A stretch of DNA of 64,000 nucleotides from Halorussus halobius (GTDB lineage Archaea; Halobacteriota; Halobacteria; Halobacteriales; Haladaptataceae): contig NZ_ML219773.1 in NCBI RefSeq assembly GCF_004765805.1, positions 496,001-560,000 on the forward strand. Reading direction: 5' to 3'. Below, in pieces: positions 1 through 64,000 of the stretch (its first letter is position 1; the number at the start of each line of letters is the position of its first letter). The notes below the pieces were generated by a model. It had not been told where the DNA came from. It worked only from the letters and a program-made list of their open reading frames with translations, and did not search any database. The position numbers and the translations under genes were made by a program.

Positions 1-145
1 TCGCGCTCTGGACCGCCTGTAGCCCGGCCATCCCGAGCGTCGTCTCCAGCATCGCCAGCGTCGTCTGGACGAGCGTGGCGAGTATCGGTATCCCTGCGAG
101 CCCCCACGCGACGAGGGTCGGTTCAGTTCCGCGACCTGTAGCCAT
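1..145 (-). CDS. N-terminal fragment of a membrane protein (cut by window edge)
   Basis: An open frame runs from an ATG at 143-145 leftward off the window; 48 codons are visible. It begins MATGRGTEPTLVAWGLAG and continues as a mostly hydrophobic stretch with few charges, so a membrane segment is likely. A GGTG sits just before the ATG. Codon use is like the neighbouring genes. No family can be named from so short a piece. Confidence 0.5.
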   Translation of the reverse strand, partial: MATGRGTEPTLVAWGLAGIPILATLVQTTLAMLETTLGMAGLQAVQSA

Positions 146-283
146 CACCTTTACGCGTCTCGTGGGGGTCTCAAAACGTTTGCCCTTGGGGTAACGGCGG
201 GCCGGACGGCCCGACGCCGCCACCGAGCGACTCGCCCGAACGACGTGGGGCCTACCTGATTGGGGTTGGATATGACGGGCGAG

Positions 284-706
284 TTAGGGTATCTCGCCGT
301 CGAACTCGTACTCCGTAGCGAGGTTGACGCTCGGATGGTCGATCTTCGGATCGACGACCCGGAGATACGTGTTCTTTTGCCCGGCCTCTTCCTCCGGGAC
401 CCAATACACCTTTCCCGTGTCCTTGCATCTCACGGCGAACGCCTCTATCTCGTCTTCGTAGTCCACACGAACCACTTCACCGTTCGCGGTCGTTTTGCTA
501 CACGTCTTGAAGCGGACGCACTCGTCTTCGAGCCATCCCGTTTTGCACTGGACGCGTTGGAACGACTCTCCGTCGTCGACGACGAGGTCGTACTTGTCGT
601 TGTCGCCGAATGGTATAGAGACGCTGTATCCTGCGGATATCAACGCTTGCAGTATTGCTACTTCGCTCTCGTCACCTGTGTCTTTCGAGTTGACGGTCGC
701 ACTCAC
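284..706 (-). CDS. PD-(D/E)XK endonuclease of the group I intron-associated type
   Basis: 140 residues from a GTG start. The pattern G-D-x-D-K-Y-D-L-V (D40) followed by Q53-x-K55 (RVQCKTG) is the PD-(D/E)XK nuclease core. The layout (alpha-helical start, SIPFGDNDKYD, then a VDYEDEIEAFAVRC strand and a YWVPEEEA loop) matches the small archaeal proteins named group I intron-associated PD-(D/E)XK endonucleases. The frame is open back to an ATG at 808, but a TATA-like TTTATA at about 731-737 lies 25-30 bases before the GTG, which fits a leaderless start at 706. Base composition upstream is more A+T-rich than the neighbours, and the gene sits beside tRNA-Asp; both suggest acquired DNA. The DNA target is unknown. 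Confidence 0.65.
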   Translation of the reverse strand: MSATVNSKDTGDESEVAILQALISAGYSVSIPFGDNDKYDLVVDDGESFQRVQCKTGWLEDECVRFKTCSKTTANGEVVRVDYEDEIEAFAVRCKDTGKVYWVPEEEAGQKNTYLRVVDPKIDHPSVNLATEYEFDGEIP

Positions 707-831
707 GGTTGTATTTCCCGCGCTATCGCTTATAAAATTAGCCAGGATGGCTATATTGTGCGGAATATCGTGGGTACTCTCGTTCGACGACGTGAAGGGA
801 CGGGCCACTGCCGAATTAATTCGCAGGAAAG

Positions 832-904
832 CGCCCGAGGCGGGATTTGAACCCGCGTCACGACCGTGACAGGGTCGTATGATGGGCCACTACACCACCC
901 GGGC
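832..904 (-). tRNA. tRNA-Asp (anticodon GTC)
   Basis: Read on the minus strand, acceptor arm GCCCGGG pairs with CTCGGGC, the anticodon loop CTGTCAC places GTC at 34-36, and the T-arm carries GGGTTCAAATCCC. The discriminator base is G, as expected for Asp. There is no intron. A TTAAGT box at about 937-942 lies about 35 bases upstream and is a plausible promoter. Confidence 0.95.
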
Positions 905-1246
905 TTTCGACGCATTATCTCCTTGCTGGCTTGCAGACTTAAGGCTTTCCAAACGATGCCCGTGTGGGTGCCGATACCGCAGGACGACGACCGGCGGGCG
1001 GCGCGGCCGAGCGCGCACTCGGCACAAACGATTTATGCCCCGATGTCGTGGATACCCACGTTGGTACTTCGCGCAATCGGCGGTTCCGGCGCGGGCGACG
1101 CCCGCGTCGCGGGGTTCGGCGCGGGCGGTCGAACAGCTAGCGGTCTCCACCACACTTAGCAAGTGTTAAATGAGCTCGCCCTGTATAGCCCTGTAGTATC
1201 TCGTGATAGCCATTTCTCCCACTGCGCAGACAACCCACCGCCACAC
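905..1246. other. Intergenic region between divergent tRNA-Asp and the RNA polymerase operon
   Basis: 342 bases without a convincing gene. It holds the tRNA-Asp promoter (TTAAGT near 937-942, minus strand), G+C-rich sequence with a TTTATG at about 1032, and the palindrome/TATA-like segment at 1152-1171 facing rpoH. Small open frames here have no family resemblance. Confidence 0.6.
1152..1171 (+). promoter_or_regulatory. Palindrome abutting a TATA-like box upstream of the RNA polymerase operon
   Basis: ACACTT-AGC-AAGTGT is a perfect 6-base inverted repeat (1152-1166) that runs straight into TTAAAT (1166-1171). If TTAAAT is the TATA box, transcription would start near 1195, giving a leader of about 50 bases before rpoH. 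An operator controlling RNA polymerase synthesis is inferred, not shown. Confidence 0.4.
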
Positions 1247-1474
1247 ATGGTAGATGTAAGCCAACACGACCTGGTTCCGGACCACAGCGTCGTCGACGAC
1301 GACGAGCTGGACGACGTCATGGAGGAGTACGGCATCGACCCGACCGACTTACCCAAAATCAAACGCACCGACCCCGCGCTGCCCGACGACGCGGAGGTCG
1401 GGGACGTAATCGAGATCGTGCGCGACTCGCGAACCGCCGACACCGCGACCGTGTACCGACTGGTGGTAGAGTAA
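1247..1474 (+). CDS. rpoH: DNA-directed RNA polymerase subunit H (Rpb5 C-terminal homologue)
   Basis: 75 residues beginning [13 protein letters not shown], the usual size for archaeal RpoH, which equals only the C-terminal domain of eukaryotic Rpb5. The motif [18 protein letters not shown] is characteristic. The subunit is part of the polymerase jaw near downstream DNA. The start at 1247 gives the standard N-terminus; the longer frame upstream has no family support. It is the first gene of the RNA polymerase operon, and rpoB2 follows after 2 bases. Confidence 0.95.
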
Positions 1475-1476
1475 CA

Positions 1477-3042
1477 ATGGACCGACAAGACAGACGCGCC
1501 ATCTCCAAGGAGTACTTCGGAAAGGAACGTCTCGCAGAGCACCACTACCGCTCGTTCAACGCCTTCCTGGGTCGCGGCATGCAGGAGGTCGTCGACGAGA
1601 AAGAGACCATCGATACCGACATCGGCGACAAGGAGGACGAGGAGCCGGTTCACGTCGAACTCGGCGACGTACGTATCGTGACGCCGCGCGTGCGCGAGGC
1701 CGACGGCAGCGAGGAGCTGCTCTATCCCCAGGAGGCCCGCCTCCGCAACATCACCTACGCCGCGCCGGTGTTCATGGAGATGTCCATCGTGAAGGGCGAA
1801 GGCGACGACGAGCGCGTCGTCGACGCCACCGAGACCAAGGTGGGTCGGATGCCCATCATGGTCGGTTCCGAGAAGTGCAACATCGCGGGCTTCTCCGACG
1901 AGGAACTGGTCGAAATCGGCGAGGACCCCGCCGACCCCGGCGGCTACTTCATCGTCAACGGCTCCGAGCGGGTGCTGATGACCAGCGAGGACCTCGCGCC
2001 CAACAAGATTCTCGCGGAGTACGACAGCAAGTACGGCGACGAGATTCAGGTCGCCAAGACGTTCAGCCAGCGCCGCGGGTATCGTGCGCTCGTGCTGGTC
2101 GAGCGCACCCGCGACGGCCTGCTCGAAGTGTCGTTCCCCTCGGTCTCTGGCAGCGTGAATTTCGTGACGCTCGTGCGCGCGCTCGGGCTGGAATCCGACG
2201 AGGAGATCGTCCACCGCGTGAGCGACGACCCCGAGATCGTGAAGTTCATGCTCGAAAATCTGGAGGCCGCCGACGTCCAGACCGAGGAGGAGGCCATCGA
2301 GTCGCTGGGCAAGCGCGTCGCCTCCGGGCAGGGCAAGAACTACCAGCTCAAGCGCGCCAACTACGTCATCGACCGCTACCTGCTTCCGCACCTCCACGAG
2401 GAGGGCGTCGACGAGGAGGACGTCCGCATCAACAAGGCGTACTACCTCTGTCGGATGGCCGAGGCGTGTTTCGAGCTCGCGCTCGACCGGCGCGAGTCCG
2501 ACGACAAGGACCACTACGCCAACAAGCGACTGAAGGTCAGCGGCGACCTGATGACCGACCTGTTCCGGACCGCGCTCAACAAGCTGGCCCGGGACGTGAA
2601 GTACCAGCTCGAGCGCGCCAACATGCGTAACCGGCAGCTGTCGGTCAACACCGTGGTCCGGTCGGACGTGCTGACCGAGCGGCTCGAACACCCCATCGCG
2701 ACGGGCAACTGGGTCGGCGGCCGGTCGGGCGTCTCCCAACTGGTCGACCGCACCGACTTCATGGGCGTCCTGAGCCACCTCCGGCGGCTGCGGTCGCCGC
2801 TCTCGCGGAGCCAGCCCCACTTCGAGGCGCGGGACCTCCACGCGACCCAGTGGGGTCGCATCTGCCCCTCCGAGACGCCGGAGGGACCGAACTGTGGGCT
2901 GGTGAAGAACTTCGCGCAGGCGATGGAGCTGTCCCAGGACGTCGAGAACGAACAGGGCCTGAAACGAGAACTGGCGTCGATGGGTGTCGAGGGCATCCCC
3001 GGCATCGAAGGCGTCGATTCGGCGGCAAGCGCGGACGACTAA
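1477..3042 (+). CDS. rpoB2: DNA-directed RNA polymerase subunit B''
   Basis: 521 residues, the N-terminal half of the beta subunit (protrusion, lobe and fork), split from B' as in halophiles and many euryarchaea. Visible signatures are [19 protein letters not shown] near the start, [21 protein letters not shown], the fork region around [19 protein letters not shown], and the end [19 protein letters not shown]. The ATG at 1477 follows the rpoH stop by 2 bases, so the genes are probably co-translated. The C-terminal tail is acidic. Confidence 0.97.
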
Positions 3043-3043
3043 C

Positions 3044-4870
3044 ATGAGTCAGGGACGAGAAGCCAAAGTGTACGTGAACGGCAGTCTGGTCGGGACCCAC
3101 CCCGACCCGGAACAGCTCGCAGACCAGGTTCGCCACGCCCGGCGGCGCGGCGACGTGTCGGAGATGGTCAACGTCTCGGTCAAAGACCGCACCCGCGAGG
3201 TCATCATCAACGCCGACGCGGGCCGGGCCCGCCGGCCCCTGCTCGTGGTCGAGGACGGCGAACCCCTCATCACCGACGAGGAGGTCGAGGCGCTCAAGAA
3301 CGGCGACCTCGACTTCGAGGACCTCGTCGAACGCGGCAAGGTCGAGTTCATCGACGCCGAGGAGGAAGAGGACGTCTACGTCGCGGTCGAGGAGGGTGAC
3401 GTGACCGACGACCACACCCACCTCGAGGTCGACCCGCAGCTCATCTTCGGCATCGGCGCGGGGATGATTCCGTACCCCGAGCACAACGCTTCGCCCCGGA
3501 TTACGATGGGTGCGGGGATGATGAAGCAGTCGCTCGGGCTGCCGGCGGCCAACTATCGCATCCGGCCCGACACCCGCCAGCACCTCCTGCACTACCCCCA
3601 GCTCTCGATGGTCAAGACACAGACCACCGAGCAGATCGGCTACGACGACCGGCCGGCCGCCCAGAACTTCACGGTCGCCGTCATGTCCTACGAGGGGTTC
3701 AACATCGAGGACGCGCTGGTGATGAACGGCGGCTCGGTCGACCGCGCGCTCGCCCGGTCGCACTTCTTCCGGACCTACGAGGGCGAGGAGCGTCGGTATC
3801 CGGGCGGTCAGGAGGACCGCTTCGAGATTCCGAGCGACGACGTTCGGGGCGCGCGCGGCGAGGACGCCTACACCCACCTCGACGAGGACGGCCTCGTCAA
3901 CCCCGAGACGCGGGTCGACGAGAGTTCGGTGCTGCTGGGCAAGACCAGCCCGCCCCGGTTCCTCGAGGAGCCCGACGACATGGGCGGCCTCTCGCCCCAG
4001 AAGCGCCGCGAGACCTCGGTGACGATGCGCTCGGGCGAGTCCGGCGTCGTCGACACCGTGACCCTGATGGAGGGCGAGGACGGCTCGAAGCTCTCGAAGG
4101 TGTCGGTGCGCGACGAGCGCATCCCCGAGATGGGCGACAAGTTCGCCTCCCGGCACGGCCAGAAGGGCGTCGTCGGCCACATCGCGCCCCAGGAGGACAT
4201 GCCGTTCACGGAGGAGGGCGTGGTGCCCGACCTCATCCTCAACCCGCACGCGCTGCCCTCGCGGATGACGGTCGGCCACGTGCTGGAGATGATCGGCGGG
4301 AAGGTCGGCGCGCTCGAAGGTCGACGCGTCGACGGCACGCCGTTCACCGGCGAGGACGAGGGCGAACTCCGTGGCGCGCTGGAGGACCACGGCTTCAAGT
4401 CCTCGGGCAAGGAGATAATGTACTCGGGCGTGACCGGCGAGAAGATCGAGGCCGAGATATTCGTCGGCACCATCTTCTACCAGAAGCTCTACCACATGGT
4501 GTCGAACAAGCTCCACGCCCGGTCGCGCGGTCCCGTGCAAGTCCTCACTCGTCAGCCCACCGAGGGGCGGGCCCGCGAGGGCGGCCTGCGCGTCGGCGAG
4601 ATGGAGCGCATGGTGCTCATCGCCCACGGCTCGGCGCTCACGCTCAAGGAGCGCCTGCTCGACGAGTCGGACCGCGAGTGGATATACGTCTGTGCCAACT
4701 GCGGGATGAGCGCGGTCGAGAACGTCGACCAGAACCGCGTCTACTGCCCGAACTGCGACGAGGAGACCGACGTCCACGAGATAGAGATGTCCTACGCGTT
4801 CAAGCTGCTGCTCGACGAGATGAAGGCGCTGGGCATCGCGCCGCGACTCGAACTGGAGGACGCAGTGTAA
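3044..4870 (+). CDS. rpoB1: DNA-directed RNA polymerase subunit B'
   Basis: 608 residues, the C-terminal half of the beta subunit: hybrid-binding domain, wall and clamp. It contains [21 protein letters not shown], the conserved [13 protein letters not shown] loop near residue 365 and, near residues 549-570, a zinc-binding pair CANCG...CPNC in the clamp segment. The start [13 protein letters not shown] lies 1 base after the rpoB2 stop; the frame extends further upstream but would overlap rpoB2. Together with B'' it forms the second-largest polymerase subunit. Confidence 0.97.
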
Positions 4871-4871
4871 C

Positions 4872-7823
4872 ATGTCTACGAATCAAACACCGAAGGAGAT
4901 CGGCGAGATCAGCTTCGGGCTGATGGACCCCGAGGAGTACCGCGAGATGTCGGCCACGAAGATAATCACGGCCGACACCTACGACGACGACGGCTTCCCC
5001 ATCGACATGGGGCTGATGGACCCCCGGCTGGGCGTCATCGACCCCGGGCTGGAGTGCAAGACCTGCGGGAAGCACTCGGGGTCGTGCAACGGTCACTTCG
5101 GCCACATCGAACTCGCCGCGCCGGTCATCCACGTCGGGTTCACGAAGCTCATCCGGCGGCTGCTCCGTGGCACCTGCCGGGACTGCTCGCGACTCCTGCT
5201 CACCGACGACGAGAAGGACAAGTACGAGGCCAAACTCGACCGCGCCACCGAACTCGGCAACGACGTCAACGACGTCACCAAGGCCGCCATCCGCGAGGCC
5301 CGCAAAAAGGACCGGTGTCCGTACTGCGGCGAGGTCCAGTACGACATCAACCACGAGAAGCCCACCACCTACTACGAGGTCCAGCAGGTGCTCACCAGCG
5401 AGTACTCCGAGCAGATCGCGGCCGCGATGCAGGGCAAGAGCCCCGACGGCGAGGACGACGAGGGCCGCGAACCCATGGCTCCGCAGGAGCTCGCCGACGC
5501 GACCGACATCGACCTCTCGCGGGTCAACGACATCATGTCCGGGGAGTTCCGTCCCCGCGAGTCCGACCGGAAGGCCATCGAGTCGGCGCTCGACGTCGAC
5601 CTGACCGAGGAGGACATGAACAAGCTGATGCCAAGCGACATCCGGGACTGGTTCGAGGCGATTCCGGACGAGGACATCCGGACGCTGGGCATCAACGCCG
5701 AGCGCTCCCGGCCCGAGTGGATGATTCTGACGGTGCTGCCCGTGCCGCCGGTCACGGCTCGACCGTCCATCACGCTGGACAACGGCCAGCGCTCCGAGGA
5801 CGACCTGACCCACAAGCTGGTCGACATCATCCGCATCAACCAGCGGTTCATGGAAAACCGCGAGGCGGGCGCGCCCCAGCTCATCATCGAGGACCTCTGG
5901 GAACTGCTCCAGTACCACGTCACCACCTTCATGGACAACGAGATTTCGGGCACGCCGCCGGCTCGCCACCGGTCGGGCCGCCCGCTCAAGACCCTCTCCC
6001 AGCGGCTGAAGGGCAAGGAGGGCCGATTCCGCGGCTCGCTGTCGGGCAAGCGCGTGAACTTCTCGGCCCGGACCGTCATCTCGCCCGACCCCACGCTGTC
6101 GCTCAACGAGGTCGGCGTCCCCGAGCGCGTGGCCGAGGAGATGACCCAGACGATGAACGTCACCGACCGCAACGTCGAGGAGGCCCGCCGGTACGTCTCG
6201 AACGGGCCGGAGACCCATCCGGGCGCGAACTACGTCAAGCGCCCCGACGGTCGGCGGCTCAAGGTGACCGAGAAGAACTGCGAGGAGCTGGCGACCAAGG
6301 TCGAGGCCGGCTGGGAGGTCAACCGCCACATGGTCGACGGCGACATCGTCATCTTCAACCGCCAGCCGTCGCTCCACCGGATGTCCATCATGGCCCACGA
6401 GGTGGTCGTGATGCCTCACAAGACGTTCCGGCTCAATACCACGGTGTGTCCGCCGTACAACGCCGACTTCGACGGCGACGAGATGAACATGCACGCCCTC
6501 CAGAACGAGGAGGCCCGCGCGGAGGCCCGCGTGCTGATGCGCGTGCAGGAACAGATTCTCAGCCCGCGGTTCGGCGAGAACATCATCGGCGCGATTCAGG
6601 ACCACATCTCGGGGACCTTCCTGCTGACCAACGAGAACCCCCACTTCAACGAGACCCAGGCGCTCGACCTGCTTCGGGCGACTCGCGTCGACGAACTGCC
6701 CGAGCCGTCCGGTCACGACGAGGCCGACGAGCCCTACTGGACCGGCCGGGACATCTTCTCGGAACTGCTGCCCGACGACCTCAACCTCGAGTTCACCGGG
6801 ACGGTCGGCGAGGACGTCATCATCGAGGACGGCCAGCTCGTCGAGGGCACCATCGCCGAGGACGAGGTCGGCGAGTTCGGCGGCGTCATCGTCGACACCA
6901 TCACGAAGGTATACGGCAACACCCGCGCCCGCATCTTCATCAACGAGGTCGCGGCGCTGGCGATGCGCTCCATCATGCACTTCGGGTTCTCGATCGCCAT
7001 CGACGACGAGTCCATCCCCGGTCAGGCCCAGGCCCGCATCGACGAGGCCATCGACAACGCCTACGACCGGGTCGAGGAGCTCATCGAGACCTACCAGAAC
7101 GGCGACCTCGAATCGCTGCCGGGTCGGACCGTCGACGAGACCCTGGAGATGAAGATCATGCAGACGCTGGGCAAGGCCCGCGACTCGGCGGGCGACATCG
7201 CCGAGGAGCACTTCGACGACGACAACCCGGCCGTGGTGATGGCCCGGTCGGGCGCGCGCGGGTCGATGCTCAACCTGACCCAGATGGCCGGCTGCGTCGG
7301 CCAGCAGGCGGTCCGGGGCGAGCGCATCAACCGCGGTTACGAGGACCGGACGCTCAGCCACTTCAAGCCCAACGACCTGTCGGCCGAGGCCCACGGCTTC
7401 GTCGAGCACTCGTACACCGGCGGTCTCGAACCCCGGGAGTTCTTCTTCCACGCGATGGGCGGCCGCGAGGGGCTGGTCGACACGGCGGTCCGGACCTCCA
7501 AGTCCGGCTACCTCCAGCGCCGGCTGATGAACGCGCTGAGCGAGCTCGAGGCCCAGTACGACGGGACGGTCCGGGACACCAACAACCGCATCGTCCAGTT
7601 CGAGTTCGGCGAGGACGGCACCAGTCCCGTGAAGGTGGCCCACGACGCCGACACAGCCATCGACGTCGACCAGATCGCCGACCGCGTCATCGAGAGCGAG
7701 TTCGACTCCGAGGACGAGCGCCTGGAGTTCCTCGGCGAGAAGGCCCGGCCCACGAACCTCTCGGAACACGCCGAGACGCCCACGGTGGCCGACCGCGTGA
7801 CGGGGGTGGAGTCGGATGACTGA
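4872..7823 (+). CDS. rpoA1: DNA-directed RNA polymerase subunit A'
   Basis: 983 residues, the N-terminal part of the largest subunit. The catalytic loop [12 protein letters not shown] (about residues 530-541) supplies the three Asp that hold the active-site magnesium. Zinc sites are visible at [17 protein letters not shown] (about 61-77) and CRDC...CPYCG (about 101-150). [20 protein letters not shown] is the usual lid/zipper region. The ATG follows the rpoB1 stop by 1 base. The bridge-helix region is present and the rest of the subunit is encoded by rpoA2. Confidence 0.97.
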
Positions 7824-9033
7824 ACACGACGTCTCCGAGGACGTCGAACTCGTCATCGAGGACGCCGACCTCCCGCCGCGGCTCAAAGAGGAGGTGTACA
7901 GCACGGTCGCCGAGCGCGACGCGACCGTCGAGGAGGCCGACGAGATAGCCACGGTCGTCGCGAACCGCTACCGGGACACCCGGGTCGACCCGCTCGACCC
8001 CGTCGGCGTCGTCTCGGCTCAGTCCATCGGCGAGCCGGGGACCCAGCTCACGATGAACACCTTCCACTACGCGGGCGTCGCGGAGATCGACGTCACGCAG
8101 GGGCTGCCCCGGCTCATCGAGCTGGTCGACGCCCGGAAGACGCCGGACACGCCGATGATGAAGGTGTACCTCGACGAGGAGTACGCCACCGACCGCGAGC
8201 TCGCCCACCAGGTCGTCTGGCAGATAGAGGCGACCAAGATACTCGCGCTGGGCGACGTCTCGACCAACGTCGCCGACATGGTGGTCACCATCGACCTCAA
8301 CCCGGAGACGCTCCAGGAGCGGTGGCCCACCGTCGAGCATACCGAGGACATCGCGGCCCGGGTCGCCGAGATAATCGAGGACTCGCTGGGCGTCTCGACC
8401 ACCCAGCAGGGGACGAACGTCCAGTTCGGCCCCGAGGAGCCCAGCTACCGCGACCTGCTCCAGCTGGTCGAGGACCTGCGGGAGATAACGTTCAAGGGCC
8501 TCGAGGAGATTACCCGCGTGGTCATCCGCAAGGAGGAAGTCGAGGACGGCGAGGGCGAGGAGTTCGTCCTCTACACCGAGGGGTCGGCGTTCAGCGACGC
8601 CATCGAGATCGAGGGCGTGGACGCCAGCCGGTCGACGTGCAACAACATCCACGAGATATATCGCACCCTCGGGGTCGAGGCGGCACGCGAGACCATCATC
8701 GAGGAGACCCACAACACGCTGGCCGAACAGGGTCTCGACGACGTGAACGTCCGCCACCTGATGCTGGTCGCGGACATCATGACCAACCGGGGCACCATCG
8801 AGTCCATCGGTCGCCACGGCATCGCGGGCAACAAGGACAGCGTCCTCGCCCGCGCGGCCTACGAGGTGACGGTCAACCACCTGCTCGACGCCGCAATCCA
8901 CGGCGAGGTCGACGACCTCAACGGCGTCATCGAGAACGTCATCGTGGGCAAGCCGGTCGAGATCGGCACCGGCGACGTCGACCTGCGGATGGGCTCGATG
9001 GCGGCCGAGGCCGAGCCCGAACCCTCCGACTGA
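7816..9033 (+). CDS. rpoA2: DNA-directed RNA polymerase subunit A''
   Basis: 405 residues, the C-terminal part of the largest subunit. The trigger-loop region appears as [20 protein letters not shown] followed by [17 protein letters not shown], and [14 protein letters not shown] sits in the jaw/cleft segment. The gene overlaps rpoA1 by 8 bases, which suggests translational coupling. It is an ordinary length for the family. Confidence 0.97.
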
Positions 9034-9036
9034 CGC

Positions 9037-9516
9037 ATGCGCGTGACCCTCTCGGACGAGGCCCGCCAGTACATCGCGCTGTTCGAGGAGGAGACCGGCG
9101 CGACCGCTCGCGACTGCCTCGTAATCGAGGACGGCGACGACCCCGCGGACGGCGAGCCGGGCGCGGACGGCGAGCCGGGCGCGGACGGCGAGCGCGTCGT
9201 GTTCCTGGTCAAGCCGGGCGACATGGGCCGGGCCATCGGCTCGGGCGGCGAGACGGTCCGCGAACTCGAAGCGCGACTCGGCAGCGAGGTGACGCTGGTC
9301 GAGGACGCCGACACTACCGAGGCGTTCGTCGCCAACGCGCTCGCCCCGGCGGCGGTGTACAACGTCACCGTCAGCGAGGACGACGAGACGGTGGCGTACG
9401 CCGAGGTCGACGCGGCCGACACCGGCGTCGCCATCGGCGAGGGCGGCCGCAACATCGATATCGCCGAGCGGCTCGCCAAGCGCCACCACGACGTCGATGA
9501 CATCCAGTTGACGTGA
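9037..9516 (+). CDS. nusA: NusA-like transcription termination/elongation factor
   Basis: 159 residues. The archaeal form lacks the bacterial N-terminal and S1 domains and consists of two KH RNA-binding domains: GDMGRAIGSGGETVRELE and DTGVAIGEGGRNIDIAERL carry the two GxxG loops. It follows rpoA2 after 3 bases and ends the polymerase operon, its standard location. An acidic insert with two GADGEP copies sits at about residues 42-53. Confidence 0.93.
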   Translation: MRVTLSDEARQYIALFEEETGATARDCLVIEDGDDPADGEPGADGEPGADGERVVFLVKPGDMGRAIGSGGETVRELEARLGSEVTLVEDADTTEAFVANALAPAAVYNVTVSEDDETVAYAEVDAADTGVAIGEGGRNIDIAERLAKRHHDVDDIQLT

Positions 9517-9635
9517 GGTCGGAGTCGGTGTTTCCATCGGTCTGACGGCTCGCCCCCGAAATTTTAGGCCGGACGCCGCCGTTTCCGAGGGAAAAGTAGT
9601 TTTTCGATAGCGGCGACGTTCCCGTGGGGATGGGA

Positions 9636-10565
9636 ATGGATATCAATCGCACACGACAGACGGACGAGCTTCCGGACGTCGACGAGCGCGACCGGCGAAA
9701 CTTCCTGAAGGTACTGGGCGTGACGGGGAGCGTCGGGGCCGCGAGCGAGCTCTCGCTGGCCGACCTCCGCGGGGCGGTCGGCGCGGAGTCCGGGGAGCTG
9801 GCGACGATGGGCGAGGCCATCCGCGCGGACCTCGCTGGCGGGCTCGACGCCGGCCGGCTCGACGCCGCAGTGGCCGGCATCGAGGCGGCCGCCGCCGAAC
9901 TGCCCGCGGTCCGGGCGGCCGGATTTCCGGCCGAGCCGACGAGCGCGTACGGGGAGCTGACCGAACCGGCGTGGGACGCCTACCACCACCTCGCGGAGGT
10001 GGGGCTGTTCGCGTCGGCCGAGCGCCACCTGCCGGAGTTCACGCCCGAACACGTCCGCGCGACCGCCGCCGAACTCGTCCGGGCCGAACCCGCCATCGCG
10101 GCGCTGGCCGAGGTCGGACTCGACGAGCGCGAGCGAACCGCGGTGGTCGTCGACGCGGTCACCGAGAACCACCGGCTCGGCCAGTGGGTGTCGACCGCCA
10201 GCCTGCCGGCCGACCCGGAGGGGTACGACCCGTCGAACGTCGCACCGCTCCACCAGCGCGCGCTCGGCGGCGCGTTGCTCTGGATAGACGAACTCGACCA
10301 CCACCTCTGGCAGCGCGAGGCCGTGCTGACGGAGGCCCACCTCGACCGGGCGACGTGGGACGTCAAGCGGATGCTCGGCGGGGCGTACCTGCTCGTCACG
10401 GCGGCGGCGGACCTCGCCGGCCCGGAGGAGCTGTCCGACAGTCAACTCACCGCCGCGCTCGCCGGCGGGTCGGCGGTCGCCATTCGGGGGCAGGAGGCGC
10501 TGGCCGAGGACGTGTTCCGCGTCTCGGACGCCGACCGCGCGGCCGTGGGAGGTGAGTCTGCGTGA
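9636..10565 (+). CDS. Tat-signal protein of unknown function, partner of the downstream quinoprotein
   Basis: 309 residues from the ATG at 9636; in-frame GTG 9624 and ATG 9630 are alternatives. A twin-arginine motif D-R-R-N-F-L-K (R20, R21) is followed by a short, weakly hydrophobic segment, so Tat export is likely. The rest is Ala-rich, acidic and probably alpha-helical, with a His-rich DAYHHLAEVGL region and a later DELDHHLWQRE. No family is recognised. The stop overlaps the GTG start of the quinoprotein gene by 4 bases, so the two are translationally coupled. The Tat-carrying small subunit of gluconate 2-dehydrogenase is a functional analogy only. Confidence 0.75.
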   Translation: MDINRTRQTDELPDVDERDRRNFLKVLGVTGSVGAASELSLADLRGAVGAESGELATMGEAIRADLAGGLDAGRLDAAVAGIEAAAAELPAVRAAGFPAEPTSAYGELTEPAWDAYHHLAEVGLFASAERHLPEFTPEHVRATAAELVRAEPAIAALAEVGLDERERTAVVVDAVTENHRLGQWVSTASLPADPEGYDPSNVAPLHQRALGGALLWIDELDHHLWQREAVLTEAHLDRATWDVKRMLGGAYLLVTAAADLAGPEELSDSQLTAALAGGSAVAIRGQEALAEDVFRVSDADRAAVGGESA

Positions 10566-12265
10566 GTACCGACCGACCCCACGCCAGAGTCCGGCGCACC
10601 GACGAGGGAACGGTCGTCGAGTACCTCGCCGACGGGCCGACGACGGTCCGCCAGAGCGACCAGCAGATTCCGGAACTCGACGTGACCCAGGAGATGCTGC
10701 TCGACGCCGGCGACGACCCCGAGAGCTGGCTGATGTACGGTCACGGCTACGCCCAGCAGCGGTTCACGACCGCCGACGTCGTCGGCCCCGACACCGTCGG
10801 CGAGCTCTCGCTGGCGTACACCGTCGAGACCGAGGAGTCGGGCCACCACGAGGGGACGCCCGTGGTCGTGCCCTCCGACCCGCCGGTCATGTACCAGACC
10901 AACGGCCCCGGCGTGTTGCGCGCGATAAACGCCCGGTCGGGCGAGGTCATCTGGACCTACCGGTACGCGCCAGACGACAACAACCCCGACCAGCGGCCCG
11001 CCATCTACTGTTGCGGGTCGAACAATCGCGGGGTCGCCGTGCTGGGCGACAGGGTGTACATGACGACGCTCGACGCCAGTCTCGTCGCCATCGACCGCTA
11101 CACCGGCGAACAGCAGTGGTGGTACGACTCCGCGCCCACCGGCGAGGGGTATTCGGCGACGTGGGCACCCGTGATATACGACGGCTACATCCTCAACGGG
11201 AGCGCGGGCGGCGAGTACGGCGTTCGCGGGTTCATCGAGGCCATCGACGTCGAGTCGGGCGAGCGCGCGTGGCGGACGTGGATGACGCCCGAGGACCAGT
11301 GGATAGGTGACTCGTGGCGCAACGGCGCGGCCACCAACTGGATGACCATCACGGTCGACCCCGACGAGGACCTGCTGTACGCCAACGTCGGCAACCCCGG
11401 TCCCGACGTCAACGCCGCGGTCCGACCCGGCCCGAACGTCTACTCGGACTCGGTCGTCGCGCTCGACACCGCCTCGGGCGAGGTCGAGTGGTACTTCCAG
11501 GAGGTGGCCCACGACTGGTGGGACTGGGACGCCTCCACGCCGCCGGTGCTGTTCGAGGACGAGGTCGACGGGGAGAGCCGCCAGCTCGTCACTCACCCGG
11601 GCAAGACCGGCTGGAACTACCTGCTCGACGCCGGCGACGGGAAGCTCTACGAGCGCAGCCGGGAGTTCTGCCAGCACCTCAACATGTGGGCGCTGCCCCA
11701 GGAGACCCTCGAGGAGACGCCGTGGATAATGCCGTCGGCCGACGGCGGTTCGGAGTGGAATCCGTCGTCGTACAGCCCCGAGACGGGCTACCTCTACGTG
11801 AAGTCGATGAACTACCCGAGCAAGTTCCAGTGGGACGAGGTCGGCGAGTGGGAGTACCCCTCGACGTATCTGGGCGGGAGCTTCACCGTCTACCCGGAGA
11901 TGGACGACCCCGGCGAGGCTCCCGTCGAGTGGAACCAGCAGCAGGCCGTCTTCTCGGCGGTCGACCCGGTGAGCGGCGAGGTGGCCTGGCAGGAGTTCTG
12001 GCCCGAGTTCGCGATGGGCGGCTCGATGAGCACCGCGACCGGGCTCACCTTCACCGGCAACGGGGCCGGCGAGTTCGTCGCGTTCGACTCGGCCACCGGC
12101 GACCGGCTGTGGAGCCACCAGTTCGACGCCTCGGTCAACGCCAGTCCGATGAGCTGGTACGACCCGGCCGAGGGCACGCAGTACGTCGCGGTTCAGGCCG
12201 GCGGGGGCGGCCTGCGCTCGGTCCAGGAGGGCAACACCATCGCGGTGTTCTCGCTGTCCGAGTAG
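10562..12265 (+). CDS. PQQ-dependent (quinoprotein) alcohol dehydrogenase-like protein
   Basis: 567 residues from a GTG overlapping the previous stop. An eight-bladed PQQ beta-propeller is indicated by repeated ALDTASGEVEWYFQE-type blades and by hallmarks of the methanol/ethanol dehydrogenase family: adjacent cysteines in IYCCGSN (about 150-151), GGEYGVRGF (Glu near 218, calcium/PQQ region), GNPGPD, and HDWWDWDA (about 317-324) with the catalytic-type Asp. The expected role is oxidation of an alcohol or sugar outside the membrane, passing electrons to a quinone or copper protein. The protein has no signal peptide of its own (MSTDRPHARVRRTDEG), although the family acts outside the cytoplasm. 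Confidence 0.88.
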   Translation: MSTDRPHARVRRTDEGTVVEYLADGPTTVRQSDQQIPELDVTQEMLLDAGDDPESWLMYGHGYAQQRFTTADVVGPDTVGELSLAYTVETEESGHHEGTPVVVPSDPPVMYQTNGPGVLRAINARSGEVIWTYRYAPDDNNPDQRPAIYCCGSNNRGVAVLGDRVYMTTLDASLVAIDRYTGEQQWWYDSAPTGEGYSATWAPVIYDGYILNGSAGGEYGVRGFIEAIDVESGERAWRTWMTPEDQWIGDSWRNGAATNWMTITVDPDEDLLYANVGNPGPDVNAAVRPGPNVYSDSVVALDTASGEVEWYFQEVAHDWWDWDASTPPVLFEDEVDGESRQLVTHPGKTGWNYLLDAGDGKLYERSREFCQHLNMWALPQETLEETPWIMPSADGGSEWNPSSYSPETGYLYVKSMNYPSKFQWDEVGEWEYPSTYLGGSFTVYPEMDDPGEAPVEWNQQQAVFSAVDPVSGEVAWQEFWPEFAMGGSMSTATGLTFTGNGAGEFVAFDSATGDRLWSHQFDASVNASPMSWYDPAEGTQYVAVQAGGGGLRSVQEGNTIAVFSLSE

Positions 12266-12433
12266 CGCGGGCTCGCCGACCCCGCGGCGCGGGGACGCGC
12301 CCCCGCGAGCGACTCTACCGACCGGACCGGGGCTAAGCGGCGCACAGAACGCGTGGCCGAGACGCGCTCAGATTCCATAATCCGCCCCTATCGCGTCGTC
12401 TGCGCCCGTTTCGACCGCTCGAAAGAGGGAGGC

Positions 12434-12439
12434 TTAAGT
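12434..12439 (+). promoter_or_regulatory. TATA-like box of rpsL
   Basis: TTAAGT within GGCTTAAGTAG, centred 28 bases before the rpsL ATG. This spacing puts the transcription start at or next to the ATG, so the rpsL-rpsG mRNA is probably leaderless. Confidence 0.6.
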
Positions 12440-12464
12440 AGCTCCGACGGGTAGGCCACGCCAT

Positions 12465-12893
12465 ATGGCGAACGGCAAGTACGCGGCTCGCAAGCTGAAG
12501 AAGGACCGCCAGAACCACCGGTGGTCCGACTCCGACTACGCCCGACGCGAGCGCGGCCTCGAGGAGAAGTCCGACCCCCTCGAAGGCGCGCCTCAGGGCC
12601 GTGGCATCGTCCTCGAAAAAGTTGGCATCGAGGCCAAACAGCCCAACTCGGCCATCCGGAAGTGCGTCCGGGTCCAGCTCATCAAGAACGGCAAGCAGGT
12701 CACCGCGTTCTGTCCCGGCGACGGCGCGATCTCCTTTATCGACGAGCACGACGAGGTGACCATCGCGGGCATCGGCGGTGCGAAGGGCCGCGCGATGGGC
12801 GACCTCGGTGGCGTCAACTACAAGGTCGAGAAGGTCAACGGCGTGTCGCTCATCGAACTGGTCCGCGGGAACGCCGAAAAGCCGGTGCGATAA
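12465..12893 (+). CDS. rpsL: 30S ribosomal protein S12
   Basis: 142 residues, the archaeal/eukaryotic (uS12) type. [19 protein letters not shown] is the universally conserved core at the decoding site; it contains the KQPNSA segment in which streptomycin-resistance substitutions occur in bacteria. The start at 12465 gives the standard [19 protein letters not shown] end. It is followed by rpsG after 2 bases. In most haloarchaea this pair lies close to nusA; here a quinoprotein pair intervenes. Confidence 0.97.
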
Positions 12894-12895
12894 CC

Positions 12896-13513
12896 ATGGC
12901 GGTCGAAGACCAGCCCGACCCCGACAAACCGGCGGGCACGGACGAAGACGGAGCCGCCTCGGCGAAGCTGTTCGGCGAGTGGGACGTCACCGACGTCCAG
13001 TACGAGGACCCCTCGACCGAGCGCTACATCACGGTCACCCCGGTCGCCCACACCATGGGCCGACACGCGGGCAAGCAGTTCAAGAAGAGCGAGGTCTCCA
13101 TCGTCGAGCGCCTCGTCAACCGGCTGATGCAGACCGAGGACAACACGGGCAAGAAACAGCAGGCGCTCCGCATCACGCGCGAGGCGTTCGAGACGATTCA
13201 CGACCGCACCGACGAGAACCCGGTGCAGATTCTCGTGACCGCCGTCGAGAACGCGGCCCCGCGCGAGGAGACCGTCCGCCTGAAGTACGGCGGCATCTCG
13301 GTGCCGAAGGCGGTCGACGTCGCGCCCCAGCGCCGGGTCGACCAGGCGCTGAAGTTCATCGCCGAGGGCGTGCACAGCGCCTCGTTCAAGACCTCGACCG
13401 ACGCCGCCGACGCGCTGGCCGACCAGCTCGTCGGCGCGGCCGACTACGACGTTCAGACGTACGCGGTCAACCAGAAAGAGGAGAAAGAGCGCGTCGCGGC
13501 CGCCGCTCGCTGA
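12896..13513 (+). CDS. rpsG: 30S ribosomal protein S7
   Basis: 205 residues. uS7 signatures include SIVERLVNRLMQTEDNTGKK, ENAAPREETVRLKYGGI and VPKAVDVAPQRRVDQAL; the protein nucleates the 30S head. The ATG at 12896 is 2 bases after the rpsL stop. The first 25 residues are an acidic tail (EDQPDPDKPAGTDEDG) common in halophilic orthologues. Confidence 0.96.
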   Translation: MAVEDQPDPDKPAGTDEDGAASAKLFGEWDVTDVQYEDPSTERYITVTPVAHTMGRHAGKQFKKSEVSIVERLVNRLMQTEDNTGKKQQALRITREAFETIHDRTDENPVQILVTAVENAAPREETVRLKYGGISVPKAVDVAPQRRVDQALKFIAEGVHSASFKTSTDAADALADQLVGAADYDVQTYAVNQKEEKERVAAAAR

Positions 13514-13582
13514 TCCCGATTCTCTCCGCGTTTCTCGCCCGCGTCGCCTCGGCCGACCGTCGCTCGCGACGAACCAGCATCT

Positions 13583-13598
13583 TTTAGGTCAGCCTAAA
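13583..13598 (+). promoter_or_regulatory. DtxR-like iron box over the promoter of the sugar dehydrogenase gene
   Basis: TTTAGGTCAGCCTAAA is a perfect inverted repeat with 6-base arms and a 4-base spacer. It matches 14 of the first 16 positions of the bacterial DtxR/IdeR consensus TTAGGTTAGCCTAACCTAA. It covers the TATA-like TTTTAG lying 24-30 bases before the ATG at 13612, so bound regulator would block the promoter. Control by a haloarchaeal DtxR-family regulator (SirR/Idr type) is inferred. Confidence 0.55.
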
Positions 13599-13611
13599 CA
13601 TCGTCGGCCGT

Positions 13612-15009
13612 ATGGACGAGACGTCGACGCGGCGGGCGTTGCTCGCCGCCGCCGGCACGGTCGCGGTCGCCGGCTGTACGGGACGCGTCGCCGAGGAATC
13701 GACCACGAGCGCGGCCGACTCGACCGCGGCCGAAACCGTCGGGACCACTACGGCCGACGACGCGACCGAGACGCCCGAGTACGAGTTCGACCTCGCTCAC
13801 GACGAGACAGCGTGGGAGCGCTACGACCCCGACTGGTCGGGCCGGACCACCCCGCCCGTCCCGGTCGACCTCGAACCGGAGGTGCTGGTCGAGAACCTCG
13901 AAATTCCGTGGGACCTGTCGTTCGCGCCGACCGGGGAGCTGTTCATCACCGAGCGCACCGGCCGCATCCTGCGGTTCGAGTCGGGCGAGGTGAGCGAGGT
14001 GACCGCGCCGGGCGGCGTCCTCGATGCCGAAGCGATGCCCACCGACGTCGACGAGCGGACGTGGTTCATCGAGGGCGGCGAGGGTGGCATGCTCGGGGTC
14101 GCGGTCCACCCGGCGTACCCCGACGCGCCGTACGTCTACGCCTACTACACCACTCAACCGGACGGCGAACCCAAGACCAACCGCGTGGTCAGGTTCGACG
14201 TGAGCGCCGCCGACCCCGCCGCCACCGAGCAGGTGCTCGTCGACGGGATTCCGGGCGACGCCATCCACAACGGCGGCCGCATCGCGTTCGGCCCGGCGAA
14301 CTACCTCTGGGTGACGGTCGGCGACGCGGGCGAGAAGCAACTCGCGCAGGACCCCGACGCGCTCCCCGGGAGCGTCCTCCGACTGACGCCCGGGGGCGAC
14401 CCGCATCCCGACAACCCCGACGCGGGCGACCCCCGGGTGTTCACCTACGGCCACCGCAACCCGCAGGGCGTCACGTGGCTTCCGGACGCCCGGCCCGTCG
14501 TCACCGAGCACGGCCCGAGCGGCCGCGACGAGACCAACCTCCTCCGGCCCGGCCACAACTACGGCTGGCCCGAGGTGCGGACTGCCGAGGAGTACGCGGC
14601 CGACGACGAGTACGCCCATCCGCTGACCAACACCGGCGAGGAGTCGTGGGGCATCTGTGGCTGTACCTTCTACACCGGCGACCGGGTGCCCGAGTGGACG
14701 AACCGGCTCGTGGTCGGGACGCTCATCGGGATGCACGTCAACGTCGTGACGCTCGACCGCGAGGGCGAGCAGCCGCCCCGCGACGACGGCGCGGAGGCGT
14801 TCGCCGCCGACTGGTACGACGACGCGCTCGCGGCGACCTCCCACCGAACGCTCGACGACGCGTTGGGCCGGGTCCGCCACGTCGAGCAGGGACCGGACGG
14901 CTACCTCTACGCCATCACGTCGAATCGGGACGGCCGGCCCACGGCCGACGAGCCGTTCCCCAGGGAGCGCGACGACGTGCTGGTCCGGTTGACGCCGGCG
15001 GACGAATAG
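13612..15009 (+). CDS. PQQ-dependent sugar dehydrogenase, Tat lipoprotein
   Basis: 465 residues. The N-terminus (TRRALLAAAGTVAVAGC) has twin arginines at 7-8 and a lipobox ending at C22, so it is predicted to be exported by Tat and lipid-anchored. After a Thr/Ser/Glu-rich linker, the beta-propeller of the soluble glucose dehydrogenase/YliI family starts at LEIPWDLSFAPTGELFITERTG. Other signatures are GGEGGMLGVAVHP, IHNGGRIAFGP, FTYGHRNPQG and TEHGPSGRDETN. It likely oxidises aldose sugars outside the membrane. The TATA-like segment 24-30 bases before the ATG implies a leaderless mRNA and overlaps a DtxR-like operator. Confidence 0.88.
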   Translation: MDETSTRRALLAAAGTVAVAGCTGRVAEESTTSAADSTAAETVGTTTADDATETPEYEFDLAHDETAWERYDPDWSGRTTPPVPVDLEPEVLVENLEIPWDLSFAPTGELFITERTGRILRFESGEVSEVTAPGGVLDAEAMPTDVDERTWFIEGGEGGMLGVAVHPAYPDAPYVYAYYTTQPDGEPKTNRVVRFDVSAADPAATEQVLVDGIPGDAIHNGGRIAFGPANYLWVTVGDAGEKQLAQDPDALPGSVLRLTPGGDPHPDNPDAGDPRVFTYGHRNPQGVTWLPDARPVVTEHGPSGRDETNLLRPGHNYGWPEVRTAEEYAADDEYAHPLTNTGEESWGICGCTFYTGDRVPEWTNRLVVGTLIGMHVNVVTLDREGEQPPRDDGAEAFAADWYDDALAATSHRTLDDALGRVRHVEQGPDGYLYAITSNRDGRPTADEPFPRERDDVLVRLTPADE

Positions 15010-15068
15010 TCAGTGCCGGCCCGCTCCGCGACTCGGCTCGTGGCTCCTCGCGGCGGTTCCGACGCCGC

Positions 15069-15395
15069 TTACTCGCCGGCGGCCCCGACGAGGACGAACC
15101 GACTCTCGGCGTCGCCGTTGTGAATCTGGCGGGTCGCGTCGGCCGGGATGCGGACGGCGTCGCCTGCCGACAGGGCTACGTCCTCGCCCTCGACGGTCAC
15201 GGTGGCCGACCCCTCGACGAGGACGTACACCTCCTCCTGGCCGTCGTCGGCGTGGTCGTGTTCCATCCCGGTCCAGCCCGGGTCGGCCTCCAGCACGGAC
15301 ACGCCGGCGTTCTCGCAGTCGAGCGGGTCCCGAAGGAAGTGCAGTCCGTCGCCGACCGGTTCCACGTCCTCGTAGTCGACCTTGGTGTAGGACAT
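15069..15395 (-). CDS. Small single-domain cupin protein
   Basis: 108 residues starting MSYTKVDYEDVEPVG. Cupin motif 1 is seen as GMEHDHADDGQEEVYVLVEG (His, His, Glu metal ligands) and motif 2 as DAVRIPADATRQIHNGD (His). These proteins bind a metal in a beta-barrel; the reaction or ligand cannot be told. A GTTAAG at 15421-15426 lies 28 bases before the ATG on the minus strand, so the mRNA is probably leaderless. It converges on the sugar dehydrogenase gene. Confidence 0.85.
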   Translation of the reverse strand: MSYTKVDYEDVEPVGDGLHFLRDPLDCENAGVSVLEADPGWTGMEHDHADDGQEEVYVLVEGSATVTVEGEDVALSAGDAVRIPADATRQIHNGDAESRFVLVGAAGE

Positions 15396-15477
15396 CGACC
15401 GGGAGTTGGGACGCGACCGTGTTAAGCCTCCCGTCGGGTCGCGTTCGGATACCGCCGGTTCGGGTGACGGTCCGTTC

Positions 15478-15650
15478 TCGAACGCCCTCTGCGTGCTCTG
15501 GAACGACGCTAGAACCGCAACCACAGTCTCGAACGCCCTCTGCGTGCTCTCCGACAGCAGAACAGCAACTGTATCCGCGAAAGCCCTCGGCGCGCTCTCA
15601 AATAACAGAATTGCAATTAACTCTTCGAAAGCCCTCGGCGCGCTCGCGGT
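15478..15650. repeat. Four tandem copies of a ~50-base unit
   Basis: Units begin at about 15478, 15529, 15577 and 15625. Each starts with a form of CGAA-GCCCTC-GCG-GCTC, and the first three are followed by an AGAA--GCAA motif. Copies 1-2 share one variant (CGAACGCCCTCTGCGTGCTC) and copies 3-4 another (CGAAAGCCCTCGGCGCGCTC), so duplication came in at least two rounds. Function unknown. Confidence 0.7.
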
Positions 15651-15796
15651 CGCTCCCCAGGATATTCGCGGCTCTTCACACCGCCCGCCGCGAATAGTTG
15701 CCTGCGGAGACGACCACGCGTTGCGCGAGCCCGCCTCGCCCTTTCAGTCCACCAAGGGCATCCGCACCGCAACCGCACCCGTACCGCGACGGCGGG

Positions 15797-15885
15797 CCTC
15801 ACCCCTCCCCAGCCTCGGGGCGCACGAGCGCGCCCCTCCCTCGCGCGCTTGGGCGCGACCACTTGCGGGTCGCGCCAGCGCGCGC
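15797..15885 (-). repeat. Dispersed two-hairpin element, copy A
   Basis: Minus-orientation copy of the module seen at 43294-43382 (C) and, more divergently, 41194-41282 (B) and 58725-58823 (D). Hairpin 1 is 15852-15876 (arms GGCGCGACC/GGTCGCGCC) and hairpin 2 is 15817-15836 (arms GGGGCGC/GCGCCCC), followed by the CCCCTCCCCAGCCTCG block. This copy lacks the AGCTAGCT box found with the other three. Confidence 0.75.
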
Positions 15886-16033
15886 CGACCGTGGAACATC
15901 GAGTCAGTTCACCCCGACCTCGGAAGGTCGTCCCGTTCCGCCTCGCGTGACAGAGTTCTCTCCCGTCTCTGAACACTACCTTCCCTCGCGGTCACAGTTT
16001 CAAGTGACTGGCGTCTGCGAGTCCCGGCCCGCC

Positions 16034-16209
16034 ATGGACGAAGCGCTCGAAGCCGTGGACCTCGTCGCGGACTTCGGTCTCGAAGGCATCGTGACGTGGC
16101 CGTTCCGACTCGTCGGGCTGGTCGTCCCCGTCGGCGTCGGGCTCCGGCTGTTCACCGACGTCGGGGCGCGTTTCTTCCCGGACGTCGGACTCCGGTCGAG
16201 CGGCCAGCG
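16034..16209 (+). other. Possible start of a truncated small membrane protein gene
   Basis: From the ATG at 16034 the plus frame reads MDEALEAVDLVADFGLEG, then a hydrophobic VGLVVPVGVGLRLF segment, with typical haloarchaeal codons. A TATA-like TTTCAAGT lies about 30 bases upstream. No stop occurs before the frame runs deep into the oppositely oriented gene at 16210-16983, so an intact gene here would overlap it by more than 400 bases. Either the gene lost its end or the frame is chance. Confidence 0.25.
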
Positions 16210-16983
16210 TCAGTCGGCCGCCCGCTGGCCGCCGCCGACCGCGTACTCCCGGGTGGCCTCGACCAGCGCCCGGCGGTACTCGCTCTCGTCGGGGTCCGGG
16301 CCGAGCGACGCGAACCGGCGCTTGAACGCCGCGAGGTCGACCTCGCGCGCGTCGTTGGCGGCCGCGTGCGCGAGGTCGTACAGTCGGTGGTCCGACCCCA
16401 CGAGGTCGTGGCGCTCGACCAGCGCCAGCGCGAACGCGGCGTTGACCGCCGTCATCTCCGGGTCGGCCGTGCCGGTGAGGCGCAGGCCCTCCCGCGCCCG
16501 GGTCGGGTCGTCCTCGTCGCGCGGGGGCCGGTCGGCCACCGCCCGCGCGAGCTCGGATTCGAGGAAGGCGACGAGTTTGTCGGTCGGGCCGACCCGGAGG
16601 GTGATGTCGTCGGCGTAGATGTCCTTCATGTGGTTGGCGATCTGGTAGCAGTGGGTGACCCGGCGGCGCTCGACCGACTCGCCCGGGAGCGCGAGGAACA
16701 GGACCTCCTCGATGGACTGGGTGTGGGAGGGATGGGCCTGCTCGTGGCGGGCCATGTGGGCGAACTCGTGGAGCGCGAGTTCGCGGGCCATCGCGCTGGT
16801 GGCGGCCTGCCGGGAGATGTTCAGGACGTGTCGGCCCTCCGGGTGGGCGGTCCACGTCCGCTCGTCGGGGCTGTCCCGGACGTGGACGTGGACGGGGCGG
16901 TCGAGGTCGTGGCCGGTCTCGAACAGGTCCCGAGCCCGGAGAAACGGCGCGGGCGGACTCGGCCCGTGGACGCGAACCTCCAT
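16210..16983 (-). CDS. DUF5781-like protein with HExxH motif
   Basis: 257 residues starting MEVRVHGPSPPAPFLRARDL. The sequence ALHEFAHMARHE has H72-E73-x-x-H76, a zinc-metalloprotease-type motif, with a further His/Glu nearby. Two long helical regions follow (EEVLFLALPGESVERRRV and a C-terminal Ala-rich part). It resembles a family of conserved haloarchaeal proteins I believe is DUF5781; that name is from memory. There is no signal peptide, so it is cytoplasmic. A protease activity is inferred only from the motif. Confidence 0.75.
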   Translation of the reverse strand: MEVRVHGPSPPAPFLRARDLFETGHDLDRPVHVHVRDSPDERTWTAHPEGRHVLNISRQAATSAMARELALHEFAHMARHEQAHPSHTQSIEEVLFLALPGESVERRRVTHCYQIANHMKDIYADDITLRVGPTDKLVAFLESELARAVADRPPRDEDDPTRAREGLRLTGTADPEMTAVNAAFALALVERHDLVGSDHRLYDLAHAAANDAREVDLAAFKRRFASLGPDPDESEYRRALVEATREYAVGGGQRAAD

Positions 16984-17217
16984 GGCTACCACTAACAGAC
17001 CTCGGCGGATATGACTCTTGCGCTGGAGGAAGTCGGGGCGACACGACCGGTTCGTATCGGGAACAACCGGACGAAAGCAACGCTCGTCGGGCGAGGCGTC
17101 GCGTCGCGCCGGGCGGGGAATCCCCGCGCCGCCCGTGATGTCGACCGTCACTCGCTCACACGCTCGCTCGCGGCGAAACACTACGCTTTTCAACTTCCTT
17201 CGGGTAGGAAACCCATA

Positions 17218-19404
17218 ATGGGTAGACGAAAGAAGATCGTCGAACAGTGCGAGCGACTGATGGACGAACCGAAGAACATTCGGAACATCGCCATCGCCGC
17301 ACACGTCGACCACGGCAAGACGACGCTGACGGACAACCTTCTCGCCGGCGCGGGCATGATCGCCGACCAGGGCGAAGCCACGCAGCTGATGATGGACACC
17401 GAGGAGGACGAACAGGAACGGGGCATCACCATCGACGCCGCGAACGTCTCGATGACCCACGAGTACGAGGACACCGACCACCTCATCAACCTCATCGACA
17501 CGCCGGGCCACGTCGACTTCGGCGGCGACGTGACCCGCGCGATGCGGGCCGTCGACGGCGCGCTCGTGGTCGTGGACGCGGTCGAGGGCGCGATGCCCCA
17601 GACCGAGACCGTCCTCCGGCAGGCGCTCCGGGAGGGCGTCAAGCCCGCGCTGTTCATCAACAAGGTCGACCGGCTCATTAGCGAGCTCCAGGAGGGCCCC
17701 GAGGAGATGCAGCGCCGCCTGCTCAACGTCATCGACGACGTGAACGAGCTCATCCGGGGCATGACCGAGGAGATGGACGACGTCGAGGACTGGACCGTCT
17801 CGGTCGAGGACGGGACGGTCGGGTTCGGCTCCGCGCTCTACAAGTGGGGCGTCTCGATGCCGTCGATGCAACGCACCGGGATGGACTTCGGCGACATCAT
17901 GGAGCTCGAACGCGCCGACAAGCGGGTGGAGCTCCACGAGCGCACGCCCCTCTCGGACGTGGTGCTGGACATGGTCTGTGAACACTTCCCGGACCCCATC
18001 GAGGCCCAGCCCCGTCGCATCCCGCGCATCTGGCGCGGTGACGCCGATTCGGAGCTGGCGGAGGACATGCAGCTGGTCAACGAGGAGGGCGAGGTCGTGC
18101 TGATGGTGACCGACATCGGCATCGACCCCCACGCCGGCGAGATCGCGGCCGGCCGGGTGTTCTCGGGCACCATCGAGAAGGGCCAGGAGCTGTACGTCTC
18201 GGGCACGGCCGGCAAGAACCGGGTCCAGAGCGTCGGCATCTACATGGGCGGCGAGCGCGAGGAGGTCGACCGCGTCCCCGCAGGGAACATCGCCGCCGTC
18301 ACCGGCCTGAAGGACGCCATCGCGGGCTCGACCGTCTCCAGCGAGGAGATGACGCCGTTCGAGTCCATCGAGCACATCTCCGAGCCGGTCATCACCAAGT
18401 CCGTGGAGGCCAAGAACATGGACGACCTGCCGAAGCTCATCGAGACGCTTCGCCAGCAGTCCAAGGAGGACCCCACGATTCAGATCGAGATCAACGAGGA
18501 CACCGGCGAGCACCTCATCTCCGGACAGGGCGAACTCCACCTCGAGGTCATCACCCAGCGCATCGAGCGCAACCAGGGCATCCCGGTCAACACCGGCGAA
18601 CCCATCGTCGTCTATCGGGAGGCCATCCAGCAGGCGACCGACACCATCGAGGGCATCTCGCCGAACCGCCACAACCGGTTCTACATCGAGGCCCAGCCCC
18701 TCGACCAGGAAATCGTCGACAAGCTGGCGCTCGGCGAGGTCAGCATGGACATGCCCGAACAGGAGCGCCGCGAGGCGCTCCAGGAGGCGGGCATGGACAA
18801 AGACACCAGCCAGAACGTCGAACACATCCACGGTCGCAACATCCTCATCGACGACACGAAGGGGATTCAGCACCTCAACGAGACGATGGAACTCGTCGTC
18901 GAGGGGCTCCAGGAAGCGCTCGACGACGGCCCGCTCGCGGCCGAACCCGTGCAGGGCGTGTTGCTCCGGCTCAACGACGCGCGGCTCCACGAGGACACCA
19001 TCCATCGCGGTCCGGCGCAGGTCATCCCCGCGGTCCGGAACGCGGTCCACAACGCCCTCGCCATGGGCGAGGTCCGACTGATGGAGCCGATGCAGGACGT
19101 CCGCATCGACGTGCCCAACGACCACATGGGCGCGGCCTCGGGCGAGATTCAGGGTCGGCGCGGCCGCGTCGACGACATGTACCAGGAGGGCGACCTCATG
19201 GTCGTGGAAGGCATCGCGCCGGTCGACGAGATGATCGGCTTCTCGTCGGACATCCGGAGCGCCACCGAGGGCCGCGCGTCGTGGAACACCGAGAACGCCG
19301 GCTTCGAGGTCATGGCCGACAACCTCCAGCGCGACAAGATTATGGAGATTCGCGAGCGCAAGGGCATGAAGCTCGAACTGCCCGAGGCCATCGACTACTT
19401 CTGA
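17218..19404 (+). CDS. aef2: Translation elongation factor aEF-2
   Basis: 728 residues. GTPase motifs are HVDHGKTT (29-36), DTPGHVDF (about 94-101) and NKVD (about 148-151); the switch I region shows [14 protein letters not shown]596 in TIHRGPAQ matches the site modified to diphthamide in archaea and eukaryotes. The start [23 protein letters not shown] is standard; an open frame of 69 codons upstream is not part of the family. TTTTCAA lies 25-31 bases before the ATG, so the mRNA is probably leaderless. It drives ribosomal translocation. Confidence 0.97.
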
Positions 19405-19544
19405 GTTCGCGGCCTCGTCGCTCCCCGATTCTCCGCGGCTCGTTCGGGGCGGCCGACACGTCACCGCCGTAGCGTCCGGCGTTCGTCGGCCAGTATTGCG
19501 AGCGCCTGAAACCTTATGCTCGCAGGGCTGCGAAAAGAGAGGCG

Positions 19545-20084
19545 ATGAGCGACGACGCCAGCGCCACTCCCCGGGCCTACACGGTCCGACTCGAACTGGT
19601 GGACGAACCGGGCGAGCTCCTGCGCGCGCTCGAACCCATCGCCGACAACGGCGGGAACCTGCTGTCTATCCTCCACGAGCGCGGGTCGCTCACACCACGG
19701 GGACACATTCCGGTCGAGGTCGACCTCGAATGTCCGCCCGACCGATTCGACGTCATCGTGTCGGCGCTCCGGGACGCGGGCGTCAACGTCATCCAGGCCG
19801 GGGCCGAGCGCTACGGCGAGGAGGTGACGGTGCTGGTGGTGGGCCACGTCGTCGAGACCGACCTCTCGGAGACGCTCTCGGCGGTCGAGTCGAACGCCGA
19901 CGCGAGCGTGGCCGACCTGTCGCTGTCCGCGCCCGGCGGCACCAGCGACGTGTCCAGCGCGCGCCTCCGACTGGCGACCGAGGCGGGCAAGACCGGCGAG
20001 GTCCTCGCGGCGGTCCGCGAGGTTGCCGACCGGAAGGACCTCCGCGTGGTCGAACCCCTGACCGAACTGGAGGGGAGCAAATGA
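19545..20084 (+). CDS. ACT-domain amino-acid-binding regulatory protein
   Basis: 179 residues. An ACT domain is seen from residue 11 (TVRLELVDEPGELLRALEPI, then DNGGNLLSILHERG), and a second, more divergent ACT-like half starts near 120. The gene overlaps the homoserine dehydrogenase gene by 4 bases (ATGA), so the two are translationally coupled. By context it is an allosteric sensor of threonine/methionine-branch amino acids acting on that enzyme; this is inferred. CCTTATGC about 30 bases upstream is a likely promoter. Confidence 0.85.
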   Translation: MSDDASATPRAYTVRLELVDEPGELLRALEPIADNGGNLLSILHERGSLTPRGHIPVEVDLECPPDRFDVIVSALRDAGVNVIQAGAERYGEEVTVLVVGHVVETDLSETLSAVESNADASVADLSLSAPGGTSDVSSARLRLATEAGKTGEVLAAVREVADRKDLRVVEPLTELEGSK

Positions 20085-21025
20085 AGCTGGCAGTCCTCGG
20101 CGCGGGCGCGGTCGGGCGGTCGGTCGCGGAGCTGGCGGGCGAGTACGGCCACGAGGTCACCGCGCTGGCGGACTCGACCAGCGCCGTCGTCGACCCGGAC
20201 GGTATCGACGTGGCGGCGGCGCTCGCGCTGAAAGACGAGTCGGGGCGCGTCGGCTCGGCCACAGCCGCGGAGGCGCTCGACGCCGAGTACGACGCGCTCG
20301 TCGAGGCGACGCCCACGACGCTCGGCGACGCCGAACCCGGATTCGGCCACGTCCGGACCGCGCTCGAGCGTGACCGCCACGTCGTGCTGGCCAACAAGGG
20401 GCCGGTCGCCGAGCGGTACGAAGACCTCCGTGCGGCCGAGCGCGACAGCGACGGCCGGGTCCGATTCGAGGCCACGGTCGGCGGCGCGATTCCGGTGCTG
20501 TCGACCGTCGAGAGCTACGGGCCCGAGACCATCACCGCCGCGCGGGGCGTACTCAACGGGACCGCCAACTTCGTGCTCTCGCGGATGGCGGCCGAGGGGC
20601 TGGGCTACGAGCAGGTGCTGGGCGAGGCCCAGGACCTCGGCGTGGCCGAGGCCGACCCCTCGTTCGACGTGAACGGCACCGACGCGGCCCTCAAGTGCGC
20701 CATCCTCGCCAACGTCCTGCACGACGGCGGCTACTCGCTCGACGACGCCGAGGTCGAGGGCATCGCGGACCTGCCGGGCAACGCGCTCGACCTCGCGGCC
20801 GAGGACGGCCGGACCGTTCGGCTCATCGGCGAGGCGACTTCCGCCGGGGTCCGGGTCGGACCCCGCCTCGTCCCCGAGAACGGGACGCTGGCGGTGTCGG
20901 GCACGCGCAACATCGTCCAACTGGAGACCGACCACGCCGGACGGCTCAACCTCAGCGGCCGGGGAGCCGGCGGACCGGAGACTGCGACCGCCGTGCTCGC
21001 GGACGTGAACCGACTCGCGGAGTGA
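20081..21025 (+). CDS. hom: Homoserine dehydrogenase
   Basis: 314 residues. The Rossmann motif GAGAVG (7-12) binds NAD(P); NKGP (catalytic Lys region), [26 protein letters not shown] and [16 protein letters not shown] are family signatures. It reduces aspartate semialdehyde to homoserine on the way to threonine and methionine. The enzyme lacks the C-terminal ACT domain of many orthologues; the separately encoded ACT protein directly upstream probably takes that role. Start ATG 20081 overlaps that gene by 4 bases. Confidence 0.93.
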
Positions 21026-21164
21026 CGCCGCGACCGGCTCGATCGTGCGATACCGTACCAATAACCGCAAGAGGGCGACGGGTCGCCCAGCACTGCGTAT
21101 CGAAATGGTTTTAACCGCTTCTGCCAAAAGATACCGACACAGCGCGTCTGCGCGTGAGATACAA

Positions 21165-22430
21165 ATGAGCGACGAACGACACCAGAACCTGGCCATCATC
21201 GGCCACGTCGACCACGGTAAGAGTACGCTCGTGGGCCGACTCCTCTACGAGACGGGGAGCGTACCCGAGCACGTCATCGAACAGCACAAAGAAGAGGCCG
21301 AAGAGAAGGGCAAGGGCGGCTTCGAGTTCGCCTACGTGATGGACAACCTCGCCGAGGAGCGCGAGCGCGGGGTCACCATCGACATCGCCCACCAGGAGTT
21401 CTCCACCGACGAGTACGACTTCACCATCGTCGACTGTCCCGGCCACCGCGACTTCGTGAAGAACATGATCACGGGCGCGAGTCAGGCCGACAACGCGGTC
21501 CTCGTCGTCGCGGCCGACGACGGCGTCGCGCCCCAGACACAGGAGCACGTCTTCCTCGCGCGGACGCTGGGCATCAACGAGCTCATCGTCGGCGTCAACA
21601 AGATGGACCTCGTCGACTACGAGGAGTCCAGCTACAAGGAAGTCGTCGCCGAGGTCGAGGACCTGCTCAAGCAGGTTCAGTTCAACACCGAGGACGCCAG
21701 CTTCATCCCCATCTCGGCGTTCGAGGGCGACAACGTCGCCGAGGAGTCCGAGAACACGGGCTGGTACGACGGCGAGATTCTGCTCGAAGCCCTCAACGGC
21801 CTCGAAGAGCCCGAGCCGCCGACCGACGCCGACCTCCGGATGCCCATCCAGGACGTGTACACGATTTCGGGCATCGGGACCGTCGCGGTCGGTCGCGTCG
21901 AGACCGGACTGCTCGAAACCGGCGCGAACGTCTCGTTCCAGCCGTCCGACGTGAGCGGCGAGGTCAAGTCCATCGAGATGCACCACGAGGAGATTCCCCA
22001 GGCCGAGCCCGGCGACAACGTCGGTACCAACGTCCGGGGCATCGGCAAGGACGACATCCGCCGCGGTGACGTCTGTGGCCCGGCCGACGACCCGCCGAGC
22101 GTCGCCGAGACGTTCGAGGCCCAGATCGTCGTGATGCAGCACCCGAGCGTCATCACCGACGGTTACACGCCGGTCTTCCACGCCCACACGGCGCAGGTGG
22201 CGTGTACCATCGAGTCCATCGACGCGAAGATAGACCCGTCGTCGGGCGAGGTCGCCGAGAAGGACCCCGACTTCATCCAGTCGGGCGACGCCGCGAAGGT
22301 GACCGTCCGACCGCAAAAGCCCCTCTCCATCGAGCCGGCGTCCGAGATTTCCGAGCTCGGTAGCTTCGCCGTCCGCGACATGGGCCAGACCATCGCGGCC
22401 GGCCAGGTCCTCAGCGTCAACGAGCGATAA
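21165..22430 (+). CDS. tuf: Translation elongation factor aEF-1alpha (EF-Tu homologue)
   Basis: 421 residues. GTPase motifs are GHVDHGKST (13-21), DCPGHRDF (90-97) and NKMD (145-148). It delivers aminoacyl-tRNA to the ribosome. The start [19 protein letters not shown] is standard. A TTTTAA box at 21109-21114 predicts transcription from about 21138, so unlike its neighbours it has a leader of about 25 bases. It is followed by rpsJ after 3 bases, the usual archaeal pairing. Confidence 0.97.
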
Positions 22431-22433
22431 CGC

Positions 22434-22742
22434 ATGCAGCAAGCACGCGTCCGACTGGCGGGAACCAGTCCCGAGGACTTAGACGACATCTCGGACGAGA
22501 TTCGCGAGATCGCGAGCAAGACGGGCGTCTCGCTGTCGGGGCCCATCCCGCTGCCGACCAAGACGCTGGAGGTTCCCACCCGCAAGTCCCCAGACGGCGA
22601 GGGGACCGCGACGTGGGAGCACTGGGAGATGCGCGTCCACAAGCGTCTCATCGACATCGACGCCGACGAACGCGCGCTCCGCCAACTCATGCGCATCCAG
22701 GTCCCGAACGACGTCTCCATCGAGATCGTCCTCGAGGACTGA
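22434..22742 (+). CDS. rpsJ: 30S ribosomal protein S10
   Basis: 102 residues, uS10. Visible signatures are [40 protein letters not shown] and the C-terminal [15 protein letters not shown]. It begins 3 bases after the aEF-1alpha stop and is surely co-transcribed with it. Confidence 0.97.
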
Positions 22743-22845
22743 GCGTCACCGCCGACGGACGACCCGCGTCCCTCGGCGTCGAACGCGGCCGAGGCCGTTC
22801 TCCGTTTCTCTCGCCGAACAGCCGCGCAGGCGCGACTCCCCTGTC

Positions 22846-22850
22846 TTTTT
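22846..22850 (+). terminator. T-run after rpsJ
   Basis: TTTTT about 100 bases downstream of the rpsJ stop in otherwise G+C-rich DNA. Archaeal termination typically occurs at such T tracts. It could equally belong to the promoter of the rhomboid gene. Confidence 0.3.
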
Positions 22851-22958
22851 GACCGTGCCGCCCGAACAGCCGGGCGTGCAACCGCCGACGAACCCGGTCC
22901 GGCGGCGCGGCTGCCCGACACGTAGCCCCCGGTCCCGACCGACCGGAGGTGTCGCCCC

Positions 22959-23573
22959 GTGAGCCGTCGCCCGCCGCCCGCCGAGGAGTCCGCCCGCGAG
23001 TCGACTCGCAGTCCCACGCTCGAAACGCTCGCCGTCTTCGTCGCCGTGTTCGCGGTCCAGCAGGTCGTGGCGCTCGTCTCGCAGGGGCTGGCCGCCGGGC
23101 TGTTCGTCCTCGCGCCGCCGGTCTCGGCGCGACCGTGGACCCTCCTGTCGAGCGTCTACGCCCACGACGGGGTCGGCCACCTGCTCTCGAACGCGGTGGT
23201 CCTCGCGCTGGTCGGTTTCGCGGTCGAGCGCGTGACGACCCGGTGGCGCTTCCACGCCTTCTTCGCCGGCGTCGGCATGCTGGCGGGCGTCGCGCAGGTC
23301 GCGGCCACCGGCGTTCTCGGCCCGGGTACCCCGGTGTTGGGCGCGAGCGGTGCCGTCTTCGGGCTGGCGGGCTACCTGCTCGCGGGCAACGCCGTCACCG
23401 ACGCGGTGCTGGGCCGGCTGCCGCTGAGCGGCCGGGCGAAGGTCGTCGTCCTGCTCGCGGTCGCGGTCGCGGTGACGCTGGTCACGGCCGCGCCGGGCGT
23501 GGCGCTGGTCGCCCACTTCACGGGGTTCGTCCTCGGCGCGGTCGCGGGGCGGGCGAAGTTGCTGGACGCGTGA
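22959..23573 (+). CDS. Rhomboid-family intramembrane serine protease
   Basis: 204 residues from a GTG. About six membrane segments are visible. The rhomboid hallmarks are present: HLLSN (H74, N78) on the second segment, G-A-S130-G with the nucleophile Ser, and H186 in AHFTGFVLG completing the Ser-His dyad. Substrates are single-pass membrane proteins; the specific target is unknown. The first 20 residues are a soluble Pro/Glu-rich tail. Confidence 0.85.
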   Translation: MSRRPPPAEESARESTRSPTLETLAVFVAVFAVQQVVALVSQGLAAGLFVLAPPVSARPWTLLSSVYAHDGVGHLLSNAVVLALVGFAVERVTTRWRFHAFFAGVGMLAGVAQVAATGVLGPGTPVLGASGAVFGLAGYLLAGNAVTDAVLGRLPLSGRAKVVVLLAVAVAVTLVTAAPGVALVAHFTGFVLGAVAGRAKLLDA

Positions 23574-23636
23574 CGGCGGGCCGTCCCGAAACATAACCTT
23601 CTAATAAGTGCGGGCGCTACGGCTTACTGCGTTCGC

Positions 23637-23708
23637 GGGCTCGTAGATCAGCGGCAGATCGCTTCCTTCGCAAGGAAGAGGCCCCGGGTTCAAATCCCGG
23701 CGAGTCCA
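23637..23708 (+). tRNA. tRNA-Ala (anticodon CGC)
   Basis: Acceptor GGGCTCG pairs with CGAGTCC, including the G3-T70 wobble that marks alanine tRNAs. Anticodon stem CTTCC/GGAAG encloses TTCGCAA (anticodon CGC). The T-arm is CCGGG TTCAAAT CCCGG and the discriminator is A. No intron. CTAATAA about 30-35 bases upstream is a likely TATA box. The tRNA marks the left edge of the CRISPR-Cas island. Confidence 0.95.
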
Positions 23709-24167
23709 CTACCTGCAATCTTTTTCCGGAATTCCGAAGTTCTCGCTCTGGAAAGGGCCTACTACGACATCCTACTCGGCGTTCTACAGGGTAAGAAACC
23801 GTGTTTTTTGCCGAATGGCGGAAGGGCTGTCTTCCACCCCTACGCCGTCCGGCGTTCAGGGAGAAGGAAGCCGACCTTTCACCCGAACAGGTAGAACTGG
23901 GATGAACGCTGTTACACGACGGGGACGCAAGGAATCGAGGGTCATATCCCAGATGCTCGGTTACCATTCGGACCTACTGTCGACCGCGTCCAAATAAGCT
24001 ATCGGAGCTACAGTCCGAATCGGGTTCCACCTAAAGGAGTGCGTCTTTAACACAATCACTCGGGTGCATCGGTGCCGAATTTCCGACTCGATTGCACTCA
24101 TTCGTGACCTAATATGGTGTTTCTGTCGACCTCCCAACTCACCCAACCCTTGAACGGCCCACAGAAA
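23709..24167. other. Gene-poor segment between tRNA-Ala and cas2
   Basis: 459 bases, visibly richer in A+T than the DNA left of the tRNA. A T5 run at 23721-23725 probably terminates the tRNA. A 60-codon plus-strand frame (23815-23997) ends VISQMLGYHSDLL, vaguely like the C-terminus of a tyrosine recombinase, but is too short and too weak to call. Nothing else is supported. Confidence 0.5.
23721..23725 (+). terminator. T-run after tRNA-Ala
   Basis: TTTTT begins 13 bases after the tRNA 3' end; a likely termination tract. Confidence 0.45.
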
Positions 24168-24428
24168 TCAGGTAAACCGACTTCCTGGTTCGTCAGCATC
24201 GCCGAGTGTGGTGTACTCGACAACGGTGGAAGACCCCATCTCAAAGACGATAACGGAGTCGTCGGACTCAAGCTTCTCACGGATTTCGTTTTTCATTCCC
24301 GTCACTTGTCCCTCAGTAAGTTCCCCGTAGAAGACCGACTGTTGGACGTGTTCTAGACGTCTTCGGAGGAGTTTCCGGTAAATGCGTGTGCGGTCCGCAG
24401 GAACGTCGTATACTACGATGACCAGCAT
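24168..24428 (-). CDS. cas2: CRISPR-associated protein Cas2
   Basis: 86 residues. Begins MLVIVVYDVPADRTR, a ferredoxin-like beta-strand with the conserved Asp at residue 8, and continues with the helix RKLLRRRLEHVQQSVFYGEL. Cas2 dimerises and bridges two Cas1 dimers in the spacer-integration complex. It lies 1 base after the cas1 stop and is the last gene of the cas cluster. Confidence 0.95.
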   Translation of the reverse strand: MLVIVVYDVPADRTRIYRKLLRRRLEHVQQSVFYGELTEGQVTGMKNEIREKLESDDSVIVFEMGSSTVVEYTTLGDADEPGSRFT

Positions 24429-24429
24429 C

Positions 24430-25425
24430 TTACCACCAGCGCTCCGTTGGCCGGTACGGCTCGCTCGTTAGAACATGTTTCTTCAGGCTATACACGTCAG
24501 TCCGGACCAGCGTCTTGTAGCTCACTTTCCGGTTGAGTCGCGGATGTTCGACGGTCCGATCAAGCGTCTCCTCGTAAGCTTCGAGGACGGTCACTCGTCC
24601 GTCTTCGGTCAAAAGACAGCCGTCGAGGTCGCTCTCGAAGTCGTCGATCGCAATTTGTCGGCGATTGACGAGTCGGAACAACACTCTATCGGCGAGGATC
24701 GGCTTGAAGATGTCCGCGACGTCAAGCGAGAGCGTGAAGCGGCGCTCCCCCGGTTCATGAACGTAGCCAATTGTCGGATCGAGGGCGGTTTTTCGAATCG
24801 CAGAGACGCACGTAGTGTAGACCATCGAATTGAGAAACGAGACGAGCGCATTCGCTTCGTTCGTCGGTGGGTTGTACTCCCGTTTAGTCAACTCGAACGG
24901 ATCTCGGAGAATCCGGTCGAAACATCGATAGTATATCTTTCGCGCTGTCGCCTCGACGCCGCGGAGTTCGTTTACGTCCGTGATTCCGTCCACTCGTTCG
25001 TTCTGTTCCTCGAGTCGGTCCACTGCGCTACCGAAATCCTCCTTTCGACCGTCGTAGTACTGGACGTTCGCCCGCATGTTGTGGATACTCGCGGCGACAA
25101 TGTCCCGAGCGATACCAAGTCGGCGGTCGTGGTCGTCGTACGCTCGGACCTGCTCGACGACAGTGTTGCCCGAAACCTGCTCGCGCTTCGGGAGATACGA
25201 ACCCTTGTAGTAGTCGTTCCAGCCGAACACGTGAACTGAAACGCCGTGATCGTTTAGTAGTCCGAGCGCACGCGTGTTGAAGTCGATCTGACCGTGCAGG
25301 TACAGCGTGTCAATGCTCTCGACCGGGAGGTACTTCGTCTCACCGTCGAGAGTATCGATGCGGAGCGTCCCTTCGTTCCGAGACAGTTCGCCGTCGGCGA
25401 ACACGTGGTGATTGTCCTTTGGCAT
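24430..25425 (-). CDS. cas1: CRISPR-associated integrase Cas1
   Basis: 331 residues, type I-B form. The integrase metal ligands are recognisable: E158 in GVEATARKIYY, H223 in GYVHEPGERRF and D238 in LSLDVADIFKP. The N-terminal beta-domain (residues 1-90) includes VESIDTLYLHGQIDFNTRALG. With Cas2 it inserts new spacers at the leader end of the arrays. It is 2 bases downstream of cas4. Confidence 0.97.
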   Translation of the reverse strand: MPKDNHHVFADGELSRNEGTLRIDTLDGETKYLPVESIDTLYLHGQIDFNTRALGLLNDHGVSVHVFGWNDYYKGSYLPKREQVSGNTVVEQVRAYDDHDRRLGIARDIVAASIHNMRANVQYYDGRKEDFGSAVDRLEEQNERVDGITDVNELRGVEATARKIYYRCFDRILRDPFELTKREYNPPTNEANALVSFLNSMVYTTCVSAIRKTALDPTIGYVHEPGERRFTLSLDVADIFKPILADRVLFRLVNRRQIAIDDFESDLDGCLLTEDGRVTVLEAYEETLDRTVEHPRLNRKVSYKTLVRTDVYSLKKHVLTSEPYRPTERWW

Positions 25426-25427
25426 CG

Positions 25428-25988
25428 TTACACCCAGCAGATATCCTGATACAGGCAGGCGTCGCAGTACGGTTTCTTCTCGAGCTCCGGCGGTGTGTCC
25501 CGCTCGACGACCGAGATGATACCGCGCACGGTATCCTCGACCTCTGTGCTGGTCTCCTCGTCAAGTTCCACCTGCTCGCGCTTGCGCTCCTTGGGATACG
25601 CCAGTACACCGTCTTTCTCGACGTCGAGCACTTCGTCGAGATACCACAGGTAGTACAGCAACTGCATCCGGGCGGGCTTTTCGAGCGTCGAGGAGACCTT
25701 AACTTCCATCACGTCTCCGGAGTCGAGCAGGTCGAGTTGAATCCGACCGTTGATCTGGTACGACCGTCGCTGATCGTCGTAACTCGTCTCGTCGACGTGC
25801 GTCCCGCGTTGGATGTTCGTGGTTTCACGGTCGATGTCCAGCCCTCGAGACATGAACCACAACTCGCGCTCGCAGACGTGGTAGTATTGGACCATCAGCC
25901 CCGTAATCCGAACTCGCGGTTCGCGGTAAGGGTCGCGCTCGGCAGCGAGATACCTGTCGAGTACGTCGCCTTCGTTGGTCCCCGACAT
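25428..25988 (-). CDS. cas4: CRISPR-associated exonuclease Cas4
   Basis: 186 residues. The RecB-like nuclease core shows GRIQLDLLD and VMEVKVSS (E95-x-K97). Four cysteines expected to hold an Fe-S cluster are C39 (YHVCERELWF) and C175, C178, C184 (PYCDACLYQDIC). Cas4 trims prespacers and selects those with a correct PAM. Its own promoter lies between it and the end of array 1, so cas4-cas1-cas2 can be transcribed independently of the interference genes. Confidence 0.95.
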   Translation of the reverse strand: MSGTNEGDVLDRYLAAERDPYREPRVRITGLMVQYYHVCERELWFMSRGLDIDRETTNIQRGTHVDETSYDDQRRSYQINGRIQLDLLDSGDVMEVKVSSTLEKPARMQLLYYLWYLDEVLDVEKDGVLAYPKERKREQVELDEETSTEVEDTVRGIISVVERDTPPELEKKPYCDACLYQDICWV

Positions 25989-26013
25989 TTGAATTCAAAG
26001 ACATATCTGTACG

Positions 26014-26022
26014 ATAAAAATT
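26014..26022 (-). promoter_or_regulatory. TATA-like box of cas4-cas1-cas2
   Basis: On the minus strand TTTTTATCG lies 26-34 bases before the cas4 ATG, the spacing seen for leaderless haloarchaeal genes. It sits in the 66 bases between cas4 and the terminal repeat of array 1. Confidence 0.6.
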
Positions 26023-26054
26023 CTTCGCAAGGGTTGGGATCGCCGACGGACAGA

Positions 26055-27719
26055 TCTTCATTTCATTTGGATACATCTGGAACCGCCAGGGCCACGCGTC
26101 GGCCCAGGGCGGTATAGCGGCTTCAACCCCACGAGGGTACATCTGGAACCGAGTCGCCGACGTCCTTCCCCGCGAGGTCGAGTACGCTTCAACCCCACGA
26201 GGGTACATCTGGAACCTGTACCACGCCACCCCACGTTTATCAACGTAACCGCTTCAACCCCACGAGGGTACATCTGGAACACCCGTCGACCGACAGCGAC
26301 AGCGACGGATCCGAGTCGCTTCAACCCCACGAGGGTACATCTGGAACCCGCTGCATGAGCGACAACTTGGTCAACCCGGCCGACGCTTCAACCCCACGAG
26401 GGTACATCTGGAACTCGAATCGCAACCCGGCCGTCGCCGTCCGGGACGGTGCTTCAACCCCACGAGGGTACATCTGGAACTTGATGTCGTGTCGCTCCGT
26501 CCACGTCTCGCCCTCGCTTCAACCCCACGAGGGTACATCTGGAACGAGCAGGTGGTCGATGATGGTGGGGGAGTCGTCGAAGCTTCAACCCCACGAGGGT
26601 ACATCTGGAACGATGGGTGACGCGCTCCGACTGACGGAGAACTTCACGCTTCAACCCCACGAGGGTACATCTGGAACCTCGCGGATAGTTCGCCAGCCAC
26701 TCCAACCGGACTCGCTTCAACCCCACGAGGGTACATCTGGAACCGGGGCCGTCCTCGCGGCCCTCGTCGCGCTCGCGCCGCTTCAACCCCACGAGGGTAC
26801 ATCTGGAACCGGGGCCGTCCTCGCGGCCCTCGTCGCGCTCGCGCCGCTTCAACCCCACGAGGGTACATCTGGAACTGCGACGCGAGGCGGGGACGTCGTC
26901 ACATCCCAGCTTCAACCCCACGAGGGTACATCTGGAACCCGAGAGCGGCGGCCGCCGCAACCGGTGCAGAACTGCTTCAACCCCACGAGGGTACATCTGG
27001 AACTCGCCGCCCGTGAGGGCGAGCCACGACCATGCGGTGCTTCAACCCCACGAGGGTACATCTGGAACGCGCATCACCGAGACGCCCGACACCTACGACC
27101 GCGCGCTTCAACCCCACGAGGGTACATCTGGAACTCGGTTTCGCGTGGTCGGGAATCGGAGAGTTTTCGAGGCTTCAACCCCACGAGGGTACATCTGGAA
27201 CGAGAGTGCGTCTCGGTCACGATTACTCGCACGATGCTTCAACCCCACGAGGGTACATCTGGAACGGCGTTGCCGGGGCGGCGATGGAGGCGCTGGTCGA
27301 GCTTCAACCCCACGAGGGTACATCTGGAACGCAGTCGTAGCTCATTCCCAGACCCCCGTTTCGCCGCTTCAACCCCACGAGGGTACATCTGGAACACGGT
27401 ACTGCTGGAGTTGCGGGCGAACGCCCACGTCGCTTCAACCCCACGAGGGTACATCTGGAACTCGAAAACCGACCGAGCGCAACTGTCGTGGACAACGCTT
27501 CAACCCCACGAGGGTACATCTGGAACCGAGGTTTCGATTCCGGCCTACCAGCAGTTCCAGACGCTTCAACCCCACGAGGGTACATCTGGAACGATGCCGG
27601 GCGGCGACCGCCGTCGAAGCCGACGCTTCAACCCCACGAGGGTACATCTGGAACACGGAACTGCTAGAGCACAGTCCGGACCCGTCGACGCTTCAACCCC
27701 ACGAGGGTACATCTGGAAC
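26055..27719 (-). CRISPR. CRISPR array 1: 25 intact 30-base repeats plus one decayed terminal repeat
   Basis: The repeat on the minus strand begins GTTCCAGATGTACCC and ends GTGGGGTTGAAGC; the last eight bases, GTTGAAGC, correspond to the type I-B crRNA handle. Intact copies run from 26120-26149 to 27690-27719 and are identical to one another. Spacers are 32-37 bases. A decayed copy at about 26055-26083 keeps only the TACATCTGGAAC half and marks the leader-distal (old) end. The leader is at the right, so transcription is leftward. Spacers 26744-26779 and 26810-26845 are identical. Confidence 0.99.
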
Positions 27720-27830
27720 CATGCCGGATTTCCCGGCTGTAGCGGTGCTCGTGGCCGAACCCACACAAGTGTTTCCGTCGACCGCCAATTCACCTCAAAC
27801 CCCCGGGAGGTCGACGGAGAAGAGAATAAC
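27720..27830 (-). promoter_or_regulatory. Leader of CRISPR array 1
   Basis: The sequence abutting the newest repeat of array 1 is identical, as reverse complement, to that abutting array 2 over the 63 bases next to the repeat (27720-27782 against 36034-36096). It stays closely similar for roughly 45 more. It should hold the array promoter and the Cas1-Cas2 docking sites. It ends at the cas3 stop codon. Confidence 0.85.
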
Positions 27831-30787
27831 TAGAACGTGAATCGACTCGACGGACCGTCATCTTCGTCCGCAACGAAGCCACCGCCGTCGAGTTCGTACG
27901 CTCCGTAGCCTTCGTTCCCGCGATGGACGAACACGTCGACTCCGTCGCCGTCCGTTCGCGGGGAGCGATCCACGCGAACGTGGGTCGGCAGCGACTCCTC
28001 CAGATCACGCACCGGAATCGACACTCGAAGGTCGGCTAGTTCCGACAGCCGGCCGAACCCCTGGCTCGCATGGCGCTCGAACGCCTCACCAAGCTGGTCG
28101 ATGCGTTCGCGGTCGGCGTCGGTGACTGCTACGATGAGGTCGACGGTTTCGTAGCTCTCGTCGATGAGCGACTGTCGGCCCAGTTCCTCCGCCCGACTTT
28201 CCTCGATCATCTCGACCAGTGCCTCGTTCGCCTTCGATTGGTCCTCCACGGCGTCGAAGTAGCGCGACACCGCCTCGTGTTCCAGTGTCACGCTGGAGAG
28301 TTCTCCCAACGCACAGTCACATAGGTCGATGAGTATCTCGGCAGCATCGCTGAGTAGACTTCCATCGTAGACGTACTCGGACGGCGGGTTCCGATCGCTT
28401 TCGTCGCCGGTTCTCCTCTCGTCGCTCCGTTCGTCGGCCGCCGCCCCATCGGTCTCGTCGTCCTCGACAGGGGCGAGCGTCCACACGGTTACCTCGCCGT
28501 TCTCCGGCCCCCACTCGAACGACCGATTGCACCGGCCAGCAGTCTGCACGACGCTGTCGAGCGGTGCGACGTCGCGGTACGCACGCGCGAAGCTCACGTC
28601 GACGCCCGCCTCGATGGCCTGGGTCGACACGAGTACGAACGGAACATCGGCCGTCGATAGCACGTCGGCGACGTGGATCAGGACGCGTCGATCCAGAGGG
28701 CGATATTGAGAGTTGAACGTTGCAACGTACCGCCGTCCCGCGCAGTCGTCAGTGGGACCCCAGCCCTCGTGCTCGACGCTCCGTTCGAAACCGAGTTCGC
28801 GGAGCGTCCGGTGGGCGAGCTCCTCGTGGTCGGGGAGTCCGTCCAAATCGGTGTCCAACTCCTCGAGAACGTCTGCGTACACGTCCCCGACGTGCGTCGG
28901 CTGACGGCCGCTCGCACGGAACTCCTTCTCGACGCGCTCGGTCAGTTCTCGCGAACTCCCGACGGTGTTGCAGACCGCGAGGACGGAGCGCCCGTCGACT
29001 GTCGTTTCCATCTCGCCCGTCCCCGCCGAAGGTGGACGCGTCGCGTCGACGATCTCTGCTGCAGCCGCCGCGTGGGAAATCGGTGCTCCACCGTCCTTCG
29101 GCGTGGTTGCTCGAACGGACTCGTGGACGGTATAGCGTACTCGGGCCACGGCCTCCGACGCACGACGTTCGAACGAACGAGAGTACGTGGAGTCGGTCCC
29201 TGCCGGTAGCAGTTCCGTCTCGGACCCGCCGTCCGGGGCAGTCAACAGCGACTGGGTGTCAAATTTACCCTCCGTGAACAGCGTCGGCTGTGTCGCGGTC
29301 ATCGAGATGATGTGAGAGTCGTATTCGTCGTGCAGAAGCCGAGTGAGCCGCCGTATCGCGCCCCACCACCGAATCGGGAGCGCCTGCGGTTCGTCGAGGA
29401 TCACGACAGCGTCACGTAGCGCGGATAGTTTCAGCCCCTGCGCGTTCGTCGGGCCCGCGAGGCTCTCGAACAGTTGGACGAACGTCGTGAGGACGACGCC
29501 CGAACGCCAACTCTCGCCGAGGAGTTCGGCTTTCGAGCGACGAGTGTCCGTTTCGACCTCCCCGTTCGTCACGTCCCCCTCGTCGTCGGTGTACGTGACC
29601 GTCTCTGCGAGGTAGTGATGGACGGTGAACTCGTTTTTCTCTGGATCGGCGTCGAAGATATCCTCGTCCTCGAAGATGTCCCGCGTCTGCTCGATGATTG
29701 ACGTGTAGGGCAGGGCGTACACGACCGTCGGTTTTCCCTCGTAATCCCGTCGCTCGGCAATGGCGTCCCGGAGTTCGAATGCGCCGGTGATCCCGGTGAA
29801 CGTCTTTCCCAGTCCGGTCGGGAGTGTGAGCGTTCCGACCTCGCCGTCGGCCAACTTCGGCGCGTTCGCTCGGACGCGCTGGCGTGCTGCCTCGCGCAGG
29901 ACGTTCAGCGACGCCTCGTCGCTCGGATCGAAGTCGTCGGTGTCCATGGCTATCTCTCGTGCACCCGAGTCCTCTTGGAGCGTCTCGACGTAGTCGTCCA
30001 GTTCGTCGAGGTTGAGCGACTCCGGTTCGAGGTATTCGTCCTCGACACCGCCCGCGGCAGTTTTGTCGGCGAACGTCAGGCAGCTCCAGAGTCGCATTGA
30101 CCGGTCGTAGAGATCGGCAGGGAGGTTCTCGTTGGAGGCTCTCGTTCGAGACGGGCCTTCCGTGACGGCGTCGAGCAGGTCGTCGAACAGCGCCCCGTTT
30201 TCGAATGCCTCCACGAACCCCTCCCACGAGGCGGCCCCGTCGGTTGCGGTCGCCAGTAGGTCTTGGGCGACTTCGCGGCTCGGGTCGTGCGACCGGACGT
30301 ACCCGAGCTGGACAGTGGCCCAGTTTCTCGGTCCATCGTCCTGTTCTTCCTTTACTGAACGAACTGTCTTTTCGGCGAAGTTCGGAAGCCGCCCGTGATG
30401 CCGGAGGATGGCACCCCACGCGGCGAGGCGGTCACGCTCGGTCGCACTCATCGCACCGAGAGCGTAGTAAGCTGCAAACGCACCGAGTCGCGCGTGGTAG
30501 GTGTACTGTTGGGGCGACCGTTCGGGATACTCGCCACGAACGTACAACTGGAAGGTCGGTGCGACCTTGCCGAAGTCGTGGAGCCAGCCAACGCAGCGGG
30601 CGACCGCCTCCTCGGAAACGTGCGCTTCGGCCGGTTCGCCGGCGAACCGGCCCAGCCGCAGGGTTCGTTCGGCGACCGCTTCCGCGTGGTCCACGAGGAG
30701 TTCGTGGTTCGAGGACGCCGACGAGTCATCGTCGTTGTCCTCCGCTGGTCGGGAGATTATCTCGTCGGGAAGGTCGTCTGAGTTCAT
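27830..30787 (-). CDS. cas3: CRISPR-associated nuclease-helicase Cas3
   Basis: 985 residues. The N-terminal HD nuclease has WLHDFGK (H70, D71) and RHHG (H130, H131). The SF2 helicase follows with Walker A LPTGLGKT (near 325), motif II ILDEPQ (near 462), SMTAT (motif III) and motif VI QTAGRCNRSF. It is recruited by target-bound Cascade to unwind and cut DNA. The order HD then helicase in one chain is the usual type I-B form. It follows cas5 after 41 bases. Confidence 0.97.
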   Translation of the reverse strand: MNSDDLPDEIISRPAEDNDDDSSASSNHELLVDHAEAVAERTLRLGRFAGEPAEAHVSEEAVARCVGWLHDFGKVAPTFQLYVRGEYPERSPQQYTYHARLGAFAAYYALGAMSATERDRLAAWGAILRHHGRLPNFAEKTVRSVKEEQDDGPRNWATVQLGYVRSHDPSREVAQDLLATATDGAASWEGFVEAFENGALFDDLLDAVTEGPSRTRASNENLPADLYDRSMRLWSCLTFADKTAAGGVEDEYLEPESLNLDELDDYVETLQEDSGAREIAMDTDDFDPSDEASLNVLREAARQRVRANAPKLADGEVGTLTLPTGLGKTFTGITGAFELRDAIAERRDYEGKPTVVYALPYTSIIEQTRDIFEDEDIFDADPEKNEFTVHHYLAETVTYTDDEGDVTNGEVETDTRRSKAELLGESWRSGVVLTTFVQLFESLAGPTNAQGLKLSALRDAVVILDEPQALPIRWWGAIRRLTRLLHDEYDSHIISMTATQPTLFTEGKFDTQSLLTAPDGGSETELLPAGTDSTYSRSFERRASEAVARVRYTVHESVRATTPKDGGAPISHAAAAAEIVDATRPPSAGTGEMETTVDGRSVLAVCNTVGSSRELTERVEKEFRASGRQPTHVGDVYADVLEELDTDLDGLPDHEELAHRTLRELGFERSVEHEGWGPTDDCAGRRYVATFNSQYRPLDRRVLIHVADVLSTADVPFVLVSTQAIEAGVDVSFARAYRDVAPLDSVVQTAGRCNRSFEWGPENGEVTVWTLAPVEDDETDGAAADERSDERRTGDESDRNPPSEYVYDGSLLSDAAEILIDLCDCALGELSSVTLEHEAVSRYFDAVEDQSKANEALVEMIEESRAEELGRQSLIDESYETVDLIVAVTDADRERIDQLGEAFERHASQGFGRLSELADLRVSIPVRDLEESLPTHVRVDRSPRTDGDGVDVFVHRGNEGYGAYELDGGGFVADEDDGPSSRFTF

Positions 30788-30828
30788 CTCTTACCGGGGA
30801 AACCGTTGGCGTTCATGGATCAAACTCG

Positions 30829-31680
30829 TCAGTAGAACGCCACTGTCCGACCGTCGACCTCACCGAGCGCGAGCCCGTCGCCAGTACTTTCGAGCGGTTC
30901 GTCGTTGGCGGTGAAGGCGTAATCGACGAACTCGGTCGTTCGGCGGTTGCGCCCGTCGGCCTCCATCGCGGCGGGGAGGCGCTCGACGTGGTGGGGCGTC
31001 CCCGGACTCGGAACGACCGTCTCGACGGCGTCCGGGATTGCCGAATGGACTTCGACGGTCGACTCGTCCGGGGAAAGTGCAGTCACCTCGTGCTCGACAC
31101 CCGACGCGGGCGTCTCGACGCCGGCGAGCAGTTCTGACAACCCCAGCGATGGCGTGTAGTACGACGTGCCGCGTTCGAGGTGGTGTTTGAGCGCAGCGTG
31201 GAAGTCGGCGTCCTCGACCGCGACGTAGAGGCGATAGGCCGGATTCACGACGTACTCGTAGCTGTGAATCTGACGGTTGTCGGTGCTGTCGGGGAAGTTC
31301 ACTTTGACCGTATTCTTTCCGCTCCCGCCCGCGCTGTCGAACGTCTCGTCGGGATTCGTACCGAGACCGAGACTCGGCTGAGTCGTGGTGCGGAGGTCGC
31401 CGACGACCTCGACGCCCAGGGCCGACACCGCCGGATCGAACACCTCGTAGTAGCTGTCGCGACCGACGCCGACGATGGCGGCGAGCAGCCCGGCCACGGT
31501 CGTCCGCGGCGGGAGTCGATACGTCTGCTTCGTGACCGTGCGGTCGATGCGCCTGAAGTGCGCCCAGTCGCCGCGCACGGTGCAGACCAGACACGAGTCC
31601 GGGACGCCGTCGACGACTACCGGTGGCGTCTCGCTTCGATTGGGGTCCGGGTCCGTCGGTATCGCGTTCGTGTTAGTCAC
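30829..31680 (-). CDS. cas5: Cascade subunit Cas5 (type I-B)
   Basis: 283 residues from a GTG. After a 30-residue acidic lead it has the Cas5 N-terminal RAMP strand CLVCTVRGDWAHFRRID followed by the helix PPRTTVAGLLAAIVGVGRDS. Cas5 caps the 5' handle of the crRNA in Cascade. The start is 9 bases after the cas7 stop and no better in-frame start exists upstream of it. Confidence 0.93.
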   Translation of the reverse strand: MTNTNAIPTDPDPNRSETPPVVVDGVPDSCLVCTVRGDWAHFRRIDRTVTKQTYRLPPRTTVAGLLAAIVGVGRDSYYEVFDPAVSALGVEVVGDLRTTTQPSLGLGTNPDETFDSAGGSGKNTVKVNFPDSTDNRQIHSYEYVVNPAYRLYVAVEDADFHAALKHHLERGTSYYTPSLGLSELLAGVETPASGVEHEVTALSPDESTVEVHSAIPDAVETVVPSPGTPHHVERLPAAMEADGRNRRTTEFVDYAFTANDEPLESTGDGLALGEVDGRTVAFY

Positions 31681-31689
31681 GTCGAACCC

Positions 31690-32823
31690 TCATTCGGTGG
31701 TCGGAAGCGTCGCCTCGAACTCGTCGTACACGTCGATTTCGCTGGTCGGAACGCCGTGGTCGTCGAGCAGGTCGGCGAGGTCGGCGGCCGTCCAGTCCTG
31801 CTCGCCGTCGTAGCTCACGTCGAGGTACTCGTTGCCGACGACGTGGACCGTCTCGACATGGTCGGTCGCGTCCGCGAGTCGATCCACGAATGCGGTCACG
31901 TCGAGCGTCGCGTCGGTGACGTTTCGAAGTTCGGCGTCGGACTTCGAACGCTCGGGATCGAGGTCGAAGCCGTTGTGGAGGTCGCCCACGTGGTAGCCGT
32001 CGGTGGCGTACTCGACGCGGACGTAGAGCCGGGGCTCCTGTCCCACCTTACTCCGCGAGATGGTCTGGTTCTTCATCGCGCGCCAACACAGCGTGTCGAG
32101 TCGTTCGACATCGGTCGCGGTGAGATTCGTGTCGCTCGCGCCGTTCTCGTCCACGAGCCCGTGGAACGGGAAGATGGCGTACTTGAGTCGGTTGTCGTCG
32201 AGATCGAACCCGCCGGTCGACTTGTCGTCCTGTGTGGCGATGACGCTGGTCAGCGTGTTCGACTCCTCGTTCTCCTCGACCGCGTTGAGCGACCGGGCGG
32301 GGGAAAACTGAACTGGACCGGTGTAATTTCCGCCCTCAAACGCGTCGGCCACGGCGTCGAGGAGTTCGTCGTTGGTGTCCGCGTTGAAGCTCAGCGTCGC
32401 CCCGAAGTATCGTACGTCGGTCGCGGCCTCAAGGAAGTCGTCACGGATATCCTCGATCTCGTCCACTTCCTCGGCATCAGTCACATCGCCCAGCACGTCG
32501 AGTGCGAGCCGCGCCCGGACCTCGCTCTCGTCGCCACTCTTCTTGATAAACACGCCGTGGCCGTCGGCGTCGAGCTGGTCGCGGAGGTATCGTTTCAAGC
32601 GAACGTCCGTGACGACGGCTCGATTGGTAATCGGGTCCTTGCGGGGTCGGTTCTCGTCGAGGGGATTGCCGTTCGGGTTACAGTCCTGTGCGTCGGTGAT
32701 GAAGACGATTTCGGAGCGGTTGTCGACCGTGTTTGATGTCATTGTGGGGGTTGTGTCGGTGTCGGTGTCAGTGTCGTCGCCCGTTTCGTCGTACCTGTCG
32801 AATGTCGTGTTCGAGTCGGTCAT
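31690..32823 (-). CDS. cas7: Cascade backbone subunit Cas7 (type I-B, Csh2 family)
   Basis: 377 residues. The Cas7/Csh2 core begins NRSEIVFITDAQDCNPNGNP, followed by DENRPRKDPITNRAVVTDVRLKR split over the RAMP beta-strands; YFGATLSF and TGPVQFSPARSLN are also typical. Multiple copies coat the crRNA spacer. The start overlaps the cas8b stop by 4 bases. The first 33 residues are an Asp/Thr-rich tail (TGDDTDTDTDTT) that looks dispensable; the internal MTSNTVDNRSE is an alternative start. Confidence 0.95.
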   Translation of the reverse strand: MTDSNTTFDRYDETGDDTDTDTDTTPTMTSNTVDNRSEIVFITDAQDCNPNGNPLDENRPRKDPITNRAVVTDVRLKRYLRDQLDADGHGVFIKKSGDESEVRARLALDVLGDVTDAEEVDEIEDIRDDFLEAATDVRYFGATLSFNADTNDELLDAVADAFEGGNYTGPVQFSPARSLNAVEENEESNTLTSVIATQDDKSTGGFDLDDNRLKYAIFPFHGLVDENGASDTNLTATDVERLDTLCWRAMKNQTISRSKVGQEPRLYVRVEYATDGYHVGDLHNGFDLDPERSKSDAELRNVTDATLDVTAFVDRLADATDHVETVHVVGNEYLDVSYDGEQDWTAADLADLLDDHGVPTSEIDVYDEFEATLPTTE

Positions 32824-34979
32824 TCGTCGTTGAGGACGCCGAGTTCGTCCATGAGCTGGAATGCCTGGTTGCGAGCGTCCGCACCGTAGGTGAGGCCGAG
32901 CGCGTAGAAGAATCGAAGGTCGTCAACTGGGAGCGTCCAACTCTTCGGTGGCGCGTCGGCGAACGCATCCATCAGCAATCGCTCGGTCTCTGGGAACAGT
33001 TGCCCGGAGGTTCCGACCTCGCTGGCGTAGACCCCTGAACGTTGCGTGAGGTCGCTGTGTACCCGTTGTACTCGGTCGGAGGTCATCCGGTCGGCAGGAT
33101 GCTGGTCGCGGAGCGTGCGGTTCATGTCTCGCTCGCGGGACTGGTGGTCGGCCAGTTGCCCGACGAGAACGCCAAAGAGGAACGCGCCCCGGCGCTCCTG
33201 ATTGTTCTGTATCGCTGACCGCTCCTTGAGGAATCGTTCCAGTCGGTACTTTCGTGCGTGGTGGTGTTTCACGTCCCCGTCCGGCGCGAGGTCGTTCGGG
33301 TGCGGGAGCGATTCGTCGGGAGCGAGCGGATCGTCGGTTGTCTGGTCCATCGTGGTTCTTGAAGTCGCTTCGAGTTCGGGTCGGTCCTCGGGCGCGTCGA
33401 GTAATCCGGCGCGAGCGAGTGCTTCGAACTGGGCGAACTGCGTGAGTACCAGATACGTCGGGAAGGTACCCTCGCTGGCGTCGGTGTCGCTCGCGATTCG
33501 GTCGACGTACTGAGAGAGGAGTTTGTCCGCAGGAATCGCTTCGCCGGTCAGCATAGCCGCGACGAGCCACTCGCGGGGGTCGGTGGTCGTCGGGTCGTCC
33601 GCGTCCGGATACGCGAGCGTGTCGCGGGCGTAGCTTCCGTCGGTGATTGCTCGAAGCATCCCGTCTCGGGTCGTCTGCTCGCCGACGTGCCGCCAGTCGT
33701 CTTCCGGGGGCTGGCGGAAACCCGCGACCGAATCGAACGTGCTACCTTCCAGCACCTCGAGGTGAGCGTCGGCTACTTTCCGCGGCCAGTAGATGCCGGC
33801 GTTCGGCACCTCGTGGAGCACGTTGATGTCACCGCTATCGTTGCGAACGCCGATGACGTAAAATCGGAGTTCCTCGGCGAACTCCTCGTTGTTCTTCTCT
33901 GCCGACTCCTGTACGTTTGGAATAGTCGTCGCGTCGGCGTTCTCGATTGCGTCGTAGAGCCATCCTGCCTTCTTGGAGCCGCAGTCGACCACGTACGGGA
34001 GCGCGTACACGCGGAGGCCGTCACGAGTCCGACTACAGTCTTTCACTAGTGATTTTCCAGATTGAAGCAATAACGCGGCCTGCGAGGAGACAGGATGTGA
34101 GTGCCAAGCTCTCTGTGGCTTGAGTTCAGCAAACTTCTCGGAATGCTGAATGGTGAAGAAATCCAGTGGATCGTCTACTGTCCCAAACACTTCGCCCTGC
34201 TCACCAGTCACCATGCAGGTTCCCTCGCCTTTCGATGGCTTGTCTGCATTCTTCGTAGCCAGTTTGTGTAGCTTTCGTGCAGCCATTCCCTCATTTAGGA
34301 TGGGGAGTTGGCCGGGGTAGTAGTACCCGTTATTGTCAGGGGATTCTTCCGGTGGATTACTGAGTGACCCCGTATCGAGTTTGACCGCTACAGTCGCTAC
34401 CACTTTCGGCGAGTCTTCGCTCGGGAAGTTTGCTTCGAGATAGCGCTCGATTTCACCGTCGAGATCGTTACGCTCTCCGAGTGTTTGGAGGTCATGGATA
34501 ATCCATCCATCCGAATGTTCATCAGCAACGCGACCGACCGCTGGTTCTTTTCCATTAGCGTTGGCCCAGGTCTCGAAACACTCCCGGCAATACCGAACTG
34601 CCGTACTGAGTGACGAACCCTTCTTTGACCCACGCCGAGTGATACTGTGGTCGACTGGTTGACCCCAAGGATAACTTGAGAAGCCCAATTTCTCGACCTC
34701 GCTCGGCTGCAGCGGCTCGACGGTGACTCCGTCGAGTACCGGCTCCTCACCGGTCAGGTCGACATTTACCGTGACGAGATACCGGTCCTCATCGGCGTCG
34801 GAGACGAACCCGTCGAGTTCACCCGGCGTGTAGTAGAGGTCGAACTCATCGGTAATCTCGCCAGCGGCCGCCTCGGTCATCGCGCCGTACAGCAGTTCTA
34901 TCCGCCGGAGCGACGAGATGGGTCCGTCTGGCAGGTACTCGTCCAGCGTCTCGGGGTGGAGCCGGGACGTGCGCGACAT
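32820..34979 (-). CDS. cas8b: Cascade large subunit Cas8b (Csh1 family, haloarchaeal I-B)
   Basis: 719 residues starting MSRTSRLHPETLDEYLPDG. Signatures seen are CMVTGEQGEVFG, YCRECFE, the alpha-helical C-terminal part RKYRLERFLKERSAIQNN and FLFGVLVGQLADHQ. Cas8b recognises the PAM and contacts the 5' end of the complex; in haloarchaea an internal translation start can make the small subunit, and none is evident here by eye. The ATG overlaps the cas6 stop by one base (TGATG), and cas7 overlaps its end by 4. Confidence 0.92.
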   Translation of the reverse strand: MSRTSRLHPETLDEYLPDGPISSLRRIELLYGAMTEAAAGEITDEFDLYYTPGELDGFVSDADEDRYLVTVNVDLTGEEPVLDGVTVEPLQPSEVEKLGFSSYPWGQPVDHSITRRGSKKGSSLSTAVRYCRECFETWANANGKEPAVGRVADEHSDGWIIHDLQTLGERNDLDGEIERYLEANFPSEDSPKVVATVAVKLDTGSLSNPPEESPDNNGYYYPGQLPILNEGMAARKLHKLATKNADKPSKGEGTCMVTGEQGEVFGTVDDPLDFFTIQHSEKFAELKPQRAWHSHPVSSQAALLLQSGKSLVKDCSRTRDGLRVYALPYVVDCGSKKAGWLYDAIENADATTIPNVQESAEKNNEEFAEELRFYVIGVRNDSGDINVLHEVPNAGIYWPRKVADAHLEVLEGSTFDSVAGFRQPPEDDWRHVGEQTTRDGMLRAITDGSYARDTLAYPDADDPTTTDPREWLVAAMLTGEAIPADKLLSQYVDRIASDTDASEGTFPTYLVLTQFAQFEALARAGLLDAPEDRPELEATSRTTMDQTTDDPLAPDESLPHPNDLAPDGDVKHHHARKYRLERFLKERSAIQNNQERRGAFLFGVLVGQLADHQSRERDMNRTLRDQHPADRMTSDRVQRVHSDLTQRSGVYASEVGTSGQLFPETERLLMDAFADAPPKSWTLPVDDLRFFYALGLTYGADARNQAFQLMDELGVLNDE

Positions 34980-35812
34980 CAACGACCCCCGTCCGTGGCT
35001 GCCTCGTCGGTCGTCGCCTTCGACGATGCGCCCGGCGGCCGTTTCGATCCCTTCTGGACGTTCAGGAACCCAAGTCCGAGCGCGTTGCGTTCCCCGATTC
35101 CGGCGTCGAGCGCGAGGTTGAGGTGGCGTCGGTGGTGGTCGTCGCGAACTCGATAGCCGAACCGCCACTTGCTCAGTACGTAGGTCATCTCGACGCCTTG
35201 GGTCACCTCGACCGGGACGGCGAACGTCTTGAGGAGATCGTATTCGTCGAAGAGGTCGCCCTCGCGATCGCTCGGGCCAGGCAGGTGGTCGTCACAGAAC
35301 AGGTCGTGTTTCTGGTCGAGATTGTTCTCGAGCTGGGTCTTGAACGGCCGCAACGAGTGTTCGGGTTGCCAGAACGTCGCCTCGTCGCCCTCATCGTCGA
35401 TGCCGTACTCGTCGGCCTTCCACGGCGGGATGCGAACGAGGACGCCGGTGCCGGTTTCGAGCGTGCCGCGCGTTCCCGGCTCACCCACGTCGGGGGCGAC
35501 TGTCGTCACCTCCTCGACGCGGAACGGCATCTCGCCGACGTTGAACTCCCGGTCGGTGACGAGTCCGTCGGCGACCGACGCGAGTAGGTCCCGGTCGGTC
35601 GACGCGACGAGGACCGAGCGCTCGTCGTCCTCTTCGATGTCGCCCCACGGGAAGACGTTCGAGAACGAGAATCCGATGGGTCGCTCGGCGTCGTGGAGTT
35701 CGTCGTGTTTCGTGCCCCGAAGCCCCTTCCAGAGCCGCCCCCGAAGCTTGTGGTGGTAATCGTTTTGGTATGCCGCGTCCGCCCGAGCGCGTAGGCGTAT
35801 CAGGAGGCGCAC
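34979..35812 (-). CDS. cas6: CRISPR RNA endonuclease Cas6 (type I-B)
   Basis: 277 residues from a GTG at 35812, preceded by GGAGGTG with 5 bases between; another GTG 9 bases upstream is possible but lies within that ribosome-binding sequence. The N-terminus MRLLIRLRARADAAYQNDYH is the usual haloarchaeal Cas6 start, and the C-terminal Gly-rich loop GIGERNALGLGF is the RAMP signature. Cas6 cuts pre-crRNA in the repeat to leave the 8-base handle. It is the promoter-proximal gene of the interference operon. Confidence 0.93.
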   Translation of the reverse strand: MRLLIRLRARADAAYQNDYHHKLRGRLWKGLRGTKHDELHDAERPIGFSFSNVFPWGDIEEDDERSVLVASTDRDLLASVADGLVTDREFNVGEMPFRVEEVTTVAPDVGEPGTRGTLETGTGVLVRIPPWKADEYGIDDEGDEATFWQPEHSLRPFKTQLENNLDQKHDLFCDDHLPGPSDREGDLFDEYDLLKTFAVPVEVTQGVEMTYVLSKWRFGYRVRDDHHRRHLNLALDAGIGERNALGLGFLNVQKGSKRPPGASSKATTDEAATDGGR

Positions 35813-35987
35813 CGCACGCACCTCCGCGTATATCCAATTAATTCAACCATTGGATGCACCTCACGCTGTTAGCGGAAAGAATATGAATGTTTCGCACGTC
35901 CAAGAGGTCGGGGCATCTCACGAGCGTTCGACTACAGCAGCCGTCGAGTCGTGTCATGGTATCCGATACATTACTCCGTTACCCTGT
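35813..35987. promoter_or_regulatory. Divergent promoter region between cas6 and the array 2 leader
   Basis: A+T-rich sequence upstream of cas6; on the minus strand GAATTAATTGGATATACG contains the likely TATA element, flanked by CCAAT/ATTGG inverted arms at about 35834-35854. No gene is supported. Confidence 0.45.
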
Positions 35988-36096
35988 ATTCTCAATCTCC
36001 GTCGACCCCCTGGGGGTTTGGGGTGAATTGGCTGTCGACGGAAACACTTGTGTGGGTTCGGCCACGAGCACCGCTACAGCCGGGAAATCCGGCATG
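35988..36096 (+). promoter_or_regulatory. Leader of CRISPR array 2
   Basis: Second copy of the leader described at 27720-27830, in opposite orientation. Identity is complete over 36034-36096 and high back to TATTCTC at 35988. It abuts the first repeat at 36097. The conservation of the repeat-proximal half fits its role in spacer insertion. Confidence 0.85.
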
Positions 36097-37309
36097 GTTC
36101 CAGATGTACCCTCGTGGGGTTGAAGCTGGTTCCGCGTGTGGACGTCACCCCACGACGGCCCGGTTCCAGATGTACCCTCGTGGGGTTGAAGCGAGTCCGG
36201 CTGGGGGCCGTGGAGGACGGTCCGCGAGCGTTCCAGATGTACCCTCGTGGGGTTGAAGCGTCTCACGGTCGACCTTCGTTCGGAACCGAAGGGTTCCAGA
36301 TGTACCCTCGTGGGGTTGAAGCTTTTGCATCAAATCGTTCCGTCGGTTCCGAGAATGCGTTCCAGATGTACCCTCGTGGGGTTGAAGCGGACATCAAGTG
36401 GACTGAAGACGAGAACGGCACCCAGTTCCAGATGTACCCTCGTGGGGTTGAAGCGGCATCCAAGACCCTGATGGCGATTTCACCCAAGGGTTCCAGATGT
36501 ACCCTCGTGGGGTTGAAGCCTCGAGGACGTCGACGTCGCGACCGACGGCGGCTCGTTCCAGATTTACCCTCGTGGGGTTGAAGCTCGCTCACCGAGACCG
36601 CGACCGGCATCGTCGGCCCGGTTCCAGATGTACCCTCGTGGGGTTGAAGCGACGACCGAGGCCTCGCCGTCGCCCTCTGCGGCGTGTTCCAGATGTACCC
36701 TCGTGGGGTTGAAGCGAATTCGAACCGGACCCCGACTGGTGGGACGAGGACGTTCCAGATGTACCCTCGTGGGGTTGAAGCATCGGGGACGAGGCTTGGC
36801 GGGCCGACGCCGAACACGTTCCAGATGTACCCTCGTGGGGTTGAAGCCTCCGGACGGACGAAGCGACCGGCCAGCAGCACCTCGTTCCAGATGTACCCTC
36901 GTGGGGTTGAAGCGTGAACGCGGTGATGCGTGGGGACGGCAACCCGGTGGTTCCAGATGTACCCTCGTGGGGTTGAAGCTGGTCTAACGATGACTGAAAC
37001 GGTCAGCACGCTGGTTCCAGATGTACCCTCGTGGGGTTGAAGCACACCCAGTACTGGAGGGGGTCATCGTACTCCGCGGTTCCAGATGTACCTTCGTGGG
37101 GTTGAAGCGGCGGGATGCAAGGACAGGGCGCTCACGCGGCCATGGTTCCAGATGTACCCTCGTGGGGTTGAAGCACCGGCTTCTTGTTCGCGTCGGACTG
37201 GGCGAGACCGGCGTTCCAGATATACCCTCGTGGGGTTGAAGCGAGCTGCGAGGAGTACAACAGCCCCGACTACGACGTTGTTCCAGATGTACCCTCGTGG
37301 GGTTGAAGC
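36097..37309 (+). CRISPR. CRISPR array 2: 19 repeats, 18 spacers
   Basis: Same 30-base repeat as array 1 but on the plus strand, starting at 36097 next to its leader. Spacers are 33-38 bases. Most repeats are identical; single-base variants occur at 36555-36584 (GATTTACCC), 37079-37108 (ACCTTCG) and 37213-37242 (GATATACCC), the last two near the leader-distal end. Two spacers can be read as protein-coding (for example DIKWTEDENGT at 36390-36422). The last repeat, 37280-37309, is intact. Confidence 0.99.
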
Positions 37310-37482
37310 GTCCACGACCCGTGGATTCCCAGCGAGTCCACTCGTTCCTCCCTCGCTTCGCTCGGTTGAGCAGTCGCGGACTCGCTCCGGAGCGCGGCGG
37401 CTTGCGCCCCCGTAACTCCGTCAGACGCCCGTCGTACGGCGAAACACAGGCTTTACCACCCGCGACCGCAAGGGAACGCACG

Positions 37483-38484
37483 ATGAGTCTCAGGTGCTCG
37501 CTCCTCGGCCACAGTTACGGGGAGGCAGAAATCGAACGCGAACGCGAGGAGCAGGGAAGCGAGGTGGTCGTCACCGTCCGGGAGTTCGAGGAGTGTGCGC
37601 GGTGTGGCGACCAGAACGTCCTCAGCGAGAACAAGGAGGTCACCGCCATCGAGTCGCCCGCACCCGACCTCGAATCGGCGGAGTCCGACCCGGACGTGGG
37701 CCGGAGTGAGGCCGCCGGCGACGCCACCGGGGCCGCCGGCCGGGCCGGCGTGAGCGGCTCGACCGACCCCGAGGTCTCCGCCGCGGACGACGGGGCCGAG
37801 ATCATGACGGACGACGGCGGCTCGGGCGGGACCGCCGGCGCGAGCGCGGCGGCCGATACGGGCGCGTCGGCCGACGCCGGCGCGACGGCCGACGCCGGTG
37901 CGAGTGGTGGGTCCGCCTCGACCGCGTCCGGCTCGGGAGCGTCGACCGCCCCGGCCGGGACCGACCCCGACGCGGGGCCGTCCGCGGCCGACGACGACGG
38001 CGTGATTCTGGACGACGAGGAGTCGAGCGTCGACGACGACCGCCAGCCCGGCGAGTGGCCCGAGGCCGAGACGACCCATCCGGCCGAGGCCGACGAGGGC
38101 GGGCACGCCGACTGGCCCGACGTCGGCCGGGAGGACGAGGGGTTCGACGCCGAGCCCGGCGGCGGGAGCGCGGACGTGGAGTTCGGCGGCGGACTCACCC
38201 CCGAGTCGGCGGGCGGGGTCAAGGACGCCGACGAGGTGGAGTTCGTCAACGCCGACGGCGACACGCTGGAGGCCCGCGACGCGGATGCGAGTCGGTCCGA
38301 CCTCTCGTCGGGCATCTCGGCCGGCGCGGACGCACCCAGCCTCTCGGGGCCGGCCGACGACCCCGACGTCGACGCCGAGTTCGTCTGCCCGGAATGTGAC
38401 TACCGCGAACCGGTCTCCGGGTCGTCGCTGCGCGCGGGCGACATCTGTCCCGAGTGTGCCCGGGGATACCTCGCCACGGAGTGA
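37483..38484 (+). CDS. Protein with N- and C-terminal zinc ribbons and a long low-complexity linker
   Basis: 333 residues. Residues 1-55 (MSLRCSLLGHSYGEAEIERE, then EECARCGDQN) carry C/H pairs. The C-terminus has CPECDYREP and CPECARGYL, a zinc ribbon. Between them lie about 250 residues of Ala/Gly/Asp/Ser-rich sequence with internal near-repeats (TADAGASADAGATADAG). It resembles a haloarchaeal family I recall as DUF7093. No enzymatic motif is visible. TTTACC lies 26-31 bases before the ATG, so the mRNA is probably leaderless. Confidence 0.8.
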   Translation: MSLRCSLLGHSYGEAEIEREREEQGSEVVVTVREFEECARCGDQNVLSENKEVTAIESPAPDLESAESDPDVGRSEAAGDATGAAGRAGVSGSTDPEVSAADDGAEIMTDDGGSGGTAGASAAADTGASADAGATADAGASGGSASTASGSGASTAPAGTDPDAGPSAADDDGVILDDEESSVDDDRQPGEWPEAETTHPAEADEGGHADWPDVGREDEGFDAEPGGGSADVEFGGGLTPESAGGVKDADEVEFVNADGDTLEARDADASRSDLSSGISAGADAPSLSGPADDPDVDAEFVCPECDYREPVSGSSLRAGDICPECARGYLATE

Positions 38485-38580
38485 CGCCGCGTTCGTCCAC
38501 GTGAGCCTCGAAATCGCCGGATACAAGAGTGGACGCGACGCGAAAAGGGTTTACCACACCCTGTCCAAAGCCCGAGTAGC

Positions 38581-38976
38581 ATGAAAGAGTACAAGATGCG
38601 ACGCGGTGAGCATCTCGACGACCGCATCCCGGACATGAAGGCCACGGTCGAGGAGTACTTCGGCGAGATCACCGGCACCGAAGAGCACGACGGGCACGAA
38701 CTCTACGTGGTCGGGGACCCCGACAACCCCGTCTTCGACAAGATTCTGGCCGGAGCGGCCGAGTACAGCGGTAAGAAGGACAAACTCGCGGTCCACTTCG
38801 AGGAGCGGCCCGCCGAGGACGTCATCGCCGAGGGCCACGCCGACGCCGCCGCCGACGCGGTCGACAAGAAGAACGACTTCCTGCTCGAAGCCACCGGCCG
38901 GGACGCCAAGGCCCGCCGGGACTCGATGAAGCGGCAGGTCGAGGACGACGCCGACAAGCCCGACGGCGTCTCGTAG
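38581..38976 (+). CDS. Conserved haloarchaeal protein, DUF5611-like
   Basis: 131 residues: MKEYKMRRGEHLDDRIPDMK, then EEYFGEITGTEEHDGHELYV. It is small, soluble and acidic with a helical C-terminal half (AAADAVDKKNDFLLEATGRD). It resembles the family I recall as DUF5611; function unknown. TTTACC 26-31 bases upstream of the ATG suggests a leaderless transcript. Confidence 0.8.
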   Translation: MKEYKMRRGEHLDDRIPDMKATVEEYFGEITGTEEHDGHELYVVGDPDNPVFDKILAGAAEYSGKKDKLAVHFEERPAEDVIAEGHADAAADAVDKKNDFLLEATGRDAKARRDSMKRQVEDDADKPDGVS

Positions 38977-39041
38977 TCCGCCCCGTCTTTTCTCCTCTCG
39001 AACGACCCGCCCGCGGAGCCGCCCGGCCGCCGGAACGGTCC

Positions 39042-39404
39042 TCAGAAGAAGTCGCCGCTGGGCGAGCCCTCGCCCCGGCCGCCCCGGCCGCCCTCGTTGC
39101 GGTCGATGCCCATCACGCTCTCGGGCTGGTCTATGTCCCAGTCGCCGGTGCCGTCGTCGGCGACCCGGACGGTCACGTCCTCGACGGCGTCGAAGTCGGC
39201 CGCGAGGTCGAGCTTGATGTTCTGGGCGGTTCGGGGACTGATGGCACACCCCGAGCACGCGCCACCCAGCTCCACGACGACCTCGCCGGTCTCGGGGTCG
39301 GCCGTCCGGACCGCGCTCTCGCCCCCGTGCATGCTGATGATGGGCATCTGCCCGGTCAGCCATCGCTCGACGCGGGCCTTCAGGGAGTCGTCGTCCTCGG
39401 TCAT
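39042..39404 (-). CDS. NifU-type iron-sulfur cluster scaffold/carrier domain protein
   Basis: 120 residues. The C-terminal NifU (Nfu) domain has [10 protein letters not shown] with C50-x-x-C53, which binds an Fe-S cluster between two monomers, followed by [14 protein letters not shown]. The last 25 residues are a Gly/Arg-rich tail ([15 protein letters not shown]). It likely passes Fe-S clusters to client proteins. It converges on the DUF5611-like gene. Confidence 0.92.
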
Positions 39405-39501
39405 GGGTCGAGGCTACGGACCGCGCCGGTGTAGGACTTTGGGTTCCCGAACCGGCGGTCGGTGCCCAAGACATTACTACCGAGACCGTGGAGATTCCCG
39501 C

Positions 39502-39951
39502 ATGGCACTCGACACCATCCTGCTCGCGGTCGGTCCCGGCGACGCCGACCGCACCGAGCGGCTGGCCGACGCGGTGGTCGACGTCGCGAAACCGGCGGGC
39601 GCGAGCGTGGTGCTGGCCCACGTCTTCACCGACGAGGAGTACGACGAGGTGCTCGACCACCTCGACTCGGACCCGACGGGCGAGACGACCCCCGACGAGG
39701 TGGCGGGTCGCCATGCCACGATTCGGGAACTCGCGCGAGCGTTCGACGAGGCCGGCGTCGCCTACGCCGTGCGGGGACGGGTCGGTTCCCACGGCGACAG
39801 CATCGTGGCGCTGGCCGAGGACGTCGGGGCCGACCGCGTGGTGGTGGGCGGGCGCAAGCGCTCGCCCACGGGGAAGGCGGTGTTCGGCAGCACGGCCCAG
39901 ACGGTCATGCTCAACGCGCCCTGCCCGGTGACGTTCGTCCGGTCGGCGTGA
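39502..39951 (+). CDS. Universal stress protein (UspA family)
   Basis: 149 residues, single UspA domain. It begins MALDTILLAVGPGDADRTERL and ends with the ATP-binding loop VVVGGRKRSPTGKAVFGSTA then QTVMLNAPCPVTFVR. The G-x2-G/R-x9-G-S/T pattern points to the nucleotide-binding subgroup. ATTACTA about 28-30 bases upstream is a likely promoter. Confidence 0.92.
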   Translation: MALDTILLAVGPGDADRTERLADAVVDVAKPAGASVVLAHVFTDEEYDEVLDHLDSDPTGETTPDEVAGRHATIRELARAFDEAGVAYAVRGRVGSHGDSIVALAEDVGADRVVVGGRKRSPTGKAVFGSTAQTVMLNAPCPVTFVRSA

Positions 39952-40059
39952 AGCCGGACCGGGTCCTCGGGGCGGCCGCCCCGCGTGCCACCGAATAACG
40001 TACTCGCCGCCGAGTAAATGCCCGTAGTTAAGTGCGACCGGCCCGTCCTACCGGCCTGA

Positions 40060-41037
40060 ATGGCGTACTACGCGGGCGTCGATCTGGGTGCGACGAACGT
40101 CAGGGCCGCCGTCGCCGACGACGAGGGGGACGTGGTGAGCGTCCACCGGCGGGACACGCCCGGCGGGCCGACCGGCATCGCGGTGACCGAGGCCGTCCTG
40201 GAGTGTCTTCGTCGGGCCTGCGCGACCGCCGAGGTGGCCCCCGACCGGCTTCGGGCGGTCGGCATCGGCTCCATCGGCCCGCTCGACCTCGCGGCGGGCG
40301 CGGTCGAGAACCCGGCCAACCTGCCCGACGCCGTCGACCGCATCCCGCTGACGGGGCCGGTGGGCGAACTCGTCGACAGCGACCGGGTGTACCTCCACAA
40401 CGACACGGTGGCGGGCGTCATCGGCCAGCGGTTCTACAGCGACCGCAACCCCGACGACATGGTGTATCTGACCATCTCGTCGGGCATCGGCGCTGGCGTC
40501 TGCGTCGACGGACAGGTGCTGTCGGGGTGGGACGGCAACGCGGGCGAGGTGGGCCACATGGTCGTCGACCCGCAGGGCAGGCGGACGTGTGGCTGTGGCC
40601 GCGACGGCCACTGGGAGGCGTACTGTTCGGGCGAGAACGTTCCCGAGTACGCCCGCCTGCTCGCGGAAGACGTCGCCGACTCCGACACCGACCTGCCGCT
40701 GGATTCGCCGGCGTTCTCGGCGGTCGACGTGTTCGAGGCGGCCGGCGACGACGCCTTCGCCGACCACGTGGTCGACCAACTGGCCCACTGGAACGCGCTG
40801 GGCGTCGCCAACGTCGCGCAGGCGTACGCCCCGCTGGTCGTCTACGTCGGCGGCGCGGTCGCGCTCAACAACGAGGCGCTGGTGGTCGACCCCATCCGCG
40901 AGCGCATCGACGAGCTGGTGTTCAACAACGTCCCCGACGTGCAACTCACGACGCTGGGCGACGACGTGGTGTTGAAGGGAGCCATCGCGAGCGCGCTCAC
41001 GGGCGGGACGGGCGACCGAAACCGCTCGTCGAGTTGA
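40060..41037 (+). CDS. ROK-family sugar kinase (glucokinase-like)
   Basis: 325 residues. DLGATNVR (8-15) is the phosphate-binding loop of the ASKHA fold. NDTVAGVIGQRF contains the catalytic-type Asp. GNAGEVGHM and CGCGRDGHWEAYCSG (from about 177) are the ROK zinc motif. It probably phosphorylates glucose or a related hexose with ATP; the sugar cannot be assigned. TTAAGT 27-33 bases before the ATG predicts a leaderless mRNA. It could serve the same sugar pool as the upstream PQQ sugar dehydrogenase, but no operon links them. Confidence 0.88.
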   Translation: MAYYAGVDLGATNVRAAVADDEGDVVSVHRRDTPGGPTGIAVTEAVLECLRRACATAEVAPDRLRAVGIGSIGPLDLAAGAVENPANLPDAVDRIPLTGPVGELVDSDRVYLHNDTVAGVIGQRFYSDRNPDDMVYLTISSGIGAGVCVDGQVLSGWDGNAGEVGHMVVDPQGRRTCGCGRDGHWEAYCSGENVPEYARLLAEDVADSDTDLPLDSPAFSAVDVFEAAGDDAFADHVVDQLAHWNALGVANVAQAYAPLVVYVGGAVALNNEALVVDPIRERIDELVFNNVPDVQLTTLGDDVVLKGAIASALTGGTGDRNRSSS

Positions 41038-41193
41038 TTCGCTTCGGAACGCGGTCCTCGCGACTCCGGTGGTTCTTCGGAGCGTTCGCGTGGACTTGTC
41101 TTCGCCGAGGATCGCGCTACTTCCATCCGCATTCGCCGCGTTCGCCTGGACTCGTCTTCGCCGGGTTCGCGCCACTCCCATCCGCAATTCGGC

Positions 41194-41282
41194 GTGCGCT
41201 GGCGCGGTCCTCGTGACCGCGCCAAAACGCGCGAGGGAGGCGAGCGCGTTCAGGCGCTCGCCGAGGCTGGGGAGGCGTGAGG
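41194..41282 (+). repeat. Dispersed two-hairpin element, copy B (left half)
   Basis: Hairpin 1 at 41201-41223 has arms GGCGCGGTC/GACCGCGCC; hairpin 2 at 41239-41262 has arms GGCGAGCGC/GCGCTCGCC. Compared with copy C both stems differ in sequence but stay fully paired. The block GAGGCTGGGGAGG-GTGAGG follows, as in A and C. Confidence 0.75.
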
Positions 41283-41303
41283 CTCGCGGTTGCGGTTGCG
41301 GGT

Positions 41304-41396
41304 CTCATATGTCGAGGCAGTAGCTAGCTCCTTCGCATGGTCCCCCTCCGTTTCAGAACGAACAAAGCTAGCTTCTGCCTCCACCGATGAGTCGCC
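41304..41396. repeat. Inverted AGCTAGCT boxes of copy B
   Basis: Two copies of a ~30-base box (CTCAT--GTCGAGGCAGTAGCTAGCT type) face each other, with AGCTAGCT cores at 41322-41329 and 41366-41373 and 36 bases between the cores. The same arrangement occurs at 43404-43500 and 58605-58700. Confidence 0.75.
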
Positions 41397-41399
41397 GCA

Positions 41400-41472
41400 G
41401 CCTCACACCTCCCCAGCCTCCTCGCTCACGTCCGTTCGCTCGTCCCTCGCGCGCGTTACTCGCGCGCGCCGG
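41400..41472 (-). repeat. Inverted, degenerate second module of copy B
   Basis: Read on the minus strand it shows CGCGCGCGAGTAACGCGCG, CGAGGGACGAGCG and GAGGAGGCTGGGGAGG, paralleling the left module and the left half of copy D (58518-58585). Confidence 0.6.
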
Positions 41473-41487
41473 AGTTGACACGAGGCC

Positions 41488-41583
41488 GCGACGATGCGAC
41501 TTGCGAGGACGCGATTTACGAGGCCGCGACTTGCGACTTGCGACGATGCGACTTGCGACGATGCGATTTACGAGGACGCGAAG
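41488..41583. repeat. Imperfect short tandem repeats
   Basis: Reiterations of GCGACTTGCGAC, GACGATGCGACTTGC and GCGATTTACGAGG-CGCGA in a ~95-base tract beside copy B. No consistent reading frame or protein resemblance. Confidence 0.5.
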
Positions 41584-41666
41584 CGCGAGACGGACGAGCG
41601 AACCGACGACTCGACACGGCCCACCGACGCCGACCCTTTATCCCGCTCTGGGCCGTGGCTCCGTCC

Positions 41667-43148
41667 ATGCAGCGCCGCGAGTTTCTTCGGGGGGTAGCGG
41701 GGTCGGCCGCGCTGGGGGCGGTCGTCGGGAGTCCGGTCGCGTCGACGAGCGCCACGGCCCATCCCGGGCCGTACCGACCGTTCGGGAACGTCGCCGTCGA
41801 GCAGGCCAAGGAGGCCGTCGTCGGCCCGGACGGCGAGTACGTCTACGTGGCGGCCACAGACGGCTTCGCAGTGGTGGACGTGCGCGGACACTGGAATCCG
41901 CGAGTCGCGTTCGAGACGCGCGACCTGCTGGTCGACCGCGAGAACGGGCCCCTGCCGATGATTCAGGACGTGAAAGTCGACGGCGACCGGCTGCTGGTCG
42001 CCGGGCCGGCAAACCCCATCGGGGGCGACGCGTTGCAGGGGGTGCTGGTCTACGACGTGAGCGACCCCGAGAACCCCGAGCGGGTCGCGTTCCACGAGAC
42101 CGACCACTCCATCCACAACTGCCACCTGCTGGACGGCGTGGCCTACCTCTCGGCCAACCACGGCGGGCGCAACGCCCTCGTGACGGTCGACGTCGGCGGT
42201 GACGACCCGACCGAACTCGGCCGCTGGTCGCTGGCCGACCGCGACGAGCGGTGGGCCGAGATTCCCACGGGGCTGTGGACCGTCCACGACGTCTGGGTGC
42301 GCGGAAATCGGGCGTACCTCGCCCACTGGGACGCGGGCGTCGTCGTCCTCGACGTGAGCGACCCCGCCAGCCCGTCGTTCGTCTCCAGATTCGCGGGGCG
42401 GTCGCTCGACGACCTCGCCGACGTCCCGCCCGAGGCGTCCCGGGCCCAGTCGCTCGCGCTCCCGGGCAACGTCCACTACGCGATGACCGACGACGCGGGC
42501 GACCTGCTCGCGCTCAACCGCGAGGCGTGGGCGGTCGACGGCGAGGGCGGCCCCGGCGGCGTGGCGCTGTGGGACGTCGCCGACGAGACCAGTCCCGAGC
42601 GACTCTCGACCGTCGCCCCGCCGCCGACGCCCGACGCCAGCCAGAGCGGGACGTGGACCACCTCGCACAACCTCGATCTCGTGGACGGCCGGCTGTTCAC
42701 CTCGTGGTATCAGGGCGGCGTGAAGGTCCACGACGTGAGCGACCCCGCGAGCCCCGAGCAGATGGCGTGGTGGCGCGACCCCGACGAGACGGCGTTCTGG
42801 ACCGCCACGCGCGCCACCGAGCAGTTCTTCGTCGCCACCAGCATCGGCGACTACCTCGGCGGCGTCGAGGGCGAGGCCGGCCTCTACACCTTCCCGATAG
42901 AGCGCGACGAGCAGAAGGACCCGCCGTCGCTGACCACGACCGCGACCGATGGGTCGGCTACTACCTCCGGCACCGCCACCGGGGACGGCGCAACCGCCCC
43001 GTCGACCACCGAGCGCGCCGCGCTCGACGCCGAGACGACCACGGGGTCGTCTGGCGCGGACGCGACGGGAAACGCGTCGGGATTCGGCGTCGCCACCGGC
43101 GTCGCGGCGCTGGTCGGGGCAGGCGCGTGGACGGCGTTCCGGGACTGA
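41667..43148 (+). CDS. Exported LVIVD-repeat beta-propeller protein with C-terminal anchor
   Basis: 493 residues. The N-terminus MQRREFLRGVAGSAALGAVV is a Tat signal. Repeats ending in VVDVRG, VYDVSDPENPERV, VTVDVGGDDP, VLDVSDPASPSFV and VHDVSDPASPEQM are LVIVD units of a propeller. A Thr/Ser/Ala-rich spacer then leads to the hydrophobic C-terminus GFGVATGVAALVGAGAWTAF with a final RD, similar in layout to surface proteins anchored by their C-terminus. Probably a cell-surface protein; ligand unknown. TTTATC 25-30 bases before the ATG suggests a leaderless mRNA. Confidence 0.85.
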   Translation: MQRREFLRGVAGSAALGAVVGSPVASTSATAHPGPYRPFGNVAVEQAKEAVVGPDGEYVYVAATDGFAVVDVRGHWNPRVAFETRDLLVDRENGPLPMIQDVKVDGDRLLVAGPANPIGGDALQGVLVYDVSDPENPERVAFHETDHSIHNCHLLDGVAYLSANHGGRNALVTVDVGGDDPTELGRWSLADRDERWAEIPTGLWTVHDVWVRGNRAYLAHWDAGVVVLDVSDPASPSFVSRFAGRSLDDLADVPPEASRAQSLALPGNVHYAMTDDAGDLLALNREAWAVDGEGGPGGVALWDVADETSPERLSTVAPPPTPDASQSGTWTTSHNLDLVDGRLFTSWYQGGVKVHDVSDPASPEQMAWWRDPDETAFWTATRATEQFFVATSIGDYLGGVEGEAGLYTFPIERDEQKDPPSLTTTATDGSATTSGTATGDGATAPSTTERAALDAETTTGSSGADATGNASGFGVATGVAALVGAGAWTAFRD

Positions 43149-43293
43149 GCGACGCCGTGGATTCGCGGTTGGGACGGTCGTTGGGCTCGGCTCTCGGCGG
43201 GAGGGAGTTCCCGGCGCGCTGGTGCGAGTATCGACTGGGGGTATGCAACTCGACCGTCTACTCGGCGTACGCTAACTCGGCCCTCGACTCCCG

Positions 43294-43382
43294 GCGTGCG
43301 CTGGCGCGACCGCTTGCGGGTCGCGCCCAAGCGCGCGAGGGAGGGGCGCGCTCGTGCGCCCCGAGGCTGGGGAGGGGTGAGG
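43294..43382 (+). repeat. Dispersed two-hairpin element, copy C
   Basis: Hairpin 1, 43303-43327: arms GGCGCGACC/GGTCGCGCC, loop GCTTGCG. Hairpin 2, 43343-43362: arms GGGGCGC/GCGCCCC, loop GCTCGT. Almost identical to copy A in inverse orientation, but the loop of hairpin 1 reads in the same direction on the plus strand in both copies, meaning that the stem-loop is flipped relative to its flanks. Confidence 0.8.
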
Positions 43383-43403
43383 TCCGCCGTTGCGGTCGCA
43401 GTG

Positions 43404-43500
43404 CGGTTACTCATCGGTCGAGGCAGAAGCTAGCTTAGTCCCGGCTCGACCCGCGAGTGACGGTGAGGCAAAGCTAGCTAGCTACTGCCGAGACGAACGA
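43404..43500. repeat. Inverted AGCTAGCT boxes of copy C
   Basis: Left box ACTCATCGGTCGAGGCAGA then AGCTAGCT (43428-43435); right box AGCTAGCTAGCT (43472-43483) then ACTGCCGAGACGAACGAG, in opposite orientation. The cores are 36 bases apart, the same spacing as in copy B. Confidence 0.75.
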
Positions 43501-43564
43501 GAACCGCAACTACGGCCGTGGCCGCCACTATCCTTGAGCCAATGAGAATCCCGCCGCCCACGAC

Positions 43565-43654
43565 CGCATCCGCAACGCCGTCCGCACCCGCAACGCCGTC
43601 CGCATCCGCAACGCCGTCCGCATCCGCAACGCCGTCCGCACCCGCAGCCGCGCC
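43565..43654. repeat. 18-base tandem repeat, four exact or near-exact copies plus one degenerate
   Basis: Unit CGCATCCGCAACGCCGTC starts at 43565, 43583, 43601 and 43619, with T/C variation at position 5; a fifth diverged unit ends near 43654. Confidence 0.85.
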
Positions 43655-43708
43655 GCACCCACAACCACCTATCCCTGGACCTCACCCGAAACCCGAATCA
43701 CACCGGCC

Positions 43709-44008
43709 TCACAGCGGCAGCCGGTCGATGACGCGGTCCACGAACGACTGGTCGTCCCCGTTCCGCTCGTTGGGGTCCGGGACCACGCGCTCGTCGGGCG
43801 TGATGAGGGTGCGCTGGTCGCCCGAGGTGGCGTCGATGAGGTCGTCGTCCTTGAGGTTGCCCAGCGCGGTTTCGAGGTCGTCGATGCTGGCGTCGACCTC
43901 CGACCGGAGCTCGAACACCGTCATTCCGTCGTCGTTCCGGTCGACGAGCGCGTCGAGTACCGCGACCTCCACCTCCTCGCGGTCCCGGTACTCCCGCTTT
44001 GCCTTCAT
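43709..44008 (-). CDS. Small winged-helix-like haloarchaeal protein (DUF6432-like)
   Basis: 99 residues: MKAKREYRDREEVEVAVLDA, then DGMTVFELRSEVDASIDDLE and ALGNLKDDDLIDATSGDQRT. The helix-helix-strand pattern looks like a compact winged helix, so nucleic-acid binding is plausible. It resembles the family I recall as DUF6432. The ATG at 44008 is chosen because upstream codons are Pro/Arg/Ser-rich and unlike the rest. TAAAACC-type sequence about 25-30 bases upstream may be the promoter. Confidence 0.75.
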   Translation of the reverse strand: MKAKREYRDREEVEVAVLDALVDRNDDGMTVFELRSEVDASIDDLETALGNLKDDDLIDATSGDQRTLITPDERVVPDPNERNGDDQSFVDRVIDRLPL

Positions 44009-44138
44009 ACTCGGTCGTACGTTCGGCGGGGTTTTACCTTTATCTGAAAGTCGGCTCGCGGTCGTCCGGACCGGCTCGCCGCGGGGTCGACCGGAACCAA
44101 GCGGAAGCCTTACGCCCCGAAGCGACGCACGTCCGGGT

Positions 44139-44663
44139 ATGGAAGTCAACTCCCGCCACCACCTCCGGAGCGACGAGGTGCGCGACGTGGAGGACCGACT
44201 GGCCGACCGCCTCGGCGTCGAGGTCGACGCCGACGCGTACGAACTCGTGGAGCTCGACGACTCGGCGTTCGACCTCGTGCTGGTCGACGGCGAGCCGAGC
44301 GTCCTCTACGTCGAGCGCGAGGCGAACGCCGCGGAGTCGAGCGGTGACGAACCGCGGGACTGCGAGCCGTTCCTGACCGTTCGCGGGGCCAACGACTACC
44401 CGCCCGAGCGCCGCGTGGTCACGGTCGACGCGGGCGCGGTGTCGTTCGTCAGCGACGGCGCGGACGTGATGCGGCCCGGCATCGTCGAGGCCGACGCCGA
44501 CATCGAGGCGGGCGACCTCGTGGCCGTCGCCGAGGAGTCCCACGGCAAGGTGCTGGCGGTCGGGCGCGCGATGACCGACGGCGACGACATGGTGGGCGAG
44601 TCGGGGAAGGTCGTCGAGTCGGTCCACCACGTCGGCGACGACCTCTACGAGTTCGACGTGTAG
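44139..44663 (+). CDS. PUA-domain RNA-binding protein
   Basis: 174 residues. The N-terminal half (MEVNSRHHLRSDEVRDVEDR, then DSAFDLVLVDGEPSVLY) resembles archaeal pre-PUA proteins. The C-terminal half is a PUA domain: RRVVTVDAGAVSFVSDGADV, MRPGIVEAD, IEAGDLVAVAEE and GKVLAVGRA. Such proteins bind structured RNA; the family is related to MCT-1/Tma20. TTACGC about 28 bases upstream suggests a leaderless mRNA. Its end overlaps the convergent membrane protein gene by 19 bases. Confidence 0.9.
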   Translation: MEVNSRHHLRSDEVRDVEDRLADRLGVEVDADAYELVELDDSAFDLVLVDGEPSVLYVEREANAAESSGDEPRDCEPFLTVRGANDYPPERRVVTVDAGAVSFVSDGADVMRPGIVEADADIEAGDLVAVAEESHGKVLAVGRAMTDGDDMVGESGKVVESVHHVGDDLYEFDV

Positions 44664-45220
44664 TCGGCGGCGGTCCACCACCCCAGCGCTGCCACGCCCG
44701 CCCCGAGCAACAGCCCCGGCCCGACCGGGACCACCGCCTCGTCCGGGACCGCGCCGCCGACCGCGAGCGCGAGCGATGCCGGGACGCCCACGGGGAGCGC
44801 GCTCGCAAGTAGGGCCGCCCCGACCCGTGGCTCGACGCCGTCGACCAGCAACCCGTCACCCGCGACCGTCGCGCCGACCAGCACGAGAATCGACGCCCAC
44901 ACCGAGAGCGTCCAGCCCGCGAGGCGTCCGGCGAGGACGTAGGCCAGCGACCCCGCCAGTCCGGCGAGCAGTCCCGCCGCGAGAAGGGCGACCCCCGCAG
45001 TCGCCAGTCGACCCCACGCGCGGCCCGTCCGCGCGCGGTAGCCCGCCACGCCCGCCAGCGCCAGCCCGAACGCGGCGGGCGTGAGCAGGTCCAGCGTCCC
45101 GTAGCCGAGCACGGTCACGCCGCCGCCCGACGCGAACCAGAACAGCGGGAGCGCCGCCCACGCGACGCCGCCCGCGACGCCGGCGAGGCCCGCGAGGCGC
45201 ACGGGAATCGACGAGCCCAT
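44645..45220 (-). CDS. Multi-pass membrane protein of unknown function
   Basis: 191 residues with about six hydrophobic segments rich in Ala, Gly, Leu and Val and almost no charged loops (GLAGVAGGVAWAALPLFWFA; LLTPAAFGLALAGVAGY; LATAGVALLAAGLLAGLAGS). The family is not recognised. It starts 7 bases after the stop of the DUF1028-like gene in the same direction, so the two are probably co-transcribed. Confidence 0.75.
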   Translation of the reverse strand: MGSSIPVRLAGLAGVAGGVAWAALPLFWFASGGGVTVLGYGTLDLLTPAAFGLALAGVAGYRARTGRAWGRLATAGVALLAAGLLAGLAGSLAYVLAGRLAGWTLSVWASILVLVGATVAGDGLLVDGVEPRVGAALLASALPVGVPASLALAVGGAVPDEAVVPVGPGLLLGAGVAALGWWTAADYTSNS

Positions 45221-45227
45221 CGTGTCC

Positions 45228-45983
45228 CTACTCGGCGTCTCCGTCCGCCGGTTCGGCCTCGGCGGCGTCCGGTTCGGCCTCGGCGGCGTCCGTCCCGTCG
45301 TCGTCCGCCGTCTCGGAGCGCTCGACCGCCATCTCGAACCCCTCGCGTGCGAGTTCGTACGTCTCGCGCAGGTCCGCCACCGGCGTCTCGGTCGCGTCGA
45401 CCCGGAGGTCGTCGTAGTAGGGCTCCAGCTCGCGGTCCTCCGTGGTCTCGACCAGCAGGGCCGCGCTCTGGACGTGGAGGTCCTCGCGCTTGTCGCCGCC
45501 CTCGGCGTGGCCGGCTTCGAGCGCGTCTATCAGTCGCTCGGCGAGCGGCGCGTCGCCGCCCCGGTTCTCGCTGTAGGCCTCGGCCGTGGCGTCGACGACC
45601 GACTCTCCGGTCAGCAGGTTCCCGGCCACGGTGTACCCCTCGCGCTCGACGTGGCCGTACCAGTCGTTGCACTCCTCGCCCGAGAACGCGAACGTGCCCT
45701 CGGCGTCGACGCCGTGGAGCTGGCGCTGTGGGCTCCCATCGTCGGCGTTCAGCAGGGATTGGAGGGCGTCCCCGACCGCGAGGCCGTCGTCCAGATACGC
45801 GATTCCCTTCCGGCCGAGTTCGACGTTGACCAGACTCTGCGTGGCGACGGCCCCGTTCTCGCTCGCGAACGGACACAGCGTGCCGACGGCCGGCAGGCGA
45901 GTCGTCACCGCCACGCCGTACCTGTGCTGGTCGTCGCCCTCGCCGTCCTCGTACTCCTCGCGGACGCAGATGCTGAAGGTCAC
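45228..45983 (-). CDS. DUF1028 family protein (Ntn-hydrolase-like)
   Basis: 251 residues. DUF1028 signatures are the N-terminal TFSICVREE, VAVTTRLPAVGTLCPFASEN, GAVATQSLVNVELGRKG and RQLHGVDAEG then YTVAGNLLTG. The family has an Ntn-hydrolase-type fold; activity is unproven. The C-terminus is a tandem acidic repeat (AAEAEPD/AAEAEPA). No signal peptide, so cytoplasmic. Confidence 0.88.
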   Translation of the reverse strand: MTFSICVREEYEDGEGDDQHRYGVAVTTRLPAVGTLCPFASENGAVATQSLVNVELGRKGIAYLDDGLAVGDALQSLLNADDGSPQRQLHGVDAEGTFAFSGEECNDWYGHVEREGYTVAGNLLTGESVVDATAEAYSENRGGDAPLAERLIDALEAGHAEGGDKREDLHVQSAALLVETTEDRELEPYYDDLRVDATETPVADLRETYELAREGFEMAVERSETADDDGTDAAEAEPDAAEAEPADGDAE

Positions 45984-46055
45984 GGCTCAGCTGACGACGG
46001 GGCGGGCCAAAAAACGACGCGTCGCGGCAGGGCGGAACGGCGAGCGCAGGCGTCC

Positions 46056-47630
46056 TTACTGGATTTCGACCGCGAAGTCGTTGACCTCGCCGTACGCGCC
46101 CGTGGCGTCGGCGGCGTCGAAGCCGTTCCAGCCGAGTCGCACCCGGAGCAGGGTCTCGCCGGTCGCGGCGTTGCTCGGCACCGGGACGGTCGCGGTGTAC
46201 GTCGCGGTGTCGTCGTCCACGTCGGACATGATTCGGGTCTCGCTCGCGGTCGACCAGTCCTCGTTCCGGTCCCAGTCGACGTAGACGTTCCCGTAGTGGC
46301 CGCCGAACCCGCCGTCGGAGTAGTCGAGCGAGACGGTGAACGAGCCGCCCGGACTCACCGTGAGCGGGCCCGAGCAGGTGAAGTCCTCGTAGGCGTTGCT
46401 GGCCGAACTCTCCGAGACCTGCCCGTCGAGGTCCACGTTGTCGATGTTCTCGGCACCGCTCAGGCCGGTCCCGGCCGGCCACAGGGTAGCGTCGAGACAG
46501 CCGCCACCGCCGCCGCTGCTGTTGACCGCGGCTTCCACGTCGAGCAGGCCGTTGCCCGACTCGTTGCTCCCGAGGCCGACGTTCTCGGCGGTGTTCTGGA
46601 GCGTGGTCCGGGCCTGCGTGTTGGTCTGGCCGTCGGCCATGAGCAGCCCGGCCGCGCCCGAGACGTGCGGGGCCGCCATCGACGTGCCCGAGAGGGTCCG
46701 GTAGCCGCCGTTCTGATACGTCGAGTAGACGTTACCGCCGGGCGCGGCGAGTTCGACCTGCGGGCCGGTCGACGAGAAGCTCGACAGCGTGTCGTCGTCG
46801 TTGGTGGAACTCACCGCGATGGCGTCGCCGTAGGCCGCCGGATAGCCCACGCAGTTCGAACACGGGCCGGAGTTGCCCGCCGAGGAGACGACCAGCACGC
46901 CGTTGCTGTAGGCGTAACTGACCGCGCTCTGGATGGTCGACGAGCCCGAACTCCCGCCGAGGCTGAGGCTGGCGACGTCGTATCCCTGATCGGCGACCCA
47001 CTGGATGCCGGCCGCCACGTCCGAGAACGACCCGCTCCCGTTGCTGTCCAGCACCTTGGCGGCGTGGAGTGTGGCCTCGGGGGCGACGCCGACCACGCCC
47101 TCGGTGTTGTCGACCGCGCCCGCGATGCCGGCGCAGTGAGTGCCGTGACCGTTGTCGTCGTCCCACGACCCGGTACCGGTGAAGTCCTTGCCGGTCCCGA
47201 CGTTGGCTTGCAGGTCGGGGTGGTCGGCGTCGATGCCCGTGTCGATGATGGCGATTTCGGCACCGTCGCCGGTGTAGCCGTCGGCGTTCGCCACGTCGGC
47301 GTCGACCCGGTCGACGCCCCACGTGAGGTCTTGCGCGTGCGCGTGGACCGTCCCGTTCTCCTCGACGAAGCGAACGTTGTCCTCCTGGTCGAGGCTGCTC
47401 GCGGCGGCCGGCGACGCTCGGATGGTCATCACGTCGAGGTTTCCGAGGTCCCGGACCACGTCGTCGGCCGCGCTGCGAACGGCCCGCCGAGCGCGCTCGC
47501 CGCGGAACCCGACGTTGATCTCCAGGGGCCCGCGCGCGCTGGCGAGACCCGTGACGCCGGTGGCCGCGACCGAACCGCCGGCCAGTTTCAGCACGTTACG
47601 CCTCGAAACCGGGTTATTTTCGTCTGTCAT
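46056..47630 (-). CDS. Secreted subtilisin-like serine protease (halolysin type) with GEVED domain
   Basis: 524 residues. Tat motif SRRNVLK (9-15) and a hydrophobic region give an exported preproprotein. A propeptide (about 35-100) precedes the S8 domain with D130 (IIDTGID), H162 (GHGTHCAG) and S317 (GTSMAAPHVSG). A linker of Ser/Gly leads to a C-terminal beta-domain of about 140 residues ending GEVNDFAVEI, the GEVED motif. The start at 47630 is preferred to the in-frame ATG 27 bases upstream because it gives a regular Tat signal. Confidence 0.93.
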   Translation of the reverse strand: MTDENNPVSRRNVLKLAGGSVAATGVTGLASARGPLEINVGFRGERARRAVRSAADDVVRDLGNLDVMTIRASPAAASSLDQEDNVRFVEENGTVHAHAQDLTWGVDRVDADVANADGYTGDGAEIAIIDTGIDADHPDLQANVGTGKDFTGTGSWDDDNGHGTHCAGIAGAVDNTEGVVGVAPEATLHAAKVLDSNGSGSFSDVAAGIQWVADQGYDVASLSLGGSSGSSTIQSAVSYAYSNGVLVVSSAGNSGPCSNCVGYPAAYGDAIAVSSTNDDDTLSSFSSTGPQVELAAPGGNVYSTYQNGGYRTLSGTSMAAPHVSGAAGLLMADGQTNTQARTTLQNTAENVGLGSNESGNGLLDVEAAVNSSGGGGGCLDATLWPAGTGLSGAENIDNVDLDGQVSESSASNAYEDFTCSGPLTVSPGGSFTVSLDYSDGGFGGHYGNVYVDWDRNEDWSTASETRIMSDVDDDTATYTATVPVPSNAATGETLLRVRLGWNGFDAADATGAYGEVNDFAVEIQ

Positions 47631-47817
47631 GCAAAAGAATGTAATACTACGTGCCATTTAGTTTTTTCCATAAAAATATTGTTGAAATTATCGGGGTCCG
47701 TCGCGGTGGTCGCGCCGGCTCGGGCGTCCCCGGTTGGCCGCCGATTCGGACGCGGCGAGGCCGCGGGCCGAATGAGCCCGAGGCGGGCGGTACCGACCGG
47801 CGCTGGCGTTCGCCGGC

Positions 47818-48267
47818 TCAGACGTCGAACGTCTGGACGTACCCTTCGGTCTTGCCCCAGTCGTTGCTCGCGGCGGCGCGGAACTCGTAGGTCCCGCCGT
47901 CGAGGCTGTTCGACGCGGTGTCCGAGTAGAACGTCAGCCCGCTCCTGGTCAGGGGCGGCGTGTCGTACGGGAGTCCGTCGCCTTCCGGGCCCCACTCGAA
48001 CCAGACGTCGGCCGAATCGTCGCCGCCGACCGAGTCGAGGCGGCCGTTGAGCGTGGCGGAGCTACCGCTCACGTCGGCGAACCGCGTCGAAACGCTCGGC
48101 AGGCTCCCGCCACCGCCGCCACCGCCGCCGTCGTCGCCGTCGTCCCCGCATTCGGGGCAGGGCTCGTTCGCGGCCGCAGTTCCGACCAGCGAGACGCCGC
48201 CGAGGGCGGCCAGCGCCGAGCCGGACAGTTCGAGCACGCTCCGTCTGTCGTGGCGTTCCTCCGTCAT
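47818..48267 (-). CDS. Small Tat-exported protein with one immunoglobulin/fibronectin-like domain
   Basis: 149 residues. The twin arginines (R8, R9 in DRRSVLELSG) and Ala/Gly-rich segment form a Tat signal. A CPECGDDGDDGGGGGGGG spacer with a possible metal- or disulfide-forming Cys pair follows. Then come beta-strands (STRFADVSGSSATLNGRLDS, DVWFEWGPEG, GGTYEFRAAASN) typical of fibronectin-III-like sheets. Likely an extracellular or surface protein of unknown ligand. A+T-rich flanks surround it and the halolysin gene. Confidence 0.75.
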   Translation of the reverse strand: MTEERHDRRSVLELSGSALAALGGVSLVGTAAANEPCPECGDDGDDGGGGGGGGSLPSVSTRFADVSGSSATLNGRLDSVGGDDSADVWFEWGPEGDGLPYDTPPLTRSGLTFYSDTASNSLDGGTYEFRAAASNDWGKTEGYVQTFDV

Positions 48268-48443
48268 ACGTCCACAATCAACATAGGCTGCCACAAATAT
48301 ATTGTTGATAAATATCCTCTAAAATCTAGAATTTAGTCGATAGAAAGTGATAAATACGGCTCCGCGGGTCGCAACGCGAACAGAACGGCCGCTTGCGCCC
48401 GTCTGACGTAAGAACTATACCCCTCCGCTGGGCCCATGTCCGT

Positions 48444-48800
48444 ATGGGACTCATGAGTGCGATCCTCGGGGACCGGGACGCGACCACCGCCGAGGACTAC
48501 GTCGAACTCAACCTCGACGACTTCGACACCGCGTCGAGCGAGGCCGCGATGGAGGTACACATCGCCGAGATACAGGGCCAGCAGGACGTCATCGCCATCA
48601 AGGACGCGGTGTACGACGGCGATCTCGTGGTCGCGGACATCACTCGACTCCGGACCGAGGACACCACGGTCGACCGCATCACCAACGAACTCCAGCAGGT
48701 CGCCCGCGAGGTCGACGGCGACATCGTCCAGAAGGGCGACGACCAGATTCTCGTCGCCCCGACCGGCGTGAAGGTCAGCCGCGAGAAGCTTGGTCGCTGA
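48444..48800 (+). CDS. sepF: SepF-like cell division protein (FtsZ membrane anchor)
   Basis: 118 residues. MGLMSAILGDRD is the short amphipathic membrane-binding helix; the SepF (DUF552) core covers residues 40-115: MEVHIAEIQGQQDVIAIKDA, VVADITRLRTEDTTVDRI and DQILVAPTGVKVSREK. In archaea without FtsA, SepF tethers FtsZ rings to the membrane. ATG 48453 is an alternative start but would lose residues of the helix. ACTATACC about 28 bases upstream implies a leaderless mRNA. Confidence 0.9.
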   Translation: MGLMSAILGDRDATTAEDYVELNLDDFDTASSEAAMEVHIAEIQGQQDVIAIKDAVYDGDLVVADITRLRTEDTTVDRITNELQQVAREVDGDIVQKGDDQILVAPTGVKVSREKLGR

Positions 48801-48818
48801 GCGCGACCACCACGCGGT

Positions 48819-50252
48819 CTACGCCAGCGCGCGCTCGACGCTCGCCGCGACGCTCCGCGCTTTCTCCGCCAGTGCGTCCGGAACCGCGCCGTCCGCCACG
48901 GCCGCGTCGAGTTCGTCGTCGTCGACCCGCTCGACCGTCCCGTCCGGGTACTTCACCACGTCGACGTGGAGGTCGACGTACCGGGCGGCCTCGGGGAACA
49001 ACTCGACCGGCGTGCAGACGTTGACGTAGGTCCCCTTGCTCTCGCCCTCGGCGCTCCGGTAGGCCGTGGGATACCACCACCGGCCCTCGCGGAACTTGGT
49101 GACCGCCGCGTCGCCCGACTCGCGTGGGGTCCCGAGCGCGTCGTACGTGCCCCCGCCCGACAGTTCCCGCCGGACCGTGACCTTCCCCTCCTCGGGTTCG
49201 CAGGCGGTCACCTCGCCCCGGCCCAGCGAGAAGCACCGACCGTCGGGCTTGCCGTGGCGGATGGCGAGTCGGTCGCCCTCGCTCGGCCCGAACTGCCGGA
49301 GCGCCGCGCCCGTGGGGAACTCGTCGGCGTCGCCGAACCCCGTCCCGAGGTCCTCCACGAAGTCGACCGCCGCGCTGGCCGACTCGTGGGCGGCTTTCAC
49401 CCGGTGGTGGCCCGGCATCGTGGCCGTGACCGCGCGCCGGTCGGCGTCGAGGCCGAACCGGGACTCGCGGCCGAACCAGACCCACTCGGTCGCGGACGGT
49501 GCGAGCAGTCGTCTCGGGACGGACGCCTCGGCGGTGGCGTCCGGGCCCGCCGGCGCGTCCGCGAGGCCGGCGTCGACGGCTTCGGCCCGGTCGAGTGCCC
49601 GCGAGAGCGCGTCGTCCATCGCGTCGAGGCCGGCGTCGGCGGCCGCGTACTCCCAGCGGACGCCCCACTCGTCGGGCGGGTCGGTCGGGAGCATCTCGGT
49701 GGTCCGGGCGAGTTCGGTCCGGGTCGCCTCGTCGCCCGAAGCCACGACGCCGTCGACGCCCCGCGAGAGGCTGGCGACGCCGCCCAGAACCTGTATCTCG
49801 GTGCCGAGTTCGGGCCGCCGGTCGGTCCACGGGGGCGCGGGCTCGTGGACCTGCACCCGCACGCGGTCGCCCTCGTGGATTCGTCGGTCGACGCGCCCGT
49901 ACGGGAGGTAGCCCTCCCGCTCGCCGAGGTCGAGGACCGCGCCGCCGCCGAGTTCCTCGGTCACGACGCCGTCGAAGACGGCCTCGCGGGGCGCGGGGTC
50001 GGTCCATCGGAAGGCGTCGAGGCCCGCGTCCGCGAGGTCGGCCGCGACCGATTCGACGAGTTCGGGGTCCCCGACGACGCCGACGCCCTGCCGGTCGTCG
50101 GTGGTCCGGACGCTGGCGTCGTACTCCTCGCCGGCGAACTCGGCGTCGAACCGCCGGCGGATGGGCGGGGAGGCCTGCACGACGTCGAACGCTTCGCGGA
50201 GGCGCTCGGTCAGCGCGGTGGCGTAGATGCCCCGGACTCGGACCCCGCTCAT
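48819..50252 (-). CDS. FAU-1-like RNA-binding ribonuclease (AU-1, RNase E/G-related, DUF402)
   Basis: 477 residues starting MSGVRVRGIYATALTERLRE. The N-terminal part contains an S1-like segment (AVLDLGEREGYLPYGRVDRR IHEGDRVRVQVHEP, in two stretches). The C-terminal third is a DUF402 phosphoesterase-like domain (GTYVNVCTPVELFPEAARYV, DLHVDVVKYPDG). This architecture matches Pyrococcus FAU-1, which binds AU-rich RNA and processes rRNA. It converges on sepF with an 18-base gap. Confidence 0.88.
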   Translation of the reverse strand: MSGVRVRGIYATALTERLREAFDVVQASPPIRRRFDAEFAGEEYDASVRTTDDRQGVGVVGDPELVESVAADLADAGLDAFRWTDPAPREAVFDGVVTEELGGGAVLDLGEREGYLPYGRVDRRIHEGDRVRVQVHEPAPPWTDRRPELGTEIQVLGGVASLSRGVDGVVASGDEATRTELARTTEMLPTDPPDEWGVRWEYAAADAGLDAMDDALSRALDRAEAVDAGLADAPAGPDATAEASVPRRLLAPSATEWVWFGRESRFGLDADRRAVTATMPGHHRVKAAHESASAAVDFVEDLGTGFGDADEFPTGAALRQFGPSEGDRLAIRHGKPDGRCFSLGRGEVTACEPEEGKVTVRRELSGGGTYDALGTPRESGDAAVTKFREGRWWYPTAYRSAEGESKGTYVNVCTPVELFPEAARYVDLHVDVVKYPDGTVERVDDDELDAAVADGAVPDALAEKARSVAASVERALA

Positions 50253-50501
50253 GGGTTGTGGCGGGCGAGGCGTGGGTCGGGTCGGTCGCGAACGGGACGA
50301 TGGCGACCGTCGTCGCGCCGCGGTCGTCGCGTCGCGGTCGTCGGCCGCCCGGCGCGCGTCCGCCGGGCGACGGGTGGAGCGTGCATACGCGAGTGCTGGC
50401 GCGGTGGCCCCTTCGGTGTAGCGGTTCGGCGAGCGCGGGGCCAACCGCTCTTCTGTCGCATCACCGAAAACACTTTGATACTTACTGTTCCAGTTACTGG
50501 T

Positions 50502-51320
50502 ATGGCTGTCCTGAGTGCCCTCCGACGAACGCCCGGTTCGCTCGCGCGCAACCCGGTCGTGTTCGTCCCGATGTTCGTGTTGCTCGCCCTGCAAGTACCC
50601 CAGTACGCCCTCCAGTCGGTGAGTCCGACCCTGAGCATCTTCGTCTCTCTCGGACTCTCGCTGGTGTTTCTGGTCTCCATGCCGTTCTTCCAGGCGGGCA
50701 TCATCGGCATGGCCGACGAGGCCCTCGACGGTCGGACGTCGCTGAACACGTTCGTCGCCGACGGCAAGTCCAACTACGTCTCGATACTCGTCGCGTACCT
50801 GGCGATGCTGGCCATCAACTTCGTCATCGGGACGATAGGCTTCTTCGCGGTCGTCGGGGGCGGCATCTTCTTCCTCGACGGTGGCATGGAGTCCATCCCG
50901 ACCTCGGTGTTCGCGGTCGTGGCCGTCGTCGTCGCGCTGGTCGCGCTGGGCTACCTCCTGGCCGTCTTCTTCCTCCAGTTCTACGGTCAGGCCATCGTCA
51001 TCGACGACCTCGGGGCGGTCGAGGGGCTCAAACACAGCGCGGGCGTGGTCCGGCGCAACCTCGCGAGCACGCTGGGCTACACCCTGCTCGTGATGGTGCT
51101 GGGCGGCGCGGCCGGCCTCGTCTTCGGACTCGCGTCGGCGGTCGCCTCGACCGGTTCGACGGCGGTCGTCTCGTCGGGTTCGCTGTCGGGCGTGGGAGTC
51201 CCCGAACCCTCGCTCGGCATCGTCGTCGCGGGCGCGGCCATCGTGGTCGCCTTCGGGACGGCGCTCGGCGGCGTCTTCGGGGTCTACTCGGTCGCGTTCT
51301 ACCGCGCCATCGACCGGTAG
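50502..51320 (+). CDS. Multi-pass membrane protein (DUF7847-like)
   Basis: 272 residues with about six membrane segments (VVFVPMFVLLALQVPQYALQ; LSIFVSLGLSLVFLVSMPFF; ILVAYLAMLAINFVIGTIGF). The loop DDLGAVEGLKHSAGVVRRNL is typical of a haloarchaeal family I recall as DUF7847, distantly like bacterial glycerophosphoryl diester phosphodiesterase membrane domains. Function unknown. TTTGATAC about 28 bases before the ATG suggests a leaderless mRNA. Confidence 0.78.
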   Translation: MAVLSALRRTPGSLARNPVVFVPMFVLLALQVPQYALQSVSPTLSIFVSLGLSLVFLVSMPFFQAGIIGMADEALDGRTSLNTFVADGKSNYVSILVAYLAMLAINFVIGTIGFFAVVGGGIFFLDGGMESIPTSVFAVVAVVVALVALGYLLAVFFLQFYGQAIVIDDLGAVEGLKHSAGVVRRNLASTLGYTLLVMVLGGAAGLVFGLASAVASTGSTAVVSSGSLSGVGVPEPSLGIVVAGAAIVVAFGTALGGVFGVYSVAFYRAIDR

Positions 51321-51370
51321 CCGACCGATTCCCACCCTTTAATCCCGCGCGGCTCCCCATATCCGGACAC

Positions 51371-52492
51371 ATGACTGTCATCGAGGACCAGCACGCCGAC
51401 CTCGGCGCAGAGTGGGCGGAGTTGGGCGGCCGCCGGTTCCCGGCGGCGTACGGCCGGCCCGAGCGCGCTCACCGCGCGGTCCGGAACGTGGTCGGCGTCA
51501 CGGAGATGCCCTACGGCGTAGTGGTCGTCCGGGGCGACGACCGCGTGGCGTACGTCGACAACGTGGTGTCCAACCGGGTGCCGGCCGACGACGGCGAGGG
51601 GGTCTACGCCCTCCTGCTCGACCCGCAGGGCGGCGTCGAACTCGACCTGTACGTCTACAACGCCGGCGAGCAGCTCCTGTTGTTCGTCCCGCCGGGCGAG
51701 GCCGCCCCGCTGGCCGACGAGTGGCGCGAGAAGGTGTTCATCCAGGACGTCGAAATCGACGTGGCGACCGACGAGTTCGCGGCGTTCGGCGTCCACGGTC
51801 CGAAGGCGACCGAGAAGATAGCCAGCGTACTCAACGGTGCCTCGTCGCCGGAAGAACGCCTCTCGTTCGCTCGCGGGCGGGTGTCCGAGGTCGGCGTCAC
51901 CGTCGTCCGGACCGACGCGCCGACCGGCGAGGAGGGGTACGAGGTGGTCTGTACCACCGGGACGACGGTGAACGAGACGGGCCACGAGCGAGCGAACGCC
52001 GAACTCGTGTTCGACGCGTTGCTCAACCACGGACTGAACGCCGCGCCGTTCGGCAGGCGGACGTGGCACTCGCTCACGCTCGAAGCCGGGACGCCGCTGT
52101 TCGAGACGGAACTCGACGGGCGAATCCCGAACGTCGTCGGTCTCCGGAACGCGGTGGACTTCGAGAAGGGCTGTTTCGTCGGCCAGGAGGTCGTCTCCCG
52201 CGTCGAGAACCGGGGACAGCCGAGCCGGCGACTCGTCGGCCTCCGGACCGACGCGGTCCCCGAACCGGGCGCGGCCGTCTTCGACGGCGACGAGTCGGTC
52301 GGCGAGGTGACCCGCGCGGTCGACAGTCCCTCGCGGGGCGAACCCATCGCGCTCGCCGTGCTGGATTACGGCGTGGCCGACGACGACCCGGTCCTGACGG
52401 TTCGCGTCTCGGGCGAGGAGGAACTCGCGTCGCTGGTCGACCTCCCGTTCGTCGAGGGGAGCGATAGGTCGGCCCGACTGCCGGCGTACTGA
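51371..52492 (+). CDS. Folate-binding YgfZ/CAF17-type protein (GcvT family)
   Basis: 373 residues. The aminomethyltransferase (GcvT) fold is indicated by VVSNRVPADDGEGVYALLLD, PQGGVELDLYVYN and EEGYEVV. The signature KGCFVGQEVVSR near residue 266 is the K-G-C-x-x-G-Q-E motif of YgfZ/IBA57-type proteins, which bind tetrahydrofolate and help assemble or repair Fe-S proteins. It lacks other glycine cleavage genes beside it, favouring the YgfZ role over AMT. TTTAAT is about 30 bases before the ATG. Confidence 0.85.
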   Translation: MTVIEDQHADLGAEWAELGGRRFPAAYGRPERAHRAVRNVVGVTEMPYGVVVVRGDDRVAYVDNVVSNRVPADDGEGVYALLLDPQGGVELDLYVYNAGEQLLLFVPPGEAAPLADEWREKVFIQDVEIDVATDEFAAFGVHGPKATEKIASVLNGASSPEERLSFARGRVSEVGVTVVRTDAPTGEEGYEVVCTTGTTVNETGHERANAELVFDALLNHGLNAAPFGRRTWHSLTLEAGTPLFETELDGRIPNVVGLRNAVDFEKGCFVGQEVVSRVENRGQPSRRLVGLRTDAVPEPGAAVFDGDESVGEVTRAVDSPSRGEPIALAVLDYGVADDDPVLTVRVSGEEELASLVDLPFVEGSDRSARLPAY

Positions 52493-52520
52493 CCCGACGC
52501 GCGGCCGCCGCTCGCCGTTC

Positions 52521-53534
52521 TCACCCGTACTCGCGCGCGACGACCCGAACCAGCGTCCGCGTGAACCCGAGGACGATGGGGCCGACGAAGATGCCCGTGA
52601 ACCCGAACACGAGGAGCCCGCCGAACATCCCCAGCACCAGCACGGCCGGGTTGAGCCGTGCGCTCCGGCCGCCGACCACCGGCCGGAGGTAGTTGTCGGT
52701 CAGATTCACGACGCCGAACCCGTACACCAGCAGGGCCGCCCCGCCGAGGAGTCGGCCGGCGAGCAGGAGGTACGCGCCCGCCGGCAGCCAGATGAACATC
52801 GACCCCACGAACGGCAGGACGCCGAACACGACCGCGAGCATCGTCCAGAACAACACGTTCGAGAACCCGAGGACGAACAGCGCGAGTCCCGTCAGCACGG
52901 CCTGCACCACCGCGATGACCAGCGTCGTTATCAACACCGCGTAGGTGAGTCGGTCGAGCTCCGCGAGCAGTTCGTCCTGCACGCGCTCGGGCAGCGGCGT
53001 CACGTCGCGGACCCACGCCACGGTCGACTCGCCGCCCACGAGCAGGTAGTACAGCGTGAACCCGAATATCGTCGCGCCGAGCGTCAGCTTCGAGACGCCG
53101 CCGAGGACCCCAGAGGCCTCGCCCACGACGCGGGTCACGCCCGACTGGACGAGCCCGGCCACCTCTTCGAGCGCCCGGTCGACGTACTCCAGCGGGTCGA
53201 CCCCGACCGCGTCGACGACCAGTTGCCGGACCGACTCGACCTCCGCGCCGAGGTCGGCCGACCGGACGCTCTCGACGGCGGCCAGCGCCTGCTGGACCAC
53301 CACCCGGAGCAACAGCGCGAGCGGCAACGCGAACAACACCCCCGCCGCCGCCATCAGGACGGCGGCCGACTTGCGCGGGCCGATTCGGGGCGCGAGCCTG
53401 CGCTGAAGCGGAAAGAGCGTGTACGCCAGCAACACCGCGAGCGCGAGGTAAGTGAAGAAGGGCCACACGACCAGCAACGAGGCGTACAGCCCGACCCCCA
53501 ATAGGGCGAGCGCGAACGCCTTCTCGGCATCCAT
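52521..53534 (-). CDS. AI-2E family transporter (PerM-like)
   Basis: 337 residues with about eight membrane segments. Typical features are the opening pair of helices with LLAYTLFPLQRRLAPRIGPR, a soluble region after the third segment with VESVRQLVVDAVGVDPLEYV, and the closing VYGFGVVNLTDNYLRPVVGG then LNPAVLVLGMFGGLLVFGF and GPIVLGF. Substrates in archaea are unknown; some relatives export ions. CTTTTTTCC about 25-30 bases upstream is a probable promoter. Confidence 0.88.
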   Translation of the reverse strand: MDAEKAFALALLGVGLYASLLVVWPFFTYLALAVLLAYTLFPLQRRLAPRIGPRKSAAVLMAAAGVLFALPLALLLRVVVQQALAAVESVRSADLGAEVESVRQLVVDAVGVDPLEYVDRALEEVAGLVQSGVTRVVGEASGVLGGVSKLTLGATIFGFTLYYLLVGGESTVAWVRDVTPLPERVQDELLAELDRLTYAVLITTLVIAVVQAVLTGLALFVLGFSNVLFWTMLAVVFGVLPFVGSMFIWLPAGAYLLLAGRLLGGAALLVYGFGVVNLTDNYLRPVVGGRSARLNPAVLVLGMFGGLLVFGFTGIFVGPIVLGFTRTLVRVVAREYG

Positions 53535-53581
53535 ACCGCGCGTACGACGGCCGCCCGGAAAAAAGCGGGCGCGGAATCCGC

Positions 53582-54514
53582 TCAATAGACGATGCCGAGC
53601 ATGCCGTTCGACGAGTCGAAGTCCGAGCCGTTGTACGCGTCCTGATTCTCGGTGCCGTACGAGCCCAGCGACTCCCACGCGTCGAGGAACTCCTGTCGGG
53701 AGCCGGCGAACTGCCAGTCGGGGTTCGTGATGTGGCCGTGGTCCCACGGGTCGTGGTGAGCGGCGGAGACGACGCCGTAGTCCTCCTCGTCGGCCGTCGG
53801 GACGTCGTAGAGGCGACCGTGCCACTGGGCGGTGATGCCCGTGGACTTCTTGACGTGCTTGTCCTGCTTCTTGGAGACGTAGTCGCTGCCGTCGTAGTAG
53901 AGGATGTAGCGGTCGCTCGACGGGACGATGTTACCCCAGTCGCCGTCGTCGACCATCTTCGAGCGCACCCCCTCGGCGTCGAATCCGAGATAGCGACGCC
54001 ACGCCACGTTGACCGGCGCGGAGCGCTCGCTCACGCTGCCGGACTTGTAGACGTACAGCGGGCCGAAGTAGCTGGGCGAGTGATCGTCGGTTTCGGCGTC
54101 GTCCGTCTCGGCGTCGTCGGACGCGTTCAGTTCGGCGTGGATGGACTGCTCGGCGGTCGCGTGCTGGTCGAACGTGCCGAAGACGCCGACGTCGCGGTAC
54201 TCGACCATGCTGGGACCGTCGGACTCCCGTACCTCCGCGGGCACCCGCTCGGCCGGAAGCGTGACCGGGTCGTACTCGACGGTCGCCTCGCCGAACGCTT
54301 TCCGGAGGTCCGGGCTCGTGAACTGCTCGTAGTGGCGGTACTCGTCGCCGTCGCGCTCGAACTGGTGGATGCGCTTGCCGGTCGCCCGGACGGGGCCGTC
54401 GCTCTCTCTCGCGGCGGCCGCGCCCGCTGGGACGGCCGCCGCGAGCAGTCCGGCGGCCGCGCCGCGAACGAATCGTCGCCGTCCGATGCCGGTCGAGTCG
54501 CCGTCTCGAACCAT
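53582..54514 (-). CDS. Tat-exported protein of unknown function
   Basis: 310 residues. GRRRFVRGAAAGLLAAAVPA is a clear Tat signal with cleavage expected after AAA-R. The mature part is acidic and Tyr/His/Asp-rich, with a DDAETDDAETDD repeat, YILYYDGSDYVSKK, and HHDPWDHGHITNPDWQF near the end. The family is not recognised. The frame extends upstream over 1000 codons only as an antisense shadow of uvrA; the ATG at 54514 is set by the Tat signal. Confidence 0.7.
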   Translation of the reverse strand: MVRDGDSTGIGRRRFVRGAAAGLLAAAVPAGAAAARESDGPVRATGKRIHQFERDGDEYRHYEQFTSPDLRKAFGEATVEYDPVTLPAERVPAEVRESDGPSMVEYRDVGVFGTFDQHATAEQSIHAELNASDDAETDDAETDDHSPSYFGPLYVYKSGSVSERSAPVNVAWRRYLGFDAEGVRSKMVDDGDWGNIVPSSDRYILYYDGSDYVSKKQDKHVKKSTGITAQWHGRLYDVPTADEEDYGVVSAAHHDPWDHGHITNPDWQFAGSRQEFLDAWESLGSYGTENQDAYNGSDFDSSNGMLGIVY

Positions 54515-54658
54515 AGTACTTACCGAACTGTCCCGGGGAACTAAATTCTTTTCCCAGGTAGTTATATTTATTTTATTTATGAATATATCGGTCGCAGTAC
54601 CGGCGGTTCGGGGTGGAATCGACAGGGTTTCGGCCCCCAGGTTCCTACCGAAACTCGA
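54515..54658. promoter_or_regulatory. A+T-rich divergent promoter region
   Basis: About 140 bases between the divergent Tat-protein and uvrA genes. A tract near 54560-54600 (GTTATATTTATTTTATTTAT and GAATATATCG) offers several TATA boxes on both strands. uvrA would have a leader of about 40-60 bases. Confidence 0.5.
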
Positions 54659-57616
54659 ATGAGCAAGGACTACATCGACGTCCGGGGGGCCGAGGAACAC
54701 AACCTCAAGGACCTCGACGTCTCCATTCCGCGCGAGTCGTTCAACGTGGTGACGGGGCTGTCGGGGTCGGGGAAGTCCTCGCTCGCGTTCGAGACGGTAT
54801 ACGCCGAGGGCCAGCGCCGCTACATCGAGAGCCTGTCGGCGTACGCCCGCAACTTCCTCGGCCAGATGGACAAGCCGCAGGTCGAGAACGTCGAGGGGCT
54901 GTCGCCCGCCATCTCCATCGACCAGAAGAACGCGGCCAACAACCCCCGGTCGACGGTCGGCACGGTGACGGAACTCCACGACTACTTCCGGTTGCTGTAC
55001 GCCCGCATCGGGACGCCACACTGTCCGGAGTGTGGCCGAGAAGTGGGCGAGCAGAGCGCCCAGAACATGGTCCGGCGCGTCCTCGAACTCCCCGAGGGAA
55101 CCAAGGCCAAGATAGCGGCCCCGGTGGTCCGCGACCAGAAGGGCGCGTTCGAGGACCTGTTCGACGACCTCGTCTCGGAGGGGTACAGTCGGGTCGAGGT
55201 CGACGGCGAGGCGTTCGACCTCGCGCTCGACAGGCCCGACCTCGACGAGAACTACGACCACGACGTCGACGTGATAGTCGACCGCGTCAGCGTCGACCCC
55301 GAGGCCCGGAGCCGCATCACCGACAGCGTCGAGACCGCCCTGGCGGAGGCCGACGGCGCGCTGAAGGTCGTCGTCCCCGACCCGCCGGCGGACGCCGCCG
55401 AGGACCTCGGCGGGGCCGCGGCGCGCTCGACTGGGGACCTCTCGGAGGGCGACGACGAGGACCGCCTCGTGGTGGAGTTCTCGGAAGACCTCGCCTGCAC
55501 CCACTGTGGCATCGACTTCCGGGAGATAGAGACCCGGAGCTTCTCGTTCAACAGCCCCCACGGCGCGTGTCCGGAGTGTGAGGGCATCGGCGAGACCAAG
55601 GAGGTCGACGAGGACCTCGTGGTCGTCGACCCCTCGAAGCCGCTCAAGCACGTGTTCGAGCCGTGGAGCTACGACCGCACCTACTACCGTCGCCAGCTCG
55701 ACAACGTGGCCGACCACTTCGGCGTGAGCGTCGACACGCCCTTCGAGGAGTTGCCCGAGCACGTCCGGGAGGCGTTCGTCTGGGGCACCGACGAGGTGGT
55801 CCACTTCGAGTGGACGACCAGGAACGGCACCCGGGAGAAAGACGAGCCGTTCGAGGGCGTGATTCCCAACCTCGAACGCCGGCACGTCGAGACCGATTCG
55901 GACAGCACCCGCGACCACATCGAGGAGTTCATGGCGGTCACGACCTGCCCCGAGTGCGAGGGCACCCGGCTCAACGACCAGAGCCGGTCGGTGTACGTCG
56001 ACGGCACCTCGATTACGGCGGTCAACGAGCTGTCCATCGGCGACGCCCTGGACCACTTCGAGGGGCTGGAGGCGCAACTCGACGAGCGCGAGACCACCAT
56101 CGCCGAGGAGATTCTGAAGGAGATTCGCGCGCGACTCGGCTTCATGGCGGAGGTCGGGCTGGAGTATCTGACCCTCGACCGCGAGGCCTCGACCCTGTCG
56201 GGCGGCGAGAGCCAGCGCATCCGACTCGCCACCCAGATCGGTTCGGGACTCGTCGGGGTGCTGTACGTCCTCGACGAGCCCTCCATCGGACTCCACCAGC
56301 GGGACAACGACCGGCTGTTGAACACGCTGCAGGAGCTTCGGGACCTCGGCAATACCCTGCTCGTGGTCGAACACGACGAGGAGACGATGCGCCAGGCCGA
56401 CAACGTCATCGACATGGGTCCCGGCCCCGGCAAGCGCGGCGGCGAGGTCGTCGTCCAGGGCACCACCGAGGAGATAGAGGCCTGCGAGGACTCGCTCACG
56501 GGCGACTACCTCGCCGGCCGCAAGGCGATTCCGGTGCCCGACGACCGGCGCGACTCCGAGGAGACGCTGACGGTCGTGGGCGCGCGCCAGCACAATCTGA
56601 AGGACCTCGACGTGGAGATTCCGGTCGGGCAGTTCACCGCGATTACCGGGGTGTCCGGCTCCGGCAAGTCGACCCTGATGCACGACGTGCTCTACGAGGG
56701 GCTGGCCCGCGAGATGAACGACAACACCAGCGTCGACCCCGGCGACCACGACGCCATCGAGGGCGTCGAGCACGTCGAGAAGGTCCGGCTCATCGACCAG
56801 TCGCCCATCGGCCGCACGCCCCGCTCGAACCCCGCGACCTACACCAACGTCTTCGACTACGTCCGGGAGCTGTTCGCCGAGACCAAACTCGCCAAGCAGC
56901 GCGGCTACGAGAAGGGCCGGTTCTCGTTCAACGTGAAGGGCGGGCGCTGCGAGGAGTGTGGCGGCCAGGGCACCGTCAAAATCGAGATGAACTTCCTCTC
57001 GGACGTGTACGTCCCCTGCGAGGAGTGTGGCGGCGACCGGTACAACGACGAGACGCTGGAGGTCACCTACAAGGGCGCGACCATCGCGGACGTCCTCGAC
57101 ATGTCGGTCGAGGAGGCCTACGACTTCTTCGACCACGACCAGCGCATCGCCCGGCGGCTCGGCCTGCTCAAGGACGTTGGCCTCGACTACATGAAGCTGG
57201 GCCAGCCGTCCACGACCCTCTCGGGCGGGGAGGCCCAGCGGGTCAAACTCGCGGAGGAACTCGGCAAGAGAGACACCGGCGACACGCTCTACCTGCTCGA
57301 CGAGCCGACCACCGGCCTCCACAAGCACGACGAGCGCAAGCTGATAGAGGTGCTCCAGCGACTCACCGACAAGGGCAACACCGTAGTCGTCATCGAGCAC
57401 GAACTCGACCTCGTGAAAAACGCCGACAACGTCGTCGACCTCGGCCCCGAGGGCGGCGAGGACGGCGGGGAGGTCGTGGCCTCGGGCACGCCGGAGGACG
57501 TCGCGCGCGACGAGGACTCGTACACCGGTCGCTACCTCCGGGACATGCTCCCGGACGTCGACCTCGACGGCCCGCGCGCGGACCGCGAGCGGGCCGCGCC
57601 CGCGACCGACGACTGA
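54659..57616 (+). CDS. uvrA: UvrABC excinuclease subunit A
   Basis: 985 residues. Two ABC ATPase modules: Walker A GLSGSGKSS (33-41) and GVSGSGKST (near 663), with signature sequences LSGGESQRIRLATQIGSGL and LSGGEAQRVKLAEELGK. Zinc sites include CTHCGIDFRE...CPECEGIG and the long C-terminal finger CEECGGQGTVK...CEECGGDRY. UvrA locates bulky DNA damage and loads UvrB; haloarchaea have the bacterial-type system. uvrB and uvrC are not in this window. Confidence 0.97.
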   Translation: MSKDYIDVRGAEEHNLKDLDVSIPRESFNVVTGLSGSGKSSLAFETVYAEGQRRYIESLSAYARNFLGQMDKPQVENVEGLSPAISIDQKNAANNPRSTVGTVTELHDYFRLLYARIGTPHCPECGREVGEQSAQNMVRRVLELPEGTKAKIAAPVVRDQKGAFEDLFDDLVSEGYSRVEVDGEAFDLALDRPDLDENYDHDVDVIVDRVSVDPEARSRITDSVETALAEADGALKVVVPDPPADAAEDLGGAAARSTGDLSEGDDEDRLVVEFSEDLACTHCGIDFREIETRSFSFNSPHGACPECEGIGETKEVDEDLVVVDPSKPLKHVFEPWSYDRTYYRRQLDNVADHFGVSVDTPFEELPEHVREAFVWGTDEVVHFEWTTRNGTREKDEPFEGVIPNLERRHVETDSDSTRDHIEEFMAVTTCPECEGTRLNDQSRSVYVDGTSITAVNELSIGDALDHFEGLEAQLDERETTIAEEILKEIRARLGFMAEVGLEYLTLDREASTLSGGESQRIRLATQIGSGLVGVLYVLDEPSIGLHQRDNDRLLNTLQELRDLGNTLLVVEHDEETMRQADNVIDMGPGPGKRGGEVVVQGTTEEIEACEDSLTGDYLAGRKAIPVPDDRRDSEETLTVVGARQHNLKDLDVEIPVGQFTAITGVSGSGKSTLMHDVLYEGLAREMNDNTSVDPGDHDAIEGVEHVEKVRLIDQSPIGRTPRSNPATYTNVFDYVRELFAETKLAKQRGYEKGRFSFNVKGGRCEECGGQGTVKIEMNFLSDVYVPCEECGGDRYNDETLEVTYKGATIADVLDMSVEEAYDFFDHDQRIARRLGLLKDVGLDYMKLGQPSTTLSGGEAQRVKLAEELGKRDTGDTLYLLDEPTTGLHKHDERKLIEVLQRLTDKGNTVVVIEHELDLVKNADNVVDLGPEGGEDGGEVVASGTPEDVARDEDSYTGRYLRDMLPDVDLDGPRADRERAAPATDD

Positions 57617-57845
57617 CCCGTCCGCTGCCGGCTCCCCGACGAGTCTCCCGTTTTGGCGCTCGGGGCCCGTATCGTCCGACTAACCCCCGGAACTTCCGCG
57701 TTACCCACCGTAAACGAGCGGTGTCGGTCGTCGCCGCCGAGCTAAGTACTGGATAACAAAGTACGCATCCGGAGAAATTGTCGTAGCGTGTTCGGACGGG
57801 TGGCGGCGGCATCGGCGCAACAAGCGATTGAGCGGCCTGAAGAGC

Positions 57846-58400
57846 ATGAGCTCGGCTGACAACTCACCGGAACAGGAGACGCTGTCGGAGGACCTGATCT
57901 TCGACGTCCTCAAGAATCGGCGACGGCGATACACGCTGCATTACCTCAAGCAGCAGGAGCGCCCGGTCGAGCTGAGCGAACTCGCCGAGCAGGTCGCGGC
58001 GTGGGAGAACGACACGACGGTCGAGGGGCTGTCGGCCAACGAGCGCAAGTCGGTGTACACCTCCCTCTACCAGACCCACCTCCCGAAGCTCGCGGACGCG
58101 GGCATCGTCGACTACAACCAGAACCGCGGGGTGGTGGAACTGTCGGACAACGCCGCCCAGCTTGAGGGCTACCTCCGCCCGCAGGACGACTTTCCGTGGA
58201 TACGGTACTACGTCGGGCTCGCGGTCGTGAGCGCGGTCCTCGTCGTGGGCGACCTGCTCGGCGTGCCGCCGTTCGACGCCATCCCCGACGAGATATGGGG
58301 CGTGCTCATCGTGGCGGCGTTCGCGCTCTCGGCGGCGACCCACTACCTCCGGCGGCGGCGACTCGCCGACCAGGAGGCACCGTCGAACGTGGAGGGGTAG
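57846..58400 (+). CDS. Winged-helix protein with two C-terminal membrane segments (DUF7344-like)
   Basis: 184 residues from the ATG at 57846; an in-frame TTG 18 bases upstream is possible. Residues 15-105 form the haloarchaeal wHTH of the DUF7344 type: LIFDVLKNRRRRYTLHYLKQ, VELSELAEQVAAWEND and TSLYQTHLPKLADAGIVDYN. Two hydrophobic segments follow (YYVGLAVVSAVLVVGDLLGV; WGVLIVAAFALSAATHYL). It may be a membrane-tethered transcription regulator; target genes unknown. Confidence 0.82.
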   Translation: MSSADNSPEQETLSEDLIFDVLKNRRRRYTLHYLKQQERPVELSELAEQVAAWENDTTVEGLSANERKSVYTSLYQTHLPKLADAGIVDYNQNRGVVELSDNAAQLEGYLRPQDDFPWIRYYVGLAVVSAVLVVGDLLGVPPFDAIPDEIWGVLIVAAFALSAATHYLRRRRLADQEAPSNVEG

Positions 58401-58604
58401 ACTCAGTCGGCGAATTTCCGACGCTGGGCTGGGGTCACGAAGTAGCCGTTTTCCCGGCGGTAATTGCGTCTATATCTCGAACTTCAGCTTCCGAAATCCG
58501 GCGCGTAAATCCGGCGGGTGCGAGTAACGCGCGAGGGACGAGCGTCGCAGAGAGCGACGACCGAGACGCACAGGAGGCCGGGGGACGGGGGTTGCGGTCG
58601 CGGT

Positions 58605-58700
58605 GCGGTTACTCATTGGCCTCGGTAGTAGCTAGCTACATCGGGATGAACGTTGGATGAGTCGAAGAAGCTAGCTATTGCCTCGACCAATGAGTAACCG
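58605..58700. repeat. Inverted AGCTAGCT boxes of copy D
   Basis: Left box GGTTACTCATTGGCCTCGG leads to AGCTAGCT at 58630-58637; the right box AGCTAGCT (58669-58676) leads to the reverse of GGTTACTCATTGGTCGAGG. Cores are 31 bases apart. The arms match over about 33 bases with few differences, making this the most regular of the three pairs; similarity continues outward to about 58593 and 58712. Confidence 0.8.
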
Positions 58701-58724
58701 CAACCGCACCGCACGGCACCGCGC

Positions 58725-58823
58725 CTCGTCCTCCCCAACCGCCTGCGTTGCTCGGCCGAAGGCCTGCGCTACTCGGCCCTCGCACGAGATGGCGCGACAC
58801 GAGGTCGCGCCAGCGCGCGCCGG
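58725..58823 (-). repeat. Dispersed two-hairpin element, copy D (right half)
   Basis: Minus-orientation module: hairpin 1 at 58791-58811 has arms GGCGCGAC/GTCGCGCC with a 5-base loop. The hairpin 2 position is replaced by a longer segment containing GGCC-TTC-GGCC-like pairing. The conserved CTCCCCAACC block is at about 58731-58740. Confidence 0.6.
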
Positions 58824-58900
58824 TTGGAAGGCGACGCCAGCGCGCGCCGGTTGGAAGGCGACGCCAGCGCGCACCAACTGGAAAACGACGCCAGCGCGCT
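58804..58900. repeat. 27-base tandem repeat, 3.6 copies
   Basis: Units start at 58804, 58831, 58858 and 58885 (partial). The shared core is GCCAGCGCGC followed by a CGGTTGGAA-like end; the third unit is diverged. It overlaps the outer arm of hairpin 1 of copy D. Confidence 0.8.
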
Positions 58901-58974
58901 GTGAGACGACCGACCGACCGAGCGCCGACCGGCGAGCGGTGAATACTTGGGTCCCAGCGACGTACGAGCGACCG

Positions 58975-60063
58975 ATGTACGACTTCGTGGTGGTCGGGGT
59001 CGGACCGGCTGGGTCGCGGTTCTCCCGCCGGGCGGCCGAACGGGGGTACGACGTGCTGGCGCTCGAACGGGGCGCGGTCGGCGACCCGCTGGCCTGTTCG
59101 GGCCACGTCAGCACCGACGTCTGGGAGTTCACCCCCGAGGGCGCGCGCGACCGACTCCTCCAGAACGAGGTGTACGGCGCGCGGTTCCACGTCGGCGGCC
59201 CCGACAGCGACCACTACCCCTTCTACAAGCGCGAGGCCGTCTCGAACGTCATCGACCGGGTCGGCCTCGACCGGGAACTCGCCGACGCGGCCCGCGACGC
59301 CGGGGCCGACGTTCGGGAGAACCACAGCGTGCAGGCGGTCGACGAGCGCGCCGACCGCGTGGTGGTCACCGCCAGCACGCCCGACGGCACCGAGACGTTC
59401 GCCGCGCGAATGGTCGCCGGCTGCGACGGCCCGGTGTCGCGGGTCCGGTCGGAACTCGGCCTCCCCGGCCCCGGCGAGAAGCTACAGGGCGTGTTGGCCT
59501 TTTCGGAGGAGGACGACCCCGGGGACTTCGTGGACGTCCACCTGACTGCCCCGCGCTTTTTCGCGTGGCGCATCCCTCGGGGAGAGGCCGGCGTCGAGTA
59601 CGGCCTCGCGGCCCCGCCGGGGTCGGACCCCTCCGCGACCGACCTGTTCGCCGAGTTCACCGACGACTACGACGTCGAGACCGCCGAGTTCTGCGCCGGC
59701 ATGATTCCGGTCGGCCCGCCCGAGACGGTGACGAGCCGTCGCGGGTTCCTGCTCGGCGACGCCGCCGCCCAGACCAAGCCCTTTACCGGCGGCGGCATCC
59801 TCTACGGCATGACCGCCGCCGACCACGCCGCCCGAACTATCGACCCCGAGCGACCCGCCACCCTGCGGGACTACGAGGACGCGTGGCGCGACGAATTGAG
59901 TACCGAGATACGGCTGGGCCACTGGATTCGCAAGTGCTACTCGCTGCCCGAGCGCGTCCAGCACGCCGGGCTGTCGGCGTTCTCGGGCGAGATCGGGGTC
60001 CACATGGACAGGCCGACCTCCTTCTTCTCGGTCGAGCACCTGAAGAAGCTGTTGTCGGGGTGA
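58975..60063 (+). CDS. Geranylgeranyl reductase family flavoprotein
   Basis: 362 residues. The FAD-binding motif GVGPAG (8-13) starts the chain MYDFVVVGVGPAGSRFSRRA; ACSGHVS and GDAAAQTKPFTGGGILYGM (from about 261) are typical of archaeal geranylgeranyl/digeranylgeranyl reductases, which saturate the isoprenoid chains of membrane lipids. It could act on another isoprenoid such as menaquinone or carotenoid side chains. The start at 58975 gives the usual N-terminus; GAATACTT about 30 bases upstream implies a leaderless mRNA. Confidence 0.9.
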   Translation: MYDFVVVGVGPAGSRFSRRAAERGYDVLALERGAVGDPLACSGHVSTDVWEFTPEGARDRLLQNEVYGARFHVGGPDSDHYPFYKREAVSNVIDRVGLDRELADAARDAGADVRENHSVQAVDERADRVVVTASTPDGTETFAARMVAGCDGPVSRVRSELGLPGPGEKLQGVLAFSEEDDPGDFVDVHLTAPRFFAWRIPRGEAGVEYGLAAPPGSDPSATDLFAEFTDDYDVETAEFCAGMIPVGPPETVTSRRGFLLGDAAAQTKPFTGGGILYGMTAADHAARTIDPERPATLRDYEDAWRDELSTEIRLGHWIRKCYSLPERVQHAGLSAFSGEIGVHMDRPTSFFSVEHLKKLLSG

Positions 60064-60105
60064 CTCCACCCAAACAAAGACGTACCGCCCGCGACAGCTT
60101 CCGGT

Positions 60106-60558
60106 ATGCTCGTTCGAGAGGCGATGACGACCGACGTGGTGACGGTCCCGGCCGACGCCCCGCTCCAGCGGGCGGTCGGCCGGATGCTCCGCGAGGGCGT
60201 CGGCAGCGTCGTCGTCACCCGCGACGGCGACCCGGCCGGCATCCTGACCGAGACGGACACCCTGAAGGCGGGCTACCTCTCCGAGCGGCCGTTCACCGAG
60301 ATTCCCGTGACGAAGGTGGCCAGCGACTCGCTGGTGACGATTCCGCCGGGCGTCACGGTCCGGACGGCCGTCGGCCGGATGCGCGACAACGAGGTGAAGA
60401 AGCTTCCCGTCGTCGAGGACATGGAGATCGTCGGCATCATCACCGTGACCGACGTGGTGCGCCACCACGAGGCGCTGGTCGACGAGGCGGTCCAGGTGGC
60501 CGAGGGGCGACAGGACTGGCCGCCCGAGTCGCGGGGCTGGCGCTCCGACGACTCCTGA
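60106..60558 (+). CDS. Two-CBS-domain protein
   Basis: 150 residues, almost entirely two CBS motifs: MLVREAMTTDVVTVPADAPL...GVGSVVVTRDGDPAGILTET and VTIPPGVTVRTAVGRMRDNE...KKLPVVEDMEIVGIITVTDV. A pair of CBS domains binds adenosyl nucleotides and senses energy state; the partner is unknown. It lies 42 bases after the geranylgeranyl reductase gene in the same direction. Confidence 0.9.
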   Translation: MLVREAMTTDVVTVPADAPLQRAVGRMLREGVGSVVVTRDGDPAGILTETDTLKAGYLSERPFTEIPVTKVASDSLVTIPPGVTVRTAVGRMRDNEVKKLPVVEDMEIVGIITVTDVVRHHEALVDEAVQVAEGRQDWPPESRGWRSDDS

Positions 60559-60626
60559 ACCGGGGCGGTTTGGTCCGGGGCGCACCCGGGCCCCGACCCG
60601 CGTTCGAAGCCCCGACTGGTGGGTTC

Positions 60627-61862
60627 ATGGCGGTCGCGGCCCAACCCACCGACATGCTCCCGATAGCCGACGCCTTCGAGTACGACTACCGCGGCTGCGA
60701 CCTCGTCTTCGGTCGGGGCTGTGCGGACCGACTCGGCGAGTACCTCGCCGACCGCGACTGCGACCGCGCGCTCGTGGTCTGCGGGTCGAACGTCGGCGCG
60801 AACCGCGACCTGATGGCCCCCATCGAGGCGGGGTTGGGCGAGCGGCTCGCGGGCGTGTTCGACGGGACCACGCCCGGCAAGCCCGCCGAGTCCGCGTTCG
60901 AGGCGATCGACGCGATGCGCGAGGTCGACGCCGACGTTCTCGTGGGCGTCGGCGGCGGCAGCAGCCTCGACGTGGCCCGGCAGGCCAGCGCGTTCGCGCC
61001 CGACGGCCGGGCGCTCGCCGACCTCCGGGAGGAAGCCCGCGAGCGCGGCGCGGTCGCGCCGCCGGATTCTGCTCCCGGCGAGCGCCCGCCGGTCGTCGTC
61101 GTTCCGACGACGTTCGCGGGCGCGGACGTGTCGGCCGGCGGGTCGCTGCGAGTGCTGTCGGCCGACGAGTCGCCGACCGACCAGCCCGTCCTCGCCAGCG
61201 GGACGACGATGCCGGTCGCCGACTTCGCGGACCCCGCGCTGTTCGAGACCACGCCCGCGAGCGTGCTCGCCGGGTCGGCGATGAACGGCCTCGACAAGGG
61301 CATCGAGACGCCGTACGCCCGTGACGCCAACCCCGCGAGCGACGCGACGGCGGTCCACGGCCTCCGCCTGCTGAGCGAGGCGCTTCCCGAGGTCGTCGAC
61401 GGCGAGCAGGCCGCCGGCCCCGACGCGATAGAGCGGGCGGTCGTCGGTTCGCTGCTGGTCCAGCTCGACCGGAAGGTCTCGGTCGTCCACGCCGTCGGCC
61501 ACGGGTTCGCCCGCCGGTACGACGTCCAGCAGGGCGCGGTCCACGCGGTCGTGGTGCCCCACGTCCTCCGATATCTCTTCGGGGAAGTGGACGCCGCTCG
61601 CGACCTGCTGGCCGAGGGCCTCGGCGTCGAGACCGCCGGTCGCTCGGACGACGAGGTCGGCGAGGCGGTGGTCGAGGCGGTCGCCTCGGTTCGGGACGCG
61701 CTCGGCGCGCCGACGCGGCTTCGGGACCTGCCCGAGACACGGGAGGCCGACCTGCCCGCCATCGCCGCGTTCGTCGTCGACGACCACCCGATGGAGCGCG
61801 CGCCGGCGGGACTCGACCCGAGCGCCCAGGCCGTCGAGGCGGTGCTGCGCGAGGCGTGGTGA
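60627..61862 (+). CDS. Iron-containing (group III) alcohol dehydrogenase
   Basis: 411 residues; ATG 60654 is an alternative start. GVGGGSSLDVAR (about 108-119) is the NAD-binding motif. The metal site of the family is matched by D near 220 (NGLDKGIE), H near 290 (VHAVGHGFARRYD) and H near 310 (VVPHVLRYLF). PTTFAGADVS corresponds to PTTAGTGSE in bacterial members. It oxidises an alcohol or reduces an aldehyde; the substrate is unknown. Same direction as the CBS gene with a 68-base gap. Confidence 0.87.
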   Translation: MAVAAQPTDMLPIADAFEYDYRGCDLVFGRGCADRLGEYLADRDCDRALVVCGSNVGANRDLMAPIEAGLGERLAGVFDGTTPGKPAESAFEAIDAMREVDADVLVGVGGGSSLDVARQASAFAPDGRALADLREEARERGAVAPPDSAPGERPPVVVVPTTFAGADVSAGGSLRVLSADESPTDQPVLASGTTMPVADFADPALFETTPASVLAGSAMNGLDKGIETPYARDANPASDATAVHGLRLLSEALPEVVDGEQAAGPDAIERAVVGSLLVQLDRKVSVVHAVGHGFARRYDVQQGAVHAVVVPHVLRYLFGEVDAARDLLAEGLGVETAGRSDDEVGEAVVEAVASVRDALGAPTRLRDLPETREADLPAIAAFVVDDHPMERAPAGLDPSAQAVEAVLREAW

Positions 61863-61883
61863 CGTTGGGCGGTCCGCGCGGGA

Positions 61884-62651
61884 CTACACCGTCTCGGGCA
61901 GCCAGCCGCCGTCGACTTCGACGTTCTCGCCGCTGAGGTAGTCGCTGTCCTCGTCGAGGAAAAAGAGGACGGCCTGGGCCACGTCCTCGAAGCCGGCGGG
62001 CCGCCCGCGCGGGAGGTCCTCGGGGAACTCGTCGGAGTTCTCGACCACGTAGGGCGAGACCGCGTTGACCGTGATGCCGTCGTCTTGGGTGTCGCTGGCG
62101 AGCATCCGGGTGAACATCAACACGCCCTGCTTGGCGATGAAGTACGGCGCGTTCTTCGGGTTCACCATCCCCTTCTCGGCGCTCGCGTAGCCGACGTTCA
62201 CGATGCGGCCCCACTCGCGCTCGCGCATCCCCGGTAGCGCGCGCTTACAGCAGAGGTAGGTGCCGTTGACGTTGGCCTGGAGGACGGTGTTCCACTGCTC
62301 GAAGCTAATCGTCTCCCAGTGGTCGGGCGCGAAGGGGCCGACGTTGTTCACCAGCACGTCGACCGTCCCGAGGTCGGCCTCGATTCGGTCGAACAGGTCG
62401 GCCACGTCGTCGGGGTCGGCCACGTCGCCCTGCACGGCGGTCGCGTCGGGCGCGCCGCGCTCGCGGGCCTCGTCGGCGACGGCCTCGGCGGCGTCGCGGC
62501 TGGTCCGGTAGTGGACCGCCGTCGACGCGCCCCGCTCGGCCAGCGCGTACAGCAGTTCGCGCCCCACGCCCGTCGCGCTGCCGGTCACCAGCGCGGTCCG
62601 GTCGGTCAGGTCGGGTCGTATCACGGCCGAGCGTTGGGACTCGGCACACAT
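61884..62651 (-). CDS. Short-chain dehydrogenase/reductase (SDR), FabG-like
   Basis: 255 residues. TGSATGVGREL is the classical TGxxxGxG cofactor motif and NNVG follows the fourth strand. The catalytic Ser lies in NVGYASAEKG and Y-F-I-A-K in APYFIAKQG gives the YxxxK pair. The end LSGENVEVDGGW is standard. Likely an oxidoreductase of a hydroxyacyl or sugar-type substrate; not assignable further. It converges on the alcohol dehydrogenase gene with a 21-base gap. Confidence 0.92.
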   Translation of the reverse strand: MCAESQRSAVIRPDLTDRTALVTGSATGVGRELLYALAERGASTAVHYRTSRDAAEAVADEARERGAPDATAVQGDVADPDDVADLFDRIEADLGTVDVLVNNVGPFAPDHWETISFEQWNTVLQANVNGTYLCCKRALPGMREREWGRIVNVGYASAEKGMVNPKNAPYFIAKQGVLMFTRMLASDTQDDGITVNAVSPYVVENSDEFPEDLPRGRPAGFEDVAQAVLFFLDEDSDYLSGENVEVDGGWLPETV

Positions 62652-62741
62652 TGTTGTTGAGGCCCCGCGCTCGGCGGGCCATCGAACGCCGGTGGGTCCT
62701 CCGAGCGCGTCAGACCACGTCCGGGGTCGGGCGGCCGGCTC

Positions 62742-62984
62742 TCAGTCGTCGGCGGGGACCGAGCCGGTCCAGTTGGCGTCGGTCGTCGCGGTCGTCGGCT
62801 CCAGCGAGGGCGTCTCCGTCGCGTCGTCCGCGGCCGCCTCGCCGGTCTCGATTGCGTCGTCGGACGGCTCGTCGACTCGTCCGTCTCGGTTTGTGTCTGT
62901 CGATTCTTCCGGTCGTACGTCCTCGCCGTTCCCCTCCGGCGGGGCTGTGTACAGGATGCCCCGGCTCTCGCTTCGGTACGTCAT
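62742..62984 (-). CDS. Small acidic protein of unknown function
   Basis: 80 residues: MTYRSESRGILYTAPPEGNG, then Asp/Glu/Thr/Ala-rich, probably disordered. Support for a real gene is haloarchaeal codon use, acidic composition and a TTTTTTCATACGG sequence about 25-35 bases upstream that would give a leaderless transcript. No relatives recognised. Confidence 0.5.
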   Translation of the reverse strand: MTYRSESRGILYTAPPEGNGEDVRPEESTDTNRDGRVDEPSDDAIETGEAAADDATETPSLEPTTATTDANWTGSVPADD

Positions 62985-63056
62985 CGTTGACGAGTTTCTC
63001 GGTCTTTCCGTATGAAAAAAGTTCTCCCCAACGTGTTAATGGTATCTAACCTCTAT

Positions 63057-63068
63057 TAATACGTATTA
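63057..63068 (+). promoter_or_regulatory. Palindromic promoter element upstream of the PrsW-like gene
   Basis: TAATACGTATTA is a perfect 12-base palindrome and also the only TATA-like sequence at a workable distance (start near 63085, leader about 33 bases). A bound regulator would cover the TATA box. Whether it is an operator is inferred. Confidence 0.35.
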
Positions 63069-63117
63069 GGTTTCTTCGGAGGCCAGATAGTTGGTTCTGG
63101 AATCCGAACGCCCGGGC

Positions 63118-64000
63118 ATGGACCCAGACCGAGACCCGGTCGCGGAGAGCGCGACCGACTCCGCCGACCTCTACGACGTGGCGACGTGGGAACGCCGGAG
63201 CTGGCTCGACGCCGCGTCGACCGCCATCTACGGGCTGTCGAGCGCGGTCGCGCCGTACGTCGCCGGCCTGTTCGTCCTCCTTATCGTCGTGGTGGAACTG
63301 GTGCTGTTCGGGGTCGCGCTCGTCTCGTTCCGGAACCCGGTCGTGGCTGCGCTGGTCCTGCTGTCGATAGTGCCGGCGTTCGGGCTGGCGGCGTACATCT
63401 GGTACGCCGACGTCACCACGTCGGAGCCGCTGTCGCTGCTGGCGATGACGTTCCTGCTCGGCGTCCTGCTGGCGAGCTTCGCGGCCGTCATCAACACCAC
63501 GTTCCAGTTGGTGTTCTCGCTGATTCCGCTCGTCGGGACCGTGCTGTTCTACTTCTTCGTCGTCGCGCCGGTCGAGGAGACGGTCAAGTGGCTCGCGGTT
63601 CGGCTCTACGCCTTCCGAAGCGACCAATTCGACGCGGTGGTCGACGGCGCGGTGTACGGCGCGGTCGCCGGCCTCGGGTTCGCCACCATCGAGAACGCCC
63701 TCTACATCACGCAGGGGTTCGCCGGGGCGACGGCGGCCGGGACCGACGCCATCGTCGGCGCGAGCCAGACCGCTGCCGCCCGCCTGCTCGCGGGACCGGG
63801 CCACGTCATCTACTCGGCGTTCGCGGGCTACTACCTCGGACTCGCCAAGTTCAACCGCGACGACGCCGGCCCGATAGTCATCAAGGGACTGCTCATCGCG
63901 GCGTTCATCCACGCGACCTACAACTCCGCCGTGACCTACCTCCCCGCGGCGCTCGAACTCCTCGGGGTCGCGGTCGCGCCGGGCGTGGCGTTCCTCGGGT
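63118..64000 (+). CDS. PrsW-type intramembrane metalloprotease (cut by window end)
   Basis: At least 294 residues; no stop before the window ends. Several membrane segments follow an acidic N-terminus (MDPDRDPVAESATDSADLYD). The PrsW motifs are present: PVEETVKW (E-E-x-x-K at about 153-157), GFATIENALY, and histidines in GPGHVIYSAFAGYYLG (near 228) and FIHATYN. PrsW cleaves a membrane anti-sigma factor in Bacillus; archaea lack that partner, so the substrate here is unknown. Confidence 0.88.
   Translation, partial: MDPDRDPVAESATDSADLYDVATWERRSWLDAASTAIYGLSSAVAPYVAGLFVLLIVVVELVLFGVALVSFRNPVVAALVLLSIVPAFGLAAYIWYADVTTSEPLSLLAMTFLLGVLLASFAAVINTTFQLVFSLIPLVGTVLFYFFVVAPVEETVKWLAVRLYAFRSDQFDAVVDGAVYGAVAGLGFATIENALYITQGFAGATAAGTDAIVGASQTAAARLLAGPGHVIYSAFAGYYLGLAKFNRDDAGPIVIKGLLIAAFIHATYNSAVTYLPAALELLGVAVAPGVAFLG

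Follow-up and report, generated by a model that had tools for sequence, protein, structure and literature searches.

A recurrent haloarchaeal gene pair joins a quinoprotein lacking an export signal to a helical partner, which in the window has a Tat-like segment

The window analysed here, 64,000 nucleotides of Halorussus halobius (contig NZ_ML219773.1, positions 496,001 to 560,000), encodes a quinoprotein, Q, that has no N-terminal signal and lies directly behind the gene for T, a helical protein with a Tat-like N-terminal segment. At the level of sequence, comparison across haloarchaea establishes that T and Q are recurrently paired, that Q is signal-less, that the Tat segment of T is ancestral and was lost twice, and that Q proteins with markers of a location outside the cytoplasm fall in one clade. 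The window pair is best explained by hitchhiker export of Q on the T signal, a fairly likely reading. T and Q would be a dedicated pair in which Q, a propeller of the PQQ-dehydrogenase type, folds in the cytoplasm and binds T, and in the window lineage the pair would cross the membrane via Tat on the T signal; folded Q probably leaves the cell together with its partner here. The helical body of T would be an obligate partner or assembly factor, with the N-terminal signal as an optional part.

The window pair and its recurrence in haloarchaea

T is read from ATG 9636 (in-frame alternatives, ATG 9630 and GTG 9624) to a stop codon at 10563-10565, and Q from GTG 10562 to a stop at 12265 (Table 1). 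An in-frame stop lies two codons 5' of the Q start and the open frame counts 569 codons for a protein of 567 residues, so no upstream signal has been overlooked. The pair sits between nusA and the gene for ribosomal protein S12 (names from reading of the translations), within an RNA polymerase/nusA-rps12 gene cluster at 9037-12893, and these neighbours are conserved in the same genus (nusA in L069, L070 and L071; S12 in L068, L069 and L071). The closest T among named records is that of Halorussus litoreus (82% identity), and the window genome holds a second T-Q pair, L157. Near the window pair, 13612-15009 (+) encodes a glucose/sorbosone dehydrogenase-type protein (PF07995, 7.9e-78), a second PQQ-type enzyme with its own RR signal and a lipobox-like Cys (MDETSTRRALLAAAGTVAVAGC).

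Table 1. Positions of the T and Q genes and their features in the window
Feature	Position	Strand	Basis
T: 309-aa all-helical partner, Tat-like N-terminal segment, no named family	9636..10565	+	sequence, Pfam/NCBIfam, AlphaFold
Tat-like segment of T, ERDRRNFLKVLGVTGSVGAAS, residues 17-37	9684..9746	+	sequence; TIGR01409 stretch at residues 19-37, 14.2 bits, below cut-off
Q: 567-aa quinoprotein alcohol-dehydrogenase-like beta-propeller, no N-terminal signal	10562..12265	+	PF01011 8e-64; TIGR03075 373 bits; PDB 1kv9
4-bp overlap GTGA: Q GTG start / T TGA stop	10562..10565	+	sequence
Adjacent Cys pair C150-C151 of Q	11009..11014	+	sequence, aligned homologues

In a Pfam profile search, Q matches the PF01011 propeller; its TIGR03075 score lies below the subfamily cut-off of 480, and its best PDB relative is the type II quinohemoprotein alcohol dehydrogenase 1kv9 (1.4e-64). 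Like PQQ alcohol and methanol dehydrogenases (PF01011, TIGR03075; PDB 1kv9, 6zcv), it combines the propeller with a Cys pair and with residues that line up with the Ca/PQQ site in quinoprotein alcohol dehydrogenases of known structure, namely E97, R156, T200, E218, T258, W260, N278, D318 and K348. Thirteen site positions were compared in all 103 listed Q, at which the window protein reads ECCRTSETWNDKW. A vicinal Cys pair together with PQQ-site residues is typical of enzymes outside the cytoplasm. The Q of L137-L168 lack the Cys pair and most also lack E97, with the Ca-ligand Glu changed too in L155-L162 and L168; judged by these residues, this group may possibly no longer be PQQ enzymes. In the Q of L071, Gly takes the place of the catalytic Asp. 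A profile search for PqqC, which found it in the positive control Azospirillum, gave 0/391 haloarchaeal genomes above cut-off, so PQQ for Q, whose PQQ binding is putative, would need scavenging or import, or another synthesis route.

Of the 103 listed haloarchaeal Q, 102 have no N-terminal signal, and the remaining one, L169, is a broken gene. Within residues 1-70, the peak 13-residue hydrophobicity stays at or below 0.93 in these 102 and reaches 1.02 in L169, and scanning the whole upstream open frame of all 103 gave nothing except L169. By contrast, the PQQ dehydrogenases examined from bacteria, unlike the window Q, which is below the TIGR03075 cut-off, have signals of their own and no T: N-terminal hydrophobic stretches of 1.28-2.24, typical signal sequences, occur in 8/8 relatives, and no T-like gene lies upstream in the seven annotated records. 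The eighth carries no annotation, and none of the eight is among the eight plasmid records with T described below. Bacteria do have homologues that carry a signal and lack the partner, an outcome that the preliminary description had named as evidence against its proposal; the haloarchaeal family offers no exception. Haloarchaeal Q has lost an export signal of its own.

A search for T in 391 haloarchaeal genomes matched 109 places in 72 genomes; two of these places (L174, L175) are chance matches. The corresponding Q survey, scoring the best three candidates per genome, gave at least 103 strong places (>=236 bits); unpaired divergent Q may escape such a survey, as the Q of L170-L172 did. Among the matches listed, T lies directly upstream on the same strand in 103/103 cases, and in L170-L172, additional to these, Q follows T by 1-3 bp, so that 106/106 intact loci are paired, a recurrence beyond chance. 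L169 and L173 are decaying loci, the former with a broken Q and the latter a fragmentary pair. Across pairs, identity in T tracks identity in Q (r = 0.89) and nearest neighbours agree in 77/101 (L136 and L169, with partial or broken Q, are excluded here and from the tree). In a plasmid collection, Q relatives occur in 568 records and T in 8, all haloarchaeal. A phylum-wide T profile search, with the best nine candidates per genome scored, found T in at least 4/246 genomes: that of the window, plus three from the same order.

The Tat-like segment of T and markers on Q

The N-terminus of the window T, DRRNFLKVLGVTGSVGAAS, contains RRNFLK followed by a weakly hydrophobic stretch. It scores below both signal-profile cut-offs (TIGR01409, 14.2 bits against 16.7; PF10518, 13.3 bits against 22.7) and has no clear AxA cleavage site; at E<=1, TIGR01409 matches 39/103 and PF10518 32/103 of the T homologues. 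RR with a hydrophobic stretch (>=1.34) is found in 41/103 T. The other 62 have no Tat-like segment (values up to 0.38, plus L145 at 1.24), and their aligned segment is non-hydrophobic with the pattern RxL..LGV. The threshold of 1.2 was chosen after the two-peaked distribution had been seen, and L145, just over it, was moved by hand to the no-signal class. Since the rule also fires in 57/359 neighbouring acidic ORFs, it is weak when used alone. The preliminary description had drawn, from the window, a quinoprotein with adjacent Cys and Ca/PQQ motifs, starting without a signal and overlapped by four bases by a Tat-signal protein of no known family, and this picture holds, with the signal of T scoring as given above; the conservation of the gene pair on which it had called for a check is borne out by the 106 intact loci.

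Apart from Tat-signal models, T has no Pfam or NCBIfam match. Gluconate 2-dehydrogenase subunit 3-like hitchhiker proteins form a Pfam family, and no match to that profile is listed for T in Pfam or NCBIfam. AlphaFold predicts a confident all-helical protein (pLDDT 91, pTM 0.90), in which residues 17-45 are helical and ordered (pLDDT per block about 77-91), seemingly integrated in the fold, which argues against a plain cleavable signal; the underlying alignment includes homologues without a signal, yet this segment is ordered. Foldseek returned nothing at E<=0.001 against PDB, and the T sequence profile gave a single, unconvincing PDB match (E 0.45). Matches from VIA-align 2 (best Z 6.3) were only designed or common helical bundles, and we claim no fold relative. 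A single-chain AlphaFold model of T and Q from L095 (read-through, 44 rows) reached pTM 0.64, about the value expected if both parts were placed independently; it yields no confident complex and speaks neither for nor against one.

The history of the segment was read from a quick tree, with some long branches, that comprises 101 Q and takes eight bacterial rows as its root. It shows the T signal as ancestral, with two losses, one in a clade with 55 members and the other in a clade with 6. Markers of a location outside the cytoplasm lie on ten Q. Five signal-less Q (L158, L161, L167, L170, L172) end in a PGF-CTERM-like tail, in which a Thr-rich stalk leads to PGF, then to a hydrophobic stretch and finally to basic residues. 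Their N-termini are charged and lack a signal. A variant, PGLG, occurs in L171. Of the five, L158 passes PF18204 (19.3, cut-off 18.8), L158 and L161 fall below the TIGR04126 cut-off of 24.5 bits (18.6 and 22.1 bits), and L167 is unlisted there at E<=0.1. Five others (L156, L157, L159, L160, L162) bear an N-terminal blue-copper extension, which in L157 scores 25.5 bits against PF00127 Copper-bind (cut-off 21.2); in all five genomes the C protein described below matches just 5' of the Q core. All ten marked Q have a T with an RRxFLKALG-like segment, and those of the ten loci that are on the tree lie in a single basal clade, not the window's. There is good evidence in these sequences for export of the marked Q on the T signal and, by homology with the marked group, for that of the window Q.

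Several observations count against export on the T signal: the scores of the window T below the signal cut-offs and its want of a clear AxA site, the ordered AlphaFold segment, the linked T-Q model, the confinement of the outside markers to a clade other than the window's, and the 62/103 T without a signal. The low scores, the ordered segment and the non-hydrophobic RxL..LGV aligned with it in those 62 would suit a reading in which RRxFLK is a structural helix that merely resembles a signal and T-Q stays in the cytoplasm in every lineage. We consider this unlikely: PGF-CTERM-like tails and blue-copper fusions, on five Q each, would be odd in the cytoplasm, the hydrophobic RRxFL form of T is ancestral on the rooted tree, and the vicinal Cys and PQQ-site residues point outside the cytoplasm.

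Signal loss, downstream cupredoxins and the ferredoxin neighbourhood

Because 62/103 T have no Tat-like segment, co-export on the T signal cannot fully account for the pair; because T is kept in all pairs, signal or not, its body appears to be a dedicated partner, to which the signal is an optional addition. Among the 62 signal-less T pairs, 29 have a Tat-signal surface protein closely downstream, mostly a cupredoxin, and 33 have no Tat signal found in the locus. In the clade of 55, 23 pairs are followed after 24-53 bp by a Tat-signal protein, C, and 32 have no such gene; in the clade of 6, all six have a Tat-signal protein starting -38 to +5 bp from the Q end. Both T and C carry signals in L073, which branches close to where the first loss begins. 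Of 39 downstream proteins scanned, PF00127 Copper-bind matches 28 and PF10518 matches 15; two of the 29 (L137, L153) have no copper domain on reading. C also lies 113-121 bp downstream in seven T-signal pairs (L094, L095, L097-L099, L101, L103). L111, L116, L129, L165 and L166 were manually excluded from the downstream Tat genes, and L158 and L161, which have unrelated Tat lipoproteins downstream, still appear as C-positive in the tree drawing. With only two losses, their link with C does not lend itself to statistical testing. In L140, a 715-aa Tat-signal protein with a copper-binding domain and a GSDH-type dehydrogenase domain is encoded convergent to Q, 2884 bp past the start of the T match, with similar loci in L139-L166.

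In the preferred reading, the two losses of the ancestral T signal fell in lineages that have a Tat-signal C behind Q or no remaining signal. Where C is encoded directly behind Q, it probably took over export; electrons may pass from Q to the cupredoxin, and T and Q would form a physical complex. The Tat-signal protein directly downstream in 29/62 signal-less T pairs, and the six matches to the C protein in the window genome, could be taken further, to mean that Q and T everywhere hitch on a third, cupredoxin-type Tat protein which the window lineage encodes elsewhere. This is quite improbable, in that no C gene adjoins the Halorussus pair, Halorussus T retains its own Tat segment, and nine genomes with signal-less pairs have zero C matches.

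The 33 pairs without a signal on T or C form one clade and hence represent one event. Within 4 kb of them lie genes for a halobacterial-type 2Fe-2S ferredoxin (28 pairs), a CDC48-like AAA ATPase (27; the name rests on reading of the translation), a coiled-coil protein (24) and an amphi-Trp protein (20). At least one of the four accompanies 33/33 no-signal pairs, against 0/41 T-signal and 2/29 C pairs; in L104-L135 the CDC48-like ATPase, amphi-Trp protein, coiled-coil protein and ferredoxin paralogue form a conserved set around the signal-less pairs. A representative locus ferredoxin scores 199.5 bits against NF041393 (cut-off 150), and the annotated plasmid locus L184, from Natrinema sp. SYSU A 869, has the order T, Q, 'ferredoxin Fer'. 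Searches of ten genomes of the no-signal state indicate that the ferredoxin in the T-Q locus is an extra paralogue. Seven (G060, G156, G194, G226, G238, G248, G292) have three copies over the cut-off and G130 has two, the locus copy included, and G137 and G213 have three and four, with no copy within the locus as fetched; the count is two in each of G000, G173, G290 and G374. Nine genomes with only no-signal pairs (G060, G195, G226, G194, G279, G292, G344, G238, G156) have no match to C genome-wide; other no-signal genomes do match C. The Q of the no-signal pairs keep all 13 compared site residues (L136 is cut by a contig end).

We tentatively propose, as a possibility short of an even chance, that in two lineages a cupredoxin-type partner took the signal over from T and that the 33 pairs gave up export and hold a cytoplasmic quinoprotein passing electrons to a dedicated ferredoxin paralogue. 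We know of no PQQ-type alcohol dehydrogenase working inside the cell, and the no-signal Q would be the first. Against a cytoplasmic quinoprotein stand the absence of PqqC (0/391 genomes) and an exporter that may be unlinked. The preliminary description's co-export through the T signal survives in part: Q is signal-less, T is always upstream, and all T in the marked-Q clade bear a Tat segment; as the whole reason for the pair it fails, as 62/103 T have no Tat segment, 29 of these having a third Tat protein and 33 none. That T is instead a cytoplasmic assembly chaperone, with Q exported by an unrecognised signal, would explain a role of T beyond export where it is retained signal-less (62/103) and is very improbable, given that Q has no N-terminal signal of any kind and that RRxFLK on T goes unexplained where Q bear surface anchors.

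Relation to known systems and significance

The hitchhiker mechanism is already known from FAD dehydrogenases: in PMC6719666, the gamma (hitchhiker) subunit of Burkholderia cepacia FAD glucose dehydrogenase is described as necessary for folding and secretion of alpha, and its authors found no closely similar structure. Like gamma, T is a small helical Tat-signal protein encoded with a signal-less oxidoreductase; the B. cepacia enzyme, unlike Q, has a GMC/FAD fold and its partner has 168 aa against the 309 aa of T, which moreover has no Pfam or NCBIfam family except Tat-signal models and is often signal-less in haloarchaea. The cupredoxin domains in C and fused to some Q resemble haloarchaeal halocyanin-type proteins, and the tails of others resemble those of PGF-CTERM surface proteins, unlike which these Q have no N-terminal signal. 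Literature searches on haloarchaeal quinoproteins and PQQ, or on Tat hitchhikers, yielded no description of a T-Q pair among the papers listed, and a literature search found no paper on a quinoprotein with PGF-CTERM.

New here are the T family, an archaeal quinoprotein as cargo, the probable transfer of the signal onto a cupredoxin, and the state with ferredoxin but no signal. If the preferred reading of hitchhiker export on the T signal is true, T-Q would be an archaeal Tat hitchhiker pair whose cargo is of PQQ type and whose helper belongs to a family outside the Pfam and NCBIfam profiles. The signal-less Q with a surface-anchor motif are relevant to how archaeosortase substrates cross the membrane. 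The distribution of T and Q amounts to a natural experiment on which subunit must bear the signal, and on whether redirection of a quinoprotein to the cytoplasm and to ferredoxin is possible.
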